A stretch of DNA of 64,000 nt. Origin: Gemmatimonadota bacterium (GTDB taxonomy: Bacteria > Gemmatimonadota > Gemmatimonadetes > Longimicrobiales > Gaopeijiaceae). Shown piece after piece: positions 1-64,000 of the stretch. Position 1 is the stretch's first letter; each line of letters opens with the position of its first letter. The stretch lies in contig JACQVF010000023.1 in NCBI GenBank assembly GCA_016209885.1, forward strand, positions 62,001 to 126,000, in the 5' to 3' direction. A program made the translations under genes and the position numbers. Under the pieces are notes generated by a model. It was given only the letters and a program-made list of their open reading frames with translations. It ran no database searches and was not told the DNA's origin.

Positions 1-1
1 T

Positions 2-130
2 GCGCGCCTGGAGCTTGGATGGCACCCGCCATGCACGCACGATGATGCGCTGGTCCGCACGGCCGCGTGGCTGCGGGAGTGGATCACGGCGGGCCGCGGG
101 AACTCGGGGAGCCCCGAGCCGGAAGGGTAG
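2..130 (+). CDS. C-terminal end of a probable NAD-dependent epimerase/dehydratase (partial)
   Basis: The window opens inside a reading frame that runs 42 codons to a TAG at 128-130. The translated tail contains LELGWHPP followed by a stretch ending TAAWLREW. This resembles the C-terminal helix of extended short-chain dehydrogenases/epimerases, where a short aromatic-rich helix of the kind TAxWYR closes the protein; the reductase at 18387 ends in a similar way. No active site lies inside the window, so the call rests only on this tail. The stop is 27 bases before the next gene start, so the two may be cotranscribed. Confidence 0.45.
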   Translation, partial: ARLELGWHPPCTHDDALVRTAAWLREWITAGRGNSGSPEPEG

Positions 131-157
131 AGGGGTCAGACGAAGGAGTTTCGTCCA

Positions 158-1024
158 ATGGCAGACGTCAAGCAGCGGGGGAGAGTGAGCGCGGTCGGCC
201 GGATCACCGAAGACGAACGCTTCCTCCGCCGCGTCGAGGAGGTTCGGCCCGAGGCCGGAGCCGCCGCGTTCGTGCATACCGATCCCTGGCGCGTATTCCG
301 CATCACGGGCGAGTTCGTAGAAGGTTTCGACGCCCTGGCAGGTCTAGGGCCCGCCGTCACGATCTTCGGCTCCGCCCGAATCCAGCCCGATGACCCCATG
401 TACCGGGCATGCGAGCAGACCGCCCGCCTGCTGGGGAAGGCGGGGTACGCGGTGATCACGGGCGGCGGCCCCGGGATCATGGAAGCGGCGAACAAAGGCG
501 CGAGTGCCGCCGGCGTGCCCTCGGTGGGTTGCAACATCGAGCTGCCTTACGAGCAGTCCATGAACCCGTACGTGGAACTGGCGATCTACTTCCGCTACTT
601 CTTCGTGCGCAAGACGATGTTCGTGAAGTACGCGGAGGGGTTCGTCATCTTCCCGGGCGGTTACGGCACGATGGACGAGCTGTTCGAATCGCTCACGCTC
701 ATCCAGACCGGGAAAGTCAGCAACTTCCCCGTCGTCCTGTTCGGTAGCGATTACTGGGGCGGGCTCATCCGGTGGCTCCATGACCCTGTCTTGACCCAGG
801 GGAAAATCGCGCCTCAGGACCTGGAGCTTTTCTTCGTCACCGATTCGCCCGAGGAGGCGGCTCTGCACATCACGCGAGGGCACGAGGTGCCGGAGCAGTC
901 CGCGCGCGCTGCGGCGAGCCGTACTCCCGGGCGGCCGGTGGCGGCGGGGCACGGGTCTACGCGGTCGCGTCCCACGGCGCGGGCCGCGAGCTCGGGCGTG
1001 GGCGGGAAGAAGAGGAGAAGGTGA
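158..1024 (+). CDS. LOG-family (TIGR00730) Rossmann-fold nucleotide hydrolase
   Basis: A 288-residue protein with both hallmark motifs of the LOG / lysine-decarboxylase-like family: GGGPGIMEA at about residues 102-110 and PGGYGTMDE at about 166-174. Characterised members are cytosolic phosphoribohydrolases that cleave nucleoside 5'-monophosphates, including cytokinin riboside monophosphates, to base and ribose 5-phosphate. The substrate here cannot be read from sequence. The ATG at 158 follows an AAGGAG ribosome site at 143-148. The last 45 residues are a low-complexity, Arg/Ala/Ser-rich basic tail ending KKRRR that the catalytic core does not need and that may be disordered. A new promoter follows this gene, so it is probably not in the lipA-pdh operon. 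Confidence 0.85.
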   Translation: MADVKQRGRVSAVGRITEDERFLRRVEEVRPEAGAAAFVHTDPWRVFRITGEFVEGFDALAGLGPAVTIFGSARIQPDDPMYRACEQTARLLGKAGYAVITGGGPGIMEAANKGASAAGVPSVGCNIELPYEQSMNPYVELAIYFRYFFVRKTMFVKYAEGFVIFPGGYGTMDELFESLTLIQTGKVSNFPVVLFGSDYWGGLIRWLHDPVLTQGKIAPQDLELFFVTDSPEEAALHITRGHEVPEQSARAAASRTPGRPVAAGHGSTRSRPTARAASSGVGGKKRRR

Positions 1025-1030
1025 GCGTGG

Positions 1031-1060
1031 TTGCCACGCCGCCGGCCACGATGCTATGAT
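1031..1060 (+). promoter_or_regulatory. Predicted promoter of lipA-pdhABC
   Basis: TTGCCA at 1031-1036 matches the -35 consensus at five of six bases. It is followed after 18 bp by TATGAT at 1055-1060, which matches the -10 consensus at five of six and is preceded by TG one base away (extended -10). Transcription would start near 1067, about 125 bases before the lipA ATG. The sigma-factor consensus of this organism is unknown, so this rests on the sigma-70 model. Confidence 0.55.
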
Positions 1061-1191
1061 CGGATAACCTTCGATCCGGCCGGTGGATGTGGGGGTGCGG
1101 CGGCAGCTGGTGCATTCCGGCGCCGCCGTTCGCGCGAAGGGTGGGCGTCCTTCCGGGCGGCCCGGCCGGCGGCGGCGAGGAAAGGAGCGCC

Positions 1192-2295
1192 ATGGCGTCT
1201 GTGCTGAGGAGCGCGCCGGGCGGCTACGCACCGGCGCAGAAAGACACGGGGATCGTGAAGCCGAAGGGCTCCGCCCGCATCGCGGTGCACGAGGGGCTCG
1301 CGCTCGTCCCGCTGGAGGCCCGGAAACCCCCCTGGCTCAAGGTCCGCTCGCCCGGCGGCGTCAACTACCTGCGGCTCAGACGGCTGATGCGGAGCGGCGC
1401 GCTCCACACGGTCTGCGAGGAAGCAGGCTGCCCGAACATCGGCGAGTGCTGGGAGGCGGGGACCGCCACGTTCATGATCCTGGGCGACGTGTGCACCCGG
1501 GCGTGCAAATACTGCGCGGTCGCCCACGGCCTGCCCACGGAATACGACCGCGACGAGCCGCGGCGCGTGGCCGAGGCGGTGGCGGAGCTCGGGCTCGAGC
1601 ACGTGGTCATCACGAGTGTCAATCGGGATGATCTCCCGGACGGCGGCGCCGAGATCTTCGCCGGCACGATCCTCGAGATCCGGGCGCGCCTCCCCACCTG
1701 CTCGGTCGAGGTGCTGATCCCGGACTTCAAAGGGGACGAGGACGCGCTGGCCACCGTGGTCGCGGCGAAGCCCGCCATCCTCGGTCACAACCTGGAGACG
1801 GTGGAGCGGCTGCACCCGTACGTGCGGCCGGGCGGCCGCTACTGGCGCTCGATCTCGTTCCTGGGCGTGGCGAAGCGGCTCGATCCTCGCGCGCTCACCA
1901 AGACGGGAATGATCCTGGGGATGGGAGAGGAGGCGCCGGAGATCCGGCGCGCGATGGCGGACGTGCGGGAGGCGGGCGTAGATATCCTCACGCTCGGCCA
2001 GTACCTCCGGCCCTCGCCGCGACACATCCCGGTGGCCCGCTGGGTCACGCCCGCGGAGTTCGCCGAGTGGAAGCGGGTTGGCGAGGTGGAATTCGACTTC
2101 AAACACGTGGAGTCCGGGCCCCTCGTCCGCTCCAGCTACCACGCCAAGGAGCAGGCGCGCGAGGTGGAAGCCGGCGCGCCCGGCGGCATCCAGGAGATGC
2201 TGGAAGCTGACGTCCCCGCACCCGCGGAGCTACGGCCGTCCCGGCTCGTGCCGCTCCAGGCGGGGCGGCCGGACGCGGCACGGATAGCAGGGTGA
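1192..2295 (+). CDS. lipA: Lipoyl synthase LipA
   Basis: A radical-SAM enzyme that inserts two sulfurs into octanoyl groups on lipoyl domains, making the cofactor needed by the PDH E2 protein encoded 2 kb downstream. The auxiliary cluster cysteines are in CEEAGCPNIGEC (C75, C80, C86). The radical-SAM cluster is in CTRACKYC (C101, C105, C108). The conserved RSSYHA motif is near the C-terminus. I start at the ATG at 1192, which has an AAAGGAG site at 1181-1187; an upstream in-frame start at 1087 would add 35 unlikely residues. The 367-residue product is longer than the usual 290-330 because of a tail of about 45 residues. It reads directly into pdhA, so cofactor synthesis and its target are coupled. 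Confidence 0.93.
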   Translation: MASVLRSAPGGYAPAQKDTGIVKPKGSARIAVHEGLALVPLEARKPPWLKVRSPGGVNYLRLRRLMRSGALHTVCEEAGCPNIGECWEAGTATFMILGDVCTRACKYCAVAHGLPTEYDRDEPRRVAEAVAELGLEHVVITSVNRDDLPDGGAEIFAGTILEIRARLPTCSVEVLIPDFKGDEDALATVVAAKPAILGHNLETVERLHPYVRPGGRYWRSISFLGVAKRLDPRALTKTGMILGMGEEAPEIRRAMADVREAGVDILTLGQYLRPSPRHIPVARWVTPAEFAEWKRVGEVEFDFKHVESGPLVRSSYHAKEQAREVEAGAPGGIQEMLEADVPAPAELRPSRLVPLQAGRPDAARIAG

Positions 2296-2303
2296 GGCCA
2301 ACC

Positions 2304-3398
<1,095 letters not shown>

Positions 3399-3506
3399 GC
3401 TCGGCGATGTGGCGGTGGCAGACAGCCGCTCGCTGGGCTCCCTCGCTCGGGGCCGCCACCGCTCACGGGCGAGGTTCGCAGCCGGGCGCGGTCGCTCTTG
3501 CTCCCA

Positions 3507-3520
3507 CGATTCCGGAATCG
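3507..3520. repeat. 14-bp perfect palindrome just upstream of pdhB
   Basis: CGATTCCGGAATCG is fully self-complementary and ends six bases before the pdhB ATG, in the 128-bp gap after pdhA. No convincing Shine-Dalgarno sequence lies there. It could be a protein-binding site or a small hairpin affecting pdhB translation, or chance. Confidence 0.4.
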
Positions 3521-3526
3521 AAAACC

Positions 3527-4504
3527 ATGCCGGAACTGACCTATCGAGAAGCGCTCAACCAGGCGATGGCCGAGGAGATGGAGCGTGACGAGTCCGTGTT
3601 CCTCATAGGAGAGGAGGTCGGGCAGTACGACGGGGCATACAAGGTTTCCAGAGGGCTGCTCGCGCGGTTCGGCCCGAAGCGCGTGGTGGATACGCCCATC
3701 AGCGAATTGGGCTTCGCAGGGATCGGGGTCGGCGCGGCGATGGTGGGGATGCGCCCCATCGTCGAGTTCATGACCTTCAACTTCGCGATCCTCGCCCTCG
3801 ACCAGGTGCTCAACTCGGCCGCGAAGATGCTGTACATGTCCGGCGGCCAGATCCATGTGCCGATCGTGTTCCGCGGCCCCTCGGGCGCGGCGCTCCAGCT
3901 CGCGGCCCAGCATTCCCAGGCGCTGGAGGCCCAGTACGCGCACTTCCCCGGGCTGAAAGTCGTGACCCCGGCGACGCCCGCGGACGCAAAGGGACTCCTC
4001 AAGGCGGCGGTCCGCGATGACGATCCCGTGGTCGTGCTGGAGGGCGAGCTGCTCTACCCGATGAAAGGCCAGGTGCCGCAGGGTGAGCATATCGTGCCGC
4101 TCGGGGTCGCGGATCTCAAGCGCGAGGGTACGGACGTTTCCATCATCACGCACGGCAAGATGGTCCACGTGGCGCTCCAGGCGGCGACGCGCCTCGAGAA
4201 GGAGGAAGTCAGCGCCGAGGTGCTCGACCTGCGCTCGCTCCGCCCGCTTGACGTGGATGCGATCCTGGCGACGGTGCGCAAGACGAACCGGGCCGTGTAC
4301 GTGGAAGAGGGCTGGCCGCTGGCCGGGATCGGCGCCCAGATCGTGGACATCATTCAGGAGGAGGCGTTCGACCACCTGGATGCGCCGGTCCTCAGGGTGA
4401 CCCAGGCGGACGTGCCGATGCCGTACGCGAAGAACCTGGAGCAGCTCGCCAAACCGAATGTGGATCGGGTGATCGCGGCGTGCAACAAGGCGCTGTATAG
4501 GTAG
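3527..4504 (+). CDS. pdhB: Pyruvate dehydrogenase E1 component, beta subunit
   Basis: A 325-residue transketolase-type subunit that pairs with PdhA to complete the E1 active site. It starts MPELTYREAL, has GEEVGQYDGAYKVS near the N-terminus and DTPISELGFAG further on, all typical of E1-beta, and has the normal family length. The ATG at 3527 is chosen because conservation begins there; upstream in-frame codons from 3407 encode unrelated sequence. No clear ribosome site precedes it; instead a 14-bp palindrome lies directly upstream. The gene is between pdhA and pdhC on the same strand. Confidence 0.92.
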   Translation: MPELTYREALNQAMAEEMERDESVFLIGEEVGQYDGAYKVSRGLLARFGPKRVVDTPISELGFAGIGVGAAMVGMRPIVEFMTFNFAILALDQVLNSAAKMLYMSGGQIHVPIVFRGPSGAALQLAAQHSQALEAQYAHFPGLKVVTPATPADAKGLLKAAVRDDDPVVVLEGELLYPMKGQVPQGEHIVPLGVADLKREGTDVSIITHGKMVHVALQAATRLEKEEVSAEVLDLRSLRPLDVDAILATVRKTNRAVYVEEGWPLAGIGAQIVDIIQEEAFDHLDAPVLRVTQADVPMPYAKNLEQLAKPNVDRVIAACNKALYR

Positions 4505-4537
4505 GGGGCTAGCACCCACTAAGCAACGAGACAGCGC

Positions 4538-5902
4538 ATGGCGACGAAGGTCCACATGGAAGCCCTGTCCCCCACCATGGAGGAGGGGCAGCTCGTCAAG
4601 TGGCTCAAGGGCGAGGGGGAGTCCGTGTCGGCGGGCGACGTCCTGGCCGAGATCGAGACGGACAAGGCCACCATGGAGCTCGTCGCCCGCGGCTCAGGCG
4701 TCCTCCGTCAGATCTTCGTGCGTGAGGGCGGGATGGCGCCCGTGGGCGCCGTGATCGCCGTGATCGCCGCGCCCCGGGAAGACATCGGCGCCATCGTGGC
4801 GGAGGCCGGCGTCAGTGCGGCGCCCACGAAGCCGGCGGCCGAGATGGCGGCGGCGCCCGGCAAGCCTGCGGCCCCTGCGGCCCCTGCGGCCCCTGCGGCC
4901 CCTGCGGCCCCTATGGCCCCGGGAGTCCCGGTGGCGAAGCCCTCGGCGCCGGCGGAGCGGGCGGTACCTGCGCGGGAGGTGCGGCCCGCGGCGGCGGCCG
5001 TTGCCGCTGAGGCCGAGGGGCGCGACCGCGAGGACGGCCGGATCAAGGCCTCGCCACTCGCGCGGCGCCTCGCGGCGGAGGCGGGTCTCGAGTTGCGCAG
5101 CGTGGTGGGCACGGGTCCGGGCGGGCGAATCATCAAGCGGGACATCGAGGCTGCGCTGGCGGAGCTCGCGGCGGCGCCCGCGGTGCCGCCTGCGATTCCG
5201 GGGGTCGAGCTCCCTGAGTACGAGGAGATCCCGCTGACCCAGGTTCGCAAGACCATCGCGAAGCGGCTGGTCCAGTCCATCGGCCCGGTCCCGCACTTCT
5301 TCCTCACCATCGACGTGGACATGACGCGGATGCTGGAGGCGAGAGAGCGGATCAACGCGTACCTCGAGTCCAGCGACCGGAAAGTCTCTATCAACGACAT
5401 GATCGTCCGGGCGACCGCCGCCGCGCTGCGCCGGCACCCGGAGTGCAACGCGTCATGGACGGGAGAGGCGATCCGGCGCTACAACCGCGTGCACATCGGC
5501 GTGGCCGTGGCCATCGAGGACGGGCTCATCACACCGGTCATCCGCGATGCCGACCGCAAAGGGCTCGCCGAGATCGCCCTGGAGGCCCGTGAGCTTGCGG
5601 GTCGGGCGCGGGAGAAGAAGCTCAAGCCCGAGGAGTACACCGGCTCGACCTTCTCCATCTCGAACCTCGGCATGTTCGGGATCGAGGAGTTCACCGCCGT
5701 GATCAACCCGCCGGAGGCTGGGATCCTGGCCGTGGGCGCCGTGGAGGAGCGGCCTGTAGTGAAGGACGGGCAGGTCGCTGTCGAGCCGCGGATGCGCGTC
5801 ACCATGAGCTGCGACCATCGGGTCATCGACGGCGCCACCGGCGCCCGCTTCCTGCAGACGCTCAAGGCGATGCTGGAAGAGCCGGCGGCGATGGTGGTTT
5901 GA
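4538..5902 (+). CDS. pdhC: Pyruvate dehydrogenase E2, dihydrolipoamide acetyltransferase
   Basis: The 454-residue core enzyme of the PDH complex, which moves acetyl groups from E1 to CoA on a lipoyl arm. Domains in order: a lipoyl domain at about residues 1-80 with the modified lysine K43 in ETDKATME; an Ala/Pro linker at about 85-165; a peripheral-subunit-binding domain at about 170-206 (KASPLARRLAAEAG, then GTGPGGRIIKRDI); and the catalytic acyltransferase domain ending with DHRVIDG at about 426-432, which holds the catalytic histidine. There is one lipoyl domain only. The linker is encoded by a 9-bp tandem repeat. The E3 partner is lpdA at 22695. Confidence 0.93.
   Translation: MATKVHMEALSPTMEEGQLVKWLKGEGESVSAGDVLAEIETDKATMELVARGSGVLRQIFVREGGMAPVGAVIAVIAAPREDIGAIVAEAGVSAAPTKPAAEMAAAPGKPAAPAAPAAPAAPAAPMAPGVPVAKPSAPAERAVPAREVRPAAAAVAAEAEGRDREDGRIKASPLARRLAAEAGLELRSVVGTGPGGRIIKRDIEAALAELAAAPAVPPAIPGVELPEYEEIPLTQVRKTIAKRLVQSIGPVPHFFLTIDVDMTRMLEARERINAYLESSDRKVSINDMIVRATAAALRRHPECNASWTGEAIRRYNRVHIGVAVAIEDGLITPVIRDADRKGLAEIALEARELAGRAREKKLKPEEYTGSTFSISNLGMFGIEEFTAVINPPEAGILAVGAVEERPVVKDGQVAVEPRMRVTMSCDHRVIDGATGARFLQTLKAMLEEPAAMVV
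4865..4918 (+). repeat. 9-bp tandem repeat encoding the E2 linker
   Basis: Five exact copies of CCTGCGGCC are followed by a sixth with one change (CCTATGGCC). They encode an Ala-Ala-Pro run in the flexible linker after the lipoyl domain. Because the unit is a multiple of three, copy-number change would alter linker length without breaking the frame. Confidence 0.9.
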
Positions 5903-5905
5903 TCC

Positions 5906-5980
5906 AGGAAGATAGCGCGCAGCCCGGTAGCGCACGCGAACGGACTTAACGGGTCGCGGGTTCAAACTCCAGCGTCCCAA
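5906..5980 (+). pseudogene. tRNA-like remnant directly after pdhC
   Basis: Starting four bases after the pdhC stop, the sequence holds a tRNA-type D arm (GCGC, loop with CCCGGTA, GCGC at 5930-5933) and, at normal distance, a T-loop-like GGGTTCAAAC at 5958-5967. A CGTCCCA at 5973-5979 resembles an acceptor 3' strand. I could not fold a full cloverleaf: the T stem pairs at only about three positions, the acceptor at about four of seven, and no anticodon stem forms cleanly. I read it as a degenerate tRNA or a captured tRNA fragment. The accessory island begins right after it, as expected of an old integration site. Confidence 0.4.
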
Positions 5981-6107
5981 GTCGTGCAACCCTAGGTCCT
6001 CTCGCGACCTCTGCGGCAGCGTCTGTCGCGTTTGAGTTCGGGCTGACCCCCGGCGCCCGCGGCGCCGACGCCTCATCGTGGGGGCGTCACCGATTGCCCG
6101 ACCGGCG

Positions 6108-7371
6108 ATGCCTCAACGTTACTCCGAAACCGACACCCGCCAGCAACTCATCGACCGACGCCTCCGCCTCGCCGGTTGGGACGTCGATGATCCGTCACAG
6201 ATTATCCAGGAGCTCGACATCCACATCGCGGCCGCCAGTCCAAGGAGCACCTCCCGGCGGTGCCCCGCTGGCCGGACCCGGGTGAAACCGCCTTTGACCG
6301 GAACCGGCGCGTTTGCGTGACGACCTATCCGACGATGCTGAACCTCATCCAGGCCGGCACCACGCCGGCCACCTGGATCTCGCCGTTCTTCTTCGATCTC
6401 ATCGTGGCGGACGAGAGCCACCGCAGCATCTACAACACCTACCAGGCGAGGCCGCTTACTGGGCCCGCCTCGGCCGCGACCAGCGCGCCTTCCTTCGGCA
6501 GACCATAGCGCCGATCATGCGCGCCAGGTCCGACGCGGACTTCAAAGCCTTGCGGTTCGAGACCGATGTCGTCGAGCTGGGCACCGCCCTCCTGGCCGAC
6601 AACCGCGAGGCCGCCACTGCGCTGCGGGAGGCGATCATCCAGCAGGTGTCGGAGCTACCGCTGGGCGTCAACCTCGTGGCGCGGGAGCGGGACGTGATCG
6701 AGGCCGTCCTCGGGGCTGCATGGTGGGATGCGGCCGATGACGCCAAACTGCGCGACCTCGTGGCGCGGCTCGCACCGCTGATGCGGTTCCGGCAGCAGCG
6801 GAGAGACGCAATGCTCTCCCTCAACCTCGCCGACCTCACTGCTGTTGACGAGCGCGTGCATGTGGGCCCGGAGGGACGCGACATGCCGATCACGGCCTAC
6901 CGCCAGCGGGTCGAGGAGGCCGTGCGCGCGCTACTGGCCGAGAACCCGGTGCTCCAGCGGCTCCAGGCCGGCGGAGAAGTTTCCGATGACGACCTGCGCG
7001 AGCTGGCCGACATCCTGCGGCGTCAGGATCCGGCAATCGACGAGGAGCGGCTCCGGAAGGTCTATGACGTGCGCACCGCGAGCTTCGTGCAGCTCATCAA
7101 GCACGTGCTTGGCGTCGAGCCCCTCGAGCGCTGGTCCACGCTCGTGACGCGCGAGTTTGAACGCTTCATCGCCGACCACACCACTTACACAGCCCTCCAG
7201 ATCCGCTTCCTCCAGACGCTCCGCACCTTCATCCTCCAGCGCGGCCACATCGAGCGGCGGGATCTCATCGACTTGCCGTTTACCCAGTTGCATCCGGACG
7301 GCGTACGCGGCGTGTTTCCGTCCCACGAGATCGAGGAGATCCTGCGGTTCGCGGGTGGGCTGGTGGCGTAA
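6108..7371 (+). pseudogene. hsdR: Remnant of a type I restriction endonuclease R subunit
   Basis: Three pieces in three frames match parts of HsdR. An N-terminal piece from the ATG at 6108 has TRQQLIDRRLRLAGWDV. A helicase piece at about 6260-6450 has RVCVTTYPTMLNLI and the DEAD-like motif VADESHRS. A C-terminal piece from about 6446 to the stop at 7371 starts AAYWARLGRDQRAFLRQ and ends in an EcoEI-R C-terminal-like domain. The nuclease domain, Walker A and most of the helicase are absent, with junctions near 6235 and 6450. No active restriction subunit can be made. The C-terminal frame is still open for about 300 codons, so the decay is probably fairly recent. Confidence 0.85.
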
Positions 7372-7432
7372 CACTGCGGCACCCGTGCTGACTCGGCTGA
7401 CTCAGTGAAATAGGGCAGTTGACTGCAAACGG

Positions 7433-7464
7433 GGTAATAATGTAGCTTCTATTACCTCTATTAC
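7433..7464. promoter_or_regulatory. Inverted repeat with an extra half-site, AT-rich, upstream of the fic remnant
   Basis: GGTAATA at 7433-7439 and TATTACC at 7450-7456 are exact inverted repeats separated by ten bases. A third half-site TATTAC follows at 7459-7464. The stretch is much more AT-rich than its surroundings and lies about 25 bases upstream of the fic remnant. It looks like a repressor operator. No regulator gene is adjacent. Confidence 0.45.
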
Positions 7465-7487
7465 GGCCAGACTACCTCATTTCGGCT

Positions 7488-8172
7488 ATGCTCTCTAAGT
7501 CGCTATTATATAATTACTTGGAAGGAATATCTTTCTCGGGAAAAGAGGCGTCGACCCTCAAACGCCTGGGAGAGTACCGGGGTCGTCAGGACCTGTATCG
7601 CCGAGTCCTCGAATCGTCTGGAGGGTGTGACCGCGCCGCGGGACCGAGTCGAGGCGTTGGTCCTGCGGCTAGTGGTCCCGCTCGCGATTCTCGATTTCCT
7701 TTGCATCCATCCGTTCACGGACGGCAACGGACGGATGGCGCGGCTTCTGACGTTGCTTCTGCTGTACCATTTCGACTTCGTGGTCGGCCGCTACGTCAGC
7801 CTCGAGCGCGTGATCGAGGAATCGAAGGAGACGTACTACGAAGCACTCGAAGCCAGCTCGCATGACTGGCACGACGGCAACCACGATCCTCACCCCTGGA
7901 TGAGCTACTTCTGGGGCGTATTGCTCGCTGCGTACAAGGAGTTCGAGGAGCGCGTCGGAAGCATGAGGGATGCCCCCGGGGCGAAGACCGCGCTGATTGA
8001 GCAGGCCGTGCGCCGTCGGATGAAGCCGTTCGCCATCTCGGACATCGAGGCCGAGTGCCCCGGCGTCAGCCGAGACATGGTGCGTCACGTCCTCCGCCAG
8101 ATGCGGGGCAGAGGAGAGATCGAGGTGCGCGGTCGCGGGCGGGGGGCGAAATGGGTCCGCGTCGCAGGCTGA
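7488..8172 (+). pseudogene. Broken Fic-family AMP-transferase gene
   Basis: The first segment, from the ATG at 7488 to about 7620, encodes STLKRLGEYRGRQDLYR, typical of the N-terminal region of Fic proteins. The second segment, in another frame from about 7627 to the stop at 8172, carries the catalytic signature HPFTDGNGRMAR and a C-terminal winged-helix-like region. The part between, which should hold the inhibitory-helix and flap regions, is missing, so there is an internal deletion plus a frameshift. The second segment could still be translated from a GTG at 7627 as a 181-residue fragment. Fic genes often sit inside type I restriction loci, as here. Confidence 0.75.
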
Positions 8173-8185
8173 GGAGGAGGCGCCG

Positions 8186-8710
8186 ATGCTAAGTCCGGCC
8201 GTCCGTTCGAAGGTGGACAGCCTGTGGGACAGGTTCTGGTCCGGCGGGATCGCCAACCCGCTCACCGCCATCGAGCAGATCAGCTACCTGCTCTTCATGC
8301 GGCGGCTCGACGCGCTGGACGAGAAGAAGCGCGGAGACGCCGAGTTCCTGCGGCAGCAGTTCCATTCGTTATTCGACGGGACGTACACCACGCGGGCTGG
8401 CGCCGAGCGCCCGGCTGAGGAGCTCCGCTGGAGCAAGTTCCGCCATCTGCCGCCCGAGGAGATGCTCGAGCACGTGCGCGACCACGTCTTCCCGTTCATC
8501 AAAACGCTCCAGGACGGCGGCCAGGTCTTCACGCGCTACATGCAGGACGCCGTGTTCATCATCCCCAAGGCGTCGCTCCTGGTCGAGGCGGTCGGGATCA
8601 TCGACGACATCTACCCCGAGCAGCCGCCTCAGAAGATCCTCGCATCTCTACGCGCCGCCGAGCGGAAAATTCTCGAGGATCTAGACCATCTCGAGCAGTT
8701 ACTTCGGTAG
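8186..8710 (+). pseudogene. hsdM: Truncated type I methyltransferase M subunit
   Basis: A 174-residue open frame starting MLSPAVRSKVDSLWDRFW that matches the helical HsdM N-terminal domain up to about residue 145 (YMQDAVFIIPKASLLVEAV). It then jumps to a short C-terminal coiled segment (KILASLRAAERKILEDL). The whole SAM-binding methylase domain, with its NPPF motif, is gone, although the frame is kept. A full HsdM is about 480-520 residues. It cannot methylate DNA, so hsdS next to it has no working partner in this window. An RBS-like GAGGAGG at 8172-8178 precedes the ATG. Confidence 0.8.
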
Positions 8711-8742
8711 CCCAGATGCGATGAGTCGTAATCGGTGACGTA

Positions 8743-9888
8743 GTGGGCGAGCCGAGTACCTGGAATCCGCGTCAGTCTCCTTCCACGGATCCGTTTCGGT
8801 ACATCGACATCTCAAGCATCGATCCGGCAGAAAAGCGCATAGGCCACGTCGGCACTGTCGCTCCCCGTGACGCGCCCAGGCAACTTGTGCCCAGTGGTGA
8901 CGTGCTCGTCTCCACCGTCCGGCCTAACTTGAACGCCGTGGCAATCGTGCCGGACTACTTGGACGGGGCAACAGCGTCCACTGGTTTCGCCGTGCTACGA
9001 CCAGACCCGGCCAAGGTTGATCCTCGATACCTCTACCACTGGGTCAGAAGTCCCGAGTTTGTTGGCCAGATGACGCGTCGGGCGACTGGCGCGAGTTATC
9101 CGGCTGTCACGGATCGCGTGGTGCGCGAGTCGAAGCTCCCCGTTCCTCCCCTCCCCGAGCAGCGGCGGATCGCGGCGGTGCTGGACAAGGCAGACGCGAT
9201 TCGGCGGAAGCGGCGGGAGAGCATCCGGCTGCTGGACGAGCTCTTGCGCTCGGCGTTCTTGGAGATGTTCGGCGACCCTGTGACGAATGAGAAAGGGCGG
9301 GGAGTGGTGAGCCTGGCGGAGCTGCTTACTGAGCCACTTCGTAACGGGCTTTCTCCAGCAAAGGGGGGTGCCGTCGTTGCCCAGGTCTTGACCCTGACCG
9401 CGATTACTGGCGCCCACTTCGAGTCCACAGCTGTGAAGACTGCATCCTTCTCGCATGCGGCGCGCAGGGACCAGTTTGTAGGGCCTGACGACTTCCTGAT
9501 CTGTCGTGGGAACGGGAATCTGAAGCTCATCGGCCGCGCCAAGTTCCCCCACGGACTCGCGGCACCGACGGTATTTCCGGACACGATGATCGCCGCGCGC
9601 ATCGATCGGTCCCGCGTCGAGCAGACGTACCTCGAGACGGCCTGGGGAATGCCGGGCCTGCGGCGCGCACTGGAGCGTGGCGCGCGAACGACTAGCGGTA
9701 TTCACAAGATCAACCAGAAGGTTCTCGCGTCGTTGTGCTTTCCGCTTCCGCCGATCGAACAGCAGAAGCGCTACACGTTGATCGCGGCTCGGGCGACAGA
9801 TTTGAGGGAAAAGTTCTTCAGCGACGGGACCGACCACCTATACGACTCTCTGGTGCAGCGGACATTTGGCGGGGAGGGGTTCGGCTGA
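8743..9888 (+). CDS. hsdS: Type I restriction-modification specificity subunit
   Basis: A 381-residue HsdS with two target-recognition domains, each followed by a conserved helical spacer. The first spacer has PPLPEQRRIAAVLDKADAIR near residue 140 and RKRRESIRLLDELLRSAF after it. The second ends with FPLPPIEQQK. It starts at a GTG at 8743; the N-terminal TWNP motif is very near this start, so a few residues may be lost. With hsdM and hsdR broken it is an orphan here and could act only with an M subunit from elsewhere. The first spacer region is duplicated at 14552-14656. Confidence 0.8.
   Translation: MGEPSTWNPRQSPSTDPFRYIDISSIDPAEKRIGHVGTVAPRDAPRQLVPSGDVLVSTVRPNLNAVAIVPDYLDGATASTGFAVLRPDPAKVDPRYLYHWVRSPEFVGQMTRRATGASYPAVTDRVVRESKLPVPPLPEQRRIAAVLDKADAIRRKRRESIRLLDELLRSAFLEMFGDPVTNEKGRGVVSLAELLTEPLRNGLSPAKGGAVVAQVLTLTAITGAHFESTAVKTASFSHAARRDQFVGPDDFLICRGNGNLKLIGRAKFPHGLAAPTVFPDTMIAARIDRSRVEQTYLETAWGMPGLRRALERGARTTSGIHKINQKVLASLCFPLPPIEQQKRYTLIAARATDLREKFFSDGTDHLYDSLVQRTFGGEGFG
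9166..9270 (+). repeat. 105-bp direct repeat, copy 1 (hsdS spacer)
   Basis: This segment of hsdS aligns without gaps to 14552-14656, with 95 of 105 bases identical. It encodes the conserved helical spacer of HsdS. The two copies are in the same orientation and enclose the DUF5131-TcmP-MBL-HigBA genes. Confidence 0.9.
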
Positions 9889-9915
9889 CCGTCTCCTCTC
9901 CAGTTGCCTCGCCTC

Positions 9916-9944
9916 TTGACGAAGTCTCCTTGCTTCGGGATACT
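9916..9944 (+). promoter_or_regulatory. Predicted promoter of the DUF5131-tcmP pair
   Basis: TTGACG at 9916-9921 and GATACT at 9939-9944 are separated by 17 bp, with five and four of six consensus matches. It lies between the hsdS stop and the next start, so the pair would have its own transcript. Confidence 0.55.
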
Positions 9945-9987
9945 GAAGCGGATTTCGGTATTTCTTCGGTACCCGTGGGGGTGCTGA

Positions 9988-10746
9988 TTGGGCGATCGCT
10001 CCAGAATCGAGTGGACGCACGCCACCTGGAACCCGATGACCGGGTGCACCAAGATCTCCAGGGGATGCGACAACTGCTACGCGCTACTCCTGGCCCAGAC
10101 CAAGGTGCGGGCCTCGTATCTGCGTCGGTCCCCGGTCAAAGACACGGTCGCGAACCGGGAGGATCCGTTCGCGCCGAGGTTCTGGGATGAGCGCCTGGAG
10201 CAGCCGCTTCGCTGGCGCGAGCCGCGGCGCATCTTCGTAAACAGCATGTCCGACGTGTTCCACGCGCACTTCTCGTTGGAGATCATTCAGCGTGTGTTCG
10301 ATGTAATGAACCGCGCGAGCTGGCATCAGTTTCAGGTTCTGACCAAGCGACCCGAGCGGGCACTGCGGCTTTCAGAGCACCTCACGTGGACTGAGAACAT
10401 CTGGATGGGGACCTCCATCGAGGACATGGATGTCGCCTTTCGGGCGGACTACCTCAGGCAGATCCGGGCCGCCGTGCGGTTCATCAGCGCCGAGCCTCTT
10501 CTGGGGCCCCTGGAGGACCTCGACCTCACGGGGATCGACTGGGTGATCGGAGGAGGGGAAAGCGGCGCTGCCCATCGACCCTGCGATCCAAGCTGGGCCC
10601 GTGGACTGAGGGATCTCTGTGTTCGCCAGGGCGTCGCGTTCTTCTGGAAGCAGTGGGGAGGCAGAACCCACAGCGCGGGAGGCCGGCTGCTGGACGGTCG
10701 GGTGTGGAACGAGTACCCCGTGCCCCTGGTCGACGCTACCGTCTGA
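9988..10746 (+). CDS. DUF5131 (phage Gp37/Gp68-type) three-cysteine protein
   Basis: A 252-residue protein with the family N-terminus IEWTHATWNP and a cysteine motif C-x6-C-x2-C (C20, C27, C30, in CTKISRGCDNCYA). The rest is also typical: FVNSMSDVFH, LTKRPER, FISAEPLLGP, WVIGGGESG and FFWKQWGG. Family members occur in phages and accessory regions. The fold and cysteines suggest an iron-sulfur, possibly radical-SAM-like enzyme, but the spacing is not the classic C-x3-C-x2-C and no function is established to my knowledge. It starts at TTG 9988, the position matching the family N-terminus. The next gene encodes its usual partner TcmP, and a promoter precedes the pair. Confidence 0.85.
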   Translation: MGDRSRIEWTHATWNPMTGCTKISRGCDNCYALLLAQTKVRASYLRRSPVKDTVANREDPFAPRFWDERLEQPLRWREPRRIFVNSMSDVFHAHFSLEIIQRVFDVMNRASWHQFQVLTKRPERALRLSEHLTWTENIWMGTSIEDMDVAFRADYLRQIRAAVRFISAEPLLGPLEDLDLTGIDWVIGGGESGAAHRPCDPSWARGLRDLCVRQGVAFFWKQWGGRTHSAGGRLLDGRVWNEYPVPLVDATV

Positions 10747-10847
10747 GCCGGAACCGAAGCGCGACGACCAGCAAGACCGCGAGCCGGAGATGGCGGCGAG
10801 ACTGATCCGTGGTCAGGCCGTCTTCGAGGCGGTGCTGGAGATCAGTG

Positions 10848-11939
10848 ATGCCGACGCCGAAAGAGACGTTGTGGGAGATGGACCCCCACACCAAAGCAAA
10901 GCACGAGATCCTGCGGCGCTATCTCAAGGCGTGGTTCCCGATCCTGAATAAGTACAACCAGCGGATCGTCTACATCGACGGGTTCTCCGGCCCTGGGCGC
11001 TACAAGGGAGGTGGACCAGGCTCGCCGATGATCGCGCTCGATGTCGCCATCAATCATCGCAGGGAGATGGCAGGCGAGGTCGTGTTCTGGTTCATCGACG
11101 AGCGTCGGGACCGCGTCGCGCATCTTAAGCAGGAGCTGCGTGGCCTGAAGATTCCCGGCCACTTCAGGGTCACGGCTGACTGCGGGCGGTTCGACCGCAA
11201 ACTCCGGGAACTCTTGGATTCTCTTGACGCCGAGGGCAGCCGCCTGGCACCGACGTTCGCCTTCATCGACCCTTTCGGTTTCTCGGGCATCCCCTTCACG
11301 CTCATCGAGCGGCTCCTGAAGCATCGGAAGTGCGAGGCCTTTATCACGTTCATGGTCGATGCGATCAACCGGTTCCTCGAGCACCCGAAGGAAAAGGTCG
11401 TCGGCCATATCGTGGGCGCATTCGGTACCGAGGACGCCGTCCAGATCGCACAAGCGGGCGGCGACAGGGTCGCCAATCTGAGAGCGCTCTACCAGTCGCA
11501 GCTTCAGCGGGTTGCAAAGTTCGTCCGCTACTTCGAGATGCGCGACTGGCAGGACCGGACCCAGTACCATCTGTTCTTCGCCACGAACAGCGACCTCGAG
11601 CACCTTAAGATGAAGGAGGCGATGTGGCGGGTAGACCCCGAGGGAGCGTTTCGATTCTCGGATGCGACGAATCCGGACCAGCTCGTCTTGTTCGAGCAAG
11701 ACACCACGCCGATGTTGGTTGCCGAGCTTCGCCGACACTTTCATGGGAAGGGCCAGGTAACCGGCCTGGAGGTTCGTAAGTATGTGGAGGATCAAACAGC
11801 TTACCTCAAGAAGCACATGACCGCAGCCCTTAGGGCGGAAGAAGCTGTCCGCAGGCTAAAGGTTGCGCCCACAAAGGCGGGCGGAGCGAAGCGGAAGAAG
11901 AACAGCTATCCCGACGACGCGGGGATCACCTTTCTGTGA
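10848..11939 (+). CDS. tcmP: Three-Cys-motif partner protein TcmP
   Basis: A 363-residue protein matching the TcmP family, named because it is encoded beside the three-cysteine (DUF5131) protein, as here. Near the N-terminus it has KAKHEILRRYL, then YIDGFSGPGRYKGG, and at about residue 139 FIDPFGFSG. These look like methyltransferase motif I and a DPF(G) variant of the catalytic (D/N)PP(Y/F) motif. An SAM-dependent modification role is plausible but unproven. The ATG at 10848 has GGAG seven bases upstream. The C-terminal 90 residues are Lys-rich. It is 101 bases downstream of the DUF5131 gene on the same strand. Confidence 0.83.
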   Translation: MPTPKETLWEMDPHTKAKHEILRRYLKAWFPILNKYNQRIVYIDGFSGPGRYKGGGPGSPMIALDVAINHRREMAGEVVFWFIDERRDRVAHLKQELRGLKIPGHFRVTADCGRFDRKLRELLDSLDAEGSRLAPTFAFIDPFGFSGIPFTLIERLLKHRKCEAFITFMVDAINRFLEHPKEKVVGHIVGAFGTEDAVQIAQAGGDRVANLRALYQSQLQRVAKFVRYFEMRDWQDRTQYHLFFATNSDLEHLKMKEAMWRVDPEGAFRFSDATNPDQLVLFEQDTTPMLVAELRRHFHGKGQVTGLEVRKYVEDQTAYLKKHMTAALRAEEAVRRLKVAPTKAGGAKRKKNSYPDDAGITFL

Positions 11940-12130
11940 GGCTGACTGACGGTCGAGACCAGGAGGCCACGGGCTAGAAGAGGCGCGAGGTACGACGTTG
12001 CGGGAACGTTTCAAGCGTGAGAGCTTGGGCGTGGGAGCTCGTGGGGTTGGAGAGGCCGATTTGGGCTGCCACAGCCGCGCCCCGCGAGCACTGAGAGATG
12101 CGTGCCGCCGGCCCGGCAAGAGGAGGCATT

Positions 12131-13594
12131 ATGACGCACCGACCCTGGATTGCGCTCGCGGCGATCGGCCTGCTGAGCGCATGCGCGCGGGCAACTCCCG
12201 AACAGCGGATCATCAACGACGCCGCAGCCGCCCTGGGCGGGCGCGACCGGATCCTCGCCGTGCAGACGCTGGTGATCGAGGGCGAGGGTACCAACGGCAA
12301 TCTCGGCCAGGATATGACGCCCGAGGCCACCGGTCAGACGTTCACGGTCAGCGGCTACAGACGCGCAATCGACGTCGCCGGCCGGCGCGTGCGCATCGAG
12401 CAGACGCGCACCCCGAACTTCCCGTACTTCCAAGGTCAGCAGCCGCAGACGCAGGTCTTGGGCCTCGACGGCGACGTGGCCTACAACGTCGCGGCGAACG
12501 GAAATGCGACGCGCGCGGCCAACGCGGTGGCTGAAGCCCGACGCGTGGAGCTGTACCATCATCCGATTACCATCGTACGCGCCGCGCTCGACCCGGCCGC
12601 CATGCTCACCAATGCGCGCATGCTCGACAGCGAGGCCAGCGTCGACGTGATGACCGCCGACGGTGTCACGCTCACGCTCGCGATCGACGGCACGACGGCC
12701 CTGCCGGCGCGCGTGACCTCGATGACGGATAACGCGAACCTCGGTGACCTAGCGATCGAGACGAGCTTCGGAGGATACCAGGACGTCGGCGGGCTGCAGC
12801 TCCCCACGACGCTCACGACCAAGACCGACCAATACCAGACGGCCGAGCTGCGCGTGACGAACCAGACCGTGGATGCCGACGTCCGCGCTCTCGCGGCGCC
12901 ACCAGCCGCGGCATCGGCGGCGCCCATCACGGGACCCCCGCCCGCCAACGTCTCGGTCGAAGAGGTGGCGAGGGGCGTGTGGTTCCTCGCCGGTCAGTCG
13001 CATCACAGCGTGCTCGTGGAGTTCGCCGATCACTTGACGCTCATCGAGGCGCCACAAAACGACACCCGGACCCTGGCGGTGATCGCCAAGGCGCGCGAGC
13101 TGCGGCCCGACAAGCCGCTGACCCAGGTGGTCAACACGCACCATCATTTCGATCACTCGGGCGGCATTCGGGCCGCCGTGTCGGAGGGGTTGACCGTCAT
13201 CACGCACAGTGCGAACGCCGCGTTCTACCAGAAGGCGGTGGGCCGCCCGCACACGATCGTGCCGGACGCCCTCGCAAAGAATCCCAAGCCTTTGACTACC
13301 GAAACGGTCAACGATGAGATGATTCTGAGCGATGGGACCATGACGGTCGCGCTGTACCCGATCACCGGCAACCCACACGCCTCCACGCTGCTGATGGCCT
13401 ACTTCCCACGCGAGCGCATCCTCGTCGAGGCGGATGTGTTCAACCCGGGCGGCGCCGTGGCGCCGTACGCGGCCAACCTGTTGGAGAACATCAGGAGGCG
13501 CAATCTGCGGATCGATCGCATCGTGCCGATTCACGGGGCGATCACGCCGTTTGGCGAGCTCGCGAGGACTGTCGCGGCGCTGGGGGCCAACTGA
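12131..13594 (+). CDS. Metallo-beta-lactamase-fold lipoprotein
   Basis: A 487-residue protein with a lipoprotein signal peptide (lipobox LSAC, cysteine at about residue 17). An N-terminal region of about 270 residues of unknown fold follows, with an alpha-helical start like INDAAAALGGRDRI. The C-terminal half is an MBL hydrolase domain carrying THHHFDHSGG at about residue 336, then a glycine-rich end. The metal-binding histidines and aspartate are intact. The ATG at 12131 follows an AGAGGAGG site. Its substrate is unknown and its place among defence genes may be accidental. It ends head-to-head with the HigBA pair, with a shared hairpin between them. Confidence 0.8.
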   Translation: MTHRPWIALAAIGLLSACARATPEQRIINDAAAALGGRDRILAVQTLVIEGEGTNGNLGQDMTPEATGQTFTVSGYRRAIDVAGRRVRIEQTRTPNFPYFQGQQPQTQVLGLDGDVAYNVAANGNATRAANAVAEARRVELYHHPITIVRAALDPAAMLTNARMLDSEASVDVMTADGVTLTLAIDGTTALPARVTSMTDNANLGDLAIETSFGGYQDVGGLQLPTTLTTKTDQYQTAELRVTNQTVDADVRALAAPPAAASAAPITGPPPANVSVEEVARGVWFLAGQSHHSVLVEFADHLTLIEAPQNDTRTLAVIAKARELRPDKPLTQVVNTHHHFDHSGGIRAAVSEGLTVITHSANAAFYQKAVGRPHTIVPDALAKNPKPLTTETVNDEMILSDGTMTVALYPITGNPHASTLLMAYFPRERILVEADVFNPGGAVAPYAANLLENIRRRNLRIDRIVPIHGAITPFGELARTVAALGAN

Positions 13595-13595
13595 C

Positions 13596-13624
13596 GGGGC
13601 AGTGGTTCCGGGCGGAACCGCCCC
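13596..13624. terminator. Hairpin terminator between convergent genes
   Basis: GGGGC and GGTTCC on one side pair with GGAACC and GCCCC on the other, around a GGGC loop with a three-base AGT bulge. It sits between the stop of the MBL lipoprotein (13594) and the stop of higA (13641), so it could serve both. There is no long T run. Confidence 0.6.
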
Positions 13625-13640
13625 ATCGCCTTTCCGGACG

Positions 13641-14021
13641 CTACGACCCCGCAGGCTTGCGACGTCCGACCTTACCGTCGGGAAGCGCTCTCCTTTGGCT
13701 AGCCTGGCGCTTCCCCACGGAAACGAATCGAATCTCGACTCGCTTCTGGAGGGCGCCGGCAATACGCCTGAGCATCGAGAGCGAGTGACCCTCGTAGTCG
13801 GCGTCCTCCAGTCGGGAGATCACCGACGCCGTCGTGCCGATCAGGCGGGCCAGCTCCTGCTGCGTGAGGCCTGCCTCCTGACGAAGGTCATAGATCTTCC
13901 GTGCCACCTCGGCGTTGGCGCGTTCCTCTTCGAGCTCGGCCTGCCGTTCAGGCCTGCCTTCGAAGTAGCGCCGTTGCATGATCTCGACGGCATCGCTGGT
14001 GGTGTTTCGTTTCCGGGCCAT
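13641..14021 (-). CDS. higA: HigA/XRE-type antitoxin
   Basis: A 126-residue protein with a helix-turn-helix of the Cro/C1 type at about residues 45-100: KIYDLRQEAGLTQQELA, then GTTASVISRLED. It would neutralise the HigB-like toxin and repress the shared promoter. The toxin stop overlaps an ATG at 14027 as ATGA, but GAGGA abuts that codon. The ATG at 14021 has the same GAGGA at a six-base spacing, so I start there (MARKRN). The order is toxin first, then antitoxin, as in the HigBA type. The basic C-terminal tail of about 25 residues is variable. Confidence 0.83.
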   Translation of the reverse strand: MARKRNTTSDAVEIMQRRYFEGRPERQAELEEERANAEVARKIYDLRQEAGLTQQELARLIGTTASVISRLEDADYEGHSLSMLRRIAGALQKRVEIRFVSVGKRQASQRRALPDGKVGRRKPAGS

Positions 14022-14023
14022 CG

Positions 14024-14389
14024 TCATTCCTCGTGGGTGTGAGTCTTCGGGTCGGACTCGAACTTCCGCTTCCGTTCGATGGCCTTGTCGATTTCCTTGG
14101 GCGGGACCTGCCCCTCCTTGGTCAGGCCATGACTGAGCACCACGGCCACGTTCTCGTAGAAGAAGTAAAGTATCCGGTAGTTCACGCCATGAAGAGCTAC
14201 CCGAAGCTCGTAGATCCCATCCCGCAGGAAGTCGGCGTCTGGACGCCGGAGCTTGTAACCCAGCGCCCGGAGCCGCTCGATGCCGACCCGACATTTGGCC
14301 ACCGCCTTGGCCGGGAGCTGATCGAGCCACTCGAGCACGGGCACGCTTCCGTCCTCCTCGCGGTAGAAGACGACCCTCGTCTGTGGCAC
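14024..14389 (-). CDS. higB: HigB/RelE-type toxin
   Basis: A 121-residue protein of the phage-derived Gp49-like/HigB family (PF05973 type), related to RelE ribosome-dependent mRNA interferases. It has VLEWLDQLP near the N-terminus, GIYELRVALHGVNYRILYFF in the core, and the usual LSHGLTKEG before a Lys-rich end. The start is GTG at 14389. A promoter with an embedded palindrome lies immediately upstream, and higA overlaps the 3' end. Size and order are normal. Confidence 0.87.
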   Translation of the reverse strand: MPQTRVVFYREEDGSVPVLEWLDQLPAKAVAKCRVGIERLRALGYKLRRPDADFLRDGIYELRVALHGVNYRILYFFYENVAVVLSHGLTKEGQVPPKEIDKAIERKRKFESDPKTHTHEE

Positions 14390-14406
14390 TTCTTCAGCCC
14401 GCTCGC

Positions 14407-14435
14407 ATTGTTCGCAAAATTGCGAAATTTGTCAA
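14407..14435 (-). promoter_or_regulatory. Predicted higBA promoter
   Basis: Read on the minus strand, TTGACA (14435-14430) is a perfect -35 box, followed after 17 bp by AACAAT (14412-14407), a four-of-six -10 box. Transcription would begin about ten bases before the toxin GTG. The operator below fills the spacer. Confidence 0.65.
14411..14426. promoter_or_regulatory. HigA operator palindrome
   Basis: TTCGCAA and TTGCGAA are perfect 7-bp inverted repeats separated by AA. The site lies between the -35 and -10 boxes, where binding of the HigA helix-turn-helix dimer would block RNA polymerase. Assignment to HigA is by position. Confidence 0.65.
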
Positions 14436-14551
14436 GGCGACGCGTCCGAGGTGAAGCTGTGGGCCCGCGGGGAGCGGTACCATAGTCGGCCGGGACTTGT
14501 GGGAGGGTCGGCACCGGCTAATGGGGTAGGCTGATCGCCGTACGCCGCGGT

Positions 14552-14656
14552 CGGATCGCGGCGGTGCTGGCCAAGGCGGATGCGACTGGGCGGAAGCGGC
14601 GGGAGAGCATCCGGCTCCTGGACAAGTTCTTGCGTTCGGCGTTCCTGGAGATGTTC
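14552..14656 (+). repeat. 105-bp direct repeat, copy 2 (hsdS spacer)
   Basis: Matches 9166-9270 at 95 of 105 bases, same orientation, no gaps. It is the start of the recognisable part of the second hsdS remnant. Confidence 0.9.
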
Positions 14657-14964
14657 CGGGGATCCCGTTACGAAGGCGAAGGGCTGGCCAACGGCTCCGC
14701 TGGGCGAAGTGATCAAGGTGAAAGGCGGCGAGTTTCTGCCCGCCCGCGAGATGGACCGGGGGTGTCAGTATCCAGTGTATGGAGGCAATGGGCGGTGCGG
14801 GTTTTCACTCCTGCTACCTGCTCGAGCGTCCGCTAGTGGTTATTGGGCGTGTAGGCCTTTACTGCGGTGCGGTGCACCTGGCGGCGCCTAACAGCTGGAT
14901 CACGGACAATGCCCCATACGTCGCCGAGCACAGCGAAAGCCTTCAGCTCCCGTACTTGGAGTGA
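14552..14964 (+). pseudogene. hsdS: Second, broken hsdS copy
   Basis: Begins abruptly inside the HsdS central spacer (RKRRESIRLLDKFLRSAF) and continues through GDPVTKAKGWPTAPLGEVI and YPVYGGNG into the second recognition domain, which includes IGRVGLYCGAVHLAAPNSW. It then stops at 14964 before the C-terminal spacer. A one-base insertion near 14657 and another shift near 14800 move the frame twice, so no product longer than about 100 residues can be made. The recognition-domain sequence differs from that in the 8743 gene, so this is a different specificity allele, not a simple duplicate. Confidence 0.85.
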
Positions 14965-15022
14965 GGACTCCGCATGATTCGGACCCAACGTGCCGTCGAC
15001 GGAGCGCCGCCGCGCGGAATCG

Positions 15023-15439
15023 CTACTGCCCGATGACCCGGAGTCCACTCGCGCGGGCCGCCGTGCCGAGTGCCCGGTCATGGGTAGCCATGATCAGATC
15101 CTCCCCGCGCGCCTCGCGCCACATGAGCGCGGTGGCCAGGTGAACGGCGTCGACAGTGCCCAGCGGCGTGGGGAACGGCTGCGCCGCGCGCCGCAGCACC
15201 GCCATCCCCGGCTCCACGATCTCCATTTCCTCGGTCAGCCGATACACGGTTTCACGCCGTAACGCCAACTCCGAGTCCGGGAGGTCGGCGCGCAGTCGCA
15301 GGCGGTCCAGCGTGCGCAGGCACTCCACCTCGACCAGTGCGCTGGCGACACCGGTCTCGACCCTCTCCCATTCGGCCAACTTGCCCCGTTGGCCCAGCAC
15401 GACACGCAGCAGGACCGAGGAATCGAGGTAGGCGATCAC
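15023..15439 (-). CDS. vapC: VapC-type PIN-domain toxin
   Basis: A 138-residue PIN-domain ribonuclease. The acidic metal ligands are visible: AYLDSSVLLRV at the start (first Asp), ASALVEVECLR (Glu), TVDAVHLATAL (Asp) and ATHDRALGTAA (last Asp). VapC toxins cleave tRNA or rRNA when free of VapB. The start is GTG at 15439, overlapping the antitoxin stop by four bases (GTGA), so translation is coupled. Only 58 bases separate its stop from the broken hsdS on the other strand. Confidence 0.88.
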   Translation of the reverse strand: MIAYLDSSVLLRVVLGQRGKLAEWERVETGVASALVEVECLRTLDRLRLRADLPDSELALRRETVYRLTEEMEIVEPGMAVLRRAAQPFPTPLGTVDAVHLATALMWREARGEDLIMATHDRALGTAARASGLRVIGQ

Positions 15440-15702
15440 CGCTCGGACTGCCGCTCCTCCGCGAGCAGCTCGAGCACGTCCAGTTCGGTCGGGAGCGGGG
15501 GCGGGAGCCGCACCCCTCCCAGCTTGGCGTAGCGACGGGCCGGCCCCCTGACCGTGAGCGTCTCGGGCGCTTCGTAGGGGATCACACGCGCCACGGGGGT
15601 GTCACGGTCGAGGATCGTGAGGACATGACCGCGCCGAACGTACCGCAGATGCTCGCTCAGGTGAGCCTTGAGGTCCGCGATCTTCACGCTCTTCATGGTC
15701 AT
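15436..15702 (-). CDS. vapB: VapB/Phd-type antitoxin
   Basis: An 88-residue antitoxin with the Phd/YefM-like N-terminus KSVKIADLKAHLSEHLRYV, a short strand region VLTILDRDTPVARVIP, and an acidic C-terminal tail (LLAEERQSER) likely to wrap VapC. Possible starts are ATG at 15723, 15702 and 15696. I use 15702, which has GGTGA eight bases upstream. The family consensus begins at 15696, so the true start is uncertain by two codons. It is first in the vapBC pair. Confidence 0.8.
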   Translation of the reverse strand: MTMKSVKIADLKAHLSEHLRYVRRGHVLTILDRDTPVARVIPYEAPETLTVRGPARRYAKLGGVRLPPPLPTELDVLELLAEERQSER

Positions 15703-15723
15703 ATAGTAGTCACCAATGGTCAT
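15695..15723. promoter_or_regulatory. Paired ATGGTCAT direct repeats at the vapBC start
   Basis: ATGGTCAT occurs at 15695-15702 and again at 15716-15723. The copies start 21 bp apart, two turns of the helix, over the antitoxin start region. Such spacing is common for sites bound cooperatively on one DNA face. No strong promoter boxes could be assigned, so this is a candidate autoregulatory site only. Confidence 0.35.
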
Positions 15724-15792
15724 GTTGGCAAGCCGAGTGCTTGGCGCTGATGCGGAGGAGGGCGAGGAGATCTTCGCGGCTGCGCGTGTCGT

Positions 15793-17652
15793 TCAGAACC
15801 CACCCACGGATCCGCCGCCGAACCCGCCGCCGCTGAACCCGCCCCCCCCACCGCCGCCGAAGGCGGAGCCGCCGGAGGAGCGCGGCCGCGAGACCATGGC
15901 CGCTCCGGCGGCGGTGGACATGCGGCTCAGGCTGTTGGCGAAGGTGGTGGCGCGGAACGAGGTAGGGTCGGCGCCCACGTACCAGGTGGGCGGCGTCTGG
16001 TAGATGTCGTGGAAGGCCCGCGCCCACCGCTTCTCGACGCCGAGCGCCATAGCGAACGGGAGGAGCTTCTCGAACATCTCCGGCGTCTTCACGAGGCGGC
16101 GGAAGCGGTCCGACTCGACGCGCGCGAGGAACTCCTCGAGGCCGAGCACGGCCTCGAGGGCTCGGGCCCCCTCCGCCGTGCGGGCGGGCATGAAGAAGCC
16201 GAACCCGACGATCGCCGCTGCGGTGAGGACCGCACTCACGATGACGGTGGTGGGCCCGAAGCCGAGCTCCCGGCCCAGCGCGCTGCCGCCCGCGAAGACC
16301 AGCACGCCGGCGAGGATGCCGACGCCCACGAACGTCTTCGCGATGCGGTCGGGCCGGCGTCTGTAGTAGCCGCGCTTCACCAGCGCATCGAGGAGGCGGT
16401 TGCGAATGCCCGGCAGGTCGCGGTAGAAGTCGTCCTCGAGGTCCGAGGTGGTGACGCTCTTGCGGCTGCCGCCCTCGAAGAGGGCTTCAAGCAGCGCGGA
16501 CTCGTGGGACGCGAGCCCCTGCCACTCGGCCTCGTCCTTGACGGCCCGGAACCGGTAGTGGGTGCCCGAGAAGAGGCCCAGGAGTCCGCCGTCCTTCTCC
16601 TCTTCGATCCGCAGGTACCCCCGCACCGCCAGGTCCACGATGGTCGCTGTGATGTCCCGCAGGTCCGGCGAGTTGTCCACGAGCGTGCCGGTCTCTGCGG
16701 GCGTGAGGCCGTCCGGTGGCGTGTACTGCGCGACGATGGGCCGGCGCCGGGGATCGCGGCCGCGGGTGTACCACAGGCGGGCCATGACGACGAAGGCGAG
16801 CATCGGTACGGCGAACAGCCAGTTGGCGGAGAGGAACTCGCGGGCCCGGTCGAGCGCCGTGGGCCGCCGTACCACGCCCGGCTCCCAGGCCGCCGCGACG
16901 GTGAGCCCTTCGCGGAAGCCCAGGCCGCGGGTCGTGCGCACCCGCACATCGAACTCGCCCGTCTCGATGGTCGCCGCGCGCTCCCGGGAGCCGTACGCCC
17001 CGGTGAACGCGTTGGCCCTGAGTCCCGTCACGGAAGGCGGCAACATGACCGTGGCGCTCGCCGACTCGATGGGCACGTCGGCCTCGTCGCCGGTGACGTT
17101 CCAGTAGAGCTCGTCGTAGTCGTCGAAGAAGCGCAGCCCGTTGCGCACCCGGTAGCTGAGCACCACGGTGCGCGTGGCGTCCACGGCGTCCGGTACCCAG
17201 ATGCGGAAGCGCAGGTAGTGGCGCTCGCGCTCGGTTTCGTAGCGGAGTGAGAGCCCCTCACCGTCCGTGACGCTCAGGAGCTCGACCACGAGGCGGTAGC
17301 CGAACCCCTCCGGCGTACGGTACTGGACCGGGATCTGGCGGTAGATGCCGTTCCACGCGCCCGTGAAGCGCGGGCGGATGGTCTCCGTGACGGCCAGCGA
17401 GCCGTCGCGGTTCACGACGATATCGGCGTGGAAGCTCTCGATGACCAGGGAGCGGGCGAGCGGTCGGGGGGGCGAGCCCTTCGTCGCATTGGGCGCCGCG
17501 AAGTCCGAGGGCACTGCTGCGGCCGAGGAAGGCCGAACGTCCGGGGAACTGGACCGATCGGAAACGAACTCCCCCGCCCGCCCGCGCGCGGCTGTCAGGG
17601 AGGCGCCGGCGCAGCCGAGAACAAGAACGACGTTGGCGATTCGGCGCGGCAC
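15793..17652 (-). CDS. DUF2207-family membrane protein
   Basis: A 619-residue protein: signal peptide at about 1-25 (hydrophobic VVLVLGCAGASL); an extracytoplasmic DUF2207 beta-domain at about 70-270 (ADIVVNRDGSLAVTETI, then GAWNGIYRQIPV); a membrane segment near 280-300 (WLFAVPMLAFVVM); a cytosolic region; two more membrane segments near 475-525; and a Gly/Ser-rich tail ending GGGSVGGF. I start at the GTG at 17652, immediately before the signal peptide; longer readings overlap lemA. DUF2207 proteins are commonly encoded beside LemA, as here, and their function is not known. Confidence 0.85.
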   Translation of the reverse strand: MPRRIANVVLVLGCAGASLTAARGRAGEFVSDRSSSPDVRPSSAAAVPSDFAAPNATKGSPPRPLARSLVIESFHADIVVNRDGSLAVTETIRPRFTGAWNGIYRQIPVQYRTPEGFGYRLVVELLSVTDGEGLSLRYETERERHYLRFRIWVPDAVDATRTVVLSYRVRNGLRFFDDYDELYWNVTGDEADVPIESASATVMLPPSVTGLRANAFTGAYGSRERAATIETGEFDVRVRTTRGLGFREGLTVAAAWEPGVVRRPTALDRAREFLSANWLFAVPMLAFVVMARLWYTRGRDPRRRPIVAQYTPPDGLTPAETGTLVDNSPDLRDITATIVDLAVRGYLRIEEEKDGGLLGLFSGTHYRFRAVKDEAEWQGLASHESALLEALFEGGSRKSVTTSDLEDDFYRDLPGIRNRLLDALVKRGYYRRRPDRIAKTFVGVGILAGVLVFAGGSALGRELGFGPTTVIVSAVLTAAAIVGFGFFMPARTAEGARALEAVLGLEEFLARVESDRFRRLVKTPEMFEKLLPFAMALGVEKRWARAFHDIYQTPPTWYVGADPTSFRATTFANSLSRMSTAAGAAMVSRPRSSGGSAFGGGGGGGFSGGGFGGGSVGGF

Positions 17653-17665
17653 GGTCCCGTTCAGC

Positions 17666-18220
17666 TCAGCCCTCCGTCTCCCGGAAGCGCACGCGGGGCA
17701 CCTCACGCTCCTCTTCCGCGATCTCGAAGAACTCGCGCCCACGGAAGCCGAACGAGCGCGCCACTACGTTCGACGGCACCTGGTTGATCTTCGTGTTGTA
17801 GTCGCGGACGACCGCGTTGTAGTAGCGGCGTGCGTTCTGGATGGAGTCCTCGATGTCGCCCAGGGTCACCTGGAGCTGCTGGAAGTTCTCCGCGGCCCGG
17901 AGCTGGGGGTAGGCCTCGGCCAGGGCGAAAAGAGACTTGAGCGCCTGCCCGAGCATCCCCTCGGCGGCCGCCTTCTCCGCAGGCCCCTGCGCGCCCATAG
18001 CGCGCGACCGCGCCTGGACCACAGCCTCGAGCGTCTCGCGCTCGTGGCCCGCATACCCCTTGACCGTCTCCACCAGGTTGGGGATCAGGTCGTAGCGGCG
18101 CTTGAGCTGAACATCGATATCGGCCCAGGCGCCATCGCCCTGTTCGCGAAGGCGCACCAGCCCGTTGTAGATGAGGATCGTTCCACCGACCAGCGCAGCC
18201 AGAACGAGAAGTGCCCACAT
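17666..18220 (-). CDS. lemA: LemA family protein
   Basis: A 184-residue protein with one N-terminal membrane segment (LLVLAALVGGTILIYNGLV) and a long helical domain holding the family sequence RRYDLIPNLVETVKGYAGHE and, later, ARRYYNAVVRDYNT. The ATG at 18220 is chosen because the membrane helix starts there and an AAGGA lies nine bases upstream. LemA proteins are envelope-associated and of unclear biochemical role. The stop is 13 bases before the DUF2207 start, so the two form an operon behind the promoter at 18288-18316. Confidence 0.92.
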   Translation of the reverse strand: MWALLVLAALVGGTILIYNGLVRLREQGDGAWADIDVQLKRRYDLIPNLVETVKGYAGHERETLEAVVQARSRAMGAQGPAEKAAAEGMLGQALKSLFALAEAYPQLRAAENFQQLQVTLGDIEDSIQNARRYYNAVVRDYNTKINQVPSNVVARSFGFRGREFFEIAEEEREVPRVRFRETEG

Positions 18221-18287
18221 GGCCTTGTCCTTTGCGGAAGGGGAAGGAAAGATACTCGGCGACCGCAAGGGGGGAGAGCCAGCCTCG

Positions 18288-18316
18288 ACTATACGCCACG
18301 GAGCGGAGCCTGTAAA
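18288..18316 (-). promoter_or_regulatory. Predicted lemA promoter
   Basis: On the minus strand TTTACA (18316-18311) is followed after 17 bp by TATAGT (18293-18288), each five of six to consensus. Transcription would start near 18281, about 60 bases before the lemA ATG. Confidence 0.6.
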
Positions 18317-18386
18317 GCAGTTTGTGGGGGCGAGGCGGCCAGGTCGTTGCGGATTTTCCTAACTCCATGCACTTTCTGTAGGTCCA

Positions 18387-19367
18387 ATGGACCGTCCGGC
18401 GCTGGTGACGGGCGCGACAGGGTTCGTGGGAAGTCACCTGGCGGAGCGCCTGGCGACTGAGGGTTGGCGCCTCCGGGCGCTGATCCGGCGGTCGAGCGAT
18501 GTCACGCGACTCGACGGTCTGGGCGCGGAGCTGCTGGTGGGCGACCTGGAGGATGGGGACGCGCTGGTCCGTGCCGTGGACGACGTCGAGGTGGTATTCC
18601 ACCTGGCGGCCGTTACGGCGGCGCGGGACCAGAGCACATACCGACGGGTGAACGCGGACGGGACGAGGCGGCTGGTGGAGGCGTGCGCCCGGCTGCGGTC
18701 GCCGCCCCGGCGCTTCATCTACCTGAGCTCGTACGCGGCCTGCGGGCCGGCGCTGGATGGCCGGCCGCGCACACTGGCGGATCCGCCCGCGCCGCTCACG
18801 GCGTACGGGAAAAGCAAGCTGGAAGGGGAACAGATCGCACGTGCGCTCGGGGATAAGGGCGTGGAGGTGGTGGTGGTGCGGGCGCCGGCGGTGTACGGCC
18901 CCCGTGACCGTGACCTCCTGACGTATTTCCGGCTGGTCTGGCGTAGGGTTGCGCCGTACCCCGCGGGGCCGGAACGGCGGTTGCATCTGGTCTACGCGCC
19001 GGATCTCGCCCGGTCGCTGGCGCGCTCGGTCGTGGTGAGGGCCGGGACGTATGCGGTCGCCGAGCCGGTCGCGCACACGTGGCGCGAGGTCATTGCGGCG
19101 ATCGCTCGGGCGCTGGGTCGGCGACCGCTCCCAGTCCCCGTGCCCGCCGCGCTCGTGCGTGGCGCGGCAGCGCTGGCGGAAGCGGTGGCGAGCCTGTTTG
19201 GCAGGACCGTGGCGTTCAACCGGGAGAAGGCGCGGGAGATGCTGGCGCGCGCCTGGCTTCATGATCTGTCGGGCACGGACGAGCTGTTGCCCCCGGGCAC
19301 GGAGACGCCGCTCAGCCGGGGCATCGCTGAGACGGCTCACTGGTATCGACAGCGAGGATGGCTCTGA
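18387..19367 (+). CDS. Extended SDR / NAD(P)-dependent reductase, candidate CerR-like
   Basis: A 326-residue extended short-chain dehydrogenase with GATGFVGSHLAERL at the N-terminus (nucleotide binding) and the active-site pair in YGKSK at about residue 140, preceded by YLSSYAA. It overlaps the serine palmitoyltransferase start. In Caulobacter the ceramide pathway needs SPT, a GNAT-like ceramide synthase and an epimerase-like SDR, CerR. All three types sit together here, so I infer a CerR-like role reducing an oxidised sphingoid intermediate. On sequence alone it could act on another substrate, such as a sugar nucleotide or steroid. Confidence 0.8.
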   Translation: MDRPALVTGATGFVGSHLAERLATEGWRLRALIRRSSDVTRLDGLGAELLVGDLEDGDALVRAVDDVEVVFHLAAVTAARDQSTYRRVNADGTRRLVEACARLRSPPRRFIYLSSYAACGPALDGRPRTLADPPAPLTAYGKSKLEGEQIARALGDKGVEVVVVRAPAVYGPRDRDLLTYFRLVWRRVAPYPAGPERRLHLVYAPDLARSLARSVVVRAGTYAVAEPVAHTWREVIAAIARALGRRPLPVPVPAALVRGAAALAEAVASLFGRTVAFNREKAREMLARAWLHDLSGTDELLPPGTETPLSRGIAETAHWYRQRGWL

Positions 19368-20581
19368 TGGCCGGGACACAGGAGACGGTACAGCGGGCCG
19401 CGGACCTTTTCGAGAAGTGCCGGCGCTTCACGGCGGCGCGCGAGGTCATGGAAGCCGGGATCTATCCGTTCTTCCAGGCCATCGAGCGGTCCTCGGACAC
19501 CGACGTGATCGTCGGCGGTGAGCGCAAGATCATGGTGGGGTCGAACAACTACCTGGGCCTTACCCACCACCCGTACGTGATGGAGCGCGCGCGGGCGGCG
19601 TTCGAGCGCTACGGCAGCGGCTGTACAGGGAGCCGCTTCCTGAACGGAACCCTGGACATGCACGAGGAGCTGGAGACGCGCCTGGCGGCGTTCCTGGGGC
19701 AGGAGGCCGCCCTGGTCTTCAGCACGGGCTACCAGACGAATCTGGGAGTCATCTCGACGCTGGCGGGCCGCGACGACGTAGTAGTCATGGACCGCCTGTG
19801 CCATGCCTCGATCGTGGACGGTGCCCGTCTCTCGTACGGCAAGCTGACGCGCTACCACCACCTGGACATGGACGGGCTGCGCAACGCGCTGGAGACCCAT
19901 CGCGACGCGGGCGGCATCCTGATCGTCACGGACGGCGTGTTCTCGATGGAAGGCGACATCGTCGACCTGCCGGCCATCGTGAGTCTGGGCGAGGAGTACG
20001 GCGCCCGCGTGCTCGTGGACGATGCGCATGCGGTGGGCGTGCTGGGCGAGGGGGGTGGCGGCACGGCGCAGCACTTCGGGCTGACGGAACGCATCGATCT
20101 GGTCATGGTGACGTTCTCCAAGTCCTTCGCGTCCATCGGCGGCGCAGTCGCGGGTCCCGAAGTAGTCATCCACTACCTGAAGCACCATGCCCGCTCGCTG
20201 ATCTTCAGCGCGAGCATGCCGCCATCGGCGGTGGCCACAGTGCTGGCCTGCCTGGACGTCATCGAGCGCGAGCCGGAGCGGCGGGCGCGGCTGTGGGACA
20301 ACGCCCAGTACCTGAGGAACGGCCTCAAGGCGCTGGGCTACGACACGGGCATGTCGGAGACGCCCATCATCCCGGTGGCGACGGGCGACATGACGCGTAC
20401 CTTCATGTTCTGGCGCGGGCTCTTCGACGCCGGCGTGTTCACGAACCCGGTGATGCCGCCCGCGGTCCCCGAGAACGCGCTCCGGCTGCGCACCTCGGTC
20501 ATGGCGACCCATGCGCGCGACCAACTCGATCAGGTTCTGGACGCGTTCGCACGGGTTGGTCGGAAGCAGGGCTTCATCTGA
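19367..20581 (+). CDS. spt: Serine palmitoyltransferase (alpha-oxoamine synthase family)
   Basis: A PLP enzyme of 404 residues that would condense serine with a long acyl thioester to give 3-ketosphinganine, the first step of sphingolipid synthesis. Family features: LFEKCRRFTAAREVMEAG at the N-terminus, VGSNNYLGL, GSGCTGSRFLNGTL, and TFSKSFAS with the Schiff-base lysine K252. The N-terminal part and the FLNGTLD motif fit bacterial SPT better than biotin (AONS) or threonine (KBL) enzymes, and no biotin or threonine genes are nearby. The ATG at 19367 overlaps the upstream stop (TGATG) with GAGG nine bases before it; ATG 19358 is an alternative. Confidence 0.85.
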   Translation: MAGTQETVQRAADLFEKCRRFTAAREVMEAGIYPFFQAIERSSDTDVIVGGERKIMVGSNNYLGLTHHPYVMERARAAFERYGSGCTGSRFLNGTLDMHEELETRLAAFLGQEAALVFSTGYQTNLGVISTLAGRDDVVVMDRLCHASIVDGARLSYGKLTRYHHLDMDGLRNALETHRDAGGILIVTDGVFSMEGDIVDLPAIVSLGEEYGARVLVDDAHAVGVLGEGGGGTAQHFGLTERIDLVMVTFSKSFASIGGAVAGPEVVIHYLKHHARSLIFSASMPPSAVATVLACLDVIEREPERRARLWDNAQYLRNGLKALGYDTGMSETPIIPVATGDMTRTFMFWRGLFDAGVFTNPVMPPAVPENALRLRTSVMATHARDQLDQVLDAFARVGRKQGFI

Positions 20582-21700
20582 GTGGCAGCGCCCCTGCGCG
20601 TGCGCGAGCTGGCCCGCGGCGAGCCGCTTTCGCGCTTCATCGATGTGGCGTGGCGCGTCAACATCGCCGATCCTCAGTGGGTCCCGCCGCTCCGTCGTGA
20701 CCTGAGGGAGCTGCTCGACCGGGGCAGGCACCCGTTCCACCAGCACGCCGAGGTGGCCTACTTCCTGGCGGAGCGCGGCGCGGATGCCGTAGGCCGTGTC
20801 GCCGCCATCGTCAACCATCGGCACAACGAGTTCCACGGCGAGCGCACCGGGTTCTTCGGCTTTTTCGAGGCCGAGAACGACCGGGAGGTCGCGGCCGGCC
20901 TGTTGGACGCGGCGTGCGAGTGGCTGGCGCGTCGGGGAATGGAGCGGGTGCTGGGACCCGCGAACTTCTCGACGAACGAGGAGTGCGGCCTCCTGGTGGA
21001 CGGCTTCGACACGCCGCCCGCCATCATGATGACCCACAACCCGCGCTACTACCCGGAGCTCGTGGAGGCCGAAGCTTTCTGCAAGGCGAAGGATCTCCTG
21101 GCCTACTGGCTCTACGATACGGGGGTGCCGCAGCGGCTCGTGCAGGGGGTCGAGCGGATCCGTGAGCGTGCGGGCGTCACCATCCGGAGCCTCGACATGA
21201 AGCGGTTCCGGGACGAAGTCGCGGCCGTCAAGGAGGTTTACAACTCGGCGTGGTCCGGGAACTGGGGATTCGTCCCCATGACGGACGCCGAGTTCGAGTT
21301 CATGGCGAGAAAACTCAAGCCGGTGGTCGATCCCGACGTCTGCTTCCTGGCCGAAGCGGGCGGTGAGGTGGCGGGCTTCTCGCTCTCGCTTCCCGACTTC
21401 AACCGTGCGCTCAAGCACGTGAACGGGCGGCTCTTCCCCCTGGGGCTGTTCCGGCTGCTCTGGGAATCGCGGCGAATCCGGACGCTGCGGATTGTCACGT
21501 TGGGGCTCAAGCCGGGCTACCGCCGCCTGGGCATCGATGCGGCGTTCTATCTCAGGACCTGGCAGGACGGCGTGGCGAAGGGGTACCGGGAGGGCGAGGC
21601 CTCCTGGATCCTGGAGGACAACTGGGAGATGCGCCGGGCGCTGGAGAAGATGGGCGGGCGCGTGTACAAGACCTACCGGATGTACGAGCGGCCGCTGTAG
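20582..21700 (+). CDS. GNAT-like acyltransferase, candidate bacterial ceramide synthase
   Basis: A 372-residue protein starting at GTG 20582, directly after the spt stop. It contains WVPPLRRD near the N-terminus, an HNEFH segment, GPANFSTNEECGLL, and a C-terminal GNAT-like core with RIVTLGLKPGYRRLGIDAAF, where the RRLGID part resembles the acyl-CoA-binding loop. Proteins of this long, YghO-like GNAT type include the bacterial ceramide synthase bCerS of Caulobacter, which acylates the sphingoid amine. The order after spt supports that role. The function is inferred from family and context. Confidence 0.72.
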   Translation: MAAPLRVRELARGEPLSRFIDVAWRVNIADPQWVPPLRRDLRELLDRGRHPFHQHAEVAYFLAERGADAVGRVAAIVNHRHNEFHGERTGFFGFFEAENDREVAAGLLDAACEWLARRGMERVLGPANFSTNEECGLLVDGFDTPPAIMMTHNPRYYPELVEAEAFCKAKDLLAYWLYDTGVPQRLVQGVERIRERAGVTIRSLDMKRFRDEVAAVKEVYNSAWSGNWGFVPMTDAEFEFMARKLKPVVDPDVCFLAEAGGEVAGFSLSLPDFNRALKHVNGRLFPLGLFRLLWESRRIRTLRIVTLGLKPGYRRLGIDAAFYLRTWQDGVAKGYREGEASWILEDNWEMRRALEKMGGRVYKTYRMYERPL

Positions 21701-21721
21701 GTCCCCGCGCCGGGCCAGCCG

Positions 21722-22618
21722 ATGCGTTCCGTCGATCGCCTGACGGCGGGTTACCTGGCGCTCGCGCCACTCGCCCTGGTGGGCGCCGGGCGACCCGCCG
21801 CCTGGCCGCTGCTCGTGAGCGCTCACCTCGCGGGGATCCTCGCGATCACCTTGGTGGCGCGCGCGGACGGCGTCACCCGTGGGCCCGCGCTCGCACGGCA
21901 TGCGCTCCGCGTGCTGCGGCGCTGGTATCCCCTCATCCTCATGCCGTTCCTGTACGCGGAGCTCCGGTTCCTCAATCAGAGCCTGGTGGTCGGGTACCGC
22001 GATGATGCGATCCTCGCGCTCGAGCAGGCGCTCTTCAGGATGCAGCCAGCGCGGACGCTGGCGGGCGCGCTCCCGTTTCCGCTCCTCAGCGAGCTGCTGC
22101 ATGCGGGCTACCTTTCGTACTACCTGCTGATCTACGCGCCGCCGCTGGTCCTCTATCTGCGCGGGCGCGACGCCGAGTTCGGCGAGATGCTGTTCTCTGA
22201 GATGCTCACCTTCTACGCGTGTTACCTGGTCTTCGTCTTCTTTCCGGTCCAGGGTCCGCGCTACCTGTGGCCCGCGCCACCGGGGGTCCCGGACGGCCCG
22301 CTCCGCGCCCTCGCGCTATTCCTCCTGGAAGCGGGCTCCTCGCAAGGGGCGGCGTTTCCCAGCTCGCACGTAGCCGTGGCGCTGATGCAGACGATCGTGG
22401 CCTTCCGGGCCCTGCCGCGCCTCGCCCCCGTCATGGCGCTCCTCACCCTCGCCCTGGGCGCGGGCGCGGTCTATAGCGGCTTCCACTATGCGACGGATGT
22501 GGCGGCCGGGGCGGCGACGGCGGTGCTCCTGGTGCCCGTGGCGCGGAGCCTGGGGCCGCGGCTCAAGGGCCGCCTGGGGCCGCGGGCGAGCGAGGCCGCT
22601 GCGGGTTTGCGGGGGTGA
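21722..22618 (+). CDS. PAP2-superfamily membrane enzyme
   Basis: A 298-residue protein with about six membrane segments and the phosphatase motif halves in GAAFPSSHVAVAL (about residues 211-223) and GFHYATDVAAG (about 252-262). The long, aromatic-rich region before the motif, with FYACYLVFVFFPVQGPRY, resembles the AUR1/inositol-phosphorylceramide-synthase branch (PAP2_3). That would fit a head-group transferase working on the ceramide made by the upstream genes; a lipid phosphate phosphatase is the alternative. It is 21 bases after the GNAT gene. Confidence 0.75.
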   Translation: MRSVDRLTAGYLALAPLALVGAGRPAAWPLLVSAHLAGILAITLVARADGVTRGPALARHALRVLRRWYPLILMPFLYAELRFLNQSLVVGYRDDAILALEQALFRMQPARTLAGALPFPLLSELLHAGYLSYYLLIYAPPLVLYLRGRDAEFGEMLFSEMLTFYACYLVFVFFPVQGPRYLWPAPPGVPDGPLRALALFLLEAGSSQGAAFPSSHVAVALMQTIVAFRALPRLAPVMALLTLALGAGAVYSGFHYATDVAAGAATAVLLVPVARSLGPRLKGRLGPRASEAAAGLRG

Positions 22619-22635
22619 AGGGCCGGGTCTAAGTT
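22606..22635 (+). promoter_or_regulatory. Possible lpdA promoter
   Basis: TTGCGG at 22606-22611 is followed by TAAGTT at 22630-22635 with an 18-bp spacer. The GTCTAA around the second box is also found in the better promoter at 29414-29442. It is a weak match and overlaps the end of the PAP2 gene. Confidence 0.3.
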
Positions 22636-22694
22636 GCCCGCGCTCGATTCGCGAGGAGCGATTCGGGATCGGCAGTTAGGGAAGGAGGTGCAGC

Positions 22695-24116
22695 GTGGCC
22701 GGCAAGTCGAAAGGCGCGAACAGCTACGACCTCATCGTGATCGGCGGCGGGCCGGGCGGCTACGTGGCCGCGATCCGCGCGGCGCAGCTCGGGATGAACG
22801 TCGCGTGCGTGGAGGCGGACAAGCTGGGCGGCGTCTGCCTGAACATCGGATGCATTCCGACGAAGGCGCTCCTCTCCAGCGCGCACCTCATCCACCAGCT
22901 CGAGGGTGCGGCCGCACACGGGGTTCACGTGGACGGCGTGAAGGTCGATTTCAAGCCGGCGCAGGAGCGGAGCCGCCGCGTGGCCGATCAGCTCAACAAG
23001 GGGGTGGCCCACCTGTTCAAGAAGAACGGCGTCACACACGTGGCCGGATACTGCCGGCTGGCCGGGAACGGCAAGGTCGCGGTGGAGGTCGGCAAGGGGA
23101 AGAAGGAACCGCTCACCGCGCCGCATATCCTGGTGGCCACCGGGTCACGAGCGCGGGACATCCCAGTGCTGAAGATCGACGGCGAGCGGATCTGGTCGTC
23201 CGACCATGCCCTCCTCCAGACGAAGGCGCCCGGCCGCATCGCCATCGTCGGCGCCGGCGCCGTGGGGATGGAGTTCGCCGATATCTTCAACGCGTTCGAC
23301 AGCGAGGTCGTCATCATCGAGATGCTCGACCGCGTGCTCCCGGTGGAGGACAAGGACTGCTCGGCCGTCGTGGCGAAGAGGTACAAAAGCCGCGGGATGG
23401 AGATCCACACGAGCGCGACGTTGGAGAAGACGGAGATCGGGAGCTCCGGCGTGCGACTCACGGTGCGGACGAAGGACGGGAAAGAGACGCGGATCGAGGC
23501 GGAGTACGTGCTGTCGGCCGTGGGGCGCGTGCCGAACACGGAGGACGTGGGGCTCGAGACGGTCGGCGCGAAACACACGGAGAAGGGGAACTTCCTGCAG
23601 ATCGACGAGCGCATGCGCACGAACGCGCAGGGCGTATACGCGGTGGGCGACGTCGCCCGGCCGCCGCTGCTCGCCCACAAGGCGTCCCATGAGGGGATCG
23701 TGGCCGTGGAGCACATGGCCGGGCAGGGCCACGGCACCATCGACTACGGCAACATCCCGAACTGCACGTACTGCCACCCGGAGGTCGCGTCCGTAGGCCT
23801 CACGGAGGACGAGGCCCGGCAACAGGGCTACGACATCGACGTAGGTAAGTTCCCCTGGGTCGGCAACGGACGCGCTCTGGCGGGGGGTGAGGCCGAGGGG
23901 TTCGTGAAGGTCATCCGCGACAGGCGCTACTCTGAGGTCCTGGGTGCTCACATCGTGGGGCCGAGCGCTACCGAGCTCATCGCCGAGTTCGTGGTGGGCC
24001 GACACCTGGAGACGACGTCCGAGGAGATGGAGCGGGCGATCCACCCGCACCCCACCCTGTCGGAGGCGATCGCCGAGGCCGCACTGGCGTCGCTGGGCCG
24101 GCCGATCCACATCTGA
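22695..24116 (+). CDS. lpdA: Dihydrolipoyl dehydrogenase (E3)
   Basis: A 473-residue flavoprotein that reoxidises the lipoyl arm of PDH and related complexes using NAD+. It has an FAD-binding GGGPGGYVAA near the N-terminus, the redox disulfide in GGVCLNIGCIPTK (C48, C53), an NAD-binding GAGAVGMEFAD, GDVARPPLLAHKA, and the C-terminal HPHPTLSEA containing the active-site histidine. The GTG start at 22695 has a strong AAGGAGGTG. It is separated from lipA-pdhABC by 17 kb and is probably transcribed alone, so it may also serve other complexes. Confidence 0.94.
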   Translation: MAGKSKGANSYDLIVIGGGPGGYVAAIRAAQLGMNVACVEADKLGGVCLNIGCIPTKALLSSAHLIHQLEGAAAHGVHVDGVKVDFKPAQERSRRVADQLNKGVAHLFKKNGVTHVAGYCRLAGNGKVAVEVGKGKKEPLTAPHILVATGSRARDIPVLKIDGERIWSSDHALLQTKAPGRIAIVGAGAVGMEFADIFNAFDSEVVIIEMLDRVLPVEDKDCSAVVAKRYKSRGMEIHTSATLEKTEIGSSGVRLTVRTKDGKETRIEAEYVLSAVGRVPNTEDVGLETVGAKHTEKGNFLQIDERMRTNAQGVYAVGDVARPPLLAHKASHEGIVAVEHMAGQGHGTIDYGNIPNCTYCHPEVASVGLTEDEARQQGYDIDVGKFPWVGNGRALAGGEAEGFVKVIRDRRYSEVLGAHIVGPSATELIAEFVVGRHLETTSEEMERAIHPHPTLSEAIAEAALASLGRPIHI

Positions 24117-24181
24117 GCAGGCGGGTGCCTCGCCGCTCATCCATCTGATCCCGGGCGAAGAGGATGCATGCGGAGCGCGGC

Positions 24182-25699
24182 ATGCGGGCGCTCGGGCGCG
24201 AGGCGGGAGCGCGGCCGGTCCCGCGCCCCTTCGTCTTCGCCGTCCTGGCCGCCGCGCTCCTCGCCCTGGCCGCTGCCGGGCTCCTGAATGAGCGGCGGCT
24301 CGAGCCCTTCACCACCTGGTACTACGTCTTCGCCTGGTACCCGACGCTGGCTGCCTTCGACGCACTCGTCGCGATCCGGCGCCGCGGGTTCCTGCTGCTC
24401 GGCCGCCCGCGGTCCGCGCTCTCGCTCCTGGCGTGGTCGGTGCCCGCGTGGATGTTGTTCGAGCTCCTCAACCTGCGGCTCCAGAACTGGTACTACGTCT
24501 TCGTGCCGGACCAGCGGGCCTCCGCATGGGCGGGGATCTGCCTGTCGTTCGCAACCGTTCTTCCGGCCGTGTTCCTGGCGGCCACGGCCACGGCCGAGTA
24601 CCTGCCGGTCCACCGCCCGCGGTGGCGGCCGCTCCGGATCACGCCGCGGCGCCTGCGGGCGCTGCAGGCAACCGGCGTAGCCATGCTGGCCCTACCGCTG
24701 GCGTGGCCGGCCACGTTCTTCCCGCTGGTGTGGGGCACGCTCACGCTGATCCTGGAGCCGTCCAACTACCGGCGAGATCGGAGCCGCTCGCTCCTCGCGG
24801 ATCTGGAGGCAGGCCGACCGGGTCGCCTCCTGGCACTCCTCGCGGGCGGGGCGGCCATCGGCCTCCTCTGGGAACTCTATAACGTGAGCGCACGGGGGAA
24901 GTGGATCTACACGGTGCCGGGCCTCGAGGAGCTCAAGGTGTTCGAGATGCCACTCCTCGGGTTCGTCGGGTTCCCGGTATTCGCGCTGGAGTGCTTCGCT
25001 CTCGTTCAATGGCTCGTGCTCCACGGGTTCGCCCGCGATCTCCCGTGGCCCGCGGTCCGCGCGACCCGCGCGACCCGCGGCGCGGGCACGGAGCCGGTCG
25101 GGCCGGCTGGTAGGGTTGCCGGGCCGGTCGCCGATCCGGTCGCTGGTCCGGTCGCGCCGTCGCCGTCGGGAGCCGGGCTCACGAGCCGGCCGGGTGATTT
25201 GGGCCGTGCGTTCGCCCTCGCCTGCGCGCTGGCTTTCGTGGTCGCCCTGCTGCTCGCCATGGAGCGCTACACTGTGAGCTCGACGACGCCGCACCTCCGG
25301 GATTTGCCCGGGCTCCTGCCGTCCCAGGTCGAGGACCTGACCGCGTGGGGGATCACGAGTCCGTTCGCGCTGGCGGAGCTCGAGCCCGGGGAGCTGGTCC
25401 GGCGGGTGCCGGGCGCGGAGCCCCGGGCCGCGGAAGAGTGGGTGCGCGCGGCGAGGCTCAGTACGCTTCGCGGCATCGGCACCACCGCCACACGGCACCT
25501 GTGGCGCCTGGGGGTACGCTCCATCGAGGAGCTGGCCGCGACGGACCCGGAAGCCCTGGCTGTGTGCCTGGTGGAACGGGTCGGTCAGCGGATAAACGTG
25601 CGGCGCGTGCGCGTCTGGGTTGAGGCCGCCCAGCGCGCGGTCGGCGTGAACCTGCCCGGGCCGCGCGTCGCTGCGGGGTCCGGAGGGGGGCTGTGCTAG
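24182..25699 (+). CDS. Multi-pass membrane protein with helix-hairpin-helix (DUF4332-like) C-terminus
   Basis: About 505 residues. The first 290 form a hydrophobic region with roughly seven or eight membrane segments, including repeated WYYVF motifs (FTTWYYVFAWYP, then NWYYVFVPD). A low-complexity Gly/Pro/Val linker follows (AGPVADPVAGPVAP), then another membrane helix, then a soluble end of about 150 residues with two hairpin repeats: LPSQVEDLTAWGITS, and LRGIGTTATRHLWRLGVRS, typical of DUF4332/HHH folds. No function is known. The ATG at 24182 has GGAG six bases before it; ATG 24164 is an alternative. Confidence 0.65.
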   Translation: MRALGREAGARPVPRPFVFAVLAAALLALAAAGLLNERRLEPFTTWYYVFAWYPTLAAFDALVAIRRRGFLLLGRPRSALSLLAWSVPAWMLFELLNLRLQNWYYVFVPDQRASAWAGICLSFATVLPAVFLAATATAEYLPVHRPRWRPLRITPRRLRALQATGVAMLALPLAWPATFFPLVWGTLTLILEPSNYRRDRSRSLLADLEAGRPGRLLALLAGGAAIGLLWELYNVSARGKWIYTVPGLEELKVFEMPLLGFVGFPVFALECFALVQWLVLHGFARDLPWPAVRATRATRGAGTEPVGPAGRVAGPVADPVAGPVAPSPSGAGLTSRPGDLGRAFALACALAFVVALLLAMERYTVSSTTPHLRDLPGLLPSQVEDLTAWGITSPFALAELEPGELVRRVPGAEPRAAEEWVRAARLSTLRGIGTTATRHLWRLGVRSIEELAATDPEALAVCLVERVGQRINVRRVRVWVEAAQRAVGVNLPGPRVAAGSGGGLC

Positions 25700-25706
25700 T
25701 TGCGGT

Positions 25707-26951
25707 TTAGGGCTCGCGTGCCAGTGCGGAGTCTGCGAACGCGGAGCGGATGTCGATCCCGCGGATCTCCAGGACGCGGAGGATCGTCTCACCGATCTTG
25801 TTGTTGGGCGTCGATGCCCCGGCGGTGATCCCCATCTCGAACGGGACGCGGGGGAGCCAGTTGCCGTCTATGCGCTCGGGCGTGTCCTTGGCCAGATCCG
25901 GCTTGTGGCGGATGGAGCCATCGGCGGGGTTGATACAGACCGAGTCCTCGATGTGGTAGGTGGTCGTGTGCTGGCGACAGAGGTGGGCCAGGTGGTTCGT
26001 GTTCGACGAATTGTAGCCGCCGATCACGAGCATGATGTCCGGCGGGTCCTGCATCATTTTGAGGATCGCGTCCTGCCGCTCCTGGGTGGCGGAGCAGATC
26101 GTGTCGAAGTTGCGGAAGTGCTCACGCGCGTAGTCCTCCCCGTGGCGCTCCACCATGGCGCGGCGCAGCTCGGCGGCGATGGCGAGCGACTCGCCCGCGA
26201 GCATGGTGGTCTGGTTCGCGACGCCGATCTTCTGGAGGTTACTGGGGGGGTCGAAGCCGGGGGACGCCTTGTCGCGGAAGTGGGCGATGAACTCCTTGTC
26301 AGAGAGGTGGCCCGGGCGATCGCCGATGTAGTCGCAGACGAGCTTCGCCTCCGCCATGTCGCGGACGACGAGGTAGCGGCCCCCGGGATACTTCGTGACC
26401 TGGGATGCGGTGGCCCGCGACTCCTCGTGCATGTACTTCCCGTGGATGACGGCGGTGAAGGCGTCTCGCGCGTAGCTTTCGACCCTCCGCCATACGTTGA
26501 GGACCGAGCCGCACGTGGTGTCCACAATGACGCAGCCGATCGCCTGCAGCCGCTGGAAGTCCTGGACCCGGACGCCGAAGGCGGGAAGGATCACCACGTC
26601 CCCAGGGGTGATGCCGGAGAAGTCGAAGCTCCCGTGCTCGTCCGGATACAGGAACGCGATGCCCATCTCCTGCAGCCGCCGGTTGACATGCGGGTTGTGA
26701 ATGATCTCGCCCACGAGGAAGAGACCCCTGCCCGGGAAGTTGTGGCGCGTCTCGTAGGCGTAATCCACGGCGCGGTCGACGCCGTAGCAGAAGCCGAACT
26801 CCTCGGCGAGGCGGACGGTCACGTCGCCGAAGTTGGCGCGGTAGCCTCTGGCGCGGATGGCCTCGACGACGGCGGAATGGTACTCCGCGTCGATGAGCGG
26901 CTGCACGGCGACTTTGAGCCCGAAGCCCTTGCGAAAGTAGGTTTGCTCCAT
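25707..26951 (-). CDS. ispH: 4-hydroxy-3-methylbut-2-enyl diphosphate reductase, long form
   Basis: The last enzyme of the MEP isoprenoid pathway; an iron-sulfur protein converting HMBPP to IPP and DMAPP. The three cluster cysteines are in EFGFCYGVDRAV, VDTTCGSV and DTICSATQERQ. The 414-residue length and the N-terminal RKGFG and GDVTVRLAEEFGF match the plant/cyanobacterial branch, not the shorter E. coli type of about 315 residues. GKYMHEE and IGGYNSSNT are also intact. The ATG is at 26951; the frame is open further upstream but that part is not conserved. It converges with the DUF4332-like gene, with a gap of only seven bases. Confidence 0.92.
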   Translation of the reverse strand: MEQTYFRKGFGLKVAVQPLIDAEYHSAVVEAIRARGYRANFGDVTVRLAEEFGFCYGVDRAVDYAYETRHNFPGRGLFLVGEIIHNPHVNRRLQEMGIAFLYPDEHGSFDFSGITPGDVVILPAFGVRVQDFQRLQAIGCVIVDTTCGSVLNVWRRVESYARDAFTAVIHGKYMHEESRATASQVTKYPGGRYLVVRDMAEAKLVCDYIGDRPGHLSDKEFIAHFRDKASPGFDPPSNLQKIGVANQTTMLAGESLAIAAELRRAMVERHGEDYAREHFRNFDTICSATQERQDAILKMMQDPPDIMLVIGGYNSSNTNHLAHLCRQHTTTYHIEDSVCINPADGSIRHKPDLAKDTPERIDGNWLPRVPFEMGITAGASTPNNKIGETILRVLEIRGIDIRSAFADSALAREP

Positions 26952-27086
26952 CCGTGCGGCTCGTGTGGATCGCGTTGGCTGCCCTGTGCCGGCGCCGATC
27001 TCCCCGGATCGGGCTCGGCGTGCCGGGATGAACGAAGCTAACCGTGTGCGGCGGGCCGGGGCAACCCGCCGGGAGGCCGCAGGGCG

Positions 27087-28088
27087 TTGAGCGTGCGCGG
27101 GTTGCCGGCGGGCAAGGTTCCCGCCGAGGTGCTGGAGCGGCTGCTCCGGGGCGTGCCGTCGGGGCCGGGCGTGCGGGTGGGTCCGGGGATCGGGCTCGAC
27201 GCCGCGGTGCTGGAGGTGGCCGCCGGTCTCCTGGTGGTGGCGAGCGATCCCATCACTTTCGCCACGGACGAGATCGGCTGGTACGCCGTGCATGTGAACG
27301 CAAACGACGTGGCGTGCATGGGCGGCGAGCCGCGGTGGTTCACGGCCGTTCTGCTCCTTCCCGGCGGCGCGGACAGCGCGCTGGCGGAGGCGGTCCAGCG
27401 GCAGATGGTCGCCGCGCTGGCCGGTCTGGGCGGCGCGCTGGTGGGCGGCCACACGGAGGTGGTGGACGGGCTCGAGCGGCCGGTCGTGTGCGGGACGATG
27501 CTGGGTCCGGCGGAGGGGGCGGTCTCCGCAGCGGACGCGCGGCCGGGGGACGAGCTCTTCCTGGCGGGCGCCGCGGCTATCGAGGCGACGGCGATCATCG
27601 CCCGCGAGCGGGGCCCGGACCTCTTGCGCGCGGTTGCGCCCGAGCTGGTGGCTCGAGCGCGGGCCTTCCTTCACGAGCCGGGGATCAGCGTGGTGGTGGC
27701 GGCGCGGGCGGCGCTTGCGGCGGGAGCGAGGGCGCTCCACGATCCCACAGAGGGCGGGGTTTTCCACGGGATCCGGGAGCTCTGCGCCGCGAGCGGCACC
27801 GGCGCTCTCGTGGATGAGGCGGCGATCGCGGTGCTCCCGGAGACCCGGGCCGTCTGCGCGCCGTTCGGCATCGACCCGCGCGCCGCCATTGCCAGTGGCG
27901 CTCTTCTCGTGGCCGTGCCGGCGCCACAGGCCCGGGCGGTCGAGGCTGCAGTGAGGGCCGCAGGGGTGCAGGTGGCCCGCGTCGGCCGGCTCGAGGACGC
28001 GGGACACGGCCTTCGCCTCCGGCGCACGGACGGGCAGGTGGAGCCGTTCCCGCCGTTCGCCGGGGACGAGATCGGGAAGATCTTCTAG
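27087..28088 (+). CDS. AIR-synthase-related protein (PurM/HypE superfamily)
   Basis: A 333-residue ATP-binding protein of the PurM-like superfamily. It has VASDPITFATDEIGWYAVHV and NANDVACMGGEP near residues 55-90, GGHTEVVDG, and HDPTEGGVFHGIREL in the C-terminal domain, typical of HypE-like AIR synthase-related proteins. There are no hydrogenase maturation genes nearby and the C-terminal Pro-Arg-Ile-Cys of true HypE is absent (it ends GDEIGKIF), so the substrate is unknown. The start is TTG 27087 or GTG 27093; GGAGG at 27072 supports either. It is divergent from ispH. Confidence 0.8.
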   Translation: MSVRGLPAGKVPAEVLERLLRGVPSGPGVRVGPGIGLDAAVLEVAAGLLVVASDPITFATDEIGWYAVHVNANDVACMGGEPRWFTAVLLLPGGADSALAEAVQRQMVAALAGLGGALVGGHTEVVDGLERPVVCGTMLGPAEGAVSAADARPGDELFLAGAAAIEATAIIARERGPDLLRAVAPELVARARAFLHEPGISVVVAARAALAAGARALHDPTEGGVFHGIRELCAASGTGALVDEAAIAVLPETRAVCAPFGIDPRAAIASGALLVAVPAPQARAVEAAVRAAGVQVARVGRLEDAGHGLRLRRTDGQVEPFPPFAGDEIGKIF

Positions 28089-28159
28089 GGTTGCAGCGAC
28101 GCGCTGGACCCTGGGTCCCTAGGTCCCTGGTTCGTCCCTGGCCGGGCGAGGGACTCCGC

Positions 28160-28169
28160 GGTATGATGG
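28160..28169 (+). promoter_or_regulatory. GGTATGATGG motif, possible -10 region
   Basis: This ten-base string occurs here, 75 bases before the M42 peptidase start, and again at 36634-36643 before a phosphodiesterase gene. Its TATGAT matches the -10 box seen before lipA. A -35 box is not evident. Confidence 0.3.
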
Positions 28170-28243
28170 CGGCCCGAAGCACAACGGCGCCCGGAACTGC
28201 GGCTTTTTCCGGGGCGCGTCCCCACGACGAACGGGCGAGCGGC

Positions 28244-29308
28244 ATGACCGACCTGGGCTTCCTCGAGCGACTGCTCAATGCACCCGGACCTTCCGGCTTC
28301 GAGGTCCGGGCGGCGCGGGTATGGCGGGAGGAGGCTCAAGCGATCGCCGAGGAGGTGCACGCGGACTCCCACGGGAACACGGCGGCCGTCGTGAACCCCG
28401 GCGGGCGCCCGCGCCTCATGCTGGCCGGCCATATCGACGAGATCGGCCTCATGATCACGCACGTGGACGAGAGGGGCTATCTACACTTCGATGAGATCGG
28501 CGGCTGGGACGCCGAGGTGCTCGTGGGCCAGCGCGTCCGGGTGCTTGCCCGCGATCGTGAGGTTCCGGGTGTGGTGGGGAAGAAGCCGATCCACCTGATC
28601 AAGAAGGAGGAGCGGGACAAGGCCTCGAGGGTCCGCGATCTCTGGATCGACGTGGGAACGTTGGGCGCCGATGAGGTCCGCGCGTTCGGGATCCGGGTGG
28701 GCGACCCCGTGGTGCTGGACGCACCACTCCTCCGTCTGGCCGGCGACCGCATCGTGTGCCGGTCCGTGGACGACCGTGTGGGTGCGTACGTGGTGCTCGA
28801 GGCGCTGCGGCGCCTGGCCGCGGACCGGCCTAGCGCCGCGGTGATGGCCGTGGCCACCGTGCAGGAGGAGATCAGCTACCATGGCGGCGGCGCCCAGACC
28901 AGCGCGTTCGCCCTCGAGCCGGACGTGGCGCTAGTCGTAGACGTAACCTTCTCCACTGACGTGCCCGACGTGGACAAGAAGGAGCTGGGCGACCACAGGA
29001 TCGGCGGCGGCCCGGTCCTGACCCGGGGGTCCGCCGCTCATCCTTTGGTCTTCGAGCTGCTGGCGGAGGTGGCGGCGGAGGCAGGGATCGAGCACACGAT
29101 CCAAGCGGCGGCGCGCTCCACCCGCACGGACGCGGACGTCATCCGCTGGACGCGGAGCGGCGTGCCCACGGGCCTCATCTCGATCCCGAATCGCTACATG
29201 CACACGCCGAACGAGATGGTCAGCGTGTCCGACCTGGACCGGGCCATCCGCCTCATCGACGCGTTCGCCCGGCGCCTCACGCCGGAGACCGACTTTACGA
29301 TCCGGTGA
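28244..29308 (+). CDS. M42-family metallopeptidase
   Basis: A 354-residue cytosolic aminopeptidase of the M42 (glutamyl aminopeptidase/endoglucanase-like) family. Metal and catalytic positions are visible: LAGHIDEIG (His), SVDDRVGAYV (bridging Asp), VQEEISYHGG (Glu-Glu) and a C-terminal PNRYMHTPNE with the last histidine. The start at ATG 28244 (MTDLGFLERLL) is where family similarity begins. Upstream, 28106-28137 contains several TCCCT repeats and a GGACCC/GGGTCC inverted repeat. Confidence 0.9.
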   Translation: MTDLGFLERLLNAPGPSGFEVRAARVWREEAQAIAEEVHADSHGNTAAVVNPGGRPRLMLAGHIDEIGLMITHVDERGYLHFDEIGGWDAEVLVGQRVRVLARDREVPGVVGKKPIHLIKKEERDKASRVRDLWIDVGTLGADEVRAFGIRVGDPVVLDAPLLRLAGDRIVCRSVDDRVGAYVVLEALRRLAADRPSAAVMAVATVQEEISYHGGGAQTSAFALEPDVALVVDVTFSTDVPDVDKKELGDHRIGGGPVLTRGSAAHPLVFELLAEVAAEAGIEHTIQAAARSTRTDADVIRWTRSGVPTGLISIPNRYMHTPNEMVSVSDLDRAIRLIDAFARRLTPETDFTIR

Positions 29309-29413
29309 CCGGCCCGTGCCGGACGCTGCGGCGGGCGCACGCGACCGGCGGGCCGGCAGCGCGCCCAGCGCGCCCAGCGCATCCCATGCACCGAGCCGCC
29401 TCCAGCCGGTTCC

Positions 29414-29442
29414 TTGACGTGGGGCGCGGGCGCGTCTAAACT
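29414..29442 (+). promoter_or_regulatory. Predicted promoter of the GAF-domain gene
   Basis: TTGACG at 29414-29419, 17 bp, then TAAACT at 29437-29442 (five and four of six to consensus). Transcription would start near 29449, 50 bases before the ATG at 29499. Confidence 0.55.
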
Positions 29443-29498
29443 CTGTCGCTCTTCATAGCGATTTTCCACAGGCGTGCCGGGGATCGGGAATCAGCGGC

Positions 29499-29972
29499 AT
29501 GGTGAACACGACGGACTTCGTAAAACATCTCCAGGGCCTGCGCGACGAGGGCTACCTTTCGGACGCCCTGCTGCGCGAGACGGTGAAGAAGCTGGCGAGC
29601 TCGGACGAGCGGTTCGACTGGGTGGGCGTCTACGTGCACGACGAGCAGAAACAGGAGCTGTGGCTTCACAACTATGTGGGCGAGCCCACGGAGCACGCGC
29701 GGATCGCGGTGGGGCAGGGCGTGTGCGGGACGGCGGTTGCGGAACACACGAACAGGAACGTGCCGGACGTGAGGGCGGAGGCGAACTACCTGGCGTGCAG
29801 CCCGGACGTCCGGTCGGAGCTCGTGGTCCTCATCCGGGCGGGCGACACGATTTTCGGCCAGATCGACATCGACAGCCACAAACCGGCGGCGTTCACGGAC
29901 GCGGACGAGCAGGGCATCCAGCTGATCGCCGACAAGCTTGCCGAGCAGCTTGCCTGGGAGAAGCGACGCTGA
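29499..29972 (+). CDS. GAF-domain protein, possible free methionine-R-sulfoxide reductase
   Basis: A 157-residue single GAF domain. GQGVCGTAVAE and YLACSPDVRSELVVLI place cysteines at two of the positions used by fRMsr enzymes, and GQIDIDSH is the typical end of the domain. The third, outer cysteine of E. coli fRMsr is replaced (ARIAVGQG), so a two-cysteine mechanism or a purely sensory GAF role is possible. The ATG at 29499 is the natural start. The next gene overlaps the 3' end. Confidence 0.7.
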   Translation: MVNTTDFVKHLQGLRDEGYLSDALLRETVKKLASSDERFDWVGVYVHDEQKQELWLHNYVGEPTEHARIAVGQGVCGTAVAEHTNRNVPDVRAEANYLACSPDVRSELVVLIRAGDTIFGQIDIDSHKPAAFTDADEQGIQLIADKLAEQLAWEKRR

Positions 29973-30840
29973 GGGCGGTGCGCGTGCCCCGGCGCCGCTG
30001 CCGGGGCCGCTGCCGGAGCCGCACATCCTCGTAGCGCCGAACCCGGGGCCCTTCACCCTAGACGGTACACGCACCTACCTCGTCGGCAGGAAGCGGGTCG
30101 CGGTCGTGGATCCCGGCCCGGACGTGGAAGGCCACGTTCGGGCCGTTCTCCATGCCCTCGGCGACGCCGACGCCGTCACGATCCTCCTCACGCACGGGCA
30201 CCGTGACCACGCGGCGGCCGCTCCGGCGCTGGCAGCGAAGACGAACGCACCCGTACTCGGGCGTGCGGCCGTGGCGGACCGCGCGCTCCGCGCCGGCGAG
30301 CGGATCGAGACCGATGGGGGCGCGCTCGTTGCCGTGGAGACGCCGGGCCACTCGCCGGACCACCTCGCCTTCCACTGGCCGGCCGGGGCGGCCGTGTTCG
30401 CGGGCGATCTCGTCCTGGGCATCGGGGACACCACGTACGTGGGTGCGCCGGAAGGCGACGTGGCCGCGTACCTCCGGTCGCTCGCCGTCGTCGAAGCGCT
30501 GCGTGTGCGCCGTATCTACCCGGGGCACGGCCCGCCCGTGGAGGATGTCTCCGCGGCGCTGGCCCGGTTCGCCGCCCACCGGATGGCCAGGGTGCAGCAG
30601 GTGCGCGAGGCGCTCGGCGGCATGCCCGGCGCGTCGCCCGCGGAGCTGGCGCGCGCGATCTATCCAGGCGAGCTGCCGGAGCCGCTCCGGACCGCGGCGG
30701 AGCGGAGCATGCTTGCGATCCTGGAGTATCTGAGGGTACACGGGGCGGATGAACCGCGGGCGGCGGGCACGGACGAAGGGAGCCACGCGAGCGAACGTGG
30801 CGATGGCTCAGGCGGTGCAGGGCGCGCCCCGTCCCGCTAG
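29938..30840 (+). CDS. MBL-fold hydrolase, LACTB2-like
   Basis: A metallo-beta-lactamase-fold protein of about 300 residues with LTHGHRDHAAAA (first metal motif), ETPGHSPDH, FAGDLVLG and YPGHGPPVED, followed by a helical C-terminal part like that of LACTB2/glyoxalase-II-type hydrolases. The substrate is unknown; LACTB2 itself is an endoribonuclease. The start is unclear: TTG 29938 or 29950 overlap the GAF gene, and no ATG or GTG exists before the conserved part. The C-terminal 30 residues are disordered-looking. The stop TAG overlaps the stop of the convergent gene by two bases. Confidence 0.78.
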   Translation: MPSSLPGRSDAEGGARAPAPLPGPLPEPHILVAPNPGPFTLDGTRTYLVGRKRVAVVDPGPDVEGHVRAVLHALGDADAVTILLTHGHRDHAAAAPALAAKTNAPVLGRAAVADRALRAGERIETDGGALVAVETPGHSPDHLAFHWPAGAAVFAGDLVLGIGDTTYVGAPEGDVAAYLRSLAVVEALRVRRIYPGHGPPVEDVSAALARFAAHRMARVQQVREALGGMPGASPAELARAIYPGELPEPLRTAAERSMLAILEYLRVHGADEPRAAGTDEGSHASERGDGSGGAGRAPSR

Positions 30841-31571
30841 GGCTTCCAGAGGTCGAAGAGCAAACCCAGCGAGAGGACGAGGTCGTAGGCCACCGAGCGG
30901 GCGCGGTACGTGGCGCTGCTGCCGAGTCCGCTCGGAAGCGGATCGGTGGATGGTTTTGCCGCGACCAGCCGTGCGTCGAGGCGGATCCGCTGTCTCTTCG
31001 AGGTGAAGTCGATCCCTGTGCCCAGGTATGCGCCCGGCTCGATGCGATCCTCCTCGTCGGGGGTCCAGGTTGGGTTCCGCGGGTGGATCAGGTTCGCGGC
31101 GGCTCCTGCGGAGAAGTAGCCGGGCGCGTTCGCCCGCAGCCGGAACTGCACGCCCGCTGTGAGCCGGAGGAGGTCCTGGCTCCCCGCGACCCCCTTGCTC
31201 AGGTTGGGCTCGTCCTGTGTCCCGGTGCGAAGCTTGTACGAGAGCCGGGAGTACGCCGCGGTGGTCGCGATGGCGAGGTGGGGCGTCGCCGCCAGCTCGA
31301 GGCCGACGCCGACGTGCGCGCCGCTCCCGGGGCCGAGCTCGGCGTGGAAGCCAGCGAGCGCCGTGTCGGTCCCGGTGTCCAGCTCGAAGCGCGTGCCCAT
31401 CCAGTTGATGCCGACGATGGGTAGGACCGCGATGCGGGGAGGGGAGTGGTCGCGCGTCTGCTGGATGCGTGCCGCCCGCGCGCCCTGACCCGCTGTGTCG
31501 CGCGGAAGCGTCGCCAGGATCAGGATCAGGACCAGCGACGGGCGCGGCGCACCGTGCCGCATTGCGTACAT
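30837..31571 (-). CDS. Secreted beta-rich protein, probable outer-membrane barrel
   Basis: A 244-residue protein with an N-terminal signal peptide (SLVLILILATLPRDTAGQ). Alternating polar/hydrophobic strands follow, such as HVGVGLELAATPHLAIATTAAYSRLSY, GYFSAGAAANLI and RIRLDARLVAAK, ending LVLSLGLLFDLWKP, consistent with a small outer-membrane barrel. I do not recognise a named family. ATG 31571 or 31562 are both possible. It is divergent from glcD across about 240 bp that hold the glcD promoter and a short tandem repeat. Confidence 0.6.
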   Translation of the reverse strand: MYAMRHGAPRPSLVLILILATLPRDTAGQGARAARIQQTRDHSPPRIAVLPIVGINWMGTRFELDTGTDTALAGFHAELGPGSGAHVGVGLELAATPHLAIATTAAYSRLSYKLRTGTQDEPNLSKGVAGSQDLLRLTAGVQFRLRANAPGYFSAGAAANLIHPRNPTWTPDEEDRIEPGAYLGTGIDFTSKRQRIRLDARLVAAKPSTDPLPSGLGSSATYRARSVAYDLVLSLGLLFDLWKP

Positions 31572-31638
31572 GGCCGACCGAAGCGCAAAGGGGTCCGGGG
31601 CGGCGACTGCCGCGGCCCGGCGGCGGCTGCCGGAGATC

Positions 31639-31670
31639 GCGAGGTCGCGAGGTCGCGAGGCCGCGAGGCC
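31639..31670. repeat. 8-bp tandem repeat, four copies
   Basis: GCGAGGTC occurs twice and then GCGAGGCC twice without gaps, in the divergent region between the barrel protein and glcD. It lies just upstream of the predicted glcD promoter. It could be a binding array or slipped-strand noise. Confidence 0.7.
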
Positions 31671-31678
31671 GCGGCGTC

Positions 31679-31708
31679 TTGCCAATCTACGCGGCGCCAT
31701 GGTATGCT
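31679..31708 (+). promoter_or_regulatory. Predicted glcD promoter
   Basis: TTGCCA at 31679-31684, 18 bp, TATGCT at 31703-31708 with TG one base upstream of the -10. It has the same -35 sequence, spacing and extended -10 layout as the lipA promoter. It leaves a leader of about 95 bases before the glcD start. Confidence 0.55.
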
Positions 31709-31807
31709 CCAACGGTTCGTGCAGTCCATGCGCTTCTTCGACTTCGGGGACCCGGGCGCGGCCGCCGGAAAGGGTACCGCGGGCCGGGGATCTTTTTCGC
31801 CATCCGC

Positions 31808-33340
31808 GTGAACGTGAACGCTCAGACGGCGCCACTGGCGGAGGGTCTGGTCCGCGACCTCACGAGGATTGTCGGGGCGGACGGCGTGATCACCGATCCG
31901 GCCCGGCTCCTCGTCTACGAGTGCGACGCCCTCACCCAGTACCGCTTCCTGCCGCGCGCCGTGGTGCTGCCACGCGACACCCGGGAGGTGGCGGCCGTCG
32001 TGGCGGGCCTGGCCGCCCGGGAGATTCCGTTCGTGCCTCGAGGTGCGGGCACGGGGCTCTCCGGCGGCGCGCTGGCGGGTGCCGACGCGGTGATCGTGGC
32101 GACCACGCGGATGAACCGGATCCTCGAGCTCGATCCGGCGAACCGTCGTGCGGTCGTGCAGCCCGGGGTCGCGAACGCGCGACTCTCGCAGGCGGCGCTT
32201 CCCCATGGGCTCTACTACGCTCCGGATCCGTCGTCCCAGCCCGCGTGCAGTATTGGCGGGAACGTGGCGGAGAACTCGGGCGGCCCTCATTGCCTCAAAT
32301 ACGGCGTGACGTCCCGGTACGTCACCGGGCTCACGGTCGTGCTGCCGGATGGCGAGCTGATGCGGCTGGGCGGGATGGCCGGCGAGGCGCAGGGCTACGA
32401 CCTGGTGGGGCTCTTCGTAGGCAGCGAGGGCACGTTCGGGATCGCGGCCGAGATCGAGGTTCGCCTGCTGCCGCTGCCGGAGGCTGTGGAGACGCTGCTC
32501 GCGATCTTCGGCGACCTCGAGGACGCGGGCCGCGCCGTCACGGAGATCATGGCGGCCGGACTGCTGCCCGCGGCGCTCGAGATCATCGACCAGGAGACGA
32601 TCCGCGCCGTGGAGGCGAGCGTCTTCGCGGCGGGTTATCCCACGGATGCGGCGGCCGCGCTGGTGGTCGAGTTCGACGGCCTGGCCGCCGGGCTCGGGCG
32701 AGACGCGGACCTGGCCTCAGAGATCTGCCGCCGCGAGGGCGCGCGCGAGGTGCGGCGCGCGGCGGACGACCGGGAGCGCGAGGCGCTGTGGCGCGGACGC
32801 AAGAAGGCGTTCGGCGCCATGGGCCGGATCTCGCCGGACCTGCTCGTGCAGGACGCGACGGTGCCGCGCACGAAGCTCCCCGAGGTTCTCGGGCGCATCC
32901 GCCGGATCGCCGAGACGTACGGGCTCACCGTCGCGAACGTTTTCCATGCTGGGGACGGGAATCTGCACCCCAACATCCTTTTCGACCGCCGCGACGCAGA
33001 GCTGGTGGCGCGCGTCCACCGCGCCTCGCGGGAGATCATGGCCGCCTGCGTGGAGGCCGGCGGCACGATCACGGGCGAGCACGGCGTCGGCCTCGACAAG
33101 CGTGACTACATGGGGCTCATCTACAAGCGCGAGGTGATCGAGGCGATGCGCGCGGTGCGCTCCGTGTTCGACGCTCGCGGGCTCTGCAATCCGGGAAAAG
33201 TCCTGCCCTCGGAGTCGAGCGGTGCGACCGCGGCCGACCTGGCCGCCTCCCGCGCCTCCACCGCCTCTGTCTCGCGGGGCGCGGCCGGGGTGGTGGCTTC
33301 CGAGGCCAGCACGGGCCCGCAACTCTCCTTCGAGATCTGA
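31808..33340 (+). CDS. glcD: Glycolate oxidase subunit GlcD (FAD-linked oxidase)
   Basis: A 510-residue FAD enzyme of the VAO/GlcD family. The FAD-binding domain has PRGAGTGLSGGAL, then CSIGGNVAENSGGPHCLKYG and GSEGTFGI; the substrate-binding part has VFHAGDGNLHPNI and GGTITGEHGVGLDKR; CNPGKVLP closes the core. It oxidises glycolate or another 2-hydroxy acid and passes electrons through GlcF. The start is GTG 31808, where family similarity begins; GTG 31814 is an alternative. About 45 low-complexity residues trail the core. The glcE start is ten bases downstream. Confidence 0.92.
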   Translation: MNVNAQTAPLAEGLVRDLTRIVGADGVITDPARLLVYECDALTQYRFLPRAVVLPRDTREVAAVVAGLAAREIPFVPRGAGTGLSGGALAGADAVIVATTRMNRILELDPANRRAVVQPGVANARLSQAALPHGLYYAPDPSSQPACSIGGNVAENSGGPHCLKYGVTSRYVTGLTVVLPDGELMRLGGMAGEAQGYDLVGLFVGSEGTFGIAAEIEVRLLPLPEAVETLLAIFGDLEDAGRAVTEIMAAGLLPAALEIIDQETIRAVEASVFAAGYPTDAAAALVVEFDGLAAGLGRDADLASEICRREGAREVRRAADDREREALWRGRKKAFGAMGRISPDLLVQDATVPRTKLPEVLGRIRRIAETYGLTVANVFHAGDGNLHPNILFDRRDAELVARVHRASREIMAACVEAGGTITGEHGVGLDKRDYMGLIYKREVIEAMRAVRSVFDARGLCNPGKVLPSESSGATAADLAASRASTASVSRGAAGVVASEASTGPQLSFEI

Positions 33341-33350
33341 GCGGCTGGCT

Positions 33351-34694
33351 GTGGGCGCCGCCCTGCGCGACGAGCTCGTACGGATGTTCTCGCCCGCGTG
33401 CATTCGTGCGGGCGCGGAGGTGGAGCGCTGGGCGGTGGGCGGGGCCGTCCCGCGGGCCGTGGTCACGCCGGAGCGTACCGAGCAGGTGGCGGAGCTGCTC
33501 GTCCGCGCTTCGGCGGAGGGGTGGTCTGTAGCGCCGGCGGGCGCGGGAACCTGGCTCGGAGCGGGGAACCCGCCGACCGCCATGGACATCGTGCTGAGCC
33601 TCGCGCGACTCGAGGCGGTCGAGCGGTACGAACCCGCCGATCTCGTCATCACCGTGGGGGCGGGGATCCCGTTGCGCGCGCTGGACGCGGAGTGCCGCGA
33701 GCACCGCCAGTGGCTGTCCCTCGATCCGCCGGGCGAAGGCCGCGGCACGCTGGGAGCCACCCTGGCCACCGCCAGCGCGGGGCCCCTGGCTCCGTTCTAC
33801 GGCGCAGCGCGAGACCACGTTCTGGGGCTCACCCTCGTGACCGGCGACGGGCGCATCCTCGAGCTCGGCGGCCGGGTCGTGAAGAACGTGGCGGGCTACG
33901 ATCTGGTGAAGCTGGCGGTGGGGAGCTGGGGCACGCTCGGCGTCATCACATCCGCAACGCTCCGGCTGACGCCGGTCCCGGAGCGGGATGTGACCCTGAG
34001 CTTCTTCGACGCGGACGCCTCCGCGCTCGTGGCCGCGGCGAGGGCTGTGCTGGAGAAGCCCATGGATCCGGCGGCGTGCACCCTGTTCTCCCCGGCGGTT
34101 GCCCGGATGCTTCCGGCGACGGCCGGCGGTGTGGGCGCCGACGGCTGGCTCCTGGCGGTGCGGCTACACGGCAACGCCGAGGCGGTGGAGGACGGGCGTC
34201 GGAGAGTAGAGGGCGCGGCTGAGCGGCGCGCCGGCGGCGCACTCGAAGGAGAGAGCGGGCGGGCCTTCTGGGACGGCGTCGCCGGGCTGGAGGTCGGAAC
34301 GCCGCTCGTCGTCCGCGTCGCCGTGCTGCCGTCCCGGGCCAGGGAAGGCGTGGCACTCGCGCGGCGTTTGCTCGGTGAGGTGGGCGGCGGGCCGGGTGGC
34401 GCGGGCGCGGAGGGGGTCGTTGCGGACCTGCCCGCGGGCCACGTGCGTCTGCTCGTGCGCGGCGATCCGGGGCACGAGGAAGTATGGCGGTGCTGGATCC
34501 CCGCGCTCGCGGCCGCGCGGGCAGAGGTGGCTCGCGACGGCGGCACGCTCACCGTCGCCTGCGGGCCGCCCCCCCTGGTGCGTGAGGTCGGGGCGTGGGG
34601 TGACCCGGGCCCAGCGCTGCGGCTCATGCGGGAGCTCAAACGGCAGTTCGATCCGGCTGGAGTTCTGAATCCGCGGCGATTTGTGGTTGTCTAG
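33351..34694 (+). CDS. glcE: Glycolate oxidase FAD-binding subunit GlcE
   Basis: A 447-residue FAD_binding_4 protein, shorter and more divergent than GlcD. It has APAGAGTWLGAGNPP, DLVITVGAGIPL, GGRVVKNVAGYDLVKLAVGSWGTLG and a final KRQFDPAGVLNPRR. It forms the oxidase with GlcD and the iron-sulfur subunit GlcF. Translation starts at GTG 33351. It is in an operon with glcD, but glcF is not adjacent; it lies at 42716. Confidence 0.9.
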   Translation: MGAALRDELVRMFSPACIRAGAEVERWAVGGAVPRAVVTPERTEQVAELLVRASAEGWSVAPAGAGTWLGAGNPPTAMDIVLSLARLEAVERYEPADLVITVGAGIPLRALDAECREHRQWLSLDPPGEGRGTLGATLATASAGPLAPFYGAARDHVLGLTLVTGDGRILELGGRVVKNVAGYDLVKLAVGSWGTLGVITSATLRLTPVPERDVTLSFFDADASALVAAARAVLEKPMDPAACTLFSPAVARMLPATAGGVGADGWLLAVRLHGNAEAVEDGRRRVEGAAERRAGGALEGESGRAFWDGVAGLEVGTPLVVRVAVLPSRAREGVALARRLLGEVGGGPGGAGAEGVVADLPAGHVRLLVRGDPGHEEVWRCWIPALAAARAEVARDGGTLTVACGPPPLVREVGAWGDPGPALRLMRELKRQFDPAGVLNPRRFVVV

Positions 34695-34732
34695 TTGCCG
34701 CATGTTCCAGGCGTGGTATGCCTCGGCAACTC
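34694..34732. terminator. Bidirectional hairpin between glcE and the kinase gene
   Basis: AGTTGCCG (34694-34701) pairs with CGGCAACT (34725-34732), and an inner AGGC/GCCT pair extends the structure. It begins at the last base of glcE and lies 49 bases beyond the stop of the convergent kinase gene. It lacks a long U tract. Confidence 0.6.
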
Positions 34733-34780
34733 CCGCGCGAATCGCTACCCGCGGCGCGACTCCAGCACGGGGCTTACCGG

Positions 34781-36067
34781 TCACGCTTTCGCCTGGCGGC
34801 GCTCTTCTCCGAGGACTGGAAGGTAGATCCTGAACGTCGTGCCGGCGCCGAGCGTGCTCTCGAGCCGGATCGCGCCGCCGGCCCGCTTGACGATGTCGCT
34901 GACCGTCGAGAGGCCGAGCCCGGTACCCTTGTCCGGGTCCTTGGTGGTGAAGAACGGCTCGAAGATCCGCTCCCGGATCGCCTCCGGGATGCCGTGGCCC
35001 GTATCGGACACCGCGATCATGACCCAAGCGGCTTCTGACGCTTTAGAATCCGGCGGGTCCGAGACGCTAGCCGTTTGGATCGTGAGCCTCCCGCCGTCGG
35101 GCATGGCGTCCCGGGCGTTCACCGCCAGGTTCATGATGACCTGCTCGACCTGGGAGCGGTCCGCTGTCGCCGGGTGCAGGGAGCGCTCCAGGTCCAGGAC
35201 GACCTCCATCCGATTGCCCAGGAGGCGCCGAAGGATCGGTTCGAGCTCGGTGATGACGGCGTTGAGGTCCAGCACGGTCGGCTCGCCTGGTTGTCTCCGG
35301 CTGAAGGCGAGGAGCTGGCGGACGAGCGCTGCGCCGCGCTCGGCGGCCCCTTTGATCTCTTCCAGGTCGGCCCGGATCGGGCCCGCCCCAGGGGCGTCAC
35401 GCAGGAGTAAGTCGGTCGCGCCCGTGATGACCGAGAGCACGTTGTTGAAGTCGTGGGCGACTCCGCCCGCCAGGCGCGCCACGGCTTCGAGCTTCTGGGC
35501 CTGAAGGTAGCGCTCCTGGGTGAGCTTGCGTTCCGTCACGTCCAGGAGCACGCCGAGCACTACCGGCTCTCCCGCGAAGGCCAGCCGGCGGCCATAGACC
35601 TCGACGTGGAGGAGCGAGCCGTCCTTGCGCAGGCCACGGAAGCCATAGCGGAGCGCTTCGACCTCACCCTCAACCCGCCGGCGAAGGTTCTCTTCGACGA
35701 GCGGCCGGTCCTCGGGCAGAACGAGCGCCAGGACCGAATCCAGGGCGAGGAGTTCCGCCACGCTGAAGCCGAAGATTTCGGCGAGGCGCGGACTCGCATA
35801 AGTGAAGCGGCCTTGCTGGATGAGGTAGACGCCTACGAGGGATTGCTCGACGAGGGTGCGAAAGCGCTCCTCGCTGTGCTGGCGGCCGAGGACCTCACGA
35901 CGGACGAGCACGTAGATGAGGAGCGCGGAACCCAGGACGAAGAGCCAACCCTTGACGGTCTGGAAGCGGTCGAGAAACTGGTCGGAGAGATAGATCCAGG
36001 CCGCGCTCACAAGGACGTAGATGAGCGCGATGCGGAGGTAACTCGGTAGCCTCTCCACCCTGGGCAC
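34781..36067 (-). CDS. PAS-domain sensor histidine kinase
   Basis: 428 residues. Two membrane helices lie at about 11-28 and 40-56 with a short loop between, then a PAS domain at about 66-180, a HisKA dimerisation domain with phospho-accepting H205 in [14 protein letters not shown], and an HATPase domain with [26 protein letters not shown] and GTGLGLSTV. The minimal loop suggests sensing in the membrane or via PAS. The start is GTG 36067 with GAGGAGG eight bases upstream. No response regulator is adjacent; the lone receiver protein at 37516 is the nearest candidate partner. Confidence 0.9.
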
Positions 36068-36650
36068 GGAGCGAGCCTCCTCGCACCAAAGGTTCGTTCT
36101 CGATAGTGTGATACTTTCGATCGGGGGCCGGCAGTGTCATCGCAGTGCCGCCTTCTGACGCGTCGCTGCGGGCGCAAGGGGGAGCGAGTCATGCTACGAC
36201 GCCACCGCCATTCATGCCACCCCCGGTTCCCCAGTCGCACGGCGGCTGGGCATCTCTCACCTGGCGGGAAGGTGCCGGCCGCGTGCGGGGGCGGCCGAGC
36301 GGCTAGTGCGAGTGGGTGGAAAGAAGGCCCGCGCTCGAGGAATTCAGGGACTTCGTTCGCGCGCGAGAACGGGATATCTTGCTCCGTCTGGATCTGCCCG
36401 GCTAGCTGACTCAGGGTTGGGCCACCAGCCCGGTACGCCGGGCGGTTGTCCGCCGCGGCCGTCCCGGGATGGCGTCAAGCCGGGCGGCTTCGTGGCTGCG
36501 GTGATCGCTCTGAGTCACCTGGCGTGCTCTCGGGATGGCTGGAGGTGGCGGCCAAGGGAAGCGCGGTGTCAGGGGTGTTTTTGGCCCCGAAGAGGCCGCT
36601 CGTGCTTCTCCCTACGCTATTCCTTGATGGCCTGGTATGATGGGGGGCGT
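36068..36650. other. 583-bp intergenic region, no gene recognised
   Basis: Divergent spacer between the kinase (minus) and the phosphodiesterase (plus). I see no conserved protein in any frame. An AT-richer patch near 36095-36120 with GATAGTGTGATAC may belong to the kinase promoter but has no clear box pair. At 36634-36643 is GGTATGATGG (extended -10-like, TGGTATGAT), shared with 28160-28169. The rest looks featureless. Confidence 0.5.
36634..36643 (+). promoter_or_regulatory. GGTATGATGG motif, possible extended -10
   Basis: Second copy of the motif at 28160-28169. TG sits one base before TATGAT, so an extended -10 promoter without a -35 is possible. It ends only seven bases before the ATG at 36651, which would make a nearly leaderless mRNA. 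Confidence 0.3.
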
Positions 36651-37172
36651 ATGAGATACGCGGTCATTTCAGACAGCCACGACAACTTCTACAATCTCGA
36701 GCGGACGCTCGAGATCATCACCGCGCGTGGCATTACCCGTTGCTTTCACCTGGGAGATTTCTGCGCACCCGGTTTTGTACGCGCAATGCTGGCTCGGGAG
36801 AGCTTCACGTGGATCTGTGTGTGGGGGAACGTGGACGGAGCCAAGACCAAGATCCTGCTCGAGCAGCGGAACAACCCGAGGTTCGATATCTCAGAGGAGC
36901 CTTTCAGAGAGATCGAAGTCGAAGGGAAGAAGGTGTTCTTGAGTCACTTCCCGCTCCTCGCCCGGCACGCCGCGCTCACCGGCGAGTACGCTGCGGCGTT
37001 CTACGGTGATGACCACCGGAAGAGAGTTGAGGTCCTGAAGAATGGGGCACTCCTTGCGAATCCCGGGGAGCTGGCTGGATTCGCCACCGGGCAGCCGAGC
37101 TTCGGCGTGTGGGATCCCGAGCACAACACGATGGAGCTCGTTGACCTCCGCGATTTTCGGGTGACCAGGTAG
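36651..37172 (+). CDS. YfcE/MJ0936-type metallophosphodiesterase
   Basis: A 173-residue calcineurin-like phosphoesterase. Metal-binding motifs in order: ISDSHDN at the N-terminus, HLGDFCAPG, WGNVDG, LSHFPLL, and a last motif YGDDHRK where the family usually has GHTH-type sequence, so one ligand position differs. It ends NPGELAG, then SFGVWD. Such enzymes hydrolyse phosphodiesters in vitro; the natural substrate is unknown. The ATG at 36651 is preceded by a G-rich stretch. Confidence 0.85.
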   Translation: MRYAVISDSHDNFYNLERTLEIITARGITRCFHLGDFCAPGFVRAMLARESFTWICVWGNVDGAKTKILLEQRNNPRFDISEEPFREIEVEGKKVFLSHFPLLARHAALTGEYAAAFYGDDHRKRVEVLKNGALLANPGELAGFATGQPSFGVWDPEHNTMELVDLRDFRVTR

Positions 37173-37515
37173 GGTTCCGAAGGCGGGGCGAGGGGAGCGT
37201 TAGCGACGTGCGGGCGTGCGGCTTCATGGCCACTTACGCGGGTCAGCCGGCCCCTCCGCCGGCCGTCCACGTTGCGGGGAGACTACAGAAGGCTGCAGTG
37301 CGGGCGTTGTCTTTCAACGGGGCCGGCATCAGATTCGGTGAGCGTCGGAGGCTGGGCTCGGTTTCCACTCCCCCAGAGATTCACGAGAGCGATGCATCCG
37401 GTAGGCTCCACCTCGCTCTTCGAGTCGGTTGCGGCGTCATCCAGCACGGAGGCAGTCCCGCCCCGCGACGGCGGAGGGACGGGAAAGAGATGTCTCGACT
37501 GCGGGGTCTCCTGAC

Positions 37516-37992
37516 GTGAGCGATCTTGCCCGGACGATCCGTCCCGTTCTCCTGGTGGAGGACAACCCCGACTACGCGCTGCTGGTGCAGCTCGCTTTCA
37601 GCCAGGCCGGAGTGACCAACCCGGTGCGGGTGCTCGGGGACGGCGAGGCGGCGATCGCTTATCTGAGCGGACTGCCGCCGTACGACGACCGGGCGCGGTA
37701 CCCGCACCCCGCACTGATGATCACGGACCTGCGGCTTCCGAAGCGGTCTGGTCTCGAGCTGCTGGAATGGATACGAGACCGGCGGGAGTTCGATCGGCTT
37801 CCTGTCGTTGTCCTCACCTCGTCAACCGATCCCAACGACGAGGTGCGGGCTTACCAGCTTGGCGCGCGATTCTACGTTGTGAAGCCGATGCGGGTGCAGG
37901 CCCTCGTACTCACGGTGAGGGCGTTTGCCGAGCTGTGGCTCGGCGCCAGCCCCCAGCGAAGGGGGGCCGTCGACGGCGCGGGGTCGGCCTGA
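37516..37992 (+). CDS. Stand-alone response-regulator receiver protein (Rcp1-like)
   Basis: A 158-residue protein made of one receiver domain and no output domain. LLVEDNPDYALLVQLAF holds the acidic pair, MITDLRLPKRSGLELL holds the phospho-accepting aspartate, VLTSSTDPNDE has the conserved Ser/Thr, and YVVKPM the lysine. The insertion GLPPYDDRARYPHP before the phospho-site strand is typical of the CheY/Rcp1 subgroup that works with phytochrome-like or PAS kinases. It starts at GTG 37516. It may partner the kinase at 34781-36067. Confidence 0.87.
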   Translation: MSDLARTIRPVLLVEDNPDYALLVQLAFSQAGVTNPVRVLGDGEAAIAYLSGLPPYDDRARYPHPALMITDLRLPKRSGLELLEWIRDRREFDRLPVVVLTSSTDPNDEVRAYQLGARFYVVKPMRVQALVLTVRAFAELWLGASPQRRGAVDGAGSA

Positions 37993-38316
37993 GCCTCGCG
38001 GGCGCGTTCCTCACCCTGACCGGTACGTACAGCCAACTGCTGGACTACATCATCTTCGCCGCGCTCGTCTTCTACGTGCTGACCATCGCGGCGCTGTTCG
38101 TGCTCCGCGTGCGCCGCCCCCAGATGCACCGCCCATACCTGCGCCTTGGGCTATCCCGCAGTGCCCGCCGTTTATATGGCGGCCGCCGCCCTGATCGCCG
38201 TGATCCTCCTGATCGAGAAGCCGGTCTACACATTCGCCGGGCTCTTCATCGTGCTGCTGGGGATCCCGGTCTTCCACCTGCAGCAGCGGCTGGAGGCACT
38301 CGCTGTTCGCGCGTAG
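37991..38316 (+). pseudogene. C-terminal remnant of an APC-family amino-acid permease
   Basis: Right after the receiver gene stop, one frame encodes GTYSQLLDYIIFAALVFYVL and RVRRPQMHRPY, the last membrane helices of an amino acid-polyamine (APC) transporter. Near 38145 the frame shifts and continues in another as LGYPAVPAVYMAAAALIAVI and LFIVLLGIPVFHLQQRLE, to a TAG at 38314-38316. Only about the last 110 of some 450 residues remain, and they are frameshifted. The receiver gene is fused directly to the remnant, so an old deletion probably removed the permease body. Confidence 0.8.
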
Positions 38317-38799
38317 CGGCACGCGATGCGGGCCGCACGGCTGACTGCCTCGTGGAGCGGCGAGTGGACGCGCAGCTTCGCCCGGGCGGCGCCGCCCGTC
38401 ACGCCCTGCGGCCCTTCGTGGGAAGTTTCCCGAGAATAAGTCTTGCTCGCATCTTTCCAGCGCGCTAACAATACAAGGTTGCTAGCTCTCCGTGGGGTCC
38501 CGCGGCCGGGGGACGCTCATGCGGCGTTTGTTGTTGAGTCTGTGCCGGGCCGCTTTGCCCAGCGGGCGTGACGCGCACCGCTCGTCCCTCCGGGCAGGTC
38601 GGGCGCAAGCGGCATCTCACACACGCTCGCGGCTCCCAACGACTCTTCCCCAGGGCAGCACAAACCGTCAGGCGGTTGTTCCCGGCTCTCGCGCAATCCG
38701 CGAGCGCACCGAGTCCCAGGTTGCCTTCCATCCAGATGGTCTAGCGTCAGGGCGAAAGCGTCAGACTCTTTTCAAGCCCTCAGAGCCGGAAGCGGGGAA
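38317..38799. other. 483-bp region without a recognised gene
   Basis: Between the permease remnant and the first lipoprotein. No conserved protein is seen. TTGCTC at 38443-38448 and AACAAT at 38467-38472 (18-bp spacer) could be a weak promoter for the lipoprotein gene. A small GGGAA-GT-TTCCC inverted repeat lies at 38420-38431. Confidence 0.4.
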
Positions 38800-40473
38800 A
38801 TGAGCGGAATCCTGTTGTTGCGGGGAGCGCGCGTGGTGGCTGCTCTGATCATGCTCATGTGCGTTGGCGCATGCGAAGAAGACCGTCCTCCGGGGGTTCC
38901 CCCGGCCGCGCCGCGCTTCGTTGTGGTTTCGGTCCCCATGGGGTCGAACACGGTTGAGACGCGGATGAGCCCGGACGGCATAGTGTGGACGCAGCCCGTC
39001 ACGCTGCGCGACCAGCAGGGGAACCCGGGTACGGCCAGCACCGCCGCCGGGATCGCCACCGACGGAACGCTGTACCACGCGGCCTGGTTCGATGCGAGTT
39101 GGGCACTCCGCTACGCGACGTCGGTGAACGGGGAGGACTGGCTGGTGAGCAGCGACGCTCTCGGCCGGTTCCCTGTGAACGAGTCAGCGTCGCCAGCAGT
39201 TGCCGCCGGAGGCGGGAAGGTCCTGATCGCCTTCCGGACCGGGACAGGCGCCCTCTGGGTCGTGGACATTACCGCGCCGTCCACGGCCGTGACACTGCCG
39301 GAGCGGTCCGGGATGGGGCCGGGGCTCGCCTTCGGCGACGGGCGCTTTGTGCTCTCGTACGTCGTCAGTCTCGGCCCACTGAATCCCGCCGTGAAGACCC
39401 TCACCTCCACGGATGGCGCGACCTGGGTCGAGGTCGGGCAGGTCTTCGGCGGTGGCGTGCCGCCCGCGCTCTCGTTCGCCGACGGACGGTTCCACCTCGT
39501 TCCCCGTACCCCAGGCCCCACGAGGGAGCTGGTGAGCGTTCGGATCCAGGTCTACAGCTCCACCGACGGCCAGTCGTGGAACTGGGAGCGGGAACTCGTC
39601 GGGCACCCGTCTGCCGTGGGGACGGCGATCGCAGCGGCTGGTGTTGATCAGCTCGTGCTCGAGACCACAGGCGGCACGGTTTCCGCCATCCCTGCCAGTG
39701 GGGCGGAGCAGACGTTGGGCTGGACGGCCAGCCATGGGATCTCGCTCACCCGCGGCCCCGGCCGCCGGCTTGCCACGTTTCGCCTGGAGCGGGTGACGGT
39801 GGACGACCCGGAGGACGGGGGTGGCGATGAGCCGTACTTCCTCGTGTTTGGCTTCAAGTCGAGGTTCGGGCGCCCGAACTCGTCGCAAGTCACGTGGTCT
39901 GGATTCCTGAGGGAACTCGGGAGCGACGTTGGCGTGGGCGCATCGGTTGAGGTACCGCCACGCATGGGGGCCGTCACCTGGTCCATTGAGCCGGAGATAA
40001 CCGAGGCTTCGGTGCGTGACACGGTCGTGGGATCGGCGCAGGTAGACGTCGTGGGAGCGGCCGTCGTCGCGATCGACGGCGACGGCTGCCCACTGTCGAT
40101 CGTCAAGGATCTTGCGGACCGGGTCCCCGGCCTGTTGCGGTCTGAGCTGGAGAATCTGATCGCAGGATCGACCCTACGGCGCGTCGCGGATATCCCAGTG
40201 GTGAGGGGACGGGTGGATGCGGCGCGGCAGCGGGTTCTGGAGCGCGTGAACGATCGATCGTTTTGGGACTGGGTTCAGTGCGGGTTCGATCCCGAGGATC
40301 TCATCGACAATCAGGTGGTGGCCCTGGTCGGGTGGGACGGGTTCCCAGACGGGGAGATAAACCAGACCTTCGCGCTCAGGCGGACTCGGCCGGATTCGGC
40401 GCTCACGCTGTCCTTCCGAAACACGGACATGGGTGCTGCGTGGACGGCGCAGGCGAGAGTGACGTATCGCTAG
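38800..40473 (+). CDS. Lipoprotein of unknown function, possible beta-propeller
   Basis: 557 residues with a lipoprotein signal (VVAALIMLMCVGAC, cysteine at about residue 25). The N-terminal 300 residues show repeats of the kind STDGATW, SSTDGQSW and SVNGEDW, spaced like the Asp-box repeats of sialidase-type beta-propellers. The C-terminal part after about residue 340 has no recognisable motif and ends AWTAQARVTYR. There is no catalytic signature. It is followed by a second envelope protein, suggesting a two-gene unit. Confidence 0.65.
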   Translation: MSGILLLRGARVVAALIMLMCVGACEEDRPPGVPPAAPRFVVVSVPMGSNTVETRMSPDGIVWTQPVTLRDQQGNPGTASTAAGIATDGTLYHAAWFDASWALRYATSVNGEDWLVSSDALGRFPVNESASPAVAAGGGKVLIAFRTGTGALWVVDITAPSTAVTLPERSGMGPGLAFGDGRFVLSYVVSLGPLNPAVKTLTSTDGATWVEVGQVFGGGVPPALSFADGRFHLVPRTPGPTRELVSVRIQVYSSTDGQSWNWERELVGHPSAVGTAIAAAGVDQLVLETTGGTVSAIPASGAEQTLGWTASHGISLTRGPGRRLATFRLERVTVDDPEDGGGDEPYFLVFGFKSRFGRPNSSQVTWSGFLRELGSDVGVGASVEVPPRMGAVTWSIEPEITEASVRDTVVGSAQVDVVGAAVVAIDGDGCPLSIVKDLADRVPGLLRSELENLIAGSTLRRVADIPVVRGRVDAARQRVLERVNDRSFWDWVQCGFDPEDLIDNQVVALVGWDGFPDGEINQTFALRRTRPDSALTLSFRNTDMGAAWTAQARVTYR

Positions 40474-40529
40474 GTCCGGCGGCGCGTTTGCACAGAAGCC
40501 TGCCCGAAGGGAAAGGAGAGGCGTCGGCC

Positions 40530-41780
40530 ATGAGGGGGGATTGCTTGCCGCAACAGGCGTTTTCGCCTCAGCGGAGCGTTCTGGCGCCGACACGGAGGTG
40601 CTTGAGGGGCCACAGACCGCCTGACCTGAGCTGCCGTCGCACCTTCTGGAGGGTGAGGCAGGCTCTACTGTGGCTGCAACTCGCGATCGCCTCCGGCACG
40701 GCGGCCTGCACGCCCGCGCTGCTGGAGCTCTTTGACCGTGCACACCTCTACGGTTCGTACGGGACGGCCGACGTCAGGCCGTCGGACGTCTTCTGCGGGA
40801 ACGAGGTGAAGCCCCGGTTCGGTCCGGGCAACTGCACGTCGAAGGCCACGGACCCGAACGGTGCCCGGCCGGCCCGCGAGTACGTGGAGGTGCGAGGCTG
40901 GGTCCTCGGGGAGGGGGAGTGGGCGGACGAAAGGGAGGAGTTCGTGTTCAACCTCGCGCTCGACCTCAGCTGGACGCCCGCTTCGCCGGCTGCTGACCAC
41001 GTCCATCCCATCAACTCGGCGGCCGCGCTCAACGCCGCGATCACGCCCCACAACCTGATCCAGTTTGGGGCGGGCGACGTCTCGCCGATGCACTCCGCGA
41101 TGCTCGACGATGAGGGGGAGGTCTGGGGTGGCCCCGTGTCGCGAGCTGCGGTGCTCCACGTGGAGATCGACGGTTGGGGACCGGTGAGGCGCGCTGGGCT
41201 TGCCCCACCGCCCGGTTGGGTCGGACACCCGGAGACGCCGGGCGTCTTCTGGCCGTTCGACCCCAAGAGCCCGCCCGGTGGGCGAGGCGGCCCCCTCCAG
41301 CTCGGTGACTACGTGAGAATCGTGGGCACCCTTTGGGAGGACGAGCCGCACGACTGCCGCACTTGCTGGAACGGCCCGGAAGGCGACCTCGGAGAGGATG
41401 CCAAGGCGTGCTGGCATGGCGGCTCGACCAACCAGGGCCGCTGGGGCCGCGGCTACAACGAGATCCACCCCGTGGACTTCCTCGCCCGGATCGACGGGCC
41501 CACGTCGGCAACGACGGAGACCGTGGAACTCCTCGCCATGTGCGGCACCTCGTCGATCACCCGGGACATCGAGCCCCCAGGGGAGCCGCCTACGCCTCAG
41601 AGTACCGCGGGGTTCGAGGAGATCGTCGACGACGAGTTCACCGTCTGGCGGAGCGTGAAGACCCAGGACCGGGTGACGGTGCTGCCGGATCGCATCCGCG
41701 TCCACGTCGAGGTCGAGACCGGCGGGTTCCTCGGGCACGGGGCGAAGTTCAAGGCCGTCTACCGGGTGTTCTGGCAGTAG
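40530..41780 (+). CDS. Hypothetical secreted or lipid-anchored protein
   Basis: A 417-residue protein I do not recognise. From ATG 40530 (AAGGAGAG ten bases upstream) there is an odd 41-residue basic leader before a hydrophobic stretch ALLWLQLAIASGTAAC that reads as a lipoprotein signal. GTG 40653 would put that signal at the N-terminus and is a serious alternative. The body is rich in Trp, Gly and Pro, with motifs YVEVRGWVLGEGEW, FNLALDLSWTP, GDYVRIVGTLWEDE and a Cys pair CRTC; EIHPVDFLARI follows. It looks like an extracellular beta domain. Confidence 0.6.
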   Translation: MRGDCLPQQAFSPQRSVLAPTRRCLRGHRPPDLSCRRTFWRVRQALLWLQLAIASGTAACTPALLELFDRAHLYGSYGTADVRPSDVFCGNEVKPRFGPGNCTSKATDPNGARPAREYVEVRGWVLGEGEWADEREEFVFNLALDLSWTPASPAADHVHPINSAAALNAAITPHNLIQFGAGDVSPMHSAMLDDEGEVWGGPVSRAAVLHVEIDGWGPVRRAGLAPPPGWVGHPETPGVFWPFDPKSPPGGRGGPLQLGDYVRIVGTLWEDEPHDCRTCWNGPEGDLGEDAKACWHGGSTNQGRWGRGYNEIHPVDFLARIDGPTSATTETVELLAMCGTSSITRDIEPPGEPPTPQSTAGFEEIVDDEFTVWRSVKTQDRVTVLPDRIRVHVEVETGGFLGHGAKFKAVYRVFWQ

Positions 41781-41840
41781 AGCAGCCCGACAGACCCGTC
41801 TACCGCCCTTGCGCGTCCGACAGGTGCCTCGGCATTGAGT

Positions 41841-42077
41841 CTAGAAGGCTGTTGAAGAACCCCCCCCAGGACGGACTCCGCGGGGTGGAGCGCGGCGGGG
41901 TGTCCTCTTCGCTTAACGTTGCGCGGCGTTCCGGCAGAGCCTGGTGCGCGAAAGGCTGCGGGAGGTTGTGCGCAGGGCAGGGGGGTGGCGGTACGCGCGG
42001 CTCCACGATGCGCTCCGAGGACACCCCGCCGCGCTCCGCCCCGGGAACCACGGACAGGTTCTACAGCAGCCTTCTAG
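41841..42077. mobile_element. 237-bp MITE-like element with long terminal inverted repeats
   Basis: The left end 41841-41860 (CTAGAAGGCTGTTGAAGAAC) matches the reverse complement of the right end 42058-42077 at 18 of 20 bases. A second block of 21 bp, GGAGCGCGGCGGGGTGTCCTC at 41887-41907 reading the first 20 or so bases, is exactly repeated inverted at 42017-42037. The arms are about 61-67 bp and the centre has no coding capacity. Ends of the type AGGCTGTTGAA occur on transposase-driven insertion sequences. CTAG at both outer ends is itself palindromic and may be the duplicated target. No transposase is in the window. Confidence 0.75.
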
Positions 42078-42140
42078 CGTAGAGGAGGCCGCCGTTGAGC
42101 GTCTTGGCGTGGAACGGGTGGAACGGCACGGTGACCGTCC

Positions 42141-42719
42141 TTGCCCGACCCCGCGATCGCGGCCAACTTCCCCGTGAGTGTTGGCGAATTCGCCCCAACG
42201 TTCGCCCCACCCCTGGTGGAGTCCGCGCTGGTTGACCACGTGGTCGTGAGCAGCTCGAGCGGCCCGGCGGCCGCGGAAGCCCTGCGAGTGCGGTCCCCGC
42301 TCGACGGGCGGTTGCTGGCCGAGGCCCAGGCCATCGCGATGGCGAACGACAGCCCGTTCGGCCTGCACGCGAGCGTCTGGACGCGCAACCGCGCGCGCGG
42401 GGAGCGACTGGCGAGGCGGCTGCACGCGGGCGGCGTGTACGTGAACGACTGTCTGGCGATCCACTCCGTGCCCGCGCTCCCCACGGGCGGCTTGGGGGAG
42501 AGCGGCTTCGGACGCGTCCACGGCATCGCGGGGCTCGAGGAGATGTTGCGCCCGCGCGCCATCCTCGTGGACCGGATCGGGCTGCGTCGCGAGCCCTGGT
42601 GGTTCCCGTACAGCCCGAAGGCGACACGGCTTCTCTCCGCGCTGCTCGCGGGACGTGGCGCGGGCTTCGTGCGCGGCGCCCGCGAGGCGCTGCGGCGGCT
42701 GGCCGGACGCGCGGGATGA
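42141..42719 (+). pseudogene. Internally deleted aldehyde dehydrogenase
   Basis: A 192-residue open frame. The first 60 residues resemble an ALDH N-terminus (RVRSPLDGRLLAE). It then jumps directly to the C-terminal region (AIAMANDSPFGLHASVWT, GVYVNDCLAIHSVP, GGLGESGFGRVHG). The NAD-binding domain, catalytic Cys and Glu, some 300 residues, are missing, so it is not an active dehydrogenase. The frame is intact and its stop overlaps the glcF ATG (ATGA), so it may still be translated and couple glcF translation. The MITE-like element ends 63 bases upstream. Confidence 0.75.
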
Positions 42720-44032
42720 GCCTGGTCTCCGAGCTCCGAGCGCAGGAGGAGCGGCTGCTGGCCTGCGTCCACTGCGGCTTCTGCCTCCCGGCGTGCCCGA
42801 CCTTCACGCGGCTGGGCGACGAGGCGGATTCGCCGCGGGGGCGCCTCTACCTCATGCGCGCGGTGGCGGAGGGGCGGCTCGATCCCGCGCAAGACGCGTT
42901 CCAGATCCACATCGACCGGTGCCTGGGATGCCGCGCCTGCGAGACGGTCTGCCCGTCGGGCGTTGAGTACGGGTTCCTGCTCGAGCGGGCGCGGCGGGAG
43001 GCGATGGCCGCGCGGCGGCCCGGCCCGGTGGCTCGCCTGATGCTCGCCGTCTTCCGCCGGCCGCGCCTCCTGCGGTTGGCCATGGCGCTCTCGCGGCTGC
43101 TGCGGGCGACGGGGCTGCCGCGCCTGCTTGCCTGGCCGGGCCGCCCGCTCGTCGGCGGCACGCAGCTCCAGTTCGCGCTGGCCATGCTCGCGGCGAGCGC
43201 GGCCCCTCGACGACGGTGGGAAGGCGCGGGCTCGGCCACGGGCGGCGCGCGGAGCCGGCGCGGCGGCGGGCCTAGGGTCGCGCTGCTGGATGGGTGCGTG
43301 CAGGCGGGGCTGTTCGCACGGGTGAACGAGGCGACCGCGCGCGTGCTCGCGGTGAACGGCTGCGAGGTCACGGGCGCGCCGGGACAGGTCTGCTGCGGCG
43401 CGCTGCACGCGCATGCGGGCGACCTGGAGGCCGCGCGCGCGCTGGCGCGGGCGAACATCGAGGCGTTCGAGACGTCGGGGGCGGAGCTCGTGGCCGTGAA
43501 CGCGGCCGGCTGTGGCGCGGCCATGAAGGAGTACAGCCACCTGTTGGCGGACGACGCGAGCTGGGGGGAACGCGCGGCGCGCTTCTCGGCGAGGGTGAAG
43601 GACGCGACGGAGCTGCTGGCCGAGCTCGATCCGGTGCGCGGCGGTGCACTTCCCGTCCGCGCCACCTGTGACGCGCCGTGCCATCTCTTCCACGCGCAGC
43701 GGATCCAGACGGCGCCGCTCGCGGTGCTGCGGGCGATCCCGGAACTGGAGCTGGTGGCGCTCGCGAACGCGGACGAGTGCTGCGGCGGCGCCGGGGTCTA
43801 CGGGCTCACGCATGCGGAGCTGGGCCGGCGCATCCTCGACGACAAGGTGGAGGCCGTGCGGGCCACGGGCGCGGCGGTGGTGGCCACCGGGAACCCCGGG
43901 TGCATCCTCCAGATCGGGGCCGGGCTGCTTCTGGCGGGGCTTCCGGTGCAGGTCCGGCATCCCGTGGAGCTTCTGGACCAGAGTTATGCGCGGGCAGGCT
44001 ACTACGCCGCGGGCGGGGAGGCCGGCGCATGA
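42716..44032 (+). CDS. glcF: Glycolate oxidase iron-sulfur subunit GlcF
   Basis: A 438-residue protein with two ferredoxin-like [4Fe-4S] motifs at the N-terminus, CVHCGFCLPACPTF (about residue 17) and CLGCRACETVCPSG (about 70). Two CCG-type domains follow: CCGALHAHAGD paired with NAAGCGAAMKEY, and CDAPCHLFHAQR with ADECCGGAGVYGL and TGNPGCILQI. It transfers electrons from GlcD/GlcE to the quinone pool. The ATG overlaps the upstream stop by four bases. An Arg/Gly-rich insert lies near residues 160-185. It is 8 kb from glcDE, and the expected order glcDEF is interrupted. Confidence 0.92.
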   Translation: MSLVSELRAQEERLLACVHCGFCLPACPTFTRLGDEADSPRGRLYLMRAVAEGRLDPAQDAFQIHIDRCLGCRACETVCPSGVEYGFLLERARREAMAARRPGPVARLMLAVFRRPRLLRLAMALSRLLRATGLPRLLAWPGRPLVGGTQLQFALAMLAASAAPRRRWEGAGSATGGARSRRGGGPRVALLDGCVQAGLFARVNEATARVLAVNGCEVTGAPGQVCCGALHAHAGDLEAARALARANIEAFETSGAELVAVNAAGCGAAMKEYSHLLADDASWGERAARFSARVKDATELLAELDPVRGGALPVRATCDAPCHLFHAQRIQTAPLAVLRAIPELELVALANADECCGGAGVYGLTHAELGRRILDDKVEAVRATGAAVVATGNPGCILQIGAGLLLAGLPVQVRHPVELLDQSYARAGYYAAGGEAGA

Positions 44033-44084
44033 GGCCGGAAGCTTGGTGCGAGGAGACGGTGAGCGCTTGAATCGTGCCGGCACC

Positions 44085-45224
44085 ATGATGGACGACGTTC
44101 TTCGGCTGGCGGAGCGGTACGTGCCGCGCTTCCTCGAGCTTCTGCGTGCGCTGGTGGAGCGGGAATCGCCCAGCGGCGACGTGGCGCGCAGTCGCGAGCT
44201 GGCCATGTTTCTGGCGCGCGAGCTCGAAGCGCGCGGCGCGCGGGTGGAGCTCCACCCGGGCTCGGGATTCGGGGAACACATGCTGGCGCATCTCTCCGGG
44301 CGCGCGGCGGGGTCGCGTCCGCTTCTCGTCATCGGTCACCTGGATACGGTTCACCCGGCGGGCTCGCTCGCACGCATGCCGTTCGGGGTCGCGGAGGGCC
44401 GCGTGTCGGGGCCGGGGGCCTACGACATGAAAGGCGGCGTGGCCGGCGTGCTTCTGGCGCTCGATGTGCTGGCGGAGCGCGGCGAGCTGCCGGCGCGTGA
44501 TCTTCGCATCCTGGTCACCTGCGACGAGGAGGTCGGCTCGAGCACGTCGCGCGAGCTCATCGAGCGGCTGGCGCGCGAGGCAGAGGCGGCGCTCGTGATC
44601 GAGCCGCCGCTGCCGGGCGGGGTGGCGAAGACCGCTCGCAAGGGTGGTTCCACCTACACGCTCGCGGTTCACGGCCGCGCCGCGCACGCGGGGATCGAGC
44701 CGAAGCGCGGGGCCAGCGCGGTCCACGAGCTGGCGCGCCAGGTCGCGCAGATCGTCGAGCTCGCGGACCCGGACCGCGGCACCACGGTGAACGTCGGGGA
44801 GATCGCCGGCGGGACGAAAGTCAACGTCGTGGCGGAATCTGCGGTAGCCGCCATCGACGTGCGGTTCTGGACGCGGGACGAGGCGGAGCGGGTGGACCGG
44901 GCCCTGCGCTCCCTCCAGCCCTTCGATCCGCGGTGCCGCCTCGAGATCTCGGGCGGCGTGAACCGCGGCGCGCTCGAACGCACGGCTGAGAATGCAGCGC
45001 TCTACGAGCGCGCGCGAGAGATCGCGCTTCGCCTGGGGTTCGAGCTAGGTGAAGGCGCGACCGGAGGTGGGAGCGACGGCAACCTCACCTCCGCGGTCGG
45101 CTGCCCGACGCTGGACGGTCTGGGGATCGACGGCGGCGGCGCGCACTCGCCGGACGAGCACATCTTGATGTCGGACGTGCCGCGACGGATCGCCTTTCTC
45201 AGCCGGCTGCTCGTGGCCCTGTGA
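44085..45224 (+). CDS. M20-family metallopeptidase (glutamate carboxypeptidase-like)
   Basis: 379 residues. Zinc ligands and catalytic residues are in GHLDTVHPAG, GAYDMKGGVAG, TCDEEVGS and the final HSPDEHI. A lid/dimerisation domain lies between, with RAAHAGIEPKRGASA. It fits the CPG2/ArgE-DapE class, which hydrolyses N-acyl or peptide bonds of glutamate-like substrates. Starts at ATG 44085 or 44088. It is 52 bases after glcF and on the same strand. Confidence 0.9.
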   Translation: MMDDVLRLAERYVPRFLELLRALVERESPSGDVARSRELAMFLARELEARGARVELHPGSGFGEHMLAHLSGRAAGSRPLLVIGHLDTVHPAGSLARMPFGVAEGRVSGPGAYDMKGGVAGVLLALDVLAERGELPARDLRILVTCDEEVGSSTSRELIERLAREAEAALVIEPPLPGGVAKTARKGGSTYTLAVHGRAAHAGIEPKRGASAVHELARQVAQIVELADPDRGTTVNVGEIAGGTKVNVVAESAVAAIDVRFWTRDEAERVDRALRSLQPFDPRCRLEISGGVNRGALERTAENAALYERAREIALRLGFELGEGATGGGSDGNLTSAVGCPTLDGLGIDGGGAHSPDEHILMSDVPRRIAFLSRLLVAL

Positions 45225-45260
45225 GCGGGTTAGTGGGTGAGTGGGTGAGCGCGTGAGCCC
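45225..45260 (+). repeat. Short GTGGGTGA-type repeats after the M20 gene
   Basis: The bases just after the stop read as imperfect repeats of GTGAGCGGGT / AGTGGGTG / AGTGGGTG / AGCGCGTG. A related string in the opposite sense (CTCACCCGC, then CTCACGCG) lies at about 45378-45405. The arrangement could fold as a long loose hairpin between the convergent genes. Confidence 0.4.
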
Positions 45261-45400
45261 TCCGTCGCCCGGGCGCGCTTCTGGCAGTCGAGCGCTCGCC
45301 CGGTGAGGCCCCGGGTGAGGCGCGTTGCGAGGGGCTTGTCCGGCAGACCCGCGTGCTCTCGGATGCCGCGAGGGACTCACCCGCTTACCCCCTCGCTCCC

Positions 45401-46060
45401 TCACGCGCCGGGGCGTGGCGGCTGTGTGGGGTGGATCTCGAATGCGGTCGTCCGCGCCTCGAAGCGCCGGTTCGGGAGCCCGAGCATGCGAACGAGCAGA
45501 CGCTGCAGCCCGGTGGCCACCGCGCTCTCGGGCTCGCGCTCGCCGGATACCGCCGGCCCGAGTTCGCCTCGCAGCCAGCGGCGCAGCTCCTCGAGGTCCG
45601 AGAGCGCGAGGGTCTCGACCTGGAGCGTCGCGACGTAGTAGTAGCGCCCGGGCCGGTCAGGCCGGAGATCCACGCTCACCGTGTCCCGCAGGGCCTGAGC
45701 GGCCGCCTCCAGCGAACCCAGCGTACGCTCGGCCGCGGAGGAGGAGCTGATGCGCAGGCGCAAACGGGCCTCCAGTGGCTCGTACAGGAGCAGGGCGTAC
45801 CAGGTCGTCTGGTCCACGAGTCCGTCGATGAAGCGATCGCGCCACAGCTCGGTGCGCACGGTGATGCGGAGCGGGAGCCCGGAGAGGACAGCCTCTGTGA
45901 GCCCAGGGTCGGCCAGGAGGTCGCCGATCCGGAATGAGAGGGAGCCGGTCGCGGGTGCGACGTCGAGGGTCAGCGGGGGCGGGGGCTGCGCTGCTGTGCC
46001 CGATGGGAGTGCCAGAGAGGCCTCCAGCAGCGCCAGCCAAAGCGCAGGGGGCGGCGTCAT
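45401..46060 (-). CDS. Secreted protein, possibly DUF4390
   Basis: 219 residues with a signal peptide (ALWLALLEASLALPSGTAAQ). The mature part shows a pattern seen in DUF4390 proteins: GSLSFRIGDLLADPGLTEAVLSG, then PLRITVRTELWRDRF and a strand pair ending in YYVATLQVETLALSD. DUF4390 proteins are often encoded beside NtrY/NtrX-like systems, and this gene is the last of a minus-strand run with such a pair, which supports the call. The ATG at 46060 has a G-rich ribosome site. Confidence 0.55.
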   Translation of the reverse strand: MTPPPALWLALLEASLALPSGTAAQPPPPLTLDVAPATGSLSFRIGDLLADPGLTEAVLSGLPLRITVRTELWRDRFIDGLVDQTTWYALLLYEPLEARLRLRISSSSAAERTLGSLEAAAQALRDTVSVDLRPDRPGRYYYVATLQVETLALSDLEELRRWLRGELGPAVSGEREPESAVATGLQRLLVRMLGLPNRRFEARTTAFEIHPTQPPRPGA

Positions 46061-46114
46061 CGCCGCCCCCTGCCGCCTCCACCGCCGCCAGCGAGCCAGC
46101 GTCACTGCGACCTG

Positions 46115-47839
46115 CTAGAAGCGCTGCCCGAGGCGCACGAAGAAGTTGGGGCTCCGCTCGTCACCGTTCAGCGGGACGGCCCAGTACACGCCCAGGTTGC
46201 CCAGAAGCAGCCCGACTCCCGCATCGTAGAGCGCGGACGTGTCCGTGCCGCCCGGCCCGCCGGGGCCGTCCAGCGCCCACCCCTTCCCGGCGTTGAAGAA
46301 CACCACCCAGCTCGGGCTCACGTCCACGGACCAGGAATCCCAGATCTCGTCCCAGTCGTCGTCGTCCCCGCCGAACCCGATGTCGAAGCTCAGGCGACCC
46401 CGGTACTCGACCTGCAGCACCGCGAAACGATCGCAGCCATAGGCGGGGAAGAACGGCTCCTGCACGCCCCCCGGCGGCCCGTACGCCACTACGGTATTAC
46501 GGGCGCCGCAGTCGCCCTCGAACAGCCGATACCCTGGCAGCGAACCCTCGCCGCCCAGGGCATGCTGGAACTGCGGCGGCAGCGCCCGGTCTTCCAGCGC
46601 GCCGCCCACGACGGCGCGCAGGTCGAGACGCGCGCCCGGCGCCACGCGATTGTAGCGCCGCAGGTCGAGCAGCGCGTGGGTGAAGCGTTCGTCCAGCTCG
46701 ACGGGGGCGGCAGGACCCGTACCGCCGCCCGGGACGGTCGCCGCGGGAATCGCCAGCGAGCCGCCCAGACCCCGCTCCACCCTGGCGTTCAGGTACCAGC
46801 CGTCGGCGGGATCGTCCCGGTCGCTGCGCACATCGAGTTCCAGGTTCGCGACCACCGAGCGGAGCGTTCCCTCACCCACCAGCGGCTGCGGACGCCACGG
46901 CTCGTCATTGTCCACCAGCGCCCAGGGACCCCCCGGCGCCCGTACCCGGTGCTCCTCCGTCCGATACTCGACCGTCGCGTCCAGCGGCAGTCCTTGAGGC
47001 GTCACGCGCACATACGCCTGCCAGCCCTGGCGCTCGAAATAGTCCCGGTAGTCCTTGTGGTAGACGAACGTGGCGAGCGATGACTCCAGGGCCGTCAGCC
47101 CCCAGGTCTCGATGGGCTCCACCACCGAACGCGCGCCCACGCCGACCCGCACGGCACGGTGCCCGCCCGCGAACTGCTCGATGCGCGCCGAGTAGCCCAT
47201 GAGCTCCGTATCGAAGGAGAAGCCCGACTCGGTGCGCCAGATGCCAAACGCCTCCACCCGCATGGGATGGCTGCCGCTCGTCTCGATAATCGGACCGAAC
47301 ATCACGGGCAAGCCCTCGACGCGGTTGTAGCTCGAGAACGAGCGGATCGTGAACCGCGAGCGCCCGAAGCCGAGTTCGTGCGAGAGACGGCCGCGATCGC
47401 GCCGCCGCGTGCCAACGTAGCGGATGCGGTCACCCCGGTGCACGTACCGCAGCGCCTCCTCGTAAACCGTCAGCGTCCCGCTCACCTCCGCGGCGCCGGC
47501 CCCCTGCACGGCTCCACCCACCACAGTCACGTCGCCCTGCACCGAGCCGCCGGACTCGAACTCCAGGTCCCCGTTCACGACGACGACCTCGCCCTCGATC
47601 CGGCCCAACACCGTGAACGGGCCGCCCAGCACCGCCACGTCCCCGACGATCACGCGCTCCGGAGGAATCCGCGAGGCGCCCCGGAAATGGATCGTCGTGG
47701 GACGGTTGAAGAATTCCACGATCTCCTCCGCCACCGCCCTCGGCAGAGCCGCCTCCGTTACCGCTCGCTCCTGAGCCAGCGCCGCGCCAACCGGCAGCAC
47801 GGGGAAGGAAAGCGCCCAAACTGCGATCAGACCTCGCAT
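46115..47839 (-). CDS. Omp85/BamA-like outer-membrane protein with a bactofilin-like N-terminal region
   Basis: 574 residues: signal peptide (VWALSFPVLPVGAALAQ); a region at about 65-130 of short repeated strands like VIVGDVAVLGGPFTVLG, IEGEVVVVNGDLEFES and VQGDVTVVGG, as in beta-helical polymer-forming domains; then a barrel of about 420 residues resembling surface-antigen/Omp85 barrels, ending FFVRLGQRF with the terminal Phe. There are no clear POTRA domains. The combination is unusual. The ATG at 47839 has GGAGG six bases upstream. It is downstream of the NtrX-like regulator. Confidence 0.7.
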   Translation of the reverse strand: MRGLIAVWALSFPVLPVGAALAQERAVTEAALPRAVAEEIVEFFNRPTTIHFRGASRIPPERVIVGDVAVLGGPFTVLGRIEGEVVVVNGDLEFESGGSVQGDVTVVGGAVQGAGAAEVSGTLTVYEEALRYVHRGDRIRYVGTRRRDRGRLSHELGFGRSRFTIRSFSSYNRVEGLPVMFGPIIETSGSHPMRVEAFGIWRTESGFSFDTELMGYSARIEQFAGGHRAVRVGVGARSVVEPIETWGLTALESSLATFVYHKDYRDYFERQGWQAYVRVTPQGLPLDATVEYRTEEHRVRAPGGPWALVDNDEPWRPQPLVGEGTLRSVVANLELDVRSDRDDPADGWYLNARVERGLGGSLAIPAATVPGGGTGPAAPVELDERFTHALLDLRRYNRVAPGARLDLRAVVGGALEDRALPPQFQHALGGEGSLPGYRLFEGDCGARNTVVAYGPPGGVQEPFFPAYGCDRFAVLQVEYRGRLSFDIGFGGDDDDWDEIWDSWSVDVSPSWVVFFNAGKGWALDGPGGPGGTDTSALYDAGVGLLLGNLGVYWAVPLNGDERSPNFFVRLGQRF

Positions 47840-48053
47840 CTCGACCTCCAGCCTGAGGGCCGCCGTCTCGCAAGGGCCGTGGCATTGCACGATGCGTACC
47901 AGCTACCCCGCGTTGCCCGCGCCCAGACCGGAACCTCGTAACTCGCAGTCAGACAATGCAGTTCACTTGTATCCACCCCGATGACCTCCGCGGCGCCACC
48001 ACCGTGCAGCGGCGCGGGTGTTGCGAATCGACACACTTCGTCTCGGGACACGA

Positions 48054-49439
48054 TCAGTCGGCGTCGGTAGAGGGCCCGGCGGCCGTCGGCTCGCCTCGGA
48101 TCCCCAGGCGCCTCATCCTCCGGTACAGGTTCGCGCGGTCGGTGTCAAGGCGGCGTGCCGCTTCGGCCACGTTGCCGCGAGTGGCGCGGAGGGCGTCCGC
48201 AATGAGGGCCCGTTCATAGTCGGCCAGGCGCCGGGCGAGGGGTCGGTGGTCGGGCGGTTCGGGCGCGGGGAGCCGTCCCGCGTCGGGCAGAACGCGAGCC
48301 ACGTCGTCGGCGCAGACGGTGGCACCGCTGTGGAGGATGACCAGGCGCTCCACGATGTTGAACAGTTCGCGGACGTTGCCGGGCCACGGGCACGTCTGGA
48401 GCCGCTCGATGGCATCGGGCGCGAACTCGGGGGTCTGGAGCCCGTAGCGCGAGCGTAGGCGCGCGAGGGCGTGGTGGACCAGGAGGGGGACGTCGTCGCT
48501 GCGTTCCCGGAGCGGAGGGATATGGATGGGCATGACCTCGAGGCGGAAAAGGAGGTCGTCGCGGAACCGTCCGTGAGTGACCTCGGCGCGCAGGTCGCGG
48601 TTCGTGGCGGCGATGACGCGGACGTCCACGTGGATGGCATCGGTGCCGCCGACGCGCTCGATGACTCCCGTCTCGATGGCGCGCAGCAGTTTCGCCTGGG
48701 CCTCGGCTCCGAGGTCTGCGACCTCGTCGAGGAAGAGGCTCCCCCGGTGGGCGAGCTCGATGCGGCCGCGGTGGCGGCTGGTGGCCCCCGTAAAGGCTCC
48801 TTTCTCGTGGCCGAACATCTCGCTTTCTACGAGATCCCGGGGGATGGCCGCGCTGTTCACGCGTGCGAACGGCCCGTCCCTGCGGGCCGAGAGGTGGTGG
48901 AGCGCGACGGCGGCGAGCTCCTTACCCGTCCCGCTCTCTCCCGTGATGAGGACGCGGGCGTCCGTGGGCGCGACGCGGCGGATGAGCGCGCGGACCTGCT
49001 CGAGGGCGGTGCTCGCGCCCACGAGCTCGTAGCCGGGCCCGAGCTCGTCGCGGAGTGCGCGGCTGAGGTCGCGGGCGCGCTGGATCTCGAGGGCGCCGCG
49101 CACGGTGAGCAGTACGGCCTCGGGGGTGAGGGGCTTCTCGATGAAGTGGAATGCGCCCAGCCGCGTGGCCCGCACGGCGTCGCCGAGGGTGGCGCGCCCG
49201 CTCATCATGACCACGGGCAGTCCGGGCGCCTGGCCGGCCAGGCGGCGGAGCGTCTCGAGGCCGTCGATCCCCGGGAGCGCGAGATCCAGGAGGACGACGT
49301 CCGGCTCCGATTCCTGGACGGCAGCAAGCGCCGCCTCGCCTGTGGCCGCCTCGCGGACGCGGTATCCCTCCGACTCCAGAAGCGAGCGGAGCATGCGGCG
49401 GGTGTTCGCCTCGTCGTCGACGATCAGGATCTCGCTCAT
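48054..49439 (-). CDS. NtrX-like sigma-54-dependent response regulator
   Basis: 461 residues: receiver domain with D52 in VVLLDLALPG and K102; AAA+ domain with Walker A GESGTGKE (167-174), the sigma-54 contact loop GAFTGA (214-219), LFLDEVADL and WPGNVREL; a Fis-type helix-turn-helix at the end (NVAEAARRLDTDRANLYRRM). It would activate sigma-54 promoters when phosphorylated by the NtrY-like kinase encoded upstream. I did not find a convincing -24/-12 site in the nearby intergenic regions. Confidence 0.93.
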   Translation of the reverse strand: MSEILIVDDEANTRRMLRSLLESEGYRVREAATGEAALAAVQESEPDVVLLDLALPGIDGLETLRRLAGQAPGLPVVMMSGRATLGDAVRATRLGAFHFIEKPLTPEAVLLTVRGALEIQRARDLSRALRDELGPGYELVGASTALEQVRALIRRVAPTDARVLITGESGTGKELAAVALHHLSARRDGPFARVNSAAIPRDLVESEMFGHEKGAFTGATSRHRGRIELAHRGSLFLDEVADLGAEAQAKLLRAIETGVIERVGGTDAIHVDVRVIAATNRDLRAEVTHGRFRDDLLFRLEVMPIHIPPLRERSDDVPLLVHHALARLRSRYGLQTPEFAPDAIERLQTCPWPGNVRELFNIVERLVILHSGATVCADDVARVLPDAGRLPAPEPPDHRPLARRLADYERALIADALRATRGNVAEAARRLDTDRANLYRRMRRLGIRGEPTAAGPSTDAD

Positions 49440-49487
49440 CCCTGGCGCGTCCAGTCGATCGCTGCGATGGCGCGGTTCGGCTCCCCG

Positions 49488-50210
49488 CTATCCGCGGGTC
49501 TCGAGCTCGAGGATCAGACCTCTCCCGTCCGCGGAGAGGCTGGCTCGCCGGCACCGCGTGCGGGCCGCGGGCGCGTAGAAGAGCTGGATGGGCGCCCGCG
49601 CGGAGCCGTCCGGCGGGCCGTGCTCGCACGTGCCCGCGTCGCGGAAGAACGGGGACAGCGTCTGAGTGAGGGCGTCGCCGCCGGCACCTTCGGCGCGAAG
49701 CACGCCCAGCAGGACGAGCGCCTGGGGCGGCACGTCCGTGGCGACGTAGGCCATGAGTGCGCGCACGATTTCGCGCGCGTCGTCCGTCGGCGCTCCCAGG
49801 CGGAAGGCCATGACGTCGATGCGCACGCGCTTCGTCAGGTCGTAGAGCGCGTCGTGCACGGTGAAGCGGTGTGCGCCGCCCGTGAGCATGACGGTGGTGT
49901 CTCCGAGCGCCTTGCCGGCGAGGAACGCGAACGTGACGGATTCGGCGCGTCCCGGACGGGTGGACTCGCGACTGGTGGCGCGGGCGACGTCGCCGAACCA
50001 GGCGCTATCGGCGTCCGCGGCGAGGATGACGTGGTGCGGCTGGGCTGCCTGGATCTGACTCGCCACATCCGCGGCGCTCGCCCCGGGCGGCGCGGCGTAT
50101 GCCAGGACGCGCACCGTGAGCGGTTTCGGGCCGCCCAGGCGAATCGCGCAGGCGGCCAGCAGAAGGGGTGCGGTCGCCGCCAGAAGTGCGGCGGCTTTCC
50201 TCGCGATCAT
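49488..50210 (-). CDS. Lipoprotein of unknown function inside a two-component operon
   Basis: 240 residues with a lipobox LLLAAC at residues 16-21. The mature domain contains VRVLAYAAPPGASAADVASQI, HVILAADADSAWFGDVA and VMLTGGAHRFTVHDALYDL. The regular alternation suggests an alpha/beta fold, but I do not recognise a family. The ATG overlaps the kinase stop by four bases (ATGA), and the regulator gene follows 48 bases later. That placement suggests it modulates or senses for the kinase. Confidence 0.7.
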   Translation of the reverse strand: MIARKAAALLAATAPLLLAACAIRLGGPKPLTVRVLAYAAPPGASAADVASQIQAAQPHHVILAADADSAWFGDVARATSRESTRPGRAESVTFAFLAGKALGDTTVMLTGGAHRFTVHDALYDLTKRVRIDVMAFRLGAPTDDAREIVRALMAYVATDVPPQALVLLGVLRAEGAGGDALTQTLSPFFRDAGTCEHGPPDGSARAPIQLFYAPAARTRCRRASLSADGRGLILELETRG

Positions 50211-51445
50211 GGTGCGCTCGCCGTGGAGAGGTGGACGATGAACTCGGCACCGCCGCCCTCACGGTTGCGGGCGGAGACATCGCCGCCCTGGGCGCGGATC
50301 GTCTGGCGCACGAGGGCGAGCCCGAGGCCGGTGCCGCGACTCTTGGTGGTGAACCCGGGCTCCCAGATACGGTCGATGATCTCGGGGTCGAGCCCTGGCC
50401 CGCGGTCCGCGACGCGCACTTCCACGAAGGGGGCGGCACCTTCGCCGTCGCCATTCGCCTCGATGGCCCGGAGCCAGATCTCGACGCCCGTGGACTCCCC
50501 GGCGGATGCGTCGAGCGCATTCAGGAGGAGGTTCCGGAAGGCACGCAACAGGGTCTCGTAGTGGCCGTTCACCGGCGGCAGGCCGTGCGGCGCATGCACG
50601 ACGATGCGCGTCTGCTGGGACGCGTGGCTGCGGGCGAGTGCTTCCATGAGCTCGACGAGATCGATCTGCGACGTGGGTCCCTCCGGCAATCGCCCGAACT
50701 GCGAGAACGCTCGCGCCATCTCGTCCAGTCGCTCGATCTCGGCTCCCAGCACGGCGACGGGCTCGTGCAAGGCCCGGTCGGCGCGCCCCTGGATTCTGGC
50801 GAGGGCCAGGCGCATGGGGGTCAGCGGGTTCTTGAGCTCGTGGGCGACACGGCGAGCCATGTCCGTCCAGGCCCGCAGCCTCTCGGCCTCGACCTGGCGG
50901 CGGCGTGCCGCGTCGAGCTCCGCGGCCATGCGGCGCAGCGCGCCCCGGAGTGCCTCGAACTCGCGGACCGAGGCGCCCGAGCGCTCGGCCGCTTCCGGCA
51001 GCGGCTCCGAGCGCGCGATGCGTTCCGTCCAGCCGATGAGCTCGCTGATCGGTCGAGAGAGCGAGTAGGCGAGGGCGCGGGCGATGACGAGGGCGAGGGC
51101 GGTCATCAGCACGCCGGCGGCCAGGGCCACTAGAGGGAGTACGCGGAGGAAGCGTTCGCCCACCAGGGCGTAGAGCCTAGAGAGCCGCAGCGACTCGGAG
51201 AGCGCTTCCTGGTGCGCACGGATCGCGGAGCCGACGCGGCGGTCGGCGGGCGCGACCCGCTGGACGCTGTCGATCAGCGCGCGCCCGGACTCCGCCACGG
51301 CCTCCCAGGGACCGGCCGTCCCCGACCCGGCCACGATCTCGCGGAGGAGCAGCGTAGCGCCGAGGAGCGCGACGCCGGCCACGGCGACGGCGACGGCGAG
51401 GATGGCCAGGAAGACCCCGGTCTGGAAGCTCCGGACCTTCAGCAT
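50207..51445 (-). CDS. NtrY-like sensor histidine kinase
   Basis: 412 residues: two membrane helices (about 10-34 and 101-122) around an extracytoplasmic helical segment of some 65 residues, a HAMP-like linker (YSLSRPISELIGWTERIA), a HisKA domain with H202 in RRVAHELKNPLTPM, and an HATPase domain (NLLLNALDAS, DRGPGLDPEI, GTGLGLALV). The HELKNPLTP box is typical of NtrY. It starts at ATG 51445. First gene of a run: kinase, lipoprotein, regulator, Omp85-like protein, secreted protein. Confidence 0.9.
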   Translation of the reverse strand: MLKVRSFQTGVFLAILAVAVAVAGVALLGATLLLREIVAGSGTAGPWEAVAESGRALIDSVQRVAPADRRVGSAIRAHQEALSESLRLSRLYALVGERFLRVLPLVALAAGVLMTALALVIARALAYSLSRPISELIGWTERIARSEPLPEAAERSGASVREFEALRGALRRMAAELDAARRRQVEAERLRAWTDMARRVAHELKNPLTPMRLALARIQGRADRALHEPVAVLGAEIERLDEMARAFSQFGRLPEGPTSQIDLVELMEALARSHASQQTRIVVHAPHGLPPVNGHYETLLRAFRNLLLNALDASAGESTGVEIWLRAIEANGDGEGAAPFVEVRVADRGPGLDPEIIDRIWEPGFTTKSRGTGLGLALVRQTIRAQGGDVSARNREGGGAEFIVHLSTASAP

Positions 51446-51866
51446 CGCGGAATCTACGGGTGTGGTGTGCGGCGTGGCCGGGGCTGGTGTGGCGAAATGG
51501 CCACTTGACTTCGCACGCGCGGCTGCCAAAACTTTTTACATGGGGGTGCGTGCCGGAACCCGAGCCGGCGGTTTGCGCGCTCCCAACTGTAGGCGATCGT
51601 TGGACGCTCCTTTGGCCCCACTCGTGCAGGACATCCGCGTCGCGGCCGAGCCGATCTCCGGCGCCGCAAGCCGGCGATCCGGGCGCGCGGGTTCCCGCGG
51701 GTCGTTGCGGGCGCTGCGGTTTCGCGCAACTGATTCACCGGACCGCCGGCGAATCGTGGCCGGTCGCGCCACGGCTCGAAAGGTAGACCCGGGCGAACGA
51801 GGTGGGCAAGCAGGGCTCCGGATTTTCCGGATCCTCGGCCGGTGAACGCGGGAGGAGAGACACGCG
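51446..51866. other. 421-bp divergent intergenic region
   Basis: Between the kinase (minus) and a hypothetical gene (plus). TTGACT at 51505-51510 looks like a plus-strand -35 box but has no good -10 partner. An AT-richer patch CCAAAACTTTTTACATGG at 51526-51543 stands out. I see no coding sequence. Confidence 0.4.
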
Positions 51867-52589
51867 GTGATCGTACCCAACGTCCGCGCGATGTTCGGGC
51901 GCCGGGAGGCGTGGCAGGCCGTCGCCCTGCTGGCCGGGGGCGATCCCGACCTCGCCCAATCCGCCGAGGATCGGCTGCGCGAGGAAGGGCTGGATGCCCT
52001 CCTCGACGATCCGCGGCTGCTCAACGCGATCCTCACGGACCGTGAGGTCAGCGTGCGCCCGGACCTTGTATTCTACGTGCTCGTGCGCCATGCACTGCTG
52101 GAGGGAGGGATCGACGATCTCCGGCTGGCGGATTACATCGCCGCGTTGCTCCTCGCCTTCGGGCGGGGGCGGCGCGCGAACCGGGTCGCGGATAGCGACG
52201 AGGTCGAGTACGAGTACCTGGTGGACGTCGCGACGGACCTGGCCGGCGAGAAGGGCCGACGCGCGTTCCTCTTGCGTGCGCACCTGGGGAACTACTCCCT
52301 CTGGCTCTCGGGGCTCTTTCCTCAGTACATCGAGGCGCGGGTCGAGCACCGGGGCGCGCCGCCGCTCGAGTATTACGAGGAGATGGGCGCGACCGGCTAC
52401 CGCCTGGCCGCTGACACGGTTTTCGCCGAGGCGTTCGGCCTCGATAGGCTGTACCTCGATGCCGCGGTACGCTTCCCAGCACTTCGCACGGCGTTGAACC
52501 GGCTCTCGTACAGGCATTTCTGGCCGGGGACGGGGCTGCGCCGTGGTGGGCTGCCGGGGAGAGGTTCGCAGCGGCTCGATCTCGGCTAG
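51867..52589 (+). CDS. Conserved-looking hypothetical cytosolic protein
   Basis: 240 residues, starting at GTG 51867 with a strong GGAGGAGAG seven bases upstream. Entirely soluble and probably all-helical: MFGRREAWQAVALLAGG, then ADYIAALLLAFGRGRR, DEVEYEYLVDVATDL and an aromatic GNYSLWLSGLFPQYIEAR. No motif that I recognise. The clear ribosome site and uniform codon use argue that it is a real gene. The next small gene starts 16 bases later. Confidence 0.7.
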   Translation: MIVPNVRAMFGRREAWQAVALLAGGDPDLAQSAEDRLREEGLDALLDDPRLLNAILTDREVSVRPDLVFYVLVRHALLEGGIDDLRLADYIAALLLAFGRGRRANRVADSDEVEYEYLVDVATDLAGEKGRRAFLLRAHLGNYSLWLSGLFPQYIEARVEHRGAPPLEYYEEMGATGYRLAADTVFAEAFGLDRLYLDAAVRFPALRTALNRLSYRHFWPGTGLRRGGLPGRGSQRLDLG

Positions 52590-52605
52590 CAGGCGACCTT
52601 TTGGC

Positions 52606-52944
52606 ATGCGGGTGCGGCTCTCCCTTCTGCCCAGCTCCGCGCCACTGGAAGGCGGGGGCGCCGCGATCTGTCCGCATTGCTGGATGGTGAACCCCGGGAT
52701 GTTCCTGCTCTGCGCCCGCTGTGGTGCGGACATGCGCACATACCTGCAGGAGTCGGCGGGGTTGCGGCGGACGGCGCCGCTCCAGAGTCCCGTGCCCGTC
52801 CTGGGCGGCCCGCGGCTTTCGGCGCTGCAGCGCGTGCTGCTGGGTGGTTTCCTCCTCGTGCTCGCCCTTGGTCAGGTGCTCAGCGCGACGGCGCCCCGGC
52901 AGCCCGTTCGCGATTCGAGCCCGAGTCCGGCATCGGCGCCCTGA
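52606..52944 (+). CDS. Small zinc-ribbon membrane protein
   Basis: 112 residues with a zinc ribbon (ICPHC and LCARCGADM, about 17 residues apart) followed by one membrane helix, LLGGFLLVLALGQVL, and a short outer tail. Zinc-ribbon plus helix proteins of this kind have no assigned role. The 3' end overlaps the convergent hydrolase gene by 65 bases. It is probably cotranscribed with the upstream hypothetical gene. Confidence 0.65.
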   Translation: MRVRLSLLPSSAPLEGGGAAICPHCWMVNPGMFLLCARCGADMRTYLQESAGLRRTAPLQSPVPVLGGPRLSALQRVLLGGFLLVLALGQVLSATAPRQPVRDSSPSPASAP

Positions 52945-53878
52945 GGGCCCTGAGGGCCGGGCGACCCCTCTCCCTCCCGACGTCCTGCTCGCGCAGGATC
53001 GGCAGCCGCTGGAACGCGGTATCCACGAGCTGGCGGATCAGGTCAGCGTGCCACGGCATGAGGTGCCCGGTGCGCATCCACACGATGTCCTTGGGCTCGC
53101 GCGCGGCGTCGTAGAGCGCGTCGATGGACGCGCGGGGGATCTGCGGATCGTCGAGGCCGGCCACCATGAGGAGCGGGCGCGGCGCGATTCCGCCCACGTA
53201 GCGGGCGGGCTCGAGCTGGCGGATCGGCCAGGTGAGCGCGGCGGCGATGATGCGGCGGAGGGGCCGCGGGCCGAGCTCGAGGTTCGCGGCGAGGAGCGCG
53301 GGGAGGTCGGCGCCACCGTAGATCAGTGCCACGTTCTTGAAGCGCGGTTCCGAAGCTGCCGCGATGCTCGCGAACGGCACTGCGAACGACGAGGCCACCA
53401 GGACCATGCGCGAGGAATCGACGTCCGGGCGGGACGCCAGGTAGTCGGCCAGGGCGATGAACGAGGCGGGCACACGATCGGCGGCCCGCACGATGGCGCG
53501 CAGCTCGCGGAGGTAGGTGGAGACATCGAGCTCCATCGGGAACTCGTCGGGGTAGTCGGGTGAGGCGACGACAACGTCGATGCCCGGCGGCAGGTAGCTG
53601 AGCGCGTGGCGCCCGAGCTCGCGGCCGTCGGCGAGCACGGAGCCCGGGAACGGTCCCGGCCCGGGCGGCACGCGGACAAGGGCGCGGAAGCGGAGGCCGG
53701 TGCTCGTGCCGATCGTAACCAGCGTGCCGTCCGGGTCCGGCTGCTCCGCAACCTGCGTGACGGCGCCGACGTGGCGGGTGAAGCGCTCGAGCGACCGCGG
53801 GGACGGTTGCCCGCCGTCGCGACCGCACGCGGCAGCGCCGAGGAGCAGGGCCGCGAGAAGCGACGCATCAGTGCGCAT
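52880..53878 (-). CDS. Lipoprotein with an alpha/beta-hydrolase-like domain
   Basis: 332 residues. Signal and lipobox in LLAALLLGAAAC. A long hydrolase-like domain follows: VRVPPGPGPFPGSVLADGRE, VVVASPDYPDEFP, then DSSRMVLVASSFAVPFAS at the place of the nucleophile elbow, where the expected G-x-S-x-G reads VASSFA. Later PRPLLMVAGLDDPQIP and RTGHLMPW provide Asp and His positions. The altered elbow leaves catalytic activity uncertain. The C-terminal 30 residues, read against the zinc-ribbon gene, are low complexity, so the true stop is as given but that part may be unimportant. Confidence 0.65.
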   Translation of the reverse strand: MRTDASLLAALLLGAAACGRDGGQPSPRSLERFTRHVGAVTQVAEQPDPDGTLVTIGTSTGLRFRALVRVPPGPGPFPGSVLADGRELGRHALSYLPPGIDVVVASPDYPDEFPMELDVSTYLRELRAIVRAADRVPASFIALADYLASRPDVDSSRMVLVASSFAVPFASIAAASEPRFKNVALIYGGADLPALLAANLELGPRPLRRIIAAALTWPIRQLEPARYVGGIAPRPLLMVAGLDDPQIPRASIDALYDAAREPKDIVWMRTGHLMPWHADLIRQLVDTAFQRLPILREQDVGRERGRPALRALRAPMPDSGSNRERAAGAPSR

Positions 53879-54235
53879 GGCGTGAAGATCGTGGCCGTGC
53901 AGGTGCGGCGCAAAACGACCGCCGCGGCCGCGCATGCCGCATATGCCGCATGGCGATTGATCCGGCCAGTCAGGAGTGGCGGTGTGACCCGCAGAAGTCG
54001 TGGAACGTGTCTCCCGGTCGAACGTCCTGGACGAGCCTTCTTGCCTCGATCCTCCGTCCTCCGTCGACGCCTGCGCCATCGTGTGCCGGGTACGGCGCGG
54101 ATACCGGACCTCGCTCCGGGGTAGGGATAGCGCGCGGGCGGCGGACATCCGGATGGAGGGCCGTGCCTCATGCCCCGTCCGGATCATGCCGGGGTGAAGG
54201 GCGCTCGCCTGCCACGTAGTCCAACGGGTGAACGC
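53879..54235. other. 357-bp divergent intergenic region
   Basis: Between the lipoprotein hydrolase and the ABC transporter operon. A 9-bp unit ATGCCGCAT is repeated exactly in tandem at 53934-53951. No gene and no clear promoter boxes are seen. Confidence 0.45.
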
Positions 54236-55177
54236 ATGTCCATGCCGAGTGCTTCCTCTGCGGCGCGCTGCACGGGGCTGACCAAGCGGTACGGCTCCGT
54301 GGTGGCGGTGGATCACCTCGACCTCGAGGTCCGCAGCGGCGAGTGCTTTGGTCTGCTGGGGCCGAACGGCGCGGGGAAGACGACGACCGTCGAGATTCTC
54401 GAGGGGCTCATCGCGCCGGACGCCGGCATGGTAGAGGTGCTGGGTCTTTCCTGGCGCGGCGTGGCGGTGGAGCTGCGCCAGCGGATCGGGATCCAGCTCC
54501 AGGAGACGCGGCTGCCGCCGAAGCTCTCCGTGGAGGAGACAGTTCGCCTTTTCCGCAGCTTCTACCGGCAGGGGCGCGCCGTGGAGGAGGTACTCGAGCT
54601 GGTGGGGCTCGTGGAGAAGCGGAAGGCGTGGGTGCGCGATCTCTCCGGCGGCCAGCGCCAGCGCCTCGCCGTGGCGTGCGCGCTGGTGAGCGAGCCGGAC
54701 CTCCTGTTCCTGGATGAGCCGACCACGGGGCTGGACCCTCAGTCGCGGCTGCAGCTCTGGGACGTGATCCATGCGTACAAGGCGAAGGGCGGCACCGTGC
54801 TGCTCACCACGCACTACATGGAGGAGGCGGCGCAGCTCTGCAATCGGGTCGCCATCCTGGACCACGGGCGAGTGATCGCTCTGGGCGCGCCCGGCGAGCT
54901 GGTGGCGTCCCTCGGCGCTGACCACGTGGTCGAGTTCTCGGTGGACGGCGGCGTGGCCCTCGAGCCGCAGCAGTGGTGGAAGATCCCCGGCGTGCGGGCC
55001 GTACGCGAGCAGGACGGGCGCATCGCGCTGACGGTGCGAGAGGTGCACCGCGCGGTGCCCGCGCTGCTGGACGAGCTCGCGCGCGCGGGCGCGGAGCTAT
55101 CCGGGCTCGTAGTTCACCATGCGACGCTGGAGGACGTGTTCGTGGCGCTCACGGGGAGGCATCTGCGGGATGAATGA
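54236..55177 (+). CDS. ABC transporter ATP-binding protein (ABC-2 exporter type)
   Basis: 313 residues: Walker A GPNGAGKT near residue 44, Q-loop, signature LSGGQRQR, Walker B LLFLDEPTTGLD and H-loop TTHYMEEA, followed by a C-terminal domain of about 90 residues typical of DrrA/NatA-type exporters. It powers the permease encoded next. The start at ATG 54236 is eight codons before the conserved region; ATG 54242 is an alternative. The stop overlaps the permease start by eight bases. Confidence 0.93.
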   Translation: MSMPSASSAARCTGLTKRYGSVVAVDHLDLEVRSGECFGLLGPNGAGKTTTVEILEGLIAPDAGMVEVLGLSWRGVAVELRQRIGIQLQETRLPPKLSVEETVRLFRSFYRQGRAVEEVLELVGLVEKRKAWVRDLSGGQRQRLAVACALVSEPDLLFLDEPTTGLDPQSRLQLWDVIHAYKAKGGTVLLTTHYMEEAAQLCNRVAILDHGRVIALGAPGELVASLGADHVVEFSVDGGVALEPQQWWKIPGVRAVREQDGRIALTVREVHRAVPALLDELARAGAELSGLVVHHATLEDVFVALTGRHLRDE

Positions 55178-56249
55178 GCCGGAAGCGGTCGAGCGCCGCA
55201 GGCGCGGGCAGGCCCGCGGACCGCATCCGCTGGTGGAGCTCACGCTTTTCCGTGTGCGCGAGTTCGTGCGCGAGCCCGAGGCGCTCTTCTGGACGTTCGC
55301 CTTCCCCATCCTCCTCGCGTTCGTGCTGGGGATCGCGTTCCGTGGCCGGGGCGTTCAGCCCACGCCGGTGGCGCTGGAGGCGGGCGTGCAGGCCGACCAC
55401 GTGCGCGAGGCGCTCGAGCGCTTCGACGACCTCGAGGTCTCCGTGCTGGACCCGGCGGCGGCGGAGGACGCTCTGCGCAAGGGACAGGTGGGGCTCGTGG
55501 TGATCCCGGGGCCGGAGGGTATGACCTACCGGTACGATCCCGCGCGCCCCGAGAGCCGGACCGCGCGCCTGCAGGTGGAGCTGGCCCTCGCCCGTGCCGC
55601 CGGCTACGGGGAGCAGTCCCCGGCGCGGGAGGATCACGTCACGGAGCGCGGCGCGCGCTACATCGACTTCGTGATCCCGGGGCTCCTGGCGCTGAACCTC
55701 ATGGGGACGGGGTTCTGGGGTGTGGGCTACGCGGTGGTCCAGCTTCGCACGCGGATGCTGCTCAAGCGGTTCGTGGCGACGCCGATGCGGCGGAGCGATT
55801 TCCTGCTCAGCTTCGGGCTCGGGCGTCTGTCGTTCCTGGTTGTGGAGCTCGCGGCTCTGCTCGCGTTCGCGCGGCTCGTGTTCGACGTGACGGTGCAGGG
55901 CTCGCTCATCCTCTTCGCGGCCATCGCCGTGGTGGGCGGCTTCACGTTCGCGGCGCTCGGGCTGCTGGTCGCGAGCCGCGCGAAGACCGTGGAGGGCGTG
56001 GCCGGGCTCATGAACCTGGCCATGGTCCCCATGTGGATCCTTTCGGGCGTCTTCTTCTCGTCCTCCCGCTTCCCCGACATGATGCAGCCCCTGATCCGCG
56101 TGCTGCCGCTCACCCCTCTGGTGGACACGCTGCGGGCGGTCATGAACGAGGGCGCAGGGATCGGGGATGTGGCGGGCTGGATGGCGCTGGTGGCGGCCTG
56201 GGGCGTCGCCAGCTTCGCGGTCGCACTCCGCATCTTCCGCTGGAACTGA
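55170..56249 (+). CDS. ABC-2 type transporter permease
   Basis: 359 residues with an N-terminal membrane helix (FWTFAFPILLAFVLGIAF), an extracytoplasmic domain of about 130 residues, and five helices in the second half, including FVIPGLLALNLMGTGFWG, AAIAVVGGFTFAALGLLV and PMWILSGVFFSSSRFP. It matches DrrB/NodJ-like exporters. The substrate cannot be told. It overlaps the ATPase gene, so they form one transporter operon. Confidence 0.9.
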   Translation: MNEPEAVERRRRGQARGPHPLVELTLFRVREFVREPEALFWTFAFPILLAFVLGIAFRGRGVQPTPVALEAGVQADHVREALERFDDLEVSVLDPAAAEDALRKGQVGLVVIPGPEGMTYRYDPARPESRTARLQVELALARAAGYGEQSPAREDHVTERGARYIDFVIPGLLALNLMGTGFWGVGYAVVQLRTRMLLKRFVATPMRRSDFLLSFGLGRLSFLVVELAALLAFARLVFDVTVQGSLILFAAIAVVGGFTFAALGLLVASRAKTVEGVAGLMNLAMVPMWILSGVFFSSSRFPDMMQPLIRVLPLTPLVDTLRAVMNEGAGIGDVAGWMALVAAWGVASFAVALRIFRWN

Positions 56250-56679
56250 GACGGAGGACGCACACGTCAGCTCCGCGATCACCTGAGCCGCCGCCAGAAC
56301 GAGCACGGACAGCACCAGCTCGCGGGTGCGGGCGCCGGACGCCCGTAGAATGCCGAGGAGCAGGATGTCGTTGAGCGCCCAGGTACCCGCGGGACGCAGG
56401 AACATGGGGCCCGCCGAGAGTGCCAGGCCGAGGGCCAGGCACAACGGCACGGCGGCGCCCAAGGCCGGCTCACGTGCACGCTCTTGCCATCGGCCTGCGT
56501 GAGGGTAGCGGAGCCGTGGCCGCCACCGGCCGCGCCTGCCGGGCGGGCGGTCGATTGCGGCCCACGGACGGACCCGCGCAGCGGGCGAGCCCCCAAGCCG
56601 TGCGGGGTGGCCGCACGGGCGCCGACCTCCGTGAGGTGCGGGGTCCCTCCCGCACAGCGCTGCCCGCTGCCGCCGGATC
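56250..56679. other. 430-bp intergenic region with a possible degraded membrane-protein fragment
   Basis: Between convergent genes. On the minus strand about 56462-56279 encodes PLCLALGLALSAGPMFL and TWALNDILLLGILRASG, then ELVLSVLVLAAAQVIAEL, which reads like membrane helices. The frame then runs into the antisense of the permease gene without a stop, so it is not a complete gene. Two GC-rich hairpins lie at 56598-56655. Confidence 0.35.
56598..56655. terminator. Two tandem hairpins downstream of the DUF5916 gene
   Basis: CCGTGCGG/CCGCACGG (56598-56618, five-base loop) and GTGCGGG/CCCGCAC (56636-56655, six-base loop) are both perfect stems and share the GTGCGG core. They start 25 bases after the DUF5916 stop on the minus strand. 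Neither has a U tract, so termination would be factor-dependent or stem-driven. Confidence 0.5.
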
Positions 56680-58947
56680 CTACAGGCCGAAGAGCTTCGT
56701 CACCTTCGCGGTGAGCTGTCGTTCCAGCACGCCGCCGCCGCCCGCCACGTCGCGCCGCTCCGTGTAGACGAGGAAGAAGTCGCTGAGCGGCGCGTGGATG
56801 AAGTTCAAACGGAGATTCGAGACCACCTCGTCGGTGTCCCGGTTGTACTGGACGAAGGCGCTGGTGATGAGACGGGCCGATGTGGCGAAGTGCATGCGGA
56901 ACCCGTACACGTCGGCCGTGAAGCGACTCTCGGGCAAAGCGACCTCGTTGTGGTCCGCCGAGAGGTCCAGCGTCAGGTGGTGGCTCGGACGCCAAACGCC
57001 GCTGAGCCCCACCGACGTTCGCTCCCCGTTGAAGAAGCCGCCCTGGCTCAGCCGCACGCTCCCGGAGAGCGGTCGCCCGGCGCTGGAGCGGTAGCTGACG
57101 CTGCCCTCGTCGAAGTGGTAGGTCCCGCGGGGGACGGCGGCGTCGGCGCGCACACGGAAATCCTGGAACAGGCGCTCGAATCGGTCGCTGTACTCGAGGC
57201 TCAGCACACTTCCGTCCGCGAAGTTCACCGCGAATCCGAGCGCGGACGTGCGGGTTTCCAGCACGTCGGCCAGGTTCGTGATGTAGTCGACCTCCACGTA
57301 CGGGTTCACTTCCTCGACCAGCGCGACTGCGGGCCGCGGGTGAAGGCCAAAGGTGGCGTATCCGTTCCGGATACCACCGCGGCGCACGAATCCGATTCCC
57401 GGCTCGAACCCGTCGCCGATCTCCTTCATCATCACGGACGCATTGACGAGCCAATCCCGCCACGCGACAAGGAAGCGGCCTGCGCGGGTGTTGCCCTCGG
57501 CGCCGGGGTAGTCGGTGGCGGCGAGGTAGCCCTGGAGGTAGAGCTTGCCGAGGAGCTCCGCGTCGGCGTCGATCCCGAAGCTGCGGTTGTAGGCGCCGCC
57601 GCCCGCCATGTCCCTGCCGCCCATCCCCTGCCGGTTGGTGAAGATCGCGCCGACCTGAGCCCCGCTGAAGAGCGGGCGCCGCAGCCGCGCGACTGTGAAG
57701 TTCTCCGCCGGCGTGGCACCTGTCTCCTTTGTCTGCATGGTGAGGATTCCGCCCTCGAACGCTCCCATGCGGCCGGTGAGCCTGCCGCCGCCGAGCACCG
57801 GGACGGCGCGCCCTCCCTCGAGACCGATCCTCCGCGAATGGAAGAGGGTGAAGTCGCGGAGCGACGTCCCGGTCCGGTAGCGTCCGCCCACGGCGTCGCC
57901 GAAGGCGAAGCTGCCGGAGTTCTCCACGAAGAACTCGCGCTTCTCCGGGAAGAAGAGGGAGAAACGCGTGAGGTTCACCTGCTCCTCGTCCACCTCGACC
58001 TGGGAGAAGTCGGTGCGGTACGTGAGGTCGAGGGTGAGCCCGGGCGTCACGCCGTATTTCAGGTCGAGGCCAGCGTCGAAGTCGCTTCCGGCCCCAGCGT
58101 CCGCGGCGCTGCCCAGGTCCTTGCGGGCCGCGCGTACGTAGGGCTTGAACCGCAAGTTCCGGCCGGCGGGCAGCGTTCCGAGGCCCACCAGTGTGCCCGC
58201 CCTGGACATTGTGTAGACCTTGTCCCGGCGGTCGATGGGCGCCCAGAACGCGTCCTCGTTCCTCCGCCGGATGCGCCGGTACAGGTTGAGCCCCCAGCGC
58301 TGCTCGTCGCGATTGGGATCGAAGCGGAGCGTCGTCCAGGGGATGGCCATCTCGACGGACCACCCCCACTCCTGGACCCAAGTCTTCACGCGGATGATCC
58401 CGTCCCACGCCAGGTCGCGGACCCGAGTGTCGTCGAAGGACTGGGCATCCCGCACCGCGCCCGCGGGGTTGATGAAGAACATGAACGAGTTGCGGCGGTC
58501 CAGGAACGTGTCGATGGCGACCCCGAAGGCGTCGCTGTGCAGGCTCTCGTAGTCCCGCTCGAGGCTCGTGATGATGATGCCGTCCGGGTCCGAGTCGTAG
58601 CACACGGCGGAGATGTAGAGGTACTCCGAGTCGAAGAGGATGCGGGCGACCGTCCGCTGGCTCGCCGGATACCCCGCGTCCGGCTTCGACTGAATGAACG
58701 TGGTGAGAGACTCCGCCGCCTTCCATGCCTCTTCGTCCACGCGGCCATCCACCCGGATCGCGCCGCTTGCGCGAGCGGCGTGAACCACGGGCCGGGGCGC
58801 CGCCTCCACGTCGATGGGGAAGTCAGCCGATGCCGTCGGACTCCGCGCCTCCGAGAGCTCGGAGCTCGTCTGGGCCCGCAGCGCGGCGGCTGCCGCCACG
58901 TGGCAGGCCATCAGGATGATGCTGCAGCGCAAGACCTTCGTGCTCAC
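56680..58947 (-). CDS. DUF5916 outer-membrane protein with a CBM9-like N-terminus
   Basis: 755 residues: signal peptide (IILMACHVAAAAALRAQ), then a family-9-like carbohydrate-binding module at about 60-235 (IRVDGRVDEEAWKAAE, VARILFDSEYLYISAVCYD, WGWSVEMAIPWTTLRF), then a long beta-barrel-like DUF5916 region beginning FKPYVRAARKD, with FFPEKREFFVEN in its middle. It ends LTAKVTKLFGL. Found in Gemmatimonadota, Bacteroidota and Acidobacteriota; the role is unknown, perhaps uptake or binding of polymers. The start is GTG 58947. Confidence 0.88.
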   Translation of the reverse strand: MSTKVLRCSIILMACHVAAAAALRAQTSSELSEARSPTASADFPIDVEAAPRPVVHAARASGAIRVDGRVDEEAWKAAESLTTFIQSKPDAGYPASQRTVARILFDSEYLYISAVCYDSDPDGIIITSLERDYESLHSDAFGVAIDTFLDRRNSFMFFINPAGAVRDAQSFDDTRVRDLAWDGIIRVKTWVQEWGWSVEMAIPWTTLRFDPNRDEQRWGLNLYRRIRRRNEDAFWAPIDRRDKVYTMSRAGTLVGLGTLPAGRNLRFKPYVRAARKDLGSAADAGAGSDFDAGLDLKYGVTPGLTLDLTYRTDFSQVEVDEEQVNLTRFSLFFPEKREFFVENSGSFAFGDAVGGRYRTGTSLRDFTLFHSRRIGLEGGRAVPVLGGGRLTGRMGAFEGGILTMQTKETGATPAENFTVARLRRPLFSGAQVGAIFTNRQGMGGRDMAGGGAYNRSFGIDADAELLGKLYLQGYLAATDYPGAEGNTRAGRFLVAWRDWLVNASVMMKEIGDGFEPGIGFVRRGGIRNGYATFGLHPRPAVALVEEVNPYVEVDYITNLADVLETRTSALGFAVNFADGSVLSLEYSDRFERLFQDFRVRADAAVPRGTYHFDEGSVSYRSSAGRPLSGSVRLSQGGFFNGERTSVGLSGVWRPSHHLTLDLSADHNEVALPESRFTADVYGFRMHFATSARLITSAFVQYNRDTDEVVSNLRLNFIHAPLSDFFLVYTERRDVAGGGGVLERQLTAKVTKLFGL

Positions 58948-59029
58948 ATCCGTGTGTGCCCTGGCAGAGAATCACGACCGGCGAGCTTCTGGAGTTCCGG
59001 TGCAGGAATCCGCGACCGAAAATCACCCC

Positions 59030-59058
59030 AAAATCTCCGAATTGGGACGATTCGTCAA
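59030..59058 (-). promoter_or_regulatory. Possible promoter of the DUF5916 gene
   Basis: On the minus strand TTGACG (59058-59053) is followed after 17 bp by GATTTT (59035-59030), five and three of six to consensus, in an AT-richer patch about 85 bases before the GTG start. Confidence 0.35.
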
Positions 59059-59125
59059 CCAGCTTAGCCAGCTTGGTAGTGGCTCAAACCGACCCGCTAC
59101 CCGGCTGAAGCTTCGGCTCGCCGCC

Positions 59126-60883
59126 TCACCGGCGGACGGGCCTCAGGCAGTTGGGGCAGTAGCGCCAGCCATCCTCGAGCTCGCGCCCGCACGCGCAGTG
59201 TTGCCGCCGGAGTTTCCCGCAGCCGGGGCAGCCGAGAGCGCCGGGCGGGATCTCGTCGCCGCAGTCGGGGCAGGGGAGGACGGCGTCGGCGGCGAGGCGC
59301 GTGACGCGGGCGATCTCGTCGGGCGAGGTGATCCCCTCGTGGGCTTTCCGCCTTGCATCCCGTGCCATGGAGCGCATCCCGCTCTCGGCGGCGAGCGAGC
59401 GAAGCGTAGCGAGCGGTGCGCCGCGCGCAATCTCGGCGCGCACCGCGTCGTTGACGGCGAGCACCTCGAAGACGCCGGTGCGACCGTGATGGCCGTCGTG
59501 GCAGCGGTCGCAGGCGGCTCGAACCCCACGGCATGCCACGCAGATTTTGCGAACAAGGCGTTGGGCGATGACGCCCGAGAGGCCGGCGGCGACCAGGTAG
59601 GCGGGCACGCCCATGTGCAGCAGCCGCGCGATGGCGCCGGGCGCGTCGTTCGTGTGGATCGTGGAGAGAACGAGGTGGCCGGTCGTGGCTGCCGACATCG
59701 CGATCTCGGCGGTCTCCGTGTCCCGGATCTCGCCCACCATCACCACGTCCGGGTCCTGCCGCAGGATCGCACGCAGCGCGGTCGCAAAGGTGAGGCCGGC
59801 ACGGGGGTGGACCTGTACTTGGCTGATGCCGGGGAGGCGGTACTCGATGGGATCCTCGAGCGTCACGATGTTGAGGCGCGTGCGGTCGAGCTCGCCGAGC
59901 GCCCCGAAGAGCGTGCTCGTCTTTCCGCTCCCGGTCGGTCCGGCAGCCAGGATCACGCCCTGCTCGGTGGCGAGGAGGGAGCGGATGCGCACGAGGTCAT
60001 CGAGCGCGAGCCCCAGGACGTCCAGATTGCGGGGCGAGTCGGCGGGGTCCAGGAGGCGGATCACGGCCTTCTCGCCGCCCGCGGTCGGCAGGGTCGACAC
60101 CCGCAGCGTGAGCTTCGTGGCGCCGTGCGAGAGCTGGGAGCGCCCGTCCTGTGGACGGCGCTTCACCGCGATGTCCATTCCCGCCATGACCTTGATGCGA
60201 GAGATGACCGCGGGATGGCTCGCGGGCGGCAGGTCCATGGCGCGGTGGAGCACGCCGTCGACGCGGTAGCGAACGTGGAGTTCCCCGTCATGGCGCTCGA
60301 TGTGGATGTCGCTCGCACGCTCCTCCACGGCGCGCCGCAGAATGAGGTCCACCAGGCGCACGATGGGCGCCGCGCTGGCGGCGCGCTCGATTTCGGTCGC
60401 GGTTCCGTCCCCGCTGCGATCCCCGGGCAGCCTGCGAACGATGGCGCTGAGCTCGCCTCCGTAGGCCAGTGCGACGGCCTCGGCGACCGCCGTCGCCGGA
60501 GCGACGAGCGGCTCGACGCGGCGCCCGGTCTGGAACTGGATGTCGTCGATGGTGGCCAGGTCCAGCGGGTCCACCATGGCGAGGCGGAGGTGGCGGGCGG
60601 TGGCCGTGAGGGGCAGCACCCTCCGTTCACGGGCGAGCTCCGGGCGCACGAGGGCGAGTGCGGCGGACTCCGGCTGGAGAGGCGGCTCAGCTATGGGAAG
60701 GTTGAGCTGCACGGACAGAGCTCGTGCGATGGCGGCCTCGTCCGCGAGCCCCCGCCGCACCAGCACCTCGCCCAGGCGGCGCCCCGTCGCGCGTTGCTCC
60801 TCGATGGCCGCGGCCAGCGCATCGTCTGTGAGCTCGCCGCCTTCCACCAGGAGCTGGCCGAGAATCTTCGACCGGGCAGCCAC
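59126..60883 (-). CDS. GspE/PilB-family secretion ATPase with C-terminal zinc ribbons
   Basis: 585 residues: an N-terminal GspE/MshE-like domain (about 5-65, KILGQLLVEGGELTDDALAAA), a second N domain, then the RecA-like ATPase with SDIHIERHDG, Walker A GPTGSGKT (315-322), the Asp box LEDPIEYR, Walker B VMVGEIRDTETAEIA and the His box TGHLVLSTIHTND. A four-cysteine site (CVACRGVRAACDRC) follows, and the last 45 residues add CPDCGDEI, CPGCGK, CACGRE and YCPNC, two further zinc ribbons not usual in the family. It starts at GTG 60883. No other type II secretion or type IV pilus genes are nearby. Confidence 0.9.
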   Translation of the reverse strand: MAARSKILGQLLVEGGELTDDALAAAIEEQRATGRRLGEVLVRRGLADEAAIARALSVQLNLPIAEPPLQPESAALALVRPELARERRVLPLTATARHLRLAMVDPLDLATIDDIQFQTGRRVEPLVAPATAVAEAVALAYGGELSAIVRRLPGDRSGDGTATEIERAASAAPIVRLVDLILRRAVEERASDIHIERHDGELHVRYRVDGVLHRAMDLPPASHPAVISRIKVMAGMDIAVKRRPQDGRSQLSHGATKLTLRVSTLPTAGGEKAVIRLLDPADSPRNLDVLGLALDDLVRIRSLLATEQGVILAAGPTGSGKTSTLFGALGELDRTRLNIVTLEDPIEYRLPGISQVQVHPRAGLTFATALRAILRQDPDVVMVGEIRDTETAEIAMSAATTGHLVLSTIHTNDAPGAIARLLHMGVPAYLVAAGLSGVIAQRLVRKICVACRGVRAACDRCHDGHHGRTGVFEVLAVNDAVRAEIARGAPLATLRSLAAESGMRSMARDARRKAHEGITSPDEIARVTRLAADAVLPCPDCGDEIPPGALGCPGCGKLRRQHCACGRELEDGWRYCPNCLRPVRR

Positions 60884-60953
60884 GAGGGTCGAGGATCGGG
60901 GCCTGGCGCGGGCCGGACCATGGTGGGGTGGGAAGGGAGGAGAAGCGCTGCGG

Positions 60954-61898
60954 CTACCGGCATTCCGGGCGTCTCTGGTCGCCCAGCCAGCCGAACAGCG
61001 CGCCCGGCACGTCCGTGATCGCGCCGAGCCGCCGCGCCACGCCCGCCACGCCCGCCGCGCCCGGCGCGCCGGGCGCGGCGACGATTCCGAGGGCGGGGCT
61101 CTGGGTGTGACCCGCCCGCACGTCCTCGATGTTCCCGTGGTCGCTCGCGAGGAGCAGAAGCGTGTCGGGCGGCAGGGTGTCCAGGACGCCCTCGAGGAAC
61201 CGGTCCACGAGCTCGAGGGCCCGGATCGCGCCCTGCATGCCGCCCCGGTGTCCGGCCAGGTCGGTGGCGTAGTGGGCGAAGACGGTGAGGTTGGCGGTCG
61301 CGGCGATGCGCGCCAGATTTCGGCCCGCCGTCTCAGGCGAGATCTCCGGGAGGTCCGTGTAGCCGAGGTACAGGCGCCAGCCCGTGTTCACGATCTCGCT
61401 GGCCACCGCTTCTCCGCGACGAAGCGCGTCGGCGTGGCGGACGAGCAGGCCGGCGGCGACCGCGGCGAGAGGCGGGGCCGGCGAGCGCCGGTGGCCTCGC
61501 CGCTCCAGGAAATCCTCGGGGTAGGCGTTCGCGAAGATCGTGCGATGCCCGGCCGTGAGCGCGCGGCTCATGAGGTTGTCGGTCTGGAGGAGCGGCCGCA
61601 GCTTCACGGGTGTCCAGGGCCCGAAGTGGCGGCCGTAGATGCGAGGTGCGTTCTGCCCGGTGAGGAGCGCGGTCTGCCCGGTCCCGCTCTGGGGCACGCC
61701 GGGCACGCCGAGCACGGCGTCGAGGGGGACGGAGAAGGCGGCGGCGCCCGCGACACGGGGTTCCGCGAGCGTAGGGATCGCATCGCCAAGGAGCGATCTG
61801 AGCGCCCCCAGCCCCGCGCGCAGGAACGGGTTGACGTCCGGGTCCGGCGGCCCTATGCCGACGCCGTCGAGGAAGATGAGGAGGGCGCGCCGGGTCAC
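60954..61898 (-). CDS. Alkaline-phosphatase-superfamily metalloenzyme (phosphoglycerate-mutase-like)
   Basis: 314 residues with FLDGVGIGPPD at the N-terminus, a nucleophile region QSGTGQTALLTG, and LLASDHGNIED near the C-terminus, typical of the metalloenzyme superfamily that includes cofactor-independent phosphoglycerate mutase and phosphopentomutase. It is much shorter than iPGM (about 510), so it lacks the second domain and is probably a phosphohydrolase or mutase of another substrate. FAHYATDLAGHRGG provides the second metal-site histidines. The start is GTG 61898. Confidence 0.8.
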   Translation of the reverse strand: MTRRALLIFLDGVGIGPPDPDVNPFLRAGLGALRSLLGDAIPTLAEPRVAGAAAFSVPLDAVLGVPGVPQSGTGQTALLTGQNAPRIYGRHFGPWTPVKLRPLLQTDNLMSRALTAGHRTIFANAYPEDFLERRGHRRSPAPPLAAVAAGLLVRHADALRRGEAVASEIVNTGWRLYLGYTDLPEISPETAGRNLARIAATANLTVFAHYATDLAGHRGGMQGAIRALELVDRFLEGVLDTLPPDTLLLLASDHGNIEDVRAGHTQSPALGIVAAPGAPGAAGVAGVARRLGAITDVPGALFGWLGDQRRPECR

Positions 61899-61959
61899 AT
61901 CGACACCGCTGTCGTCATCTATCCGGCGTCGGCAGAGCAGACCCGGAAGCCGCGCCGAC

Positions 61960-62250
61960 TCACGGCGAGAGCCGCAGCGCGCGCCGTGCCTCCGCCGCGG
62001 TCACGCCGCGCACCCGCACGGTCTTCGTCCGCGCGGATCGGCCGCGCGCGATCTCCACGGCCGAGCGTGGCACGCCCAGCGCCTTCGCCAGCACGCGGAT
62101 GAGCTCCTGGTTCGCCGCGCCCCGCACCGGCGGCGCCGCGAGCCGCACCCTGAGCCGGCCATCGTGCTCGCCCGCGATCTCGCTTCTGCCGGCACGCGGC
62201 TGCGCGTGAACCGCGAACTCGATGCCGCCGGCGCGCTCCGAGAAATCCAC
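61960..62250 (-). CDS. DUF167 (YggU/UPF0235) family protein
   Basis: A small basic protein of about 96 residues with the family core HAQPRAGRSEIAG, RLRVRLAAPPVRGAANQEL and the following GVPRSAVEIARGRSARTKTV. Structures are known but not function. I start at GTG 62250, which gives the usual length; GTG 62283 would overlap the upstream gene by 14 bases. Confidence 0.85.
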   Translation of the reverse strand: MDFSERAGGIEFAVHAQPRAGRSEIAGEHDGRLRVRLAAPPVRGAANQELIRVLAKALGVPRSAVEIARGRSARTKTVRVRGVTAAEARRALRLSP

Positions 62251-62269
62251 GGGAGGTCCGCGCTCGTCG

Positions 62270-62461
62270 CTAGCGGGGCGCACCCAGACGCTGCAGCACG
62301 CGCTCGATGGGCGTGGCGGGCGCGGACGGCGCCGTGCGCCGCAGCCACTGCCGGATCAGTGAGTCGTCCCGGAGGTAATCGGCGAGGCCCAGCGCCAGCA
62401 GGAGGAGCGCTGCGATGAGGATCAGGCCTAAGGGTCGGACACGCGATCGAGAGTCGGCCAT
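62270..62461 (-). CDS. Small single-pass membrane protein
   Basis: 63 residues, ATG at 62461. One membrane helix, PLGLILIAALLLLALGLADY, follows a basic start, then an amphipathic tail (DDSLIRQWLRR). No family is recognised. It is on the same strand as, and just upstream of, the DUF167 gene. Confidence 0.5.
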   Translation of the reverse strand: MADSRSRVRPLGLILIAALLLLALGLADYLRDDSLIRQWLRRTAPSAPATPIERVLQRLGAPR

Positions 62462-62523
62462 GGTTGTGGGGAGCGGCCGCGAGCCACCCTGAGAGCCCAG
62501 CGTACGGCGGGCCGGGCGCGGCC

Positions 62524-63084
62524 CTACCGTGCGGGCCGTACGTCGATGGTGATCTGAACGCTCACGTGGCCGAGGTCCGCCCGGTCGCGAATCGAGTCCC
62601 GGAGCCGCGGCTCGAGTTTCGTGTAGGCGGCCATGACGCACTCGCGCAGGTGCTCGCGCAGAACACGCAGCGCGTTCACGTCGGGGCGGCTCGTCCCCGT
62701 GGCCTCCTTCGCCTCCTCGACCGCCTCGGGGCGGACCTCGAACGGCGCCATCGCCACGGTGTCATCGCGGTCGCCGTCGAGGTAGTGGACCGAGATCGTG
62801 ACGTCGCCGCGGGCGTGATGGTGGTGGATGTCGCCGATCCCGCGGAAGCGGGCTGCGATCTGGCGCAGCTCGACGCTCTGGGCGGCCTTGACGTAGCTGG
62901 CTTCGATGAGCTTGAAGATGCGGGTGAGCCGTTCCTGCTGGGTGGCGGTGGGATCGGGGACCTCGGTGCCGAGCTCGCGGCCGGTCGCCTGCCGGACGAT
63001 TTGCATTCCTGGCTCGCCCACGTCCCGGCTGCGTTCTCGGTCTATGTTGTCCAGGATCCGGTCGGGGTGTGTCCGGTAGCTCAT
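62524..63084 (-). CDS. Hypothetical protein
   Basis: 186 residues, ATG at 63084 with GAGGAG and GAGAGG upstream. Helical N-terminal half (QQERLTRIFKLIEASYVKAA) and a beta-like second half with a run of four histidines in IGDIHHHHARGDVTISVHY; later VSVQITIDVRPAR closes the protein. I do not recognise a family. The His run might bind metal. Confidence 0.6.
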   Translation of the reverse strand: MSYRTHPDRILDNIDRERSRDVGEPGMQIVRQATGRELGTEVPDPTATQQERLTRIFKLIEASYVKAAQSVELRQIAARFRGIGDIHHHHARGDVTISVHYLDGDRDDTVAMAPFEVRPEAVEEAKEATGTSRPDVNALRVLREHLRECVMAAYTKLEPRLRDSIRDRADLGHVSVQITIDVRPAR

Positions 63085-63250
63085 ATCCTCTCGCTCCTCA
63101 TAGCGCGAAGGAGACCCATCTCTCACGATAACGTAAGGGGGCAAAGCGGGCCAGGAGCCGGGGTCCAGCGGGTCCATCTGGCGCCCACCCGCGCGCGGGC
63201 CGACGGCGCTCCGTGCGCCTGACGGCGACACTCTTGCAGGAGGACACCTC

Positions 63251-63910
63251 ATGCTGCCGCCCCTTCCCGCGCGGCTGCTTCATGTCTTCGTGGCGCCGGG
63301 CAGCCTGTTCGCGAAGCTCAGGGCCGAGCCGGCGTGGTTGGGAGCCCTCACGGTGGGCGCGGCTCTCGTCGTCGTCGCCGTCGCCGCAGTGCCCTTCGAG
63401 GTGTACGTGGAGGCGATTCGGGCGCGCATGCCCGCCGGCGCGCCGGCCGCGGCGCGCCTCGAGGACATGGCCTCCGTCATGAAGGTGACGGGCGCCATCG
63501 GCGCGGTCCTCTTCACGTACGGAGCGGCGTTCCTGCTCGCTGGCATCCTGCTCCTCGTCTTCAACTTCCTGCTGGGCGGCGAAGGCTCCTATCGCCAGTA
63601 CCTCGCCGTCACGGCGCTCGCCAGCGTGATTCCGGCGATCGGCGCGGTGCTCATGCTTCCGCTGAAGCTGGTGACCCGCGACCCGGAGCTCACGCTGAAC
63701 CTGGGCGCGCTCGCCTGGTTCCTCGAGGAGGGATACGTGCTGCGGGTGCTCACGCGCCTGGACCTGTTCGGCCTGTGGGCCGCGCTGGTGACGGCAACCG
63801 GCATTGTGGCGCTCGACGAGCGGCGCCGCTGGCCGCCCTGCGCCGCGCTCGTCGTGAGCCTCAGGGTAATCTGGGCGCTGCTCCTGGGCCTGCTGCCGGG
63901 GCCCGCCTGA
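63251..63910 (+). CDS. YIP1-family membrane protein
   Basis: 219 residues with five or six membrane helices: GALTVGAALVVVAVAAVPF, then VTGAIGAVLFTYGAAFLLAG, ILLLVFNFLLGG, YLAVTALASVIPAIGAVL and two more. The region LLGGEGSYRQYLAVTA is typical of bacterial YIP1/Yip1-domain proteins, whose role is unknown. The ATG at 63251 has AGGAGGA seven bases upstream. It is divergent from the hypothetical gene. Confidence 0.75.
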   Translation: MLPPLPARLLHVFVAPGSLFAKLRAEPAWLGALTVGAALVVVAVAAVPFEVYVEAIRARMPAGAPAAARLEDMASVMKVTGAIGAVLFTYGAAFLLAGILLLVFNFLLGGEGSYRQYLAVTALASVIPAIGAVLMLPLKLVTRDPELTLNLGALAWFLEEGYVLRVLTRLDLFGLWAALVTATGIVALDERRRWPPCAALVVSLRVIWALLLGLLPGPA

Positions 63911-64000
63911 GCGGGCAGCGGCCGGGGGCGAACTGGGGCGGAGATTGCTGACCCGAGCAACGACCGGCATCATCCCGGCGTGCTGATCCGCGTTCTGGCC

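What the first reader, a model, noticed from the sequence alone, without database searches (positions are those of the whole stretch)
9988..11939. DUF5131-TcmP pair with its own promoter inside a decayed restriction locus
The three-cysteine protein (C-x6-C-x2-C) and its methyltransferase-like partner TcmP are complete and preceded by a promoter, while hsdR, fic and hsdM around them are broken. Retention of the pair amid decay suggests it is selected for. The families are known to co-occur, but I know of no established biochemical or anti-phage function. This is the best candidate here for an undescribed system, perhaps a nucleic-acid or protein modification cassette.
Basis: partly seen in the sequence, partly recalled or inferred. 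Interest (0 to 1): 0.65.

Follow-up and report, generated by a model that had tools for sequence, protein, structure and literature searches.

The report
Mobile radical-SAM and methyltransferase gene pair
Two neighbouring genes encode a probable radical-SAM enzyme and a probable base-methylating enzyme that travel together on phages, plasmids and genomic islands as an untested candidate phage-defence unit; the pair is already catalogued, but what the proteins are, and that they swap partners, has now been worked out.

Summary
Window 9988-10746 (DUF5131) and 10848-11939 (TcmP) are intact beside broken hsdR, fic and hsdM. It is not an undescribed system: NCBIfam names TcmP for this partnership and PADLOC lists the pair as untested defence candidates PDC-M30/PDC-M41.

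What I add by computation: (1) DUF5131 is a radical-SAM-type protein with a stretched cluster motif (C-x6-C-x2-C). Its best fold matches are spore photoproduct lyase; where DUF5131 is absent (one same-phylum locus, two haloarchaeal plasmids), TcmP is flanked by canonical C-x3-C-x2-C radical-SAM genes, one of them a sequence bridge to DUF5131. (2) TcmP is a Rossmann methyltransferase; its only invariant residues across 39 divergent members are K18, G48, G50, L93 and D141, i.e. the SAM site and a Lys-Asp dyad like that of m6A methyltransferase RlmJ. (3) Pairing is near-obligate for TcmP (46 of 51), but partners are exchanged: DUF5131s 93% identical can sit beside TcmPs that hardly align, and the window's own pair is chimeric. 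(4) DUF5131 also occurs alone, often in phages.

Best reading: a mobile two-enzyme nucleic-acid modification cassette in phage/host conflict, with constant radical-SAM chemistry and a swappable, target-selecting methyltransferase. Substrate and anti-phage activity are untested.

The parts
9988..10746 (+). DUF5131 protein (252 aa): radical-SAM-type enzyme with C-x6-C-x2-C motif (Cys20, Cys27, Cys30)
   Evidence: PF07505 E=2.7e-90; TIGR04471 radical SAM mobile pair protein A matches this and all 34 aligned relatives; PADLOC PDC-M41B/M30B; AlphaFold model pLDDT 92; best PDB matches spore photoproduct lyase
10848..11939 (+). TcmP (363 aa, ATG start): class I SAM methyltransferase with C-terminal winged-helix-like tail; catalytic-type Lys18 and Asp141, SAM-site Gly48/Gly50
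   Evidence: TIGR04474 E=3.5e-63; PADLOC PDC-M30A; AlphaFold model pLDDT 93; PDB matches Trm1 and RlmJ; invariant residues
10045..10077 (+). three-cysteine motif CTKISRGCDNC, predicted [4Fe-4S] cluster ligands
   Evidence: direct reading; motif present in 56 of 57 relatives, the exception lacks its N-terminus
9916..9944 (+). possible sigma-70-like promoter (TTGACG-17-GATACT)
   Evidence: 9 of 12 matches; 1 found against 0.2 expected in shuffles; weak
8743..9888 (+). hsdS, type I specificity subunit, nearly whole; flank of the pair
   Evidence: PF01420 E=8.9e-12; many PADLOC Specificity_I models
8186..8710 (+). hsdM remnant (N-terminal domain only)
   Evidence: PF12161 E=1.8e-17, 174 aa
7627..8172 (+). 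fic remnant
   Evidence: PF02661 profile positions 68-93 only
6078..7371 (+). hsdR remnant in several frames (N-terminal piece and C-terminal EcoEI_R_C; helicase core missing)
   Evidence: PF04313 weak, PF08463 E=1.4e-24

Best explanation
The two genes form a self-contained mobile cassette of two SAM-using enzymes. DUF5131 is a radical-SAM enzyme: three cysteines in a stretched C-x6-C-x2-C loop hold a [4Fe-4S] cluster that splits SAM to a radical, on a partial (beta/alpha) barrel most like spore photoproduct lyase. TcmP is a class I methyltransferase with the Lys-Asp dyad of N6-adenine-type enzymes and a winged-helix-like tail. Together they most likely make a modification on nucleic acid, with TcmP choosing the target and methylating it and DUF5131 doing the same radical chemistry in every version. 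The cassette serves phage-host or element-element conflict, most likely as a prophage-, plasmid- or island-borne anti-phage system. Shown by computation: protein families, pairing, partner exchange, kept active sites, mobile context. Inferred: nucleic-acid substrate, order of steps, defence outcome.
For: Radical SAM: TIGR04471 matches 35 of 35; spore photoproduct lyase takes PDB ranks 1-6, with NifB, SuiB, LIAS and DesII below. Natural replacements: in L117 the only interior over-cut-off TcmP without DUF5131 in the phylum sample has an adjacent same-strand C-x3-C-x2-C gene that matches Radical_SAM (8.5e-10) and DUF5131 (1.6e-4); in two haloarchaeal plasmids TcmP is flanked by two Radical_SAM genes. 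Methyltransferase: invariants K18, G48, G50, L93, D141; K18 and D141 in 42 of 42 of a closer set; K18 and D164 are essential in RlmJ (PMC3814359); best folds Trm1 and RlmJ. Pairing: 48 loci within about 360 bp in the phylum sample, 65 of 80 best loci across phyla. Exchange: DUF5131 93% identical with TcmP alignable over only 56 aa; distance correlation 0.12 over 96 pairs. Conflict context: integrase and repressor neighbours in Gordonia phages; an operon with the Wadjet-type domain families on a Rhodococcus plasmid, and restriction genes and toxin-antitoxin genes on other plasmids; PADLOC candidate status.
Against: No experiment. Foldseek TM-scores are modest (about 0.46, no E below 0.001 for DUF5131); profile comparison with four spore-photoproduct-lyase-like proteins gave nothing and a profile search of PDB sequences gave nothing. 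TcmP motif IV is D-P-F/Y-G, not D-P-P-Y, so the methylated atom is uncertain. Fold similarity to RNA methyltransferases does not show the substrate, which could be protein or small molecule. DUF5131 alone is common, so the two need not act on the same molecule. Enrichment of defence genes nearby was not quantified per gene.
Confidence: 0.55

Rival explanations
1. Writer toxin and eraser antitoxin: TcmP puts a harmful methyl mark on nucleic acid at targets set by each version, and DUF5131, a repair-type radical-SAM enzyme, removes it. Infection that disturbs DUF5131 would free TcmP (abortive infection); phages would carry DUF5131 alone as an antidote.
For: TcmP is almost never without a radical-SAM-type neighbour, while DUF5131 alone is frequent in phages (41 of 80 viral loci solo; at least 15 changes on supported branches). 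A constant eraser of one chemistry with changing writers explains partner exchange, free gene order and one DUF5131 beside two TcmP genes on a Rhodococcus plasmid. The nearest fold is a DNA-repair radical-SAM enzyme.
Against: No radical-SAM antitoxin is known to me; convergent gene order does not suit tight toxin control; nothing shows that TcmP is toxic.
Confidence: 0.2
2. Protective marking (anti-restriction): the pair modifies the DNA of the element that carries it so that host restriction enzymes fail; variable TcmP answers variable restriction specificity.
For: Carriage on temperate phages and plasmids; location beside restriction genes in the window and elsewhere.
Against: Also common in plain chromosomal islands; in Gordonia phages it sits by the repressor, where lysogeny-expressed defence genes lie, rather than with early lytic genes.
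Confidence: 0.15
3. DUF5131 is a maturase: it modifies the TcmP protein (or a small peptide), not nucleic acid, as radical-SAM enzymes do in peptide natural-product pathways.
For: TcmP depends on a radical-SAM-type neighbour; a radical-SAM peptide maturase (SuiB) appears among the fold matches.
Against: Partners that hardly align share one DUF5131 type, no common motif outside the active site is seen in TcmP, and DUF5131 is often solo.
Confidence: 0.06
4. Restriction-modification-like pair: TcmP marks self DNA, DUF5131 attacks unmarked DNA.
For: Methyltransferase with a partner gene, in restriction-rich islands.
Against: DUF5131 without TcmP is common, which would be self-destructive; DUF5131 shows no nuclease family match.
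Confidence: 0.04

Closest known systems
PADLOC phage-defence candidates PDC-M30 and PDC-M41
   Same: Both window proteins match their models (PDC-M30A for TcmP, PDC-M41B/M30B for DUF5131); same two-gene make-up
   Different: Nothing essential; DUF5131 scores slightly higher to M41B and TcmP to M30A, in line with mixed partners. These systems are predictions without a tested mechanism
NCBIfam TIGR04474 three-Cys-motif partner protein TcmP with DUF5131 (phage Gp37/Gp68 family)
   Same: TcmP is above the family cut-off and adjacent to a three-Cys-motif protein
   Different: As far as its name shows, the family definition says nothing of radical-SAM chemistry or a Lys-Asp dyad
Radical SAM mobile pair protein A (TIGR04471)
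   Same: All 35 aligned DUF5131 proteins match it
   Different: Score 66.8 bits against a cut-off of 355, so not members; cluster motif is C-x6-C-x2-C
Spore photoproduct lyase (radical-SAM DNA repair)
   Same: Top six PDB fold matches of the DUF5131 model
   Different: Profile-profile comparison with four SPL-like proteins failed; cluster motif differs; TM-score about 0.46
RlmJ, 23S rRNA m6A2030 methyltransferase
   Same: Fold match (E 8e-6, TM 0.42/0.53); motif-X Lys, motif-IV Asp and the glycine-rich SAM motif shared
   Different: TcmP has D-P-F/Y-G in motif IV and an extra C-terminal domain; the N-terminal Tyr4/His6 of RlmJ were not matched
DarT-DarG type writer/eraser toxin-antitoxin (from my own knowledge)
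   Same: Would share the logic of an enzyme that marks nucleic acid and one that removes the mark
   Different: Different enzymes altogether; only a rival reading here

Membership tests
DUF5131 (PF07505) | whole-length match above the curated cut-off | tested here: met
   302.6 bits against 28.9, profile 2-243 of 243
TcmP (TIGR04474) | match above the curated cut-off | tested here: met
   214 bits against 53, profile 1-262 of 263
TcmP (TIGR04474) | gene partnered with a three-Cys-motif protein | tested here: met
   101 bp downstream of DUF5131 in the window; 46 of 51 over-cut-off loci in the phylum paired, 4 of the other 5 at contig ends, the last beside a radical-SAM gene
Radical SAM superfamily | three Cys ligands of a [4Fe-4S] cluster, canonical C-x3-C-x2-C | tested here: inconclusive
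   Three Cys kept in 56 of 57 but spaced C-x6-C-x2-C; aligns with canonical motifs with a three-residue insertion
Radical SAM superfamily | partial (beta/alpha) barrel fold | tested here: met
   AlphaFold pLDDT 92; best PDB matches are radical-SAM enzymes, TM about 0.46
Radical SAM superfamily | Pfam Radical_SAM (PF04055) match | tested here: not met
   No match for the window protein; a bridging protein matches both families, so the claim is relation, not formal membership
Radical SAM superfamily | reductive cleavage of SAM | not testable with these tools
   needs biochemistry
Class I SAM methyltransferase, m6A type | glycine-rich SAM motif and motif-X Lys with motif-IV Asp | tested here: met
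   K18, G48, G50 and D141 invariant in 39 members
Class I SAM methyltransferase, m6A type | motif IV [DN]PP[YF] | tested here: not met
   D-P-F/Y-G in most; so N6-adenine specificity is not claimed as membership
PDC-M30/PDC-M41 candidate defence system | A and B genes adjacent | tested here: met
Anti-phage defence system | protection from phage | not testable with these tools
   only an observational link in P. aeruginosa: 32 strains with PDC-M30, 68.8% resistant (PMC10855318)

The most novel reading that the evidence does not exclude
TcmP is a sequence-selective nucleic-acid-marking toxin and DUF5131 is a radical-SAM demodifying enzyme that undoes the mark: a conflict system in which one universal radical eraser guards against many exchangeable writers, and phages carry the eraser alone as a counter-defence. 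It would be the first radical-SAM antitoxin or immunity enzyme of that kind known to me.
Probability: 0.2. Interest if true: 0.9.

Novelty: new member of a known kind. Interest (0 to 1): 0.5.

Why it matters
A widespread two-gene cassette, known only by placeholder names, gets a concrete chemistry to test: radical-SAM enzyme plus Lys-Asp methyltransferase. The combination of near-obligate pairing with free partner exchange, and of frequent solo DUF5131 in phages, makes clear predictions about which protein sets specificity and which is safe alone. If it is a defence system it would bring radical-SAM chemistry on nucleic acid into phage immunity; if it is protective marking it would be a new route of anti-restriction.

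Tried and rejected
A first search with a guessed Pfam number (PF18741) was an error and irrelevant. phmmer of both proteins and a DUF5131 profile against PDB sequences found nothing useful; the TcmP profile hit isocitrate dehydrogenase weakly through a glycine loop, taken as a chance match. Profile comparison of DUF5131 with four SPL-like proteins found nothing, so closeness to that family in particular rests on fold only. A third conserved gene was sought among 144 nearest neighbours: no Pfam family occurs more than three times, so the unit is two genes. PADLOC scans of near and far neighbours gave 285 against 44 matching models, but one gene can hit many models, so this is only suggestive of defence enrichment. 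Solo DUF5131 in viral contigs beside other DNA methyltransferases: about 5 of 140 neighbours, not clearly above background, so it neither supports nor excludes a second-step role. Literature search found no experimental paper on DUF5131 or TcmP in the open library.

Full report
What is there. The window lies in a metagenome-type assembly (G000, 115 contigs, 93.6% complete) whose relatives are Gemmatimonadota by the titles of matching records (inference). Between about 6.0 and 15.7 kb lies an island with lower GC over much of its length (0.60-0.65 in most 1-kb bins from 7 to 15 kb, against 0.67-0.72 outside). In order: hsdR remnant, fic remnant, hsdM remnant, a nearly whole hsdS, DUF5131, TcmP, a metallo-beta-lactamase-fold gene, a Gp49/HTH toxin-antitoxin-like pair, a 142-bp hsdS repeat and a Phd/PIN pair. 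DUF5131 is 9988-10746. TcmP runs from ATG 10848 to 11939; the nucleotide match to its nearest relative begins exactly at this ATG. Both reading frames are whole, and substitutions against relatives are mostly synonymous (dN/dS about 0.1-0.17).

It is a known but untested kind. TcmP is above the cut-off of NCBIfam TIGR04474, a family named for its three-Cys-motif partner, and both proteins match PADLOC's phage-defence candidates PDC-M30 and PDC-M41. In 2024 PDC-M30 was counted in 32 P. aeruginosa strains, 68.8% of them phage resistant (PMC10855318), which is an observation on strains and not a test of the system. The open library holds no paper on DUF5131 and only incidental mentions of TcmP.

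Pairing. In 298 genomes of the phylum, 48 TcmP loci lie within about 360 bp of DUF5131. Counting only loci over the family cut-off, 46 of 51 are paired; four of the remaining five stop at contig ends, and the fifth, L117, is discussed below. Among the 80 best DUF5131 loci from all phyla, 65 are paired, and 39 of 80 in viral contigs. Gene order is free: DUF5131 first, TcmP first, and convergent are all common, with 22 changes on a tree of 197 proteins. No third gene recurs among neighbours.

DUF5131 is a radical-SAM-type protein. The three cysteines are present in 56 of 57 homologues and are among 43 invariant columns. NCBIfam's 'radical SAM mobile pair protein A' matches all 35 aligned members, although far below its cut-off. 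The AlphaFold model (pLDDT 92) matches spore photoproduct lyase at PDB ranks 1-6 and other radical-SAM enzymes below, with modest TM-scores. The clearest evidence is natural replacement. In L117 the interior TcmP that lacks DUF5131 has a same-strand neighbour with the canonical C-x3-C-x2-C motif, which matches both Radical_SAM (8.5e-10) and the N-terminal part of DUF5131 (1.6e-4); profile alignment puts its motif against the DUF5131 motif with a three-residue insertion. On two haloarchaeal plasmids TcmP is flanked by two Radical_SAM genes that align along the DUF5131 profile, through LTKR and G-x-S-[VI]. Reductive SAM cleavage itself is not shown.

TcmP is a methyltransferase with its active site kept. 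The model (pLDDT 93) has a Rossmann methyltransferase core with best PDB matches Trm1 and RlmJ, plus a helical C-terminal tail; haloarchaeal members match a winged-helix family there. Across 39 members, of 14-43% identity to the window protein, only K18, G48, G50, L93 and D141 are invariant. In RlmJ, K18 and D164 are the catalytic pair, and K18A and D164A are dead (PMC3814359). Motif IV is D-P-F/Y-G, not D-P-P-Y, so I do not claim N6-adenine specificity as shown.

Partner exchange. Over 96 pairs the distance correlation between the partners is only 0.12, just above the largest of 500 permutations (0.109). In two mycobacterial loci (L139, L163) the DUF5131s are 93% identical, the DNA match runs about 95 bp upstream of the gene, and the TcmPs align over only 56 residues. 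Where TcmP has not been exchanged (L163, L189) it evolves at about the same pace as DUF5131, so exchange, more than fast change, makes TcmP diverse. The window's pair is itself chimeric: DUF5131 is nearest L077 (78%), TcmP nearest L128 (67%), whose own DUF5131 is only 55% identical. One Rhodococcus plasmid carries two TcmP genes beside one DUF5131. DUF5131 without TcmP is common, and at least 15 gains or losses of the partner are forced by supported branches.

Context of conflict. In Gordonia phages the pair sits between integrase and immunity repressor (Fairfaxidum) or near integrases, a RelBE pair and the repressor (Jablanski). In another Gordonia phage, CarolAnn, repressor-coexpressed genes give tested defence against other phages (PMC6426606); those genes are unrelated, so this is an argument from position. 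On plasmids the neighbours include DUF3375/DUF4194/ATP-binding genes (the Wadjet make-up, from my own knowledge), an Eco57I-type methylase with a GIY-YIG nuclease, and toxin-antitoxin pairs.

How it most likely works. TcmP selects and methylates a nucleic-acid target; DUF5131 performs one constant radical reaction on the same base or on the mark. The cassette gives its carrier an advantage against phages or rival elements. My estimates: radical-SAM relation 0.9; active methyltransferase 0.9; nucleic-acid substrate 0.75; role in phage/element conflict 0.7; joint writing as against erasing about 2 to 1. The main rival, writer and eraser, fits the asymmetry (TcmP hardly ever without a radical-SAM-type neighbour, DUF5131 often alone in phages) and should be tested first, because expressing TcmP alone decides it.

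Novelty. The window holds one more member of a catalogued candidate system. The assignment of DUF5131 to radical-SAM chemistry through bridging and replacing genes, the RlmJ-like dyad, and the partner exchange are what this work adds; I found none of these in the library at hand, which lacks most subscription papers.

Noticed in passing
window 13641-14389, - strand: Gp49-like (DUF891) toxin-type gene with an overlapping HTH gene, a HigBA-like toxin-antitoxin pair in the same island
   Followed up: partly
window 15023-15723, - strand: PIN-domain toxin with Phd/YefM-type antitoxin, VapBC-like pair at the far end of the island
   Followed up: partly
window 14544-14684: 142-bp stretch 86% identical to hsdS 9159-9298: a second, broken hsdS, sign of specificity-gene duplication or recombination
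   Followed up: partly
window 12098-13594: metallo-beta-lactamase-fold protein (PF00753) with a long N-terminal part, just downstream of TcmP on the same strand; function not examined
   Followed up: no
L280 3415-6817: Rhodococcus plasmid with two TcmP genes around one DUF5131, next to a zeta-toxin gene and a Wadjet-like operon
   Followed up: partly
L283 5329-9119 and L303 2315-6119: haloarchaeal plasmids: TcmP with two canonical radical-SAM genes in place of DUF5131
   Followed up: yes
L104 9434-10225 and L105 9369-10223: DUF5131 alone, just downstream of the same acyl-CoA-dehydrogenase-like gene in two genomes, hinting at a kept TcmP-independent role
   Followed up: no
order-level relatives (G180, G224, G243, G251, G273, G286): a distant TcmP-like family in frames of 430-675 aa without DUF5131 nearby; partner not identified
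   Followed up: no
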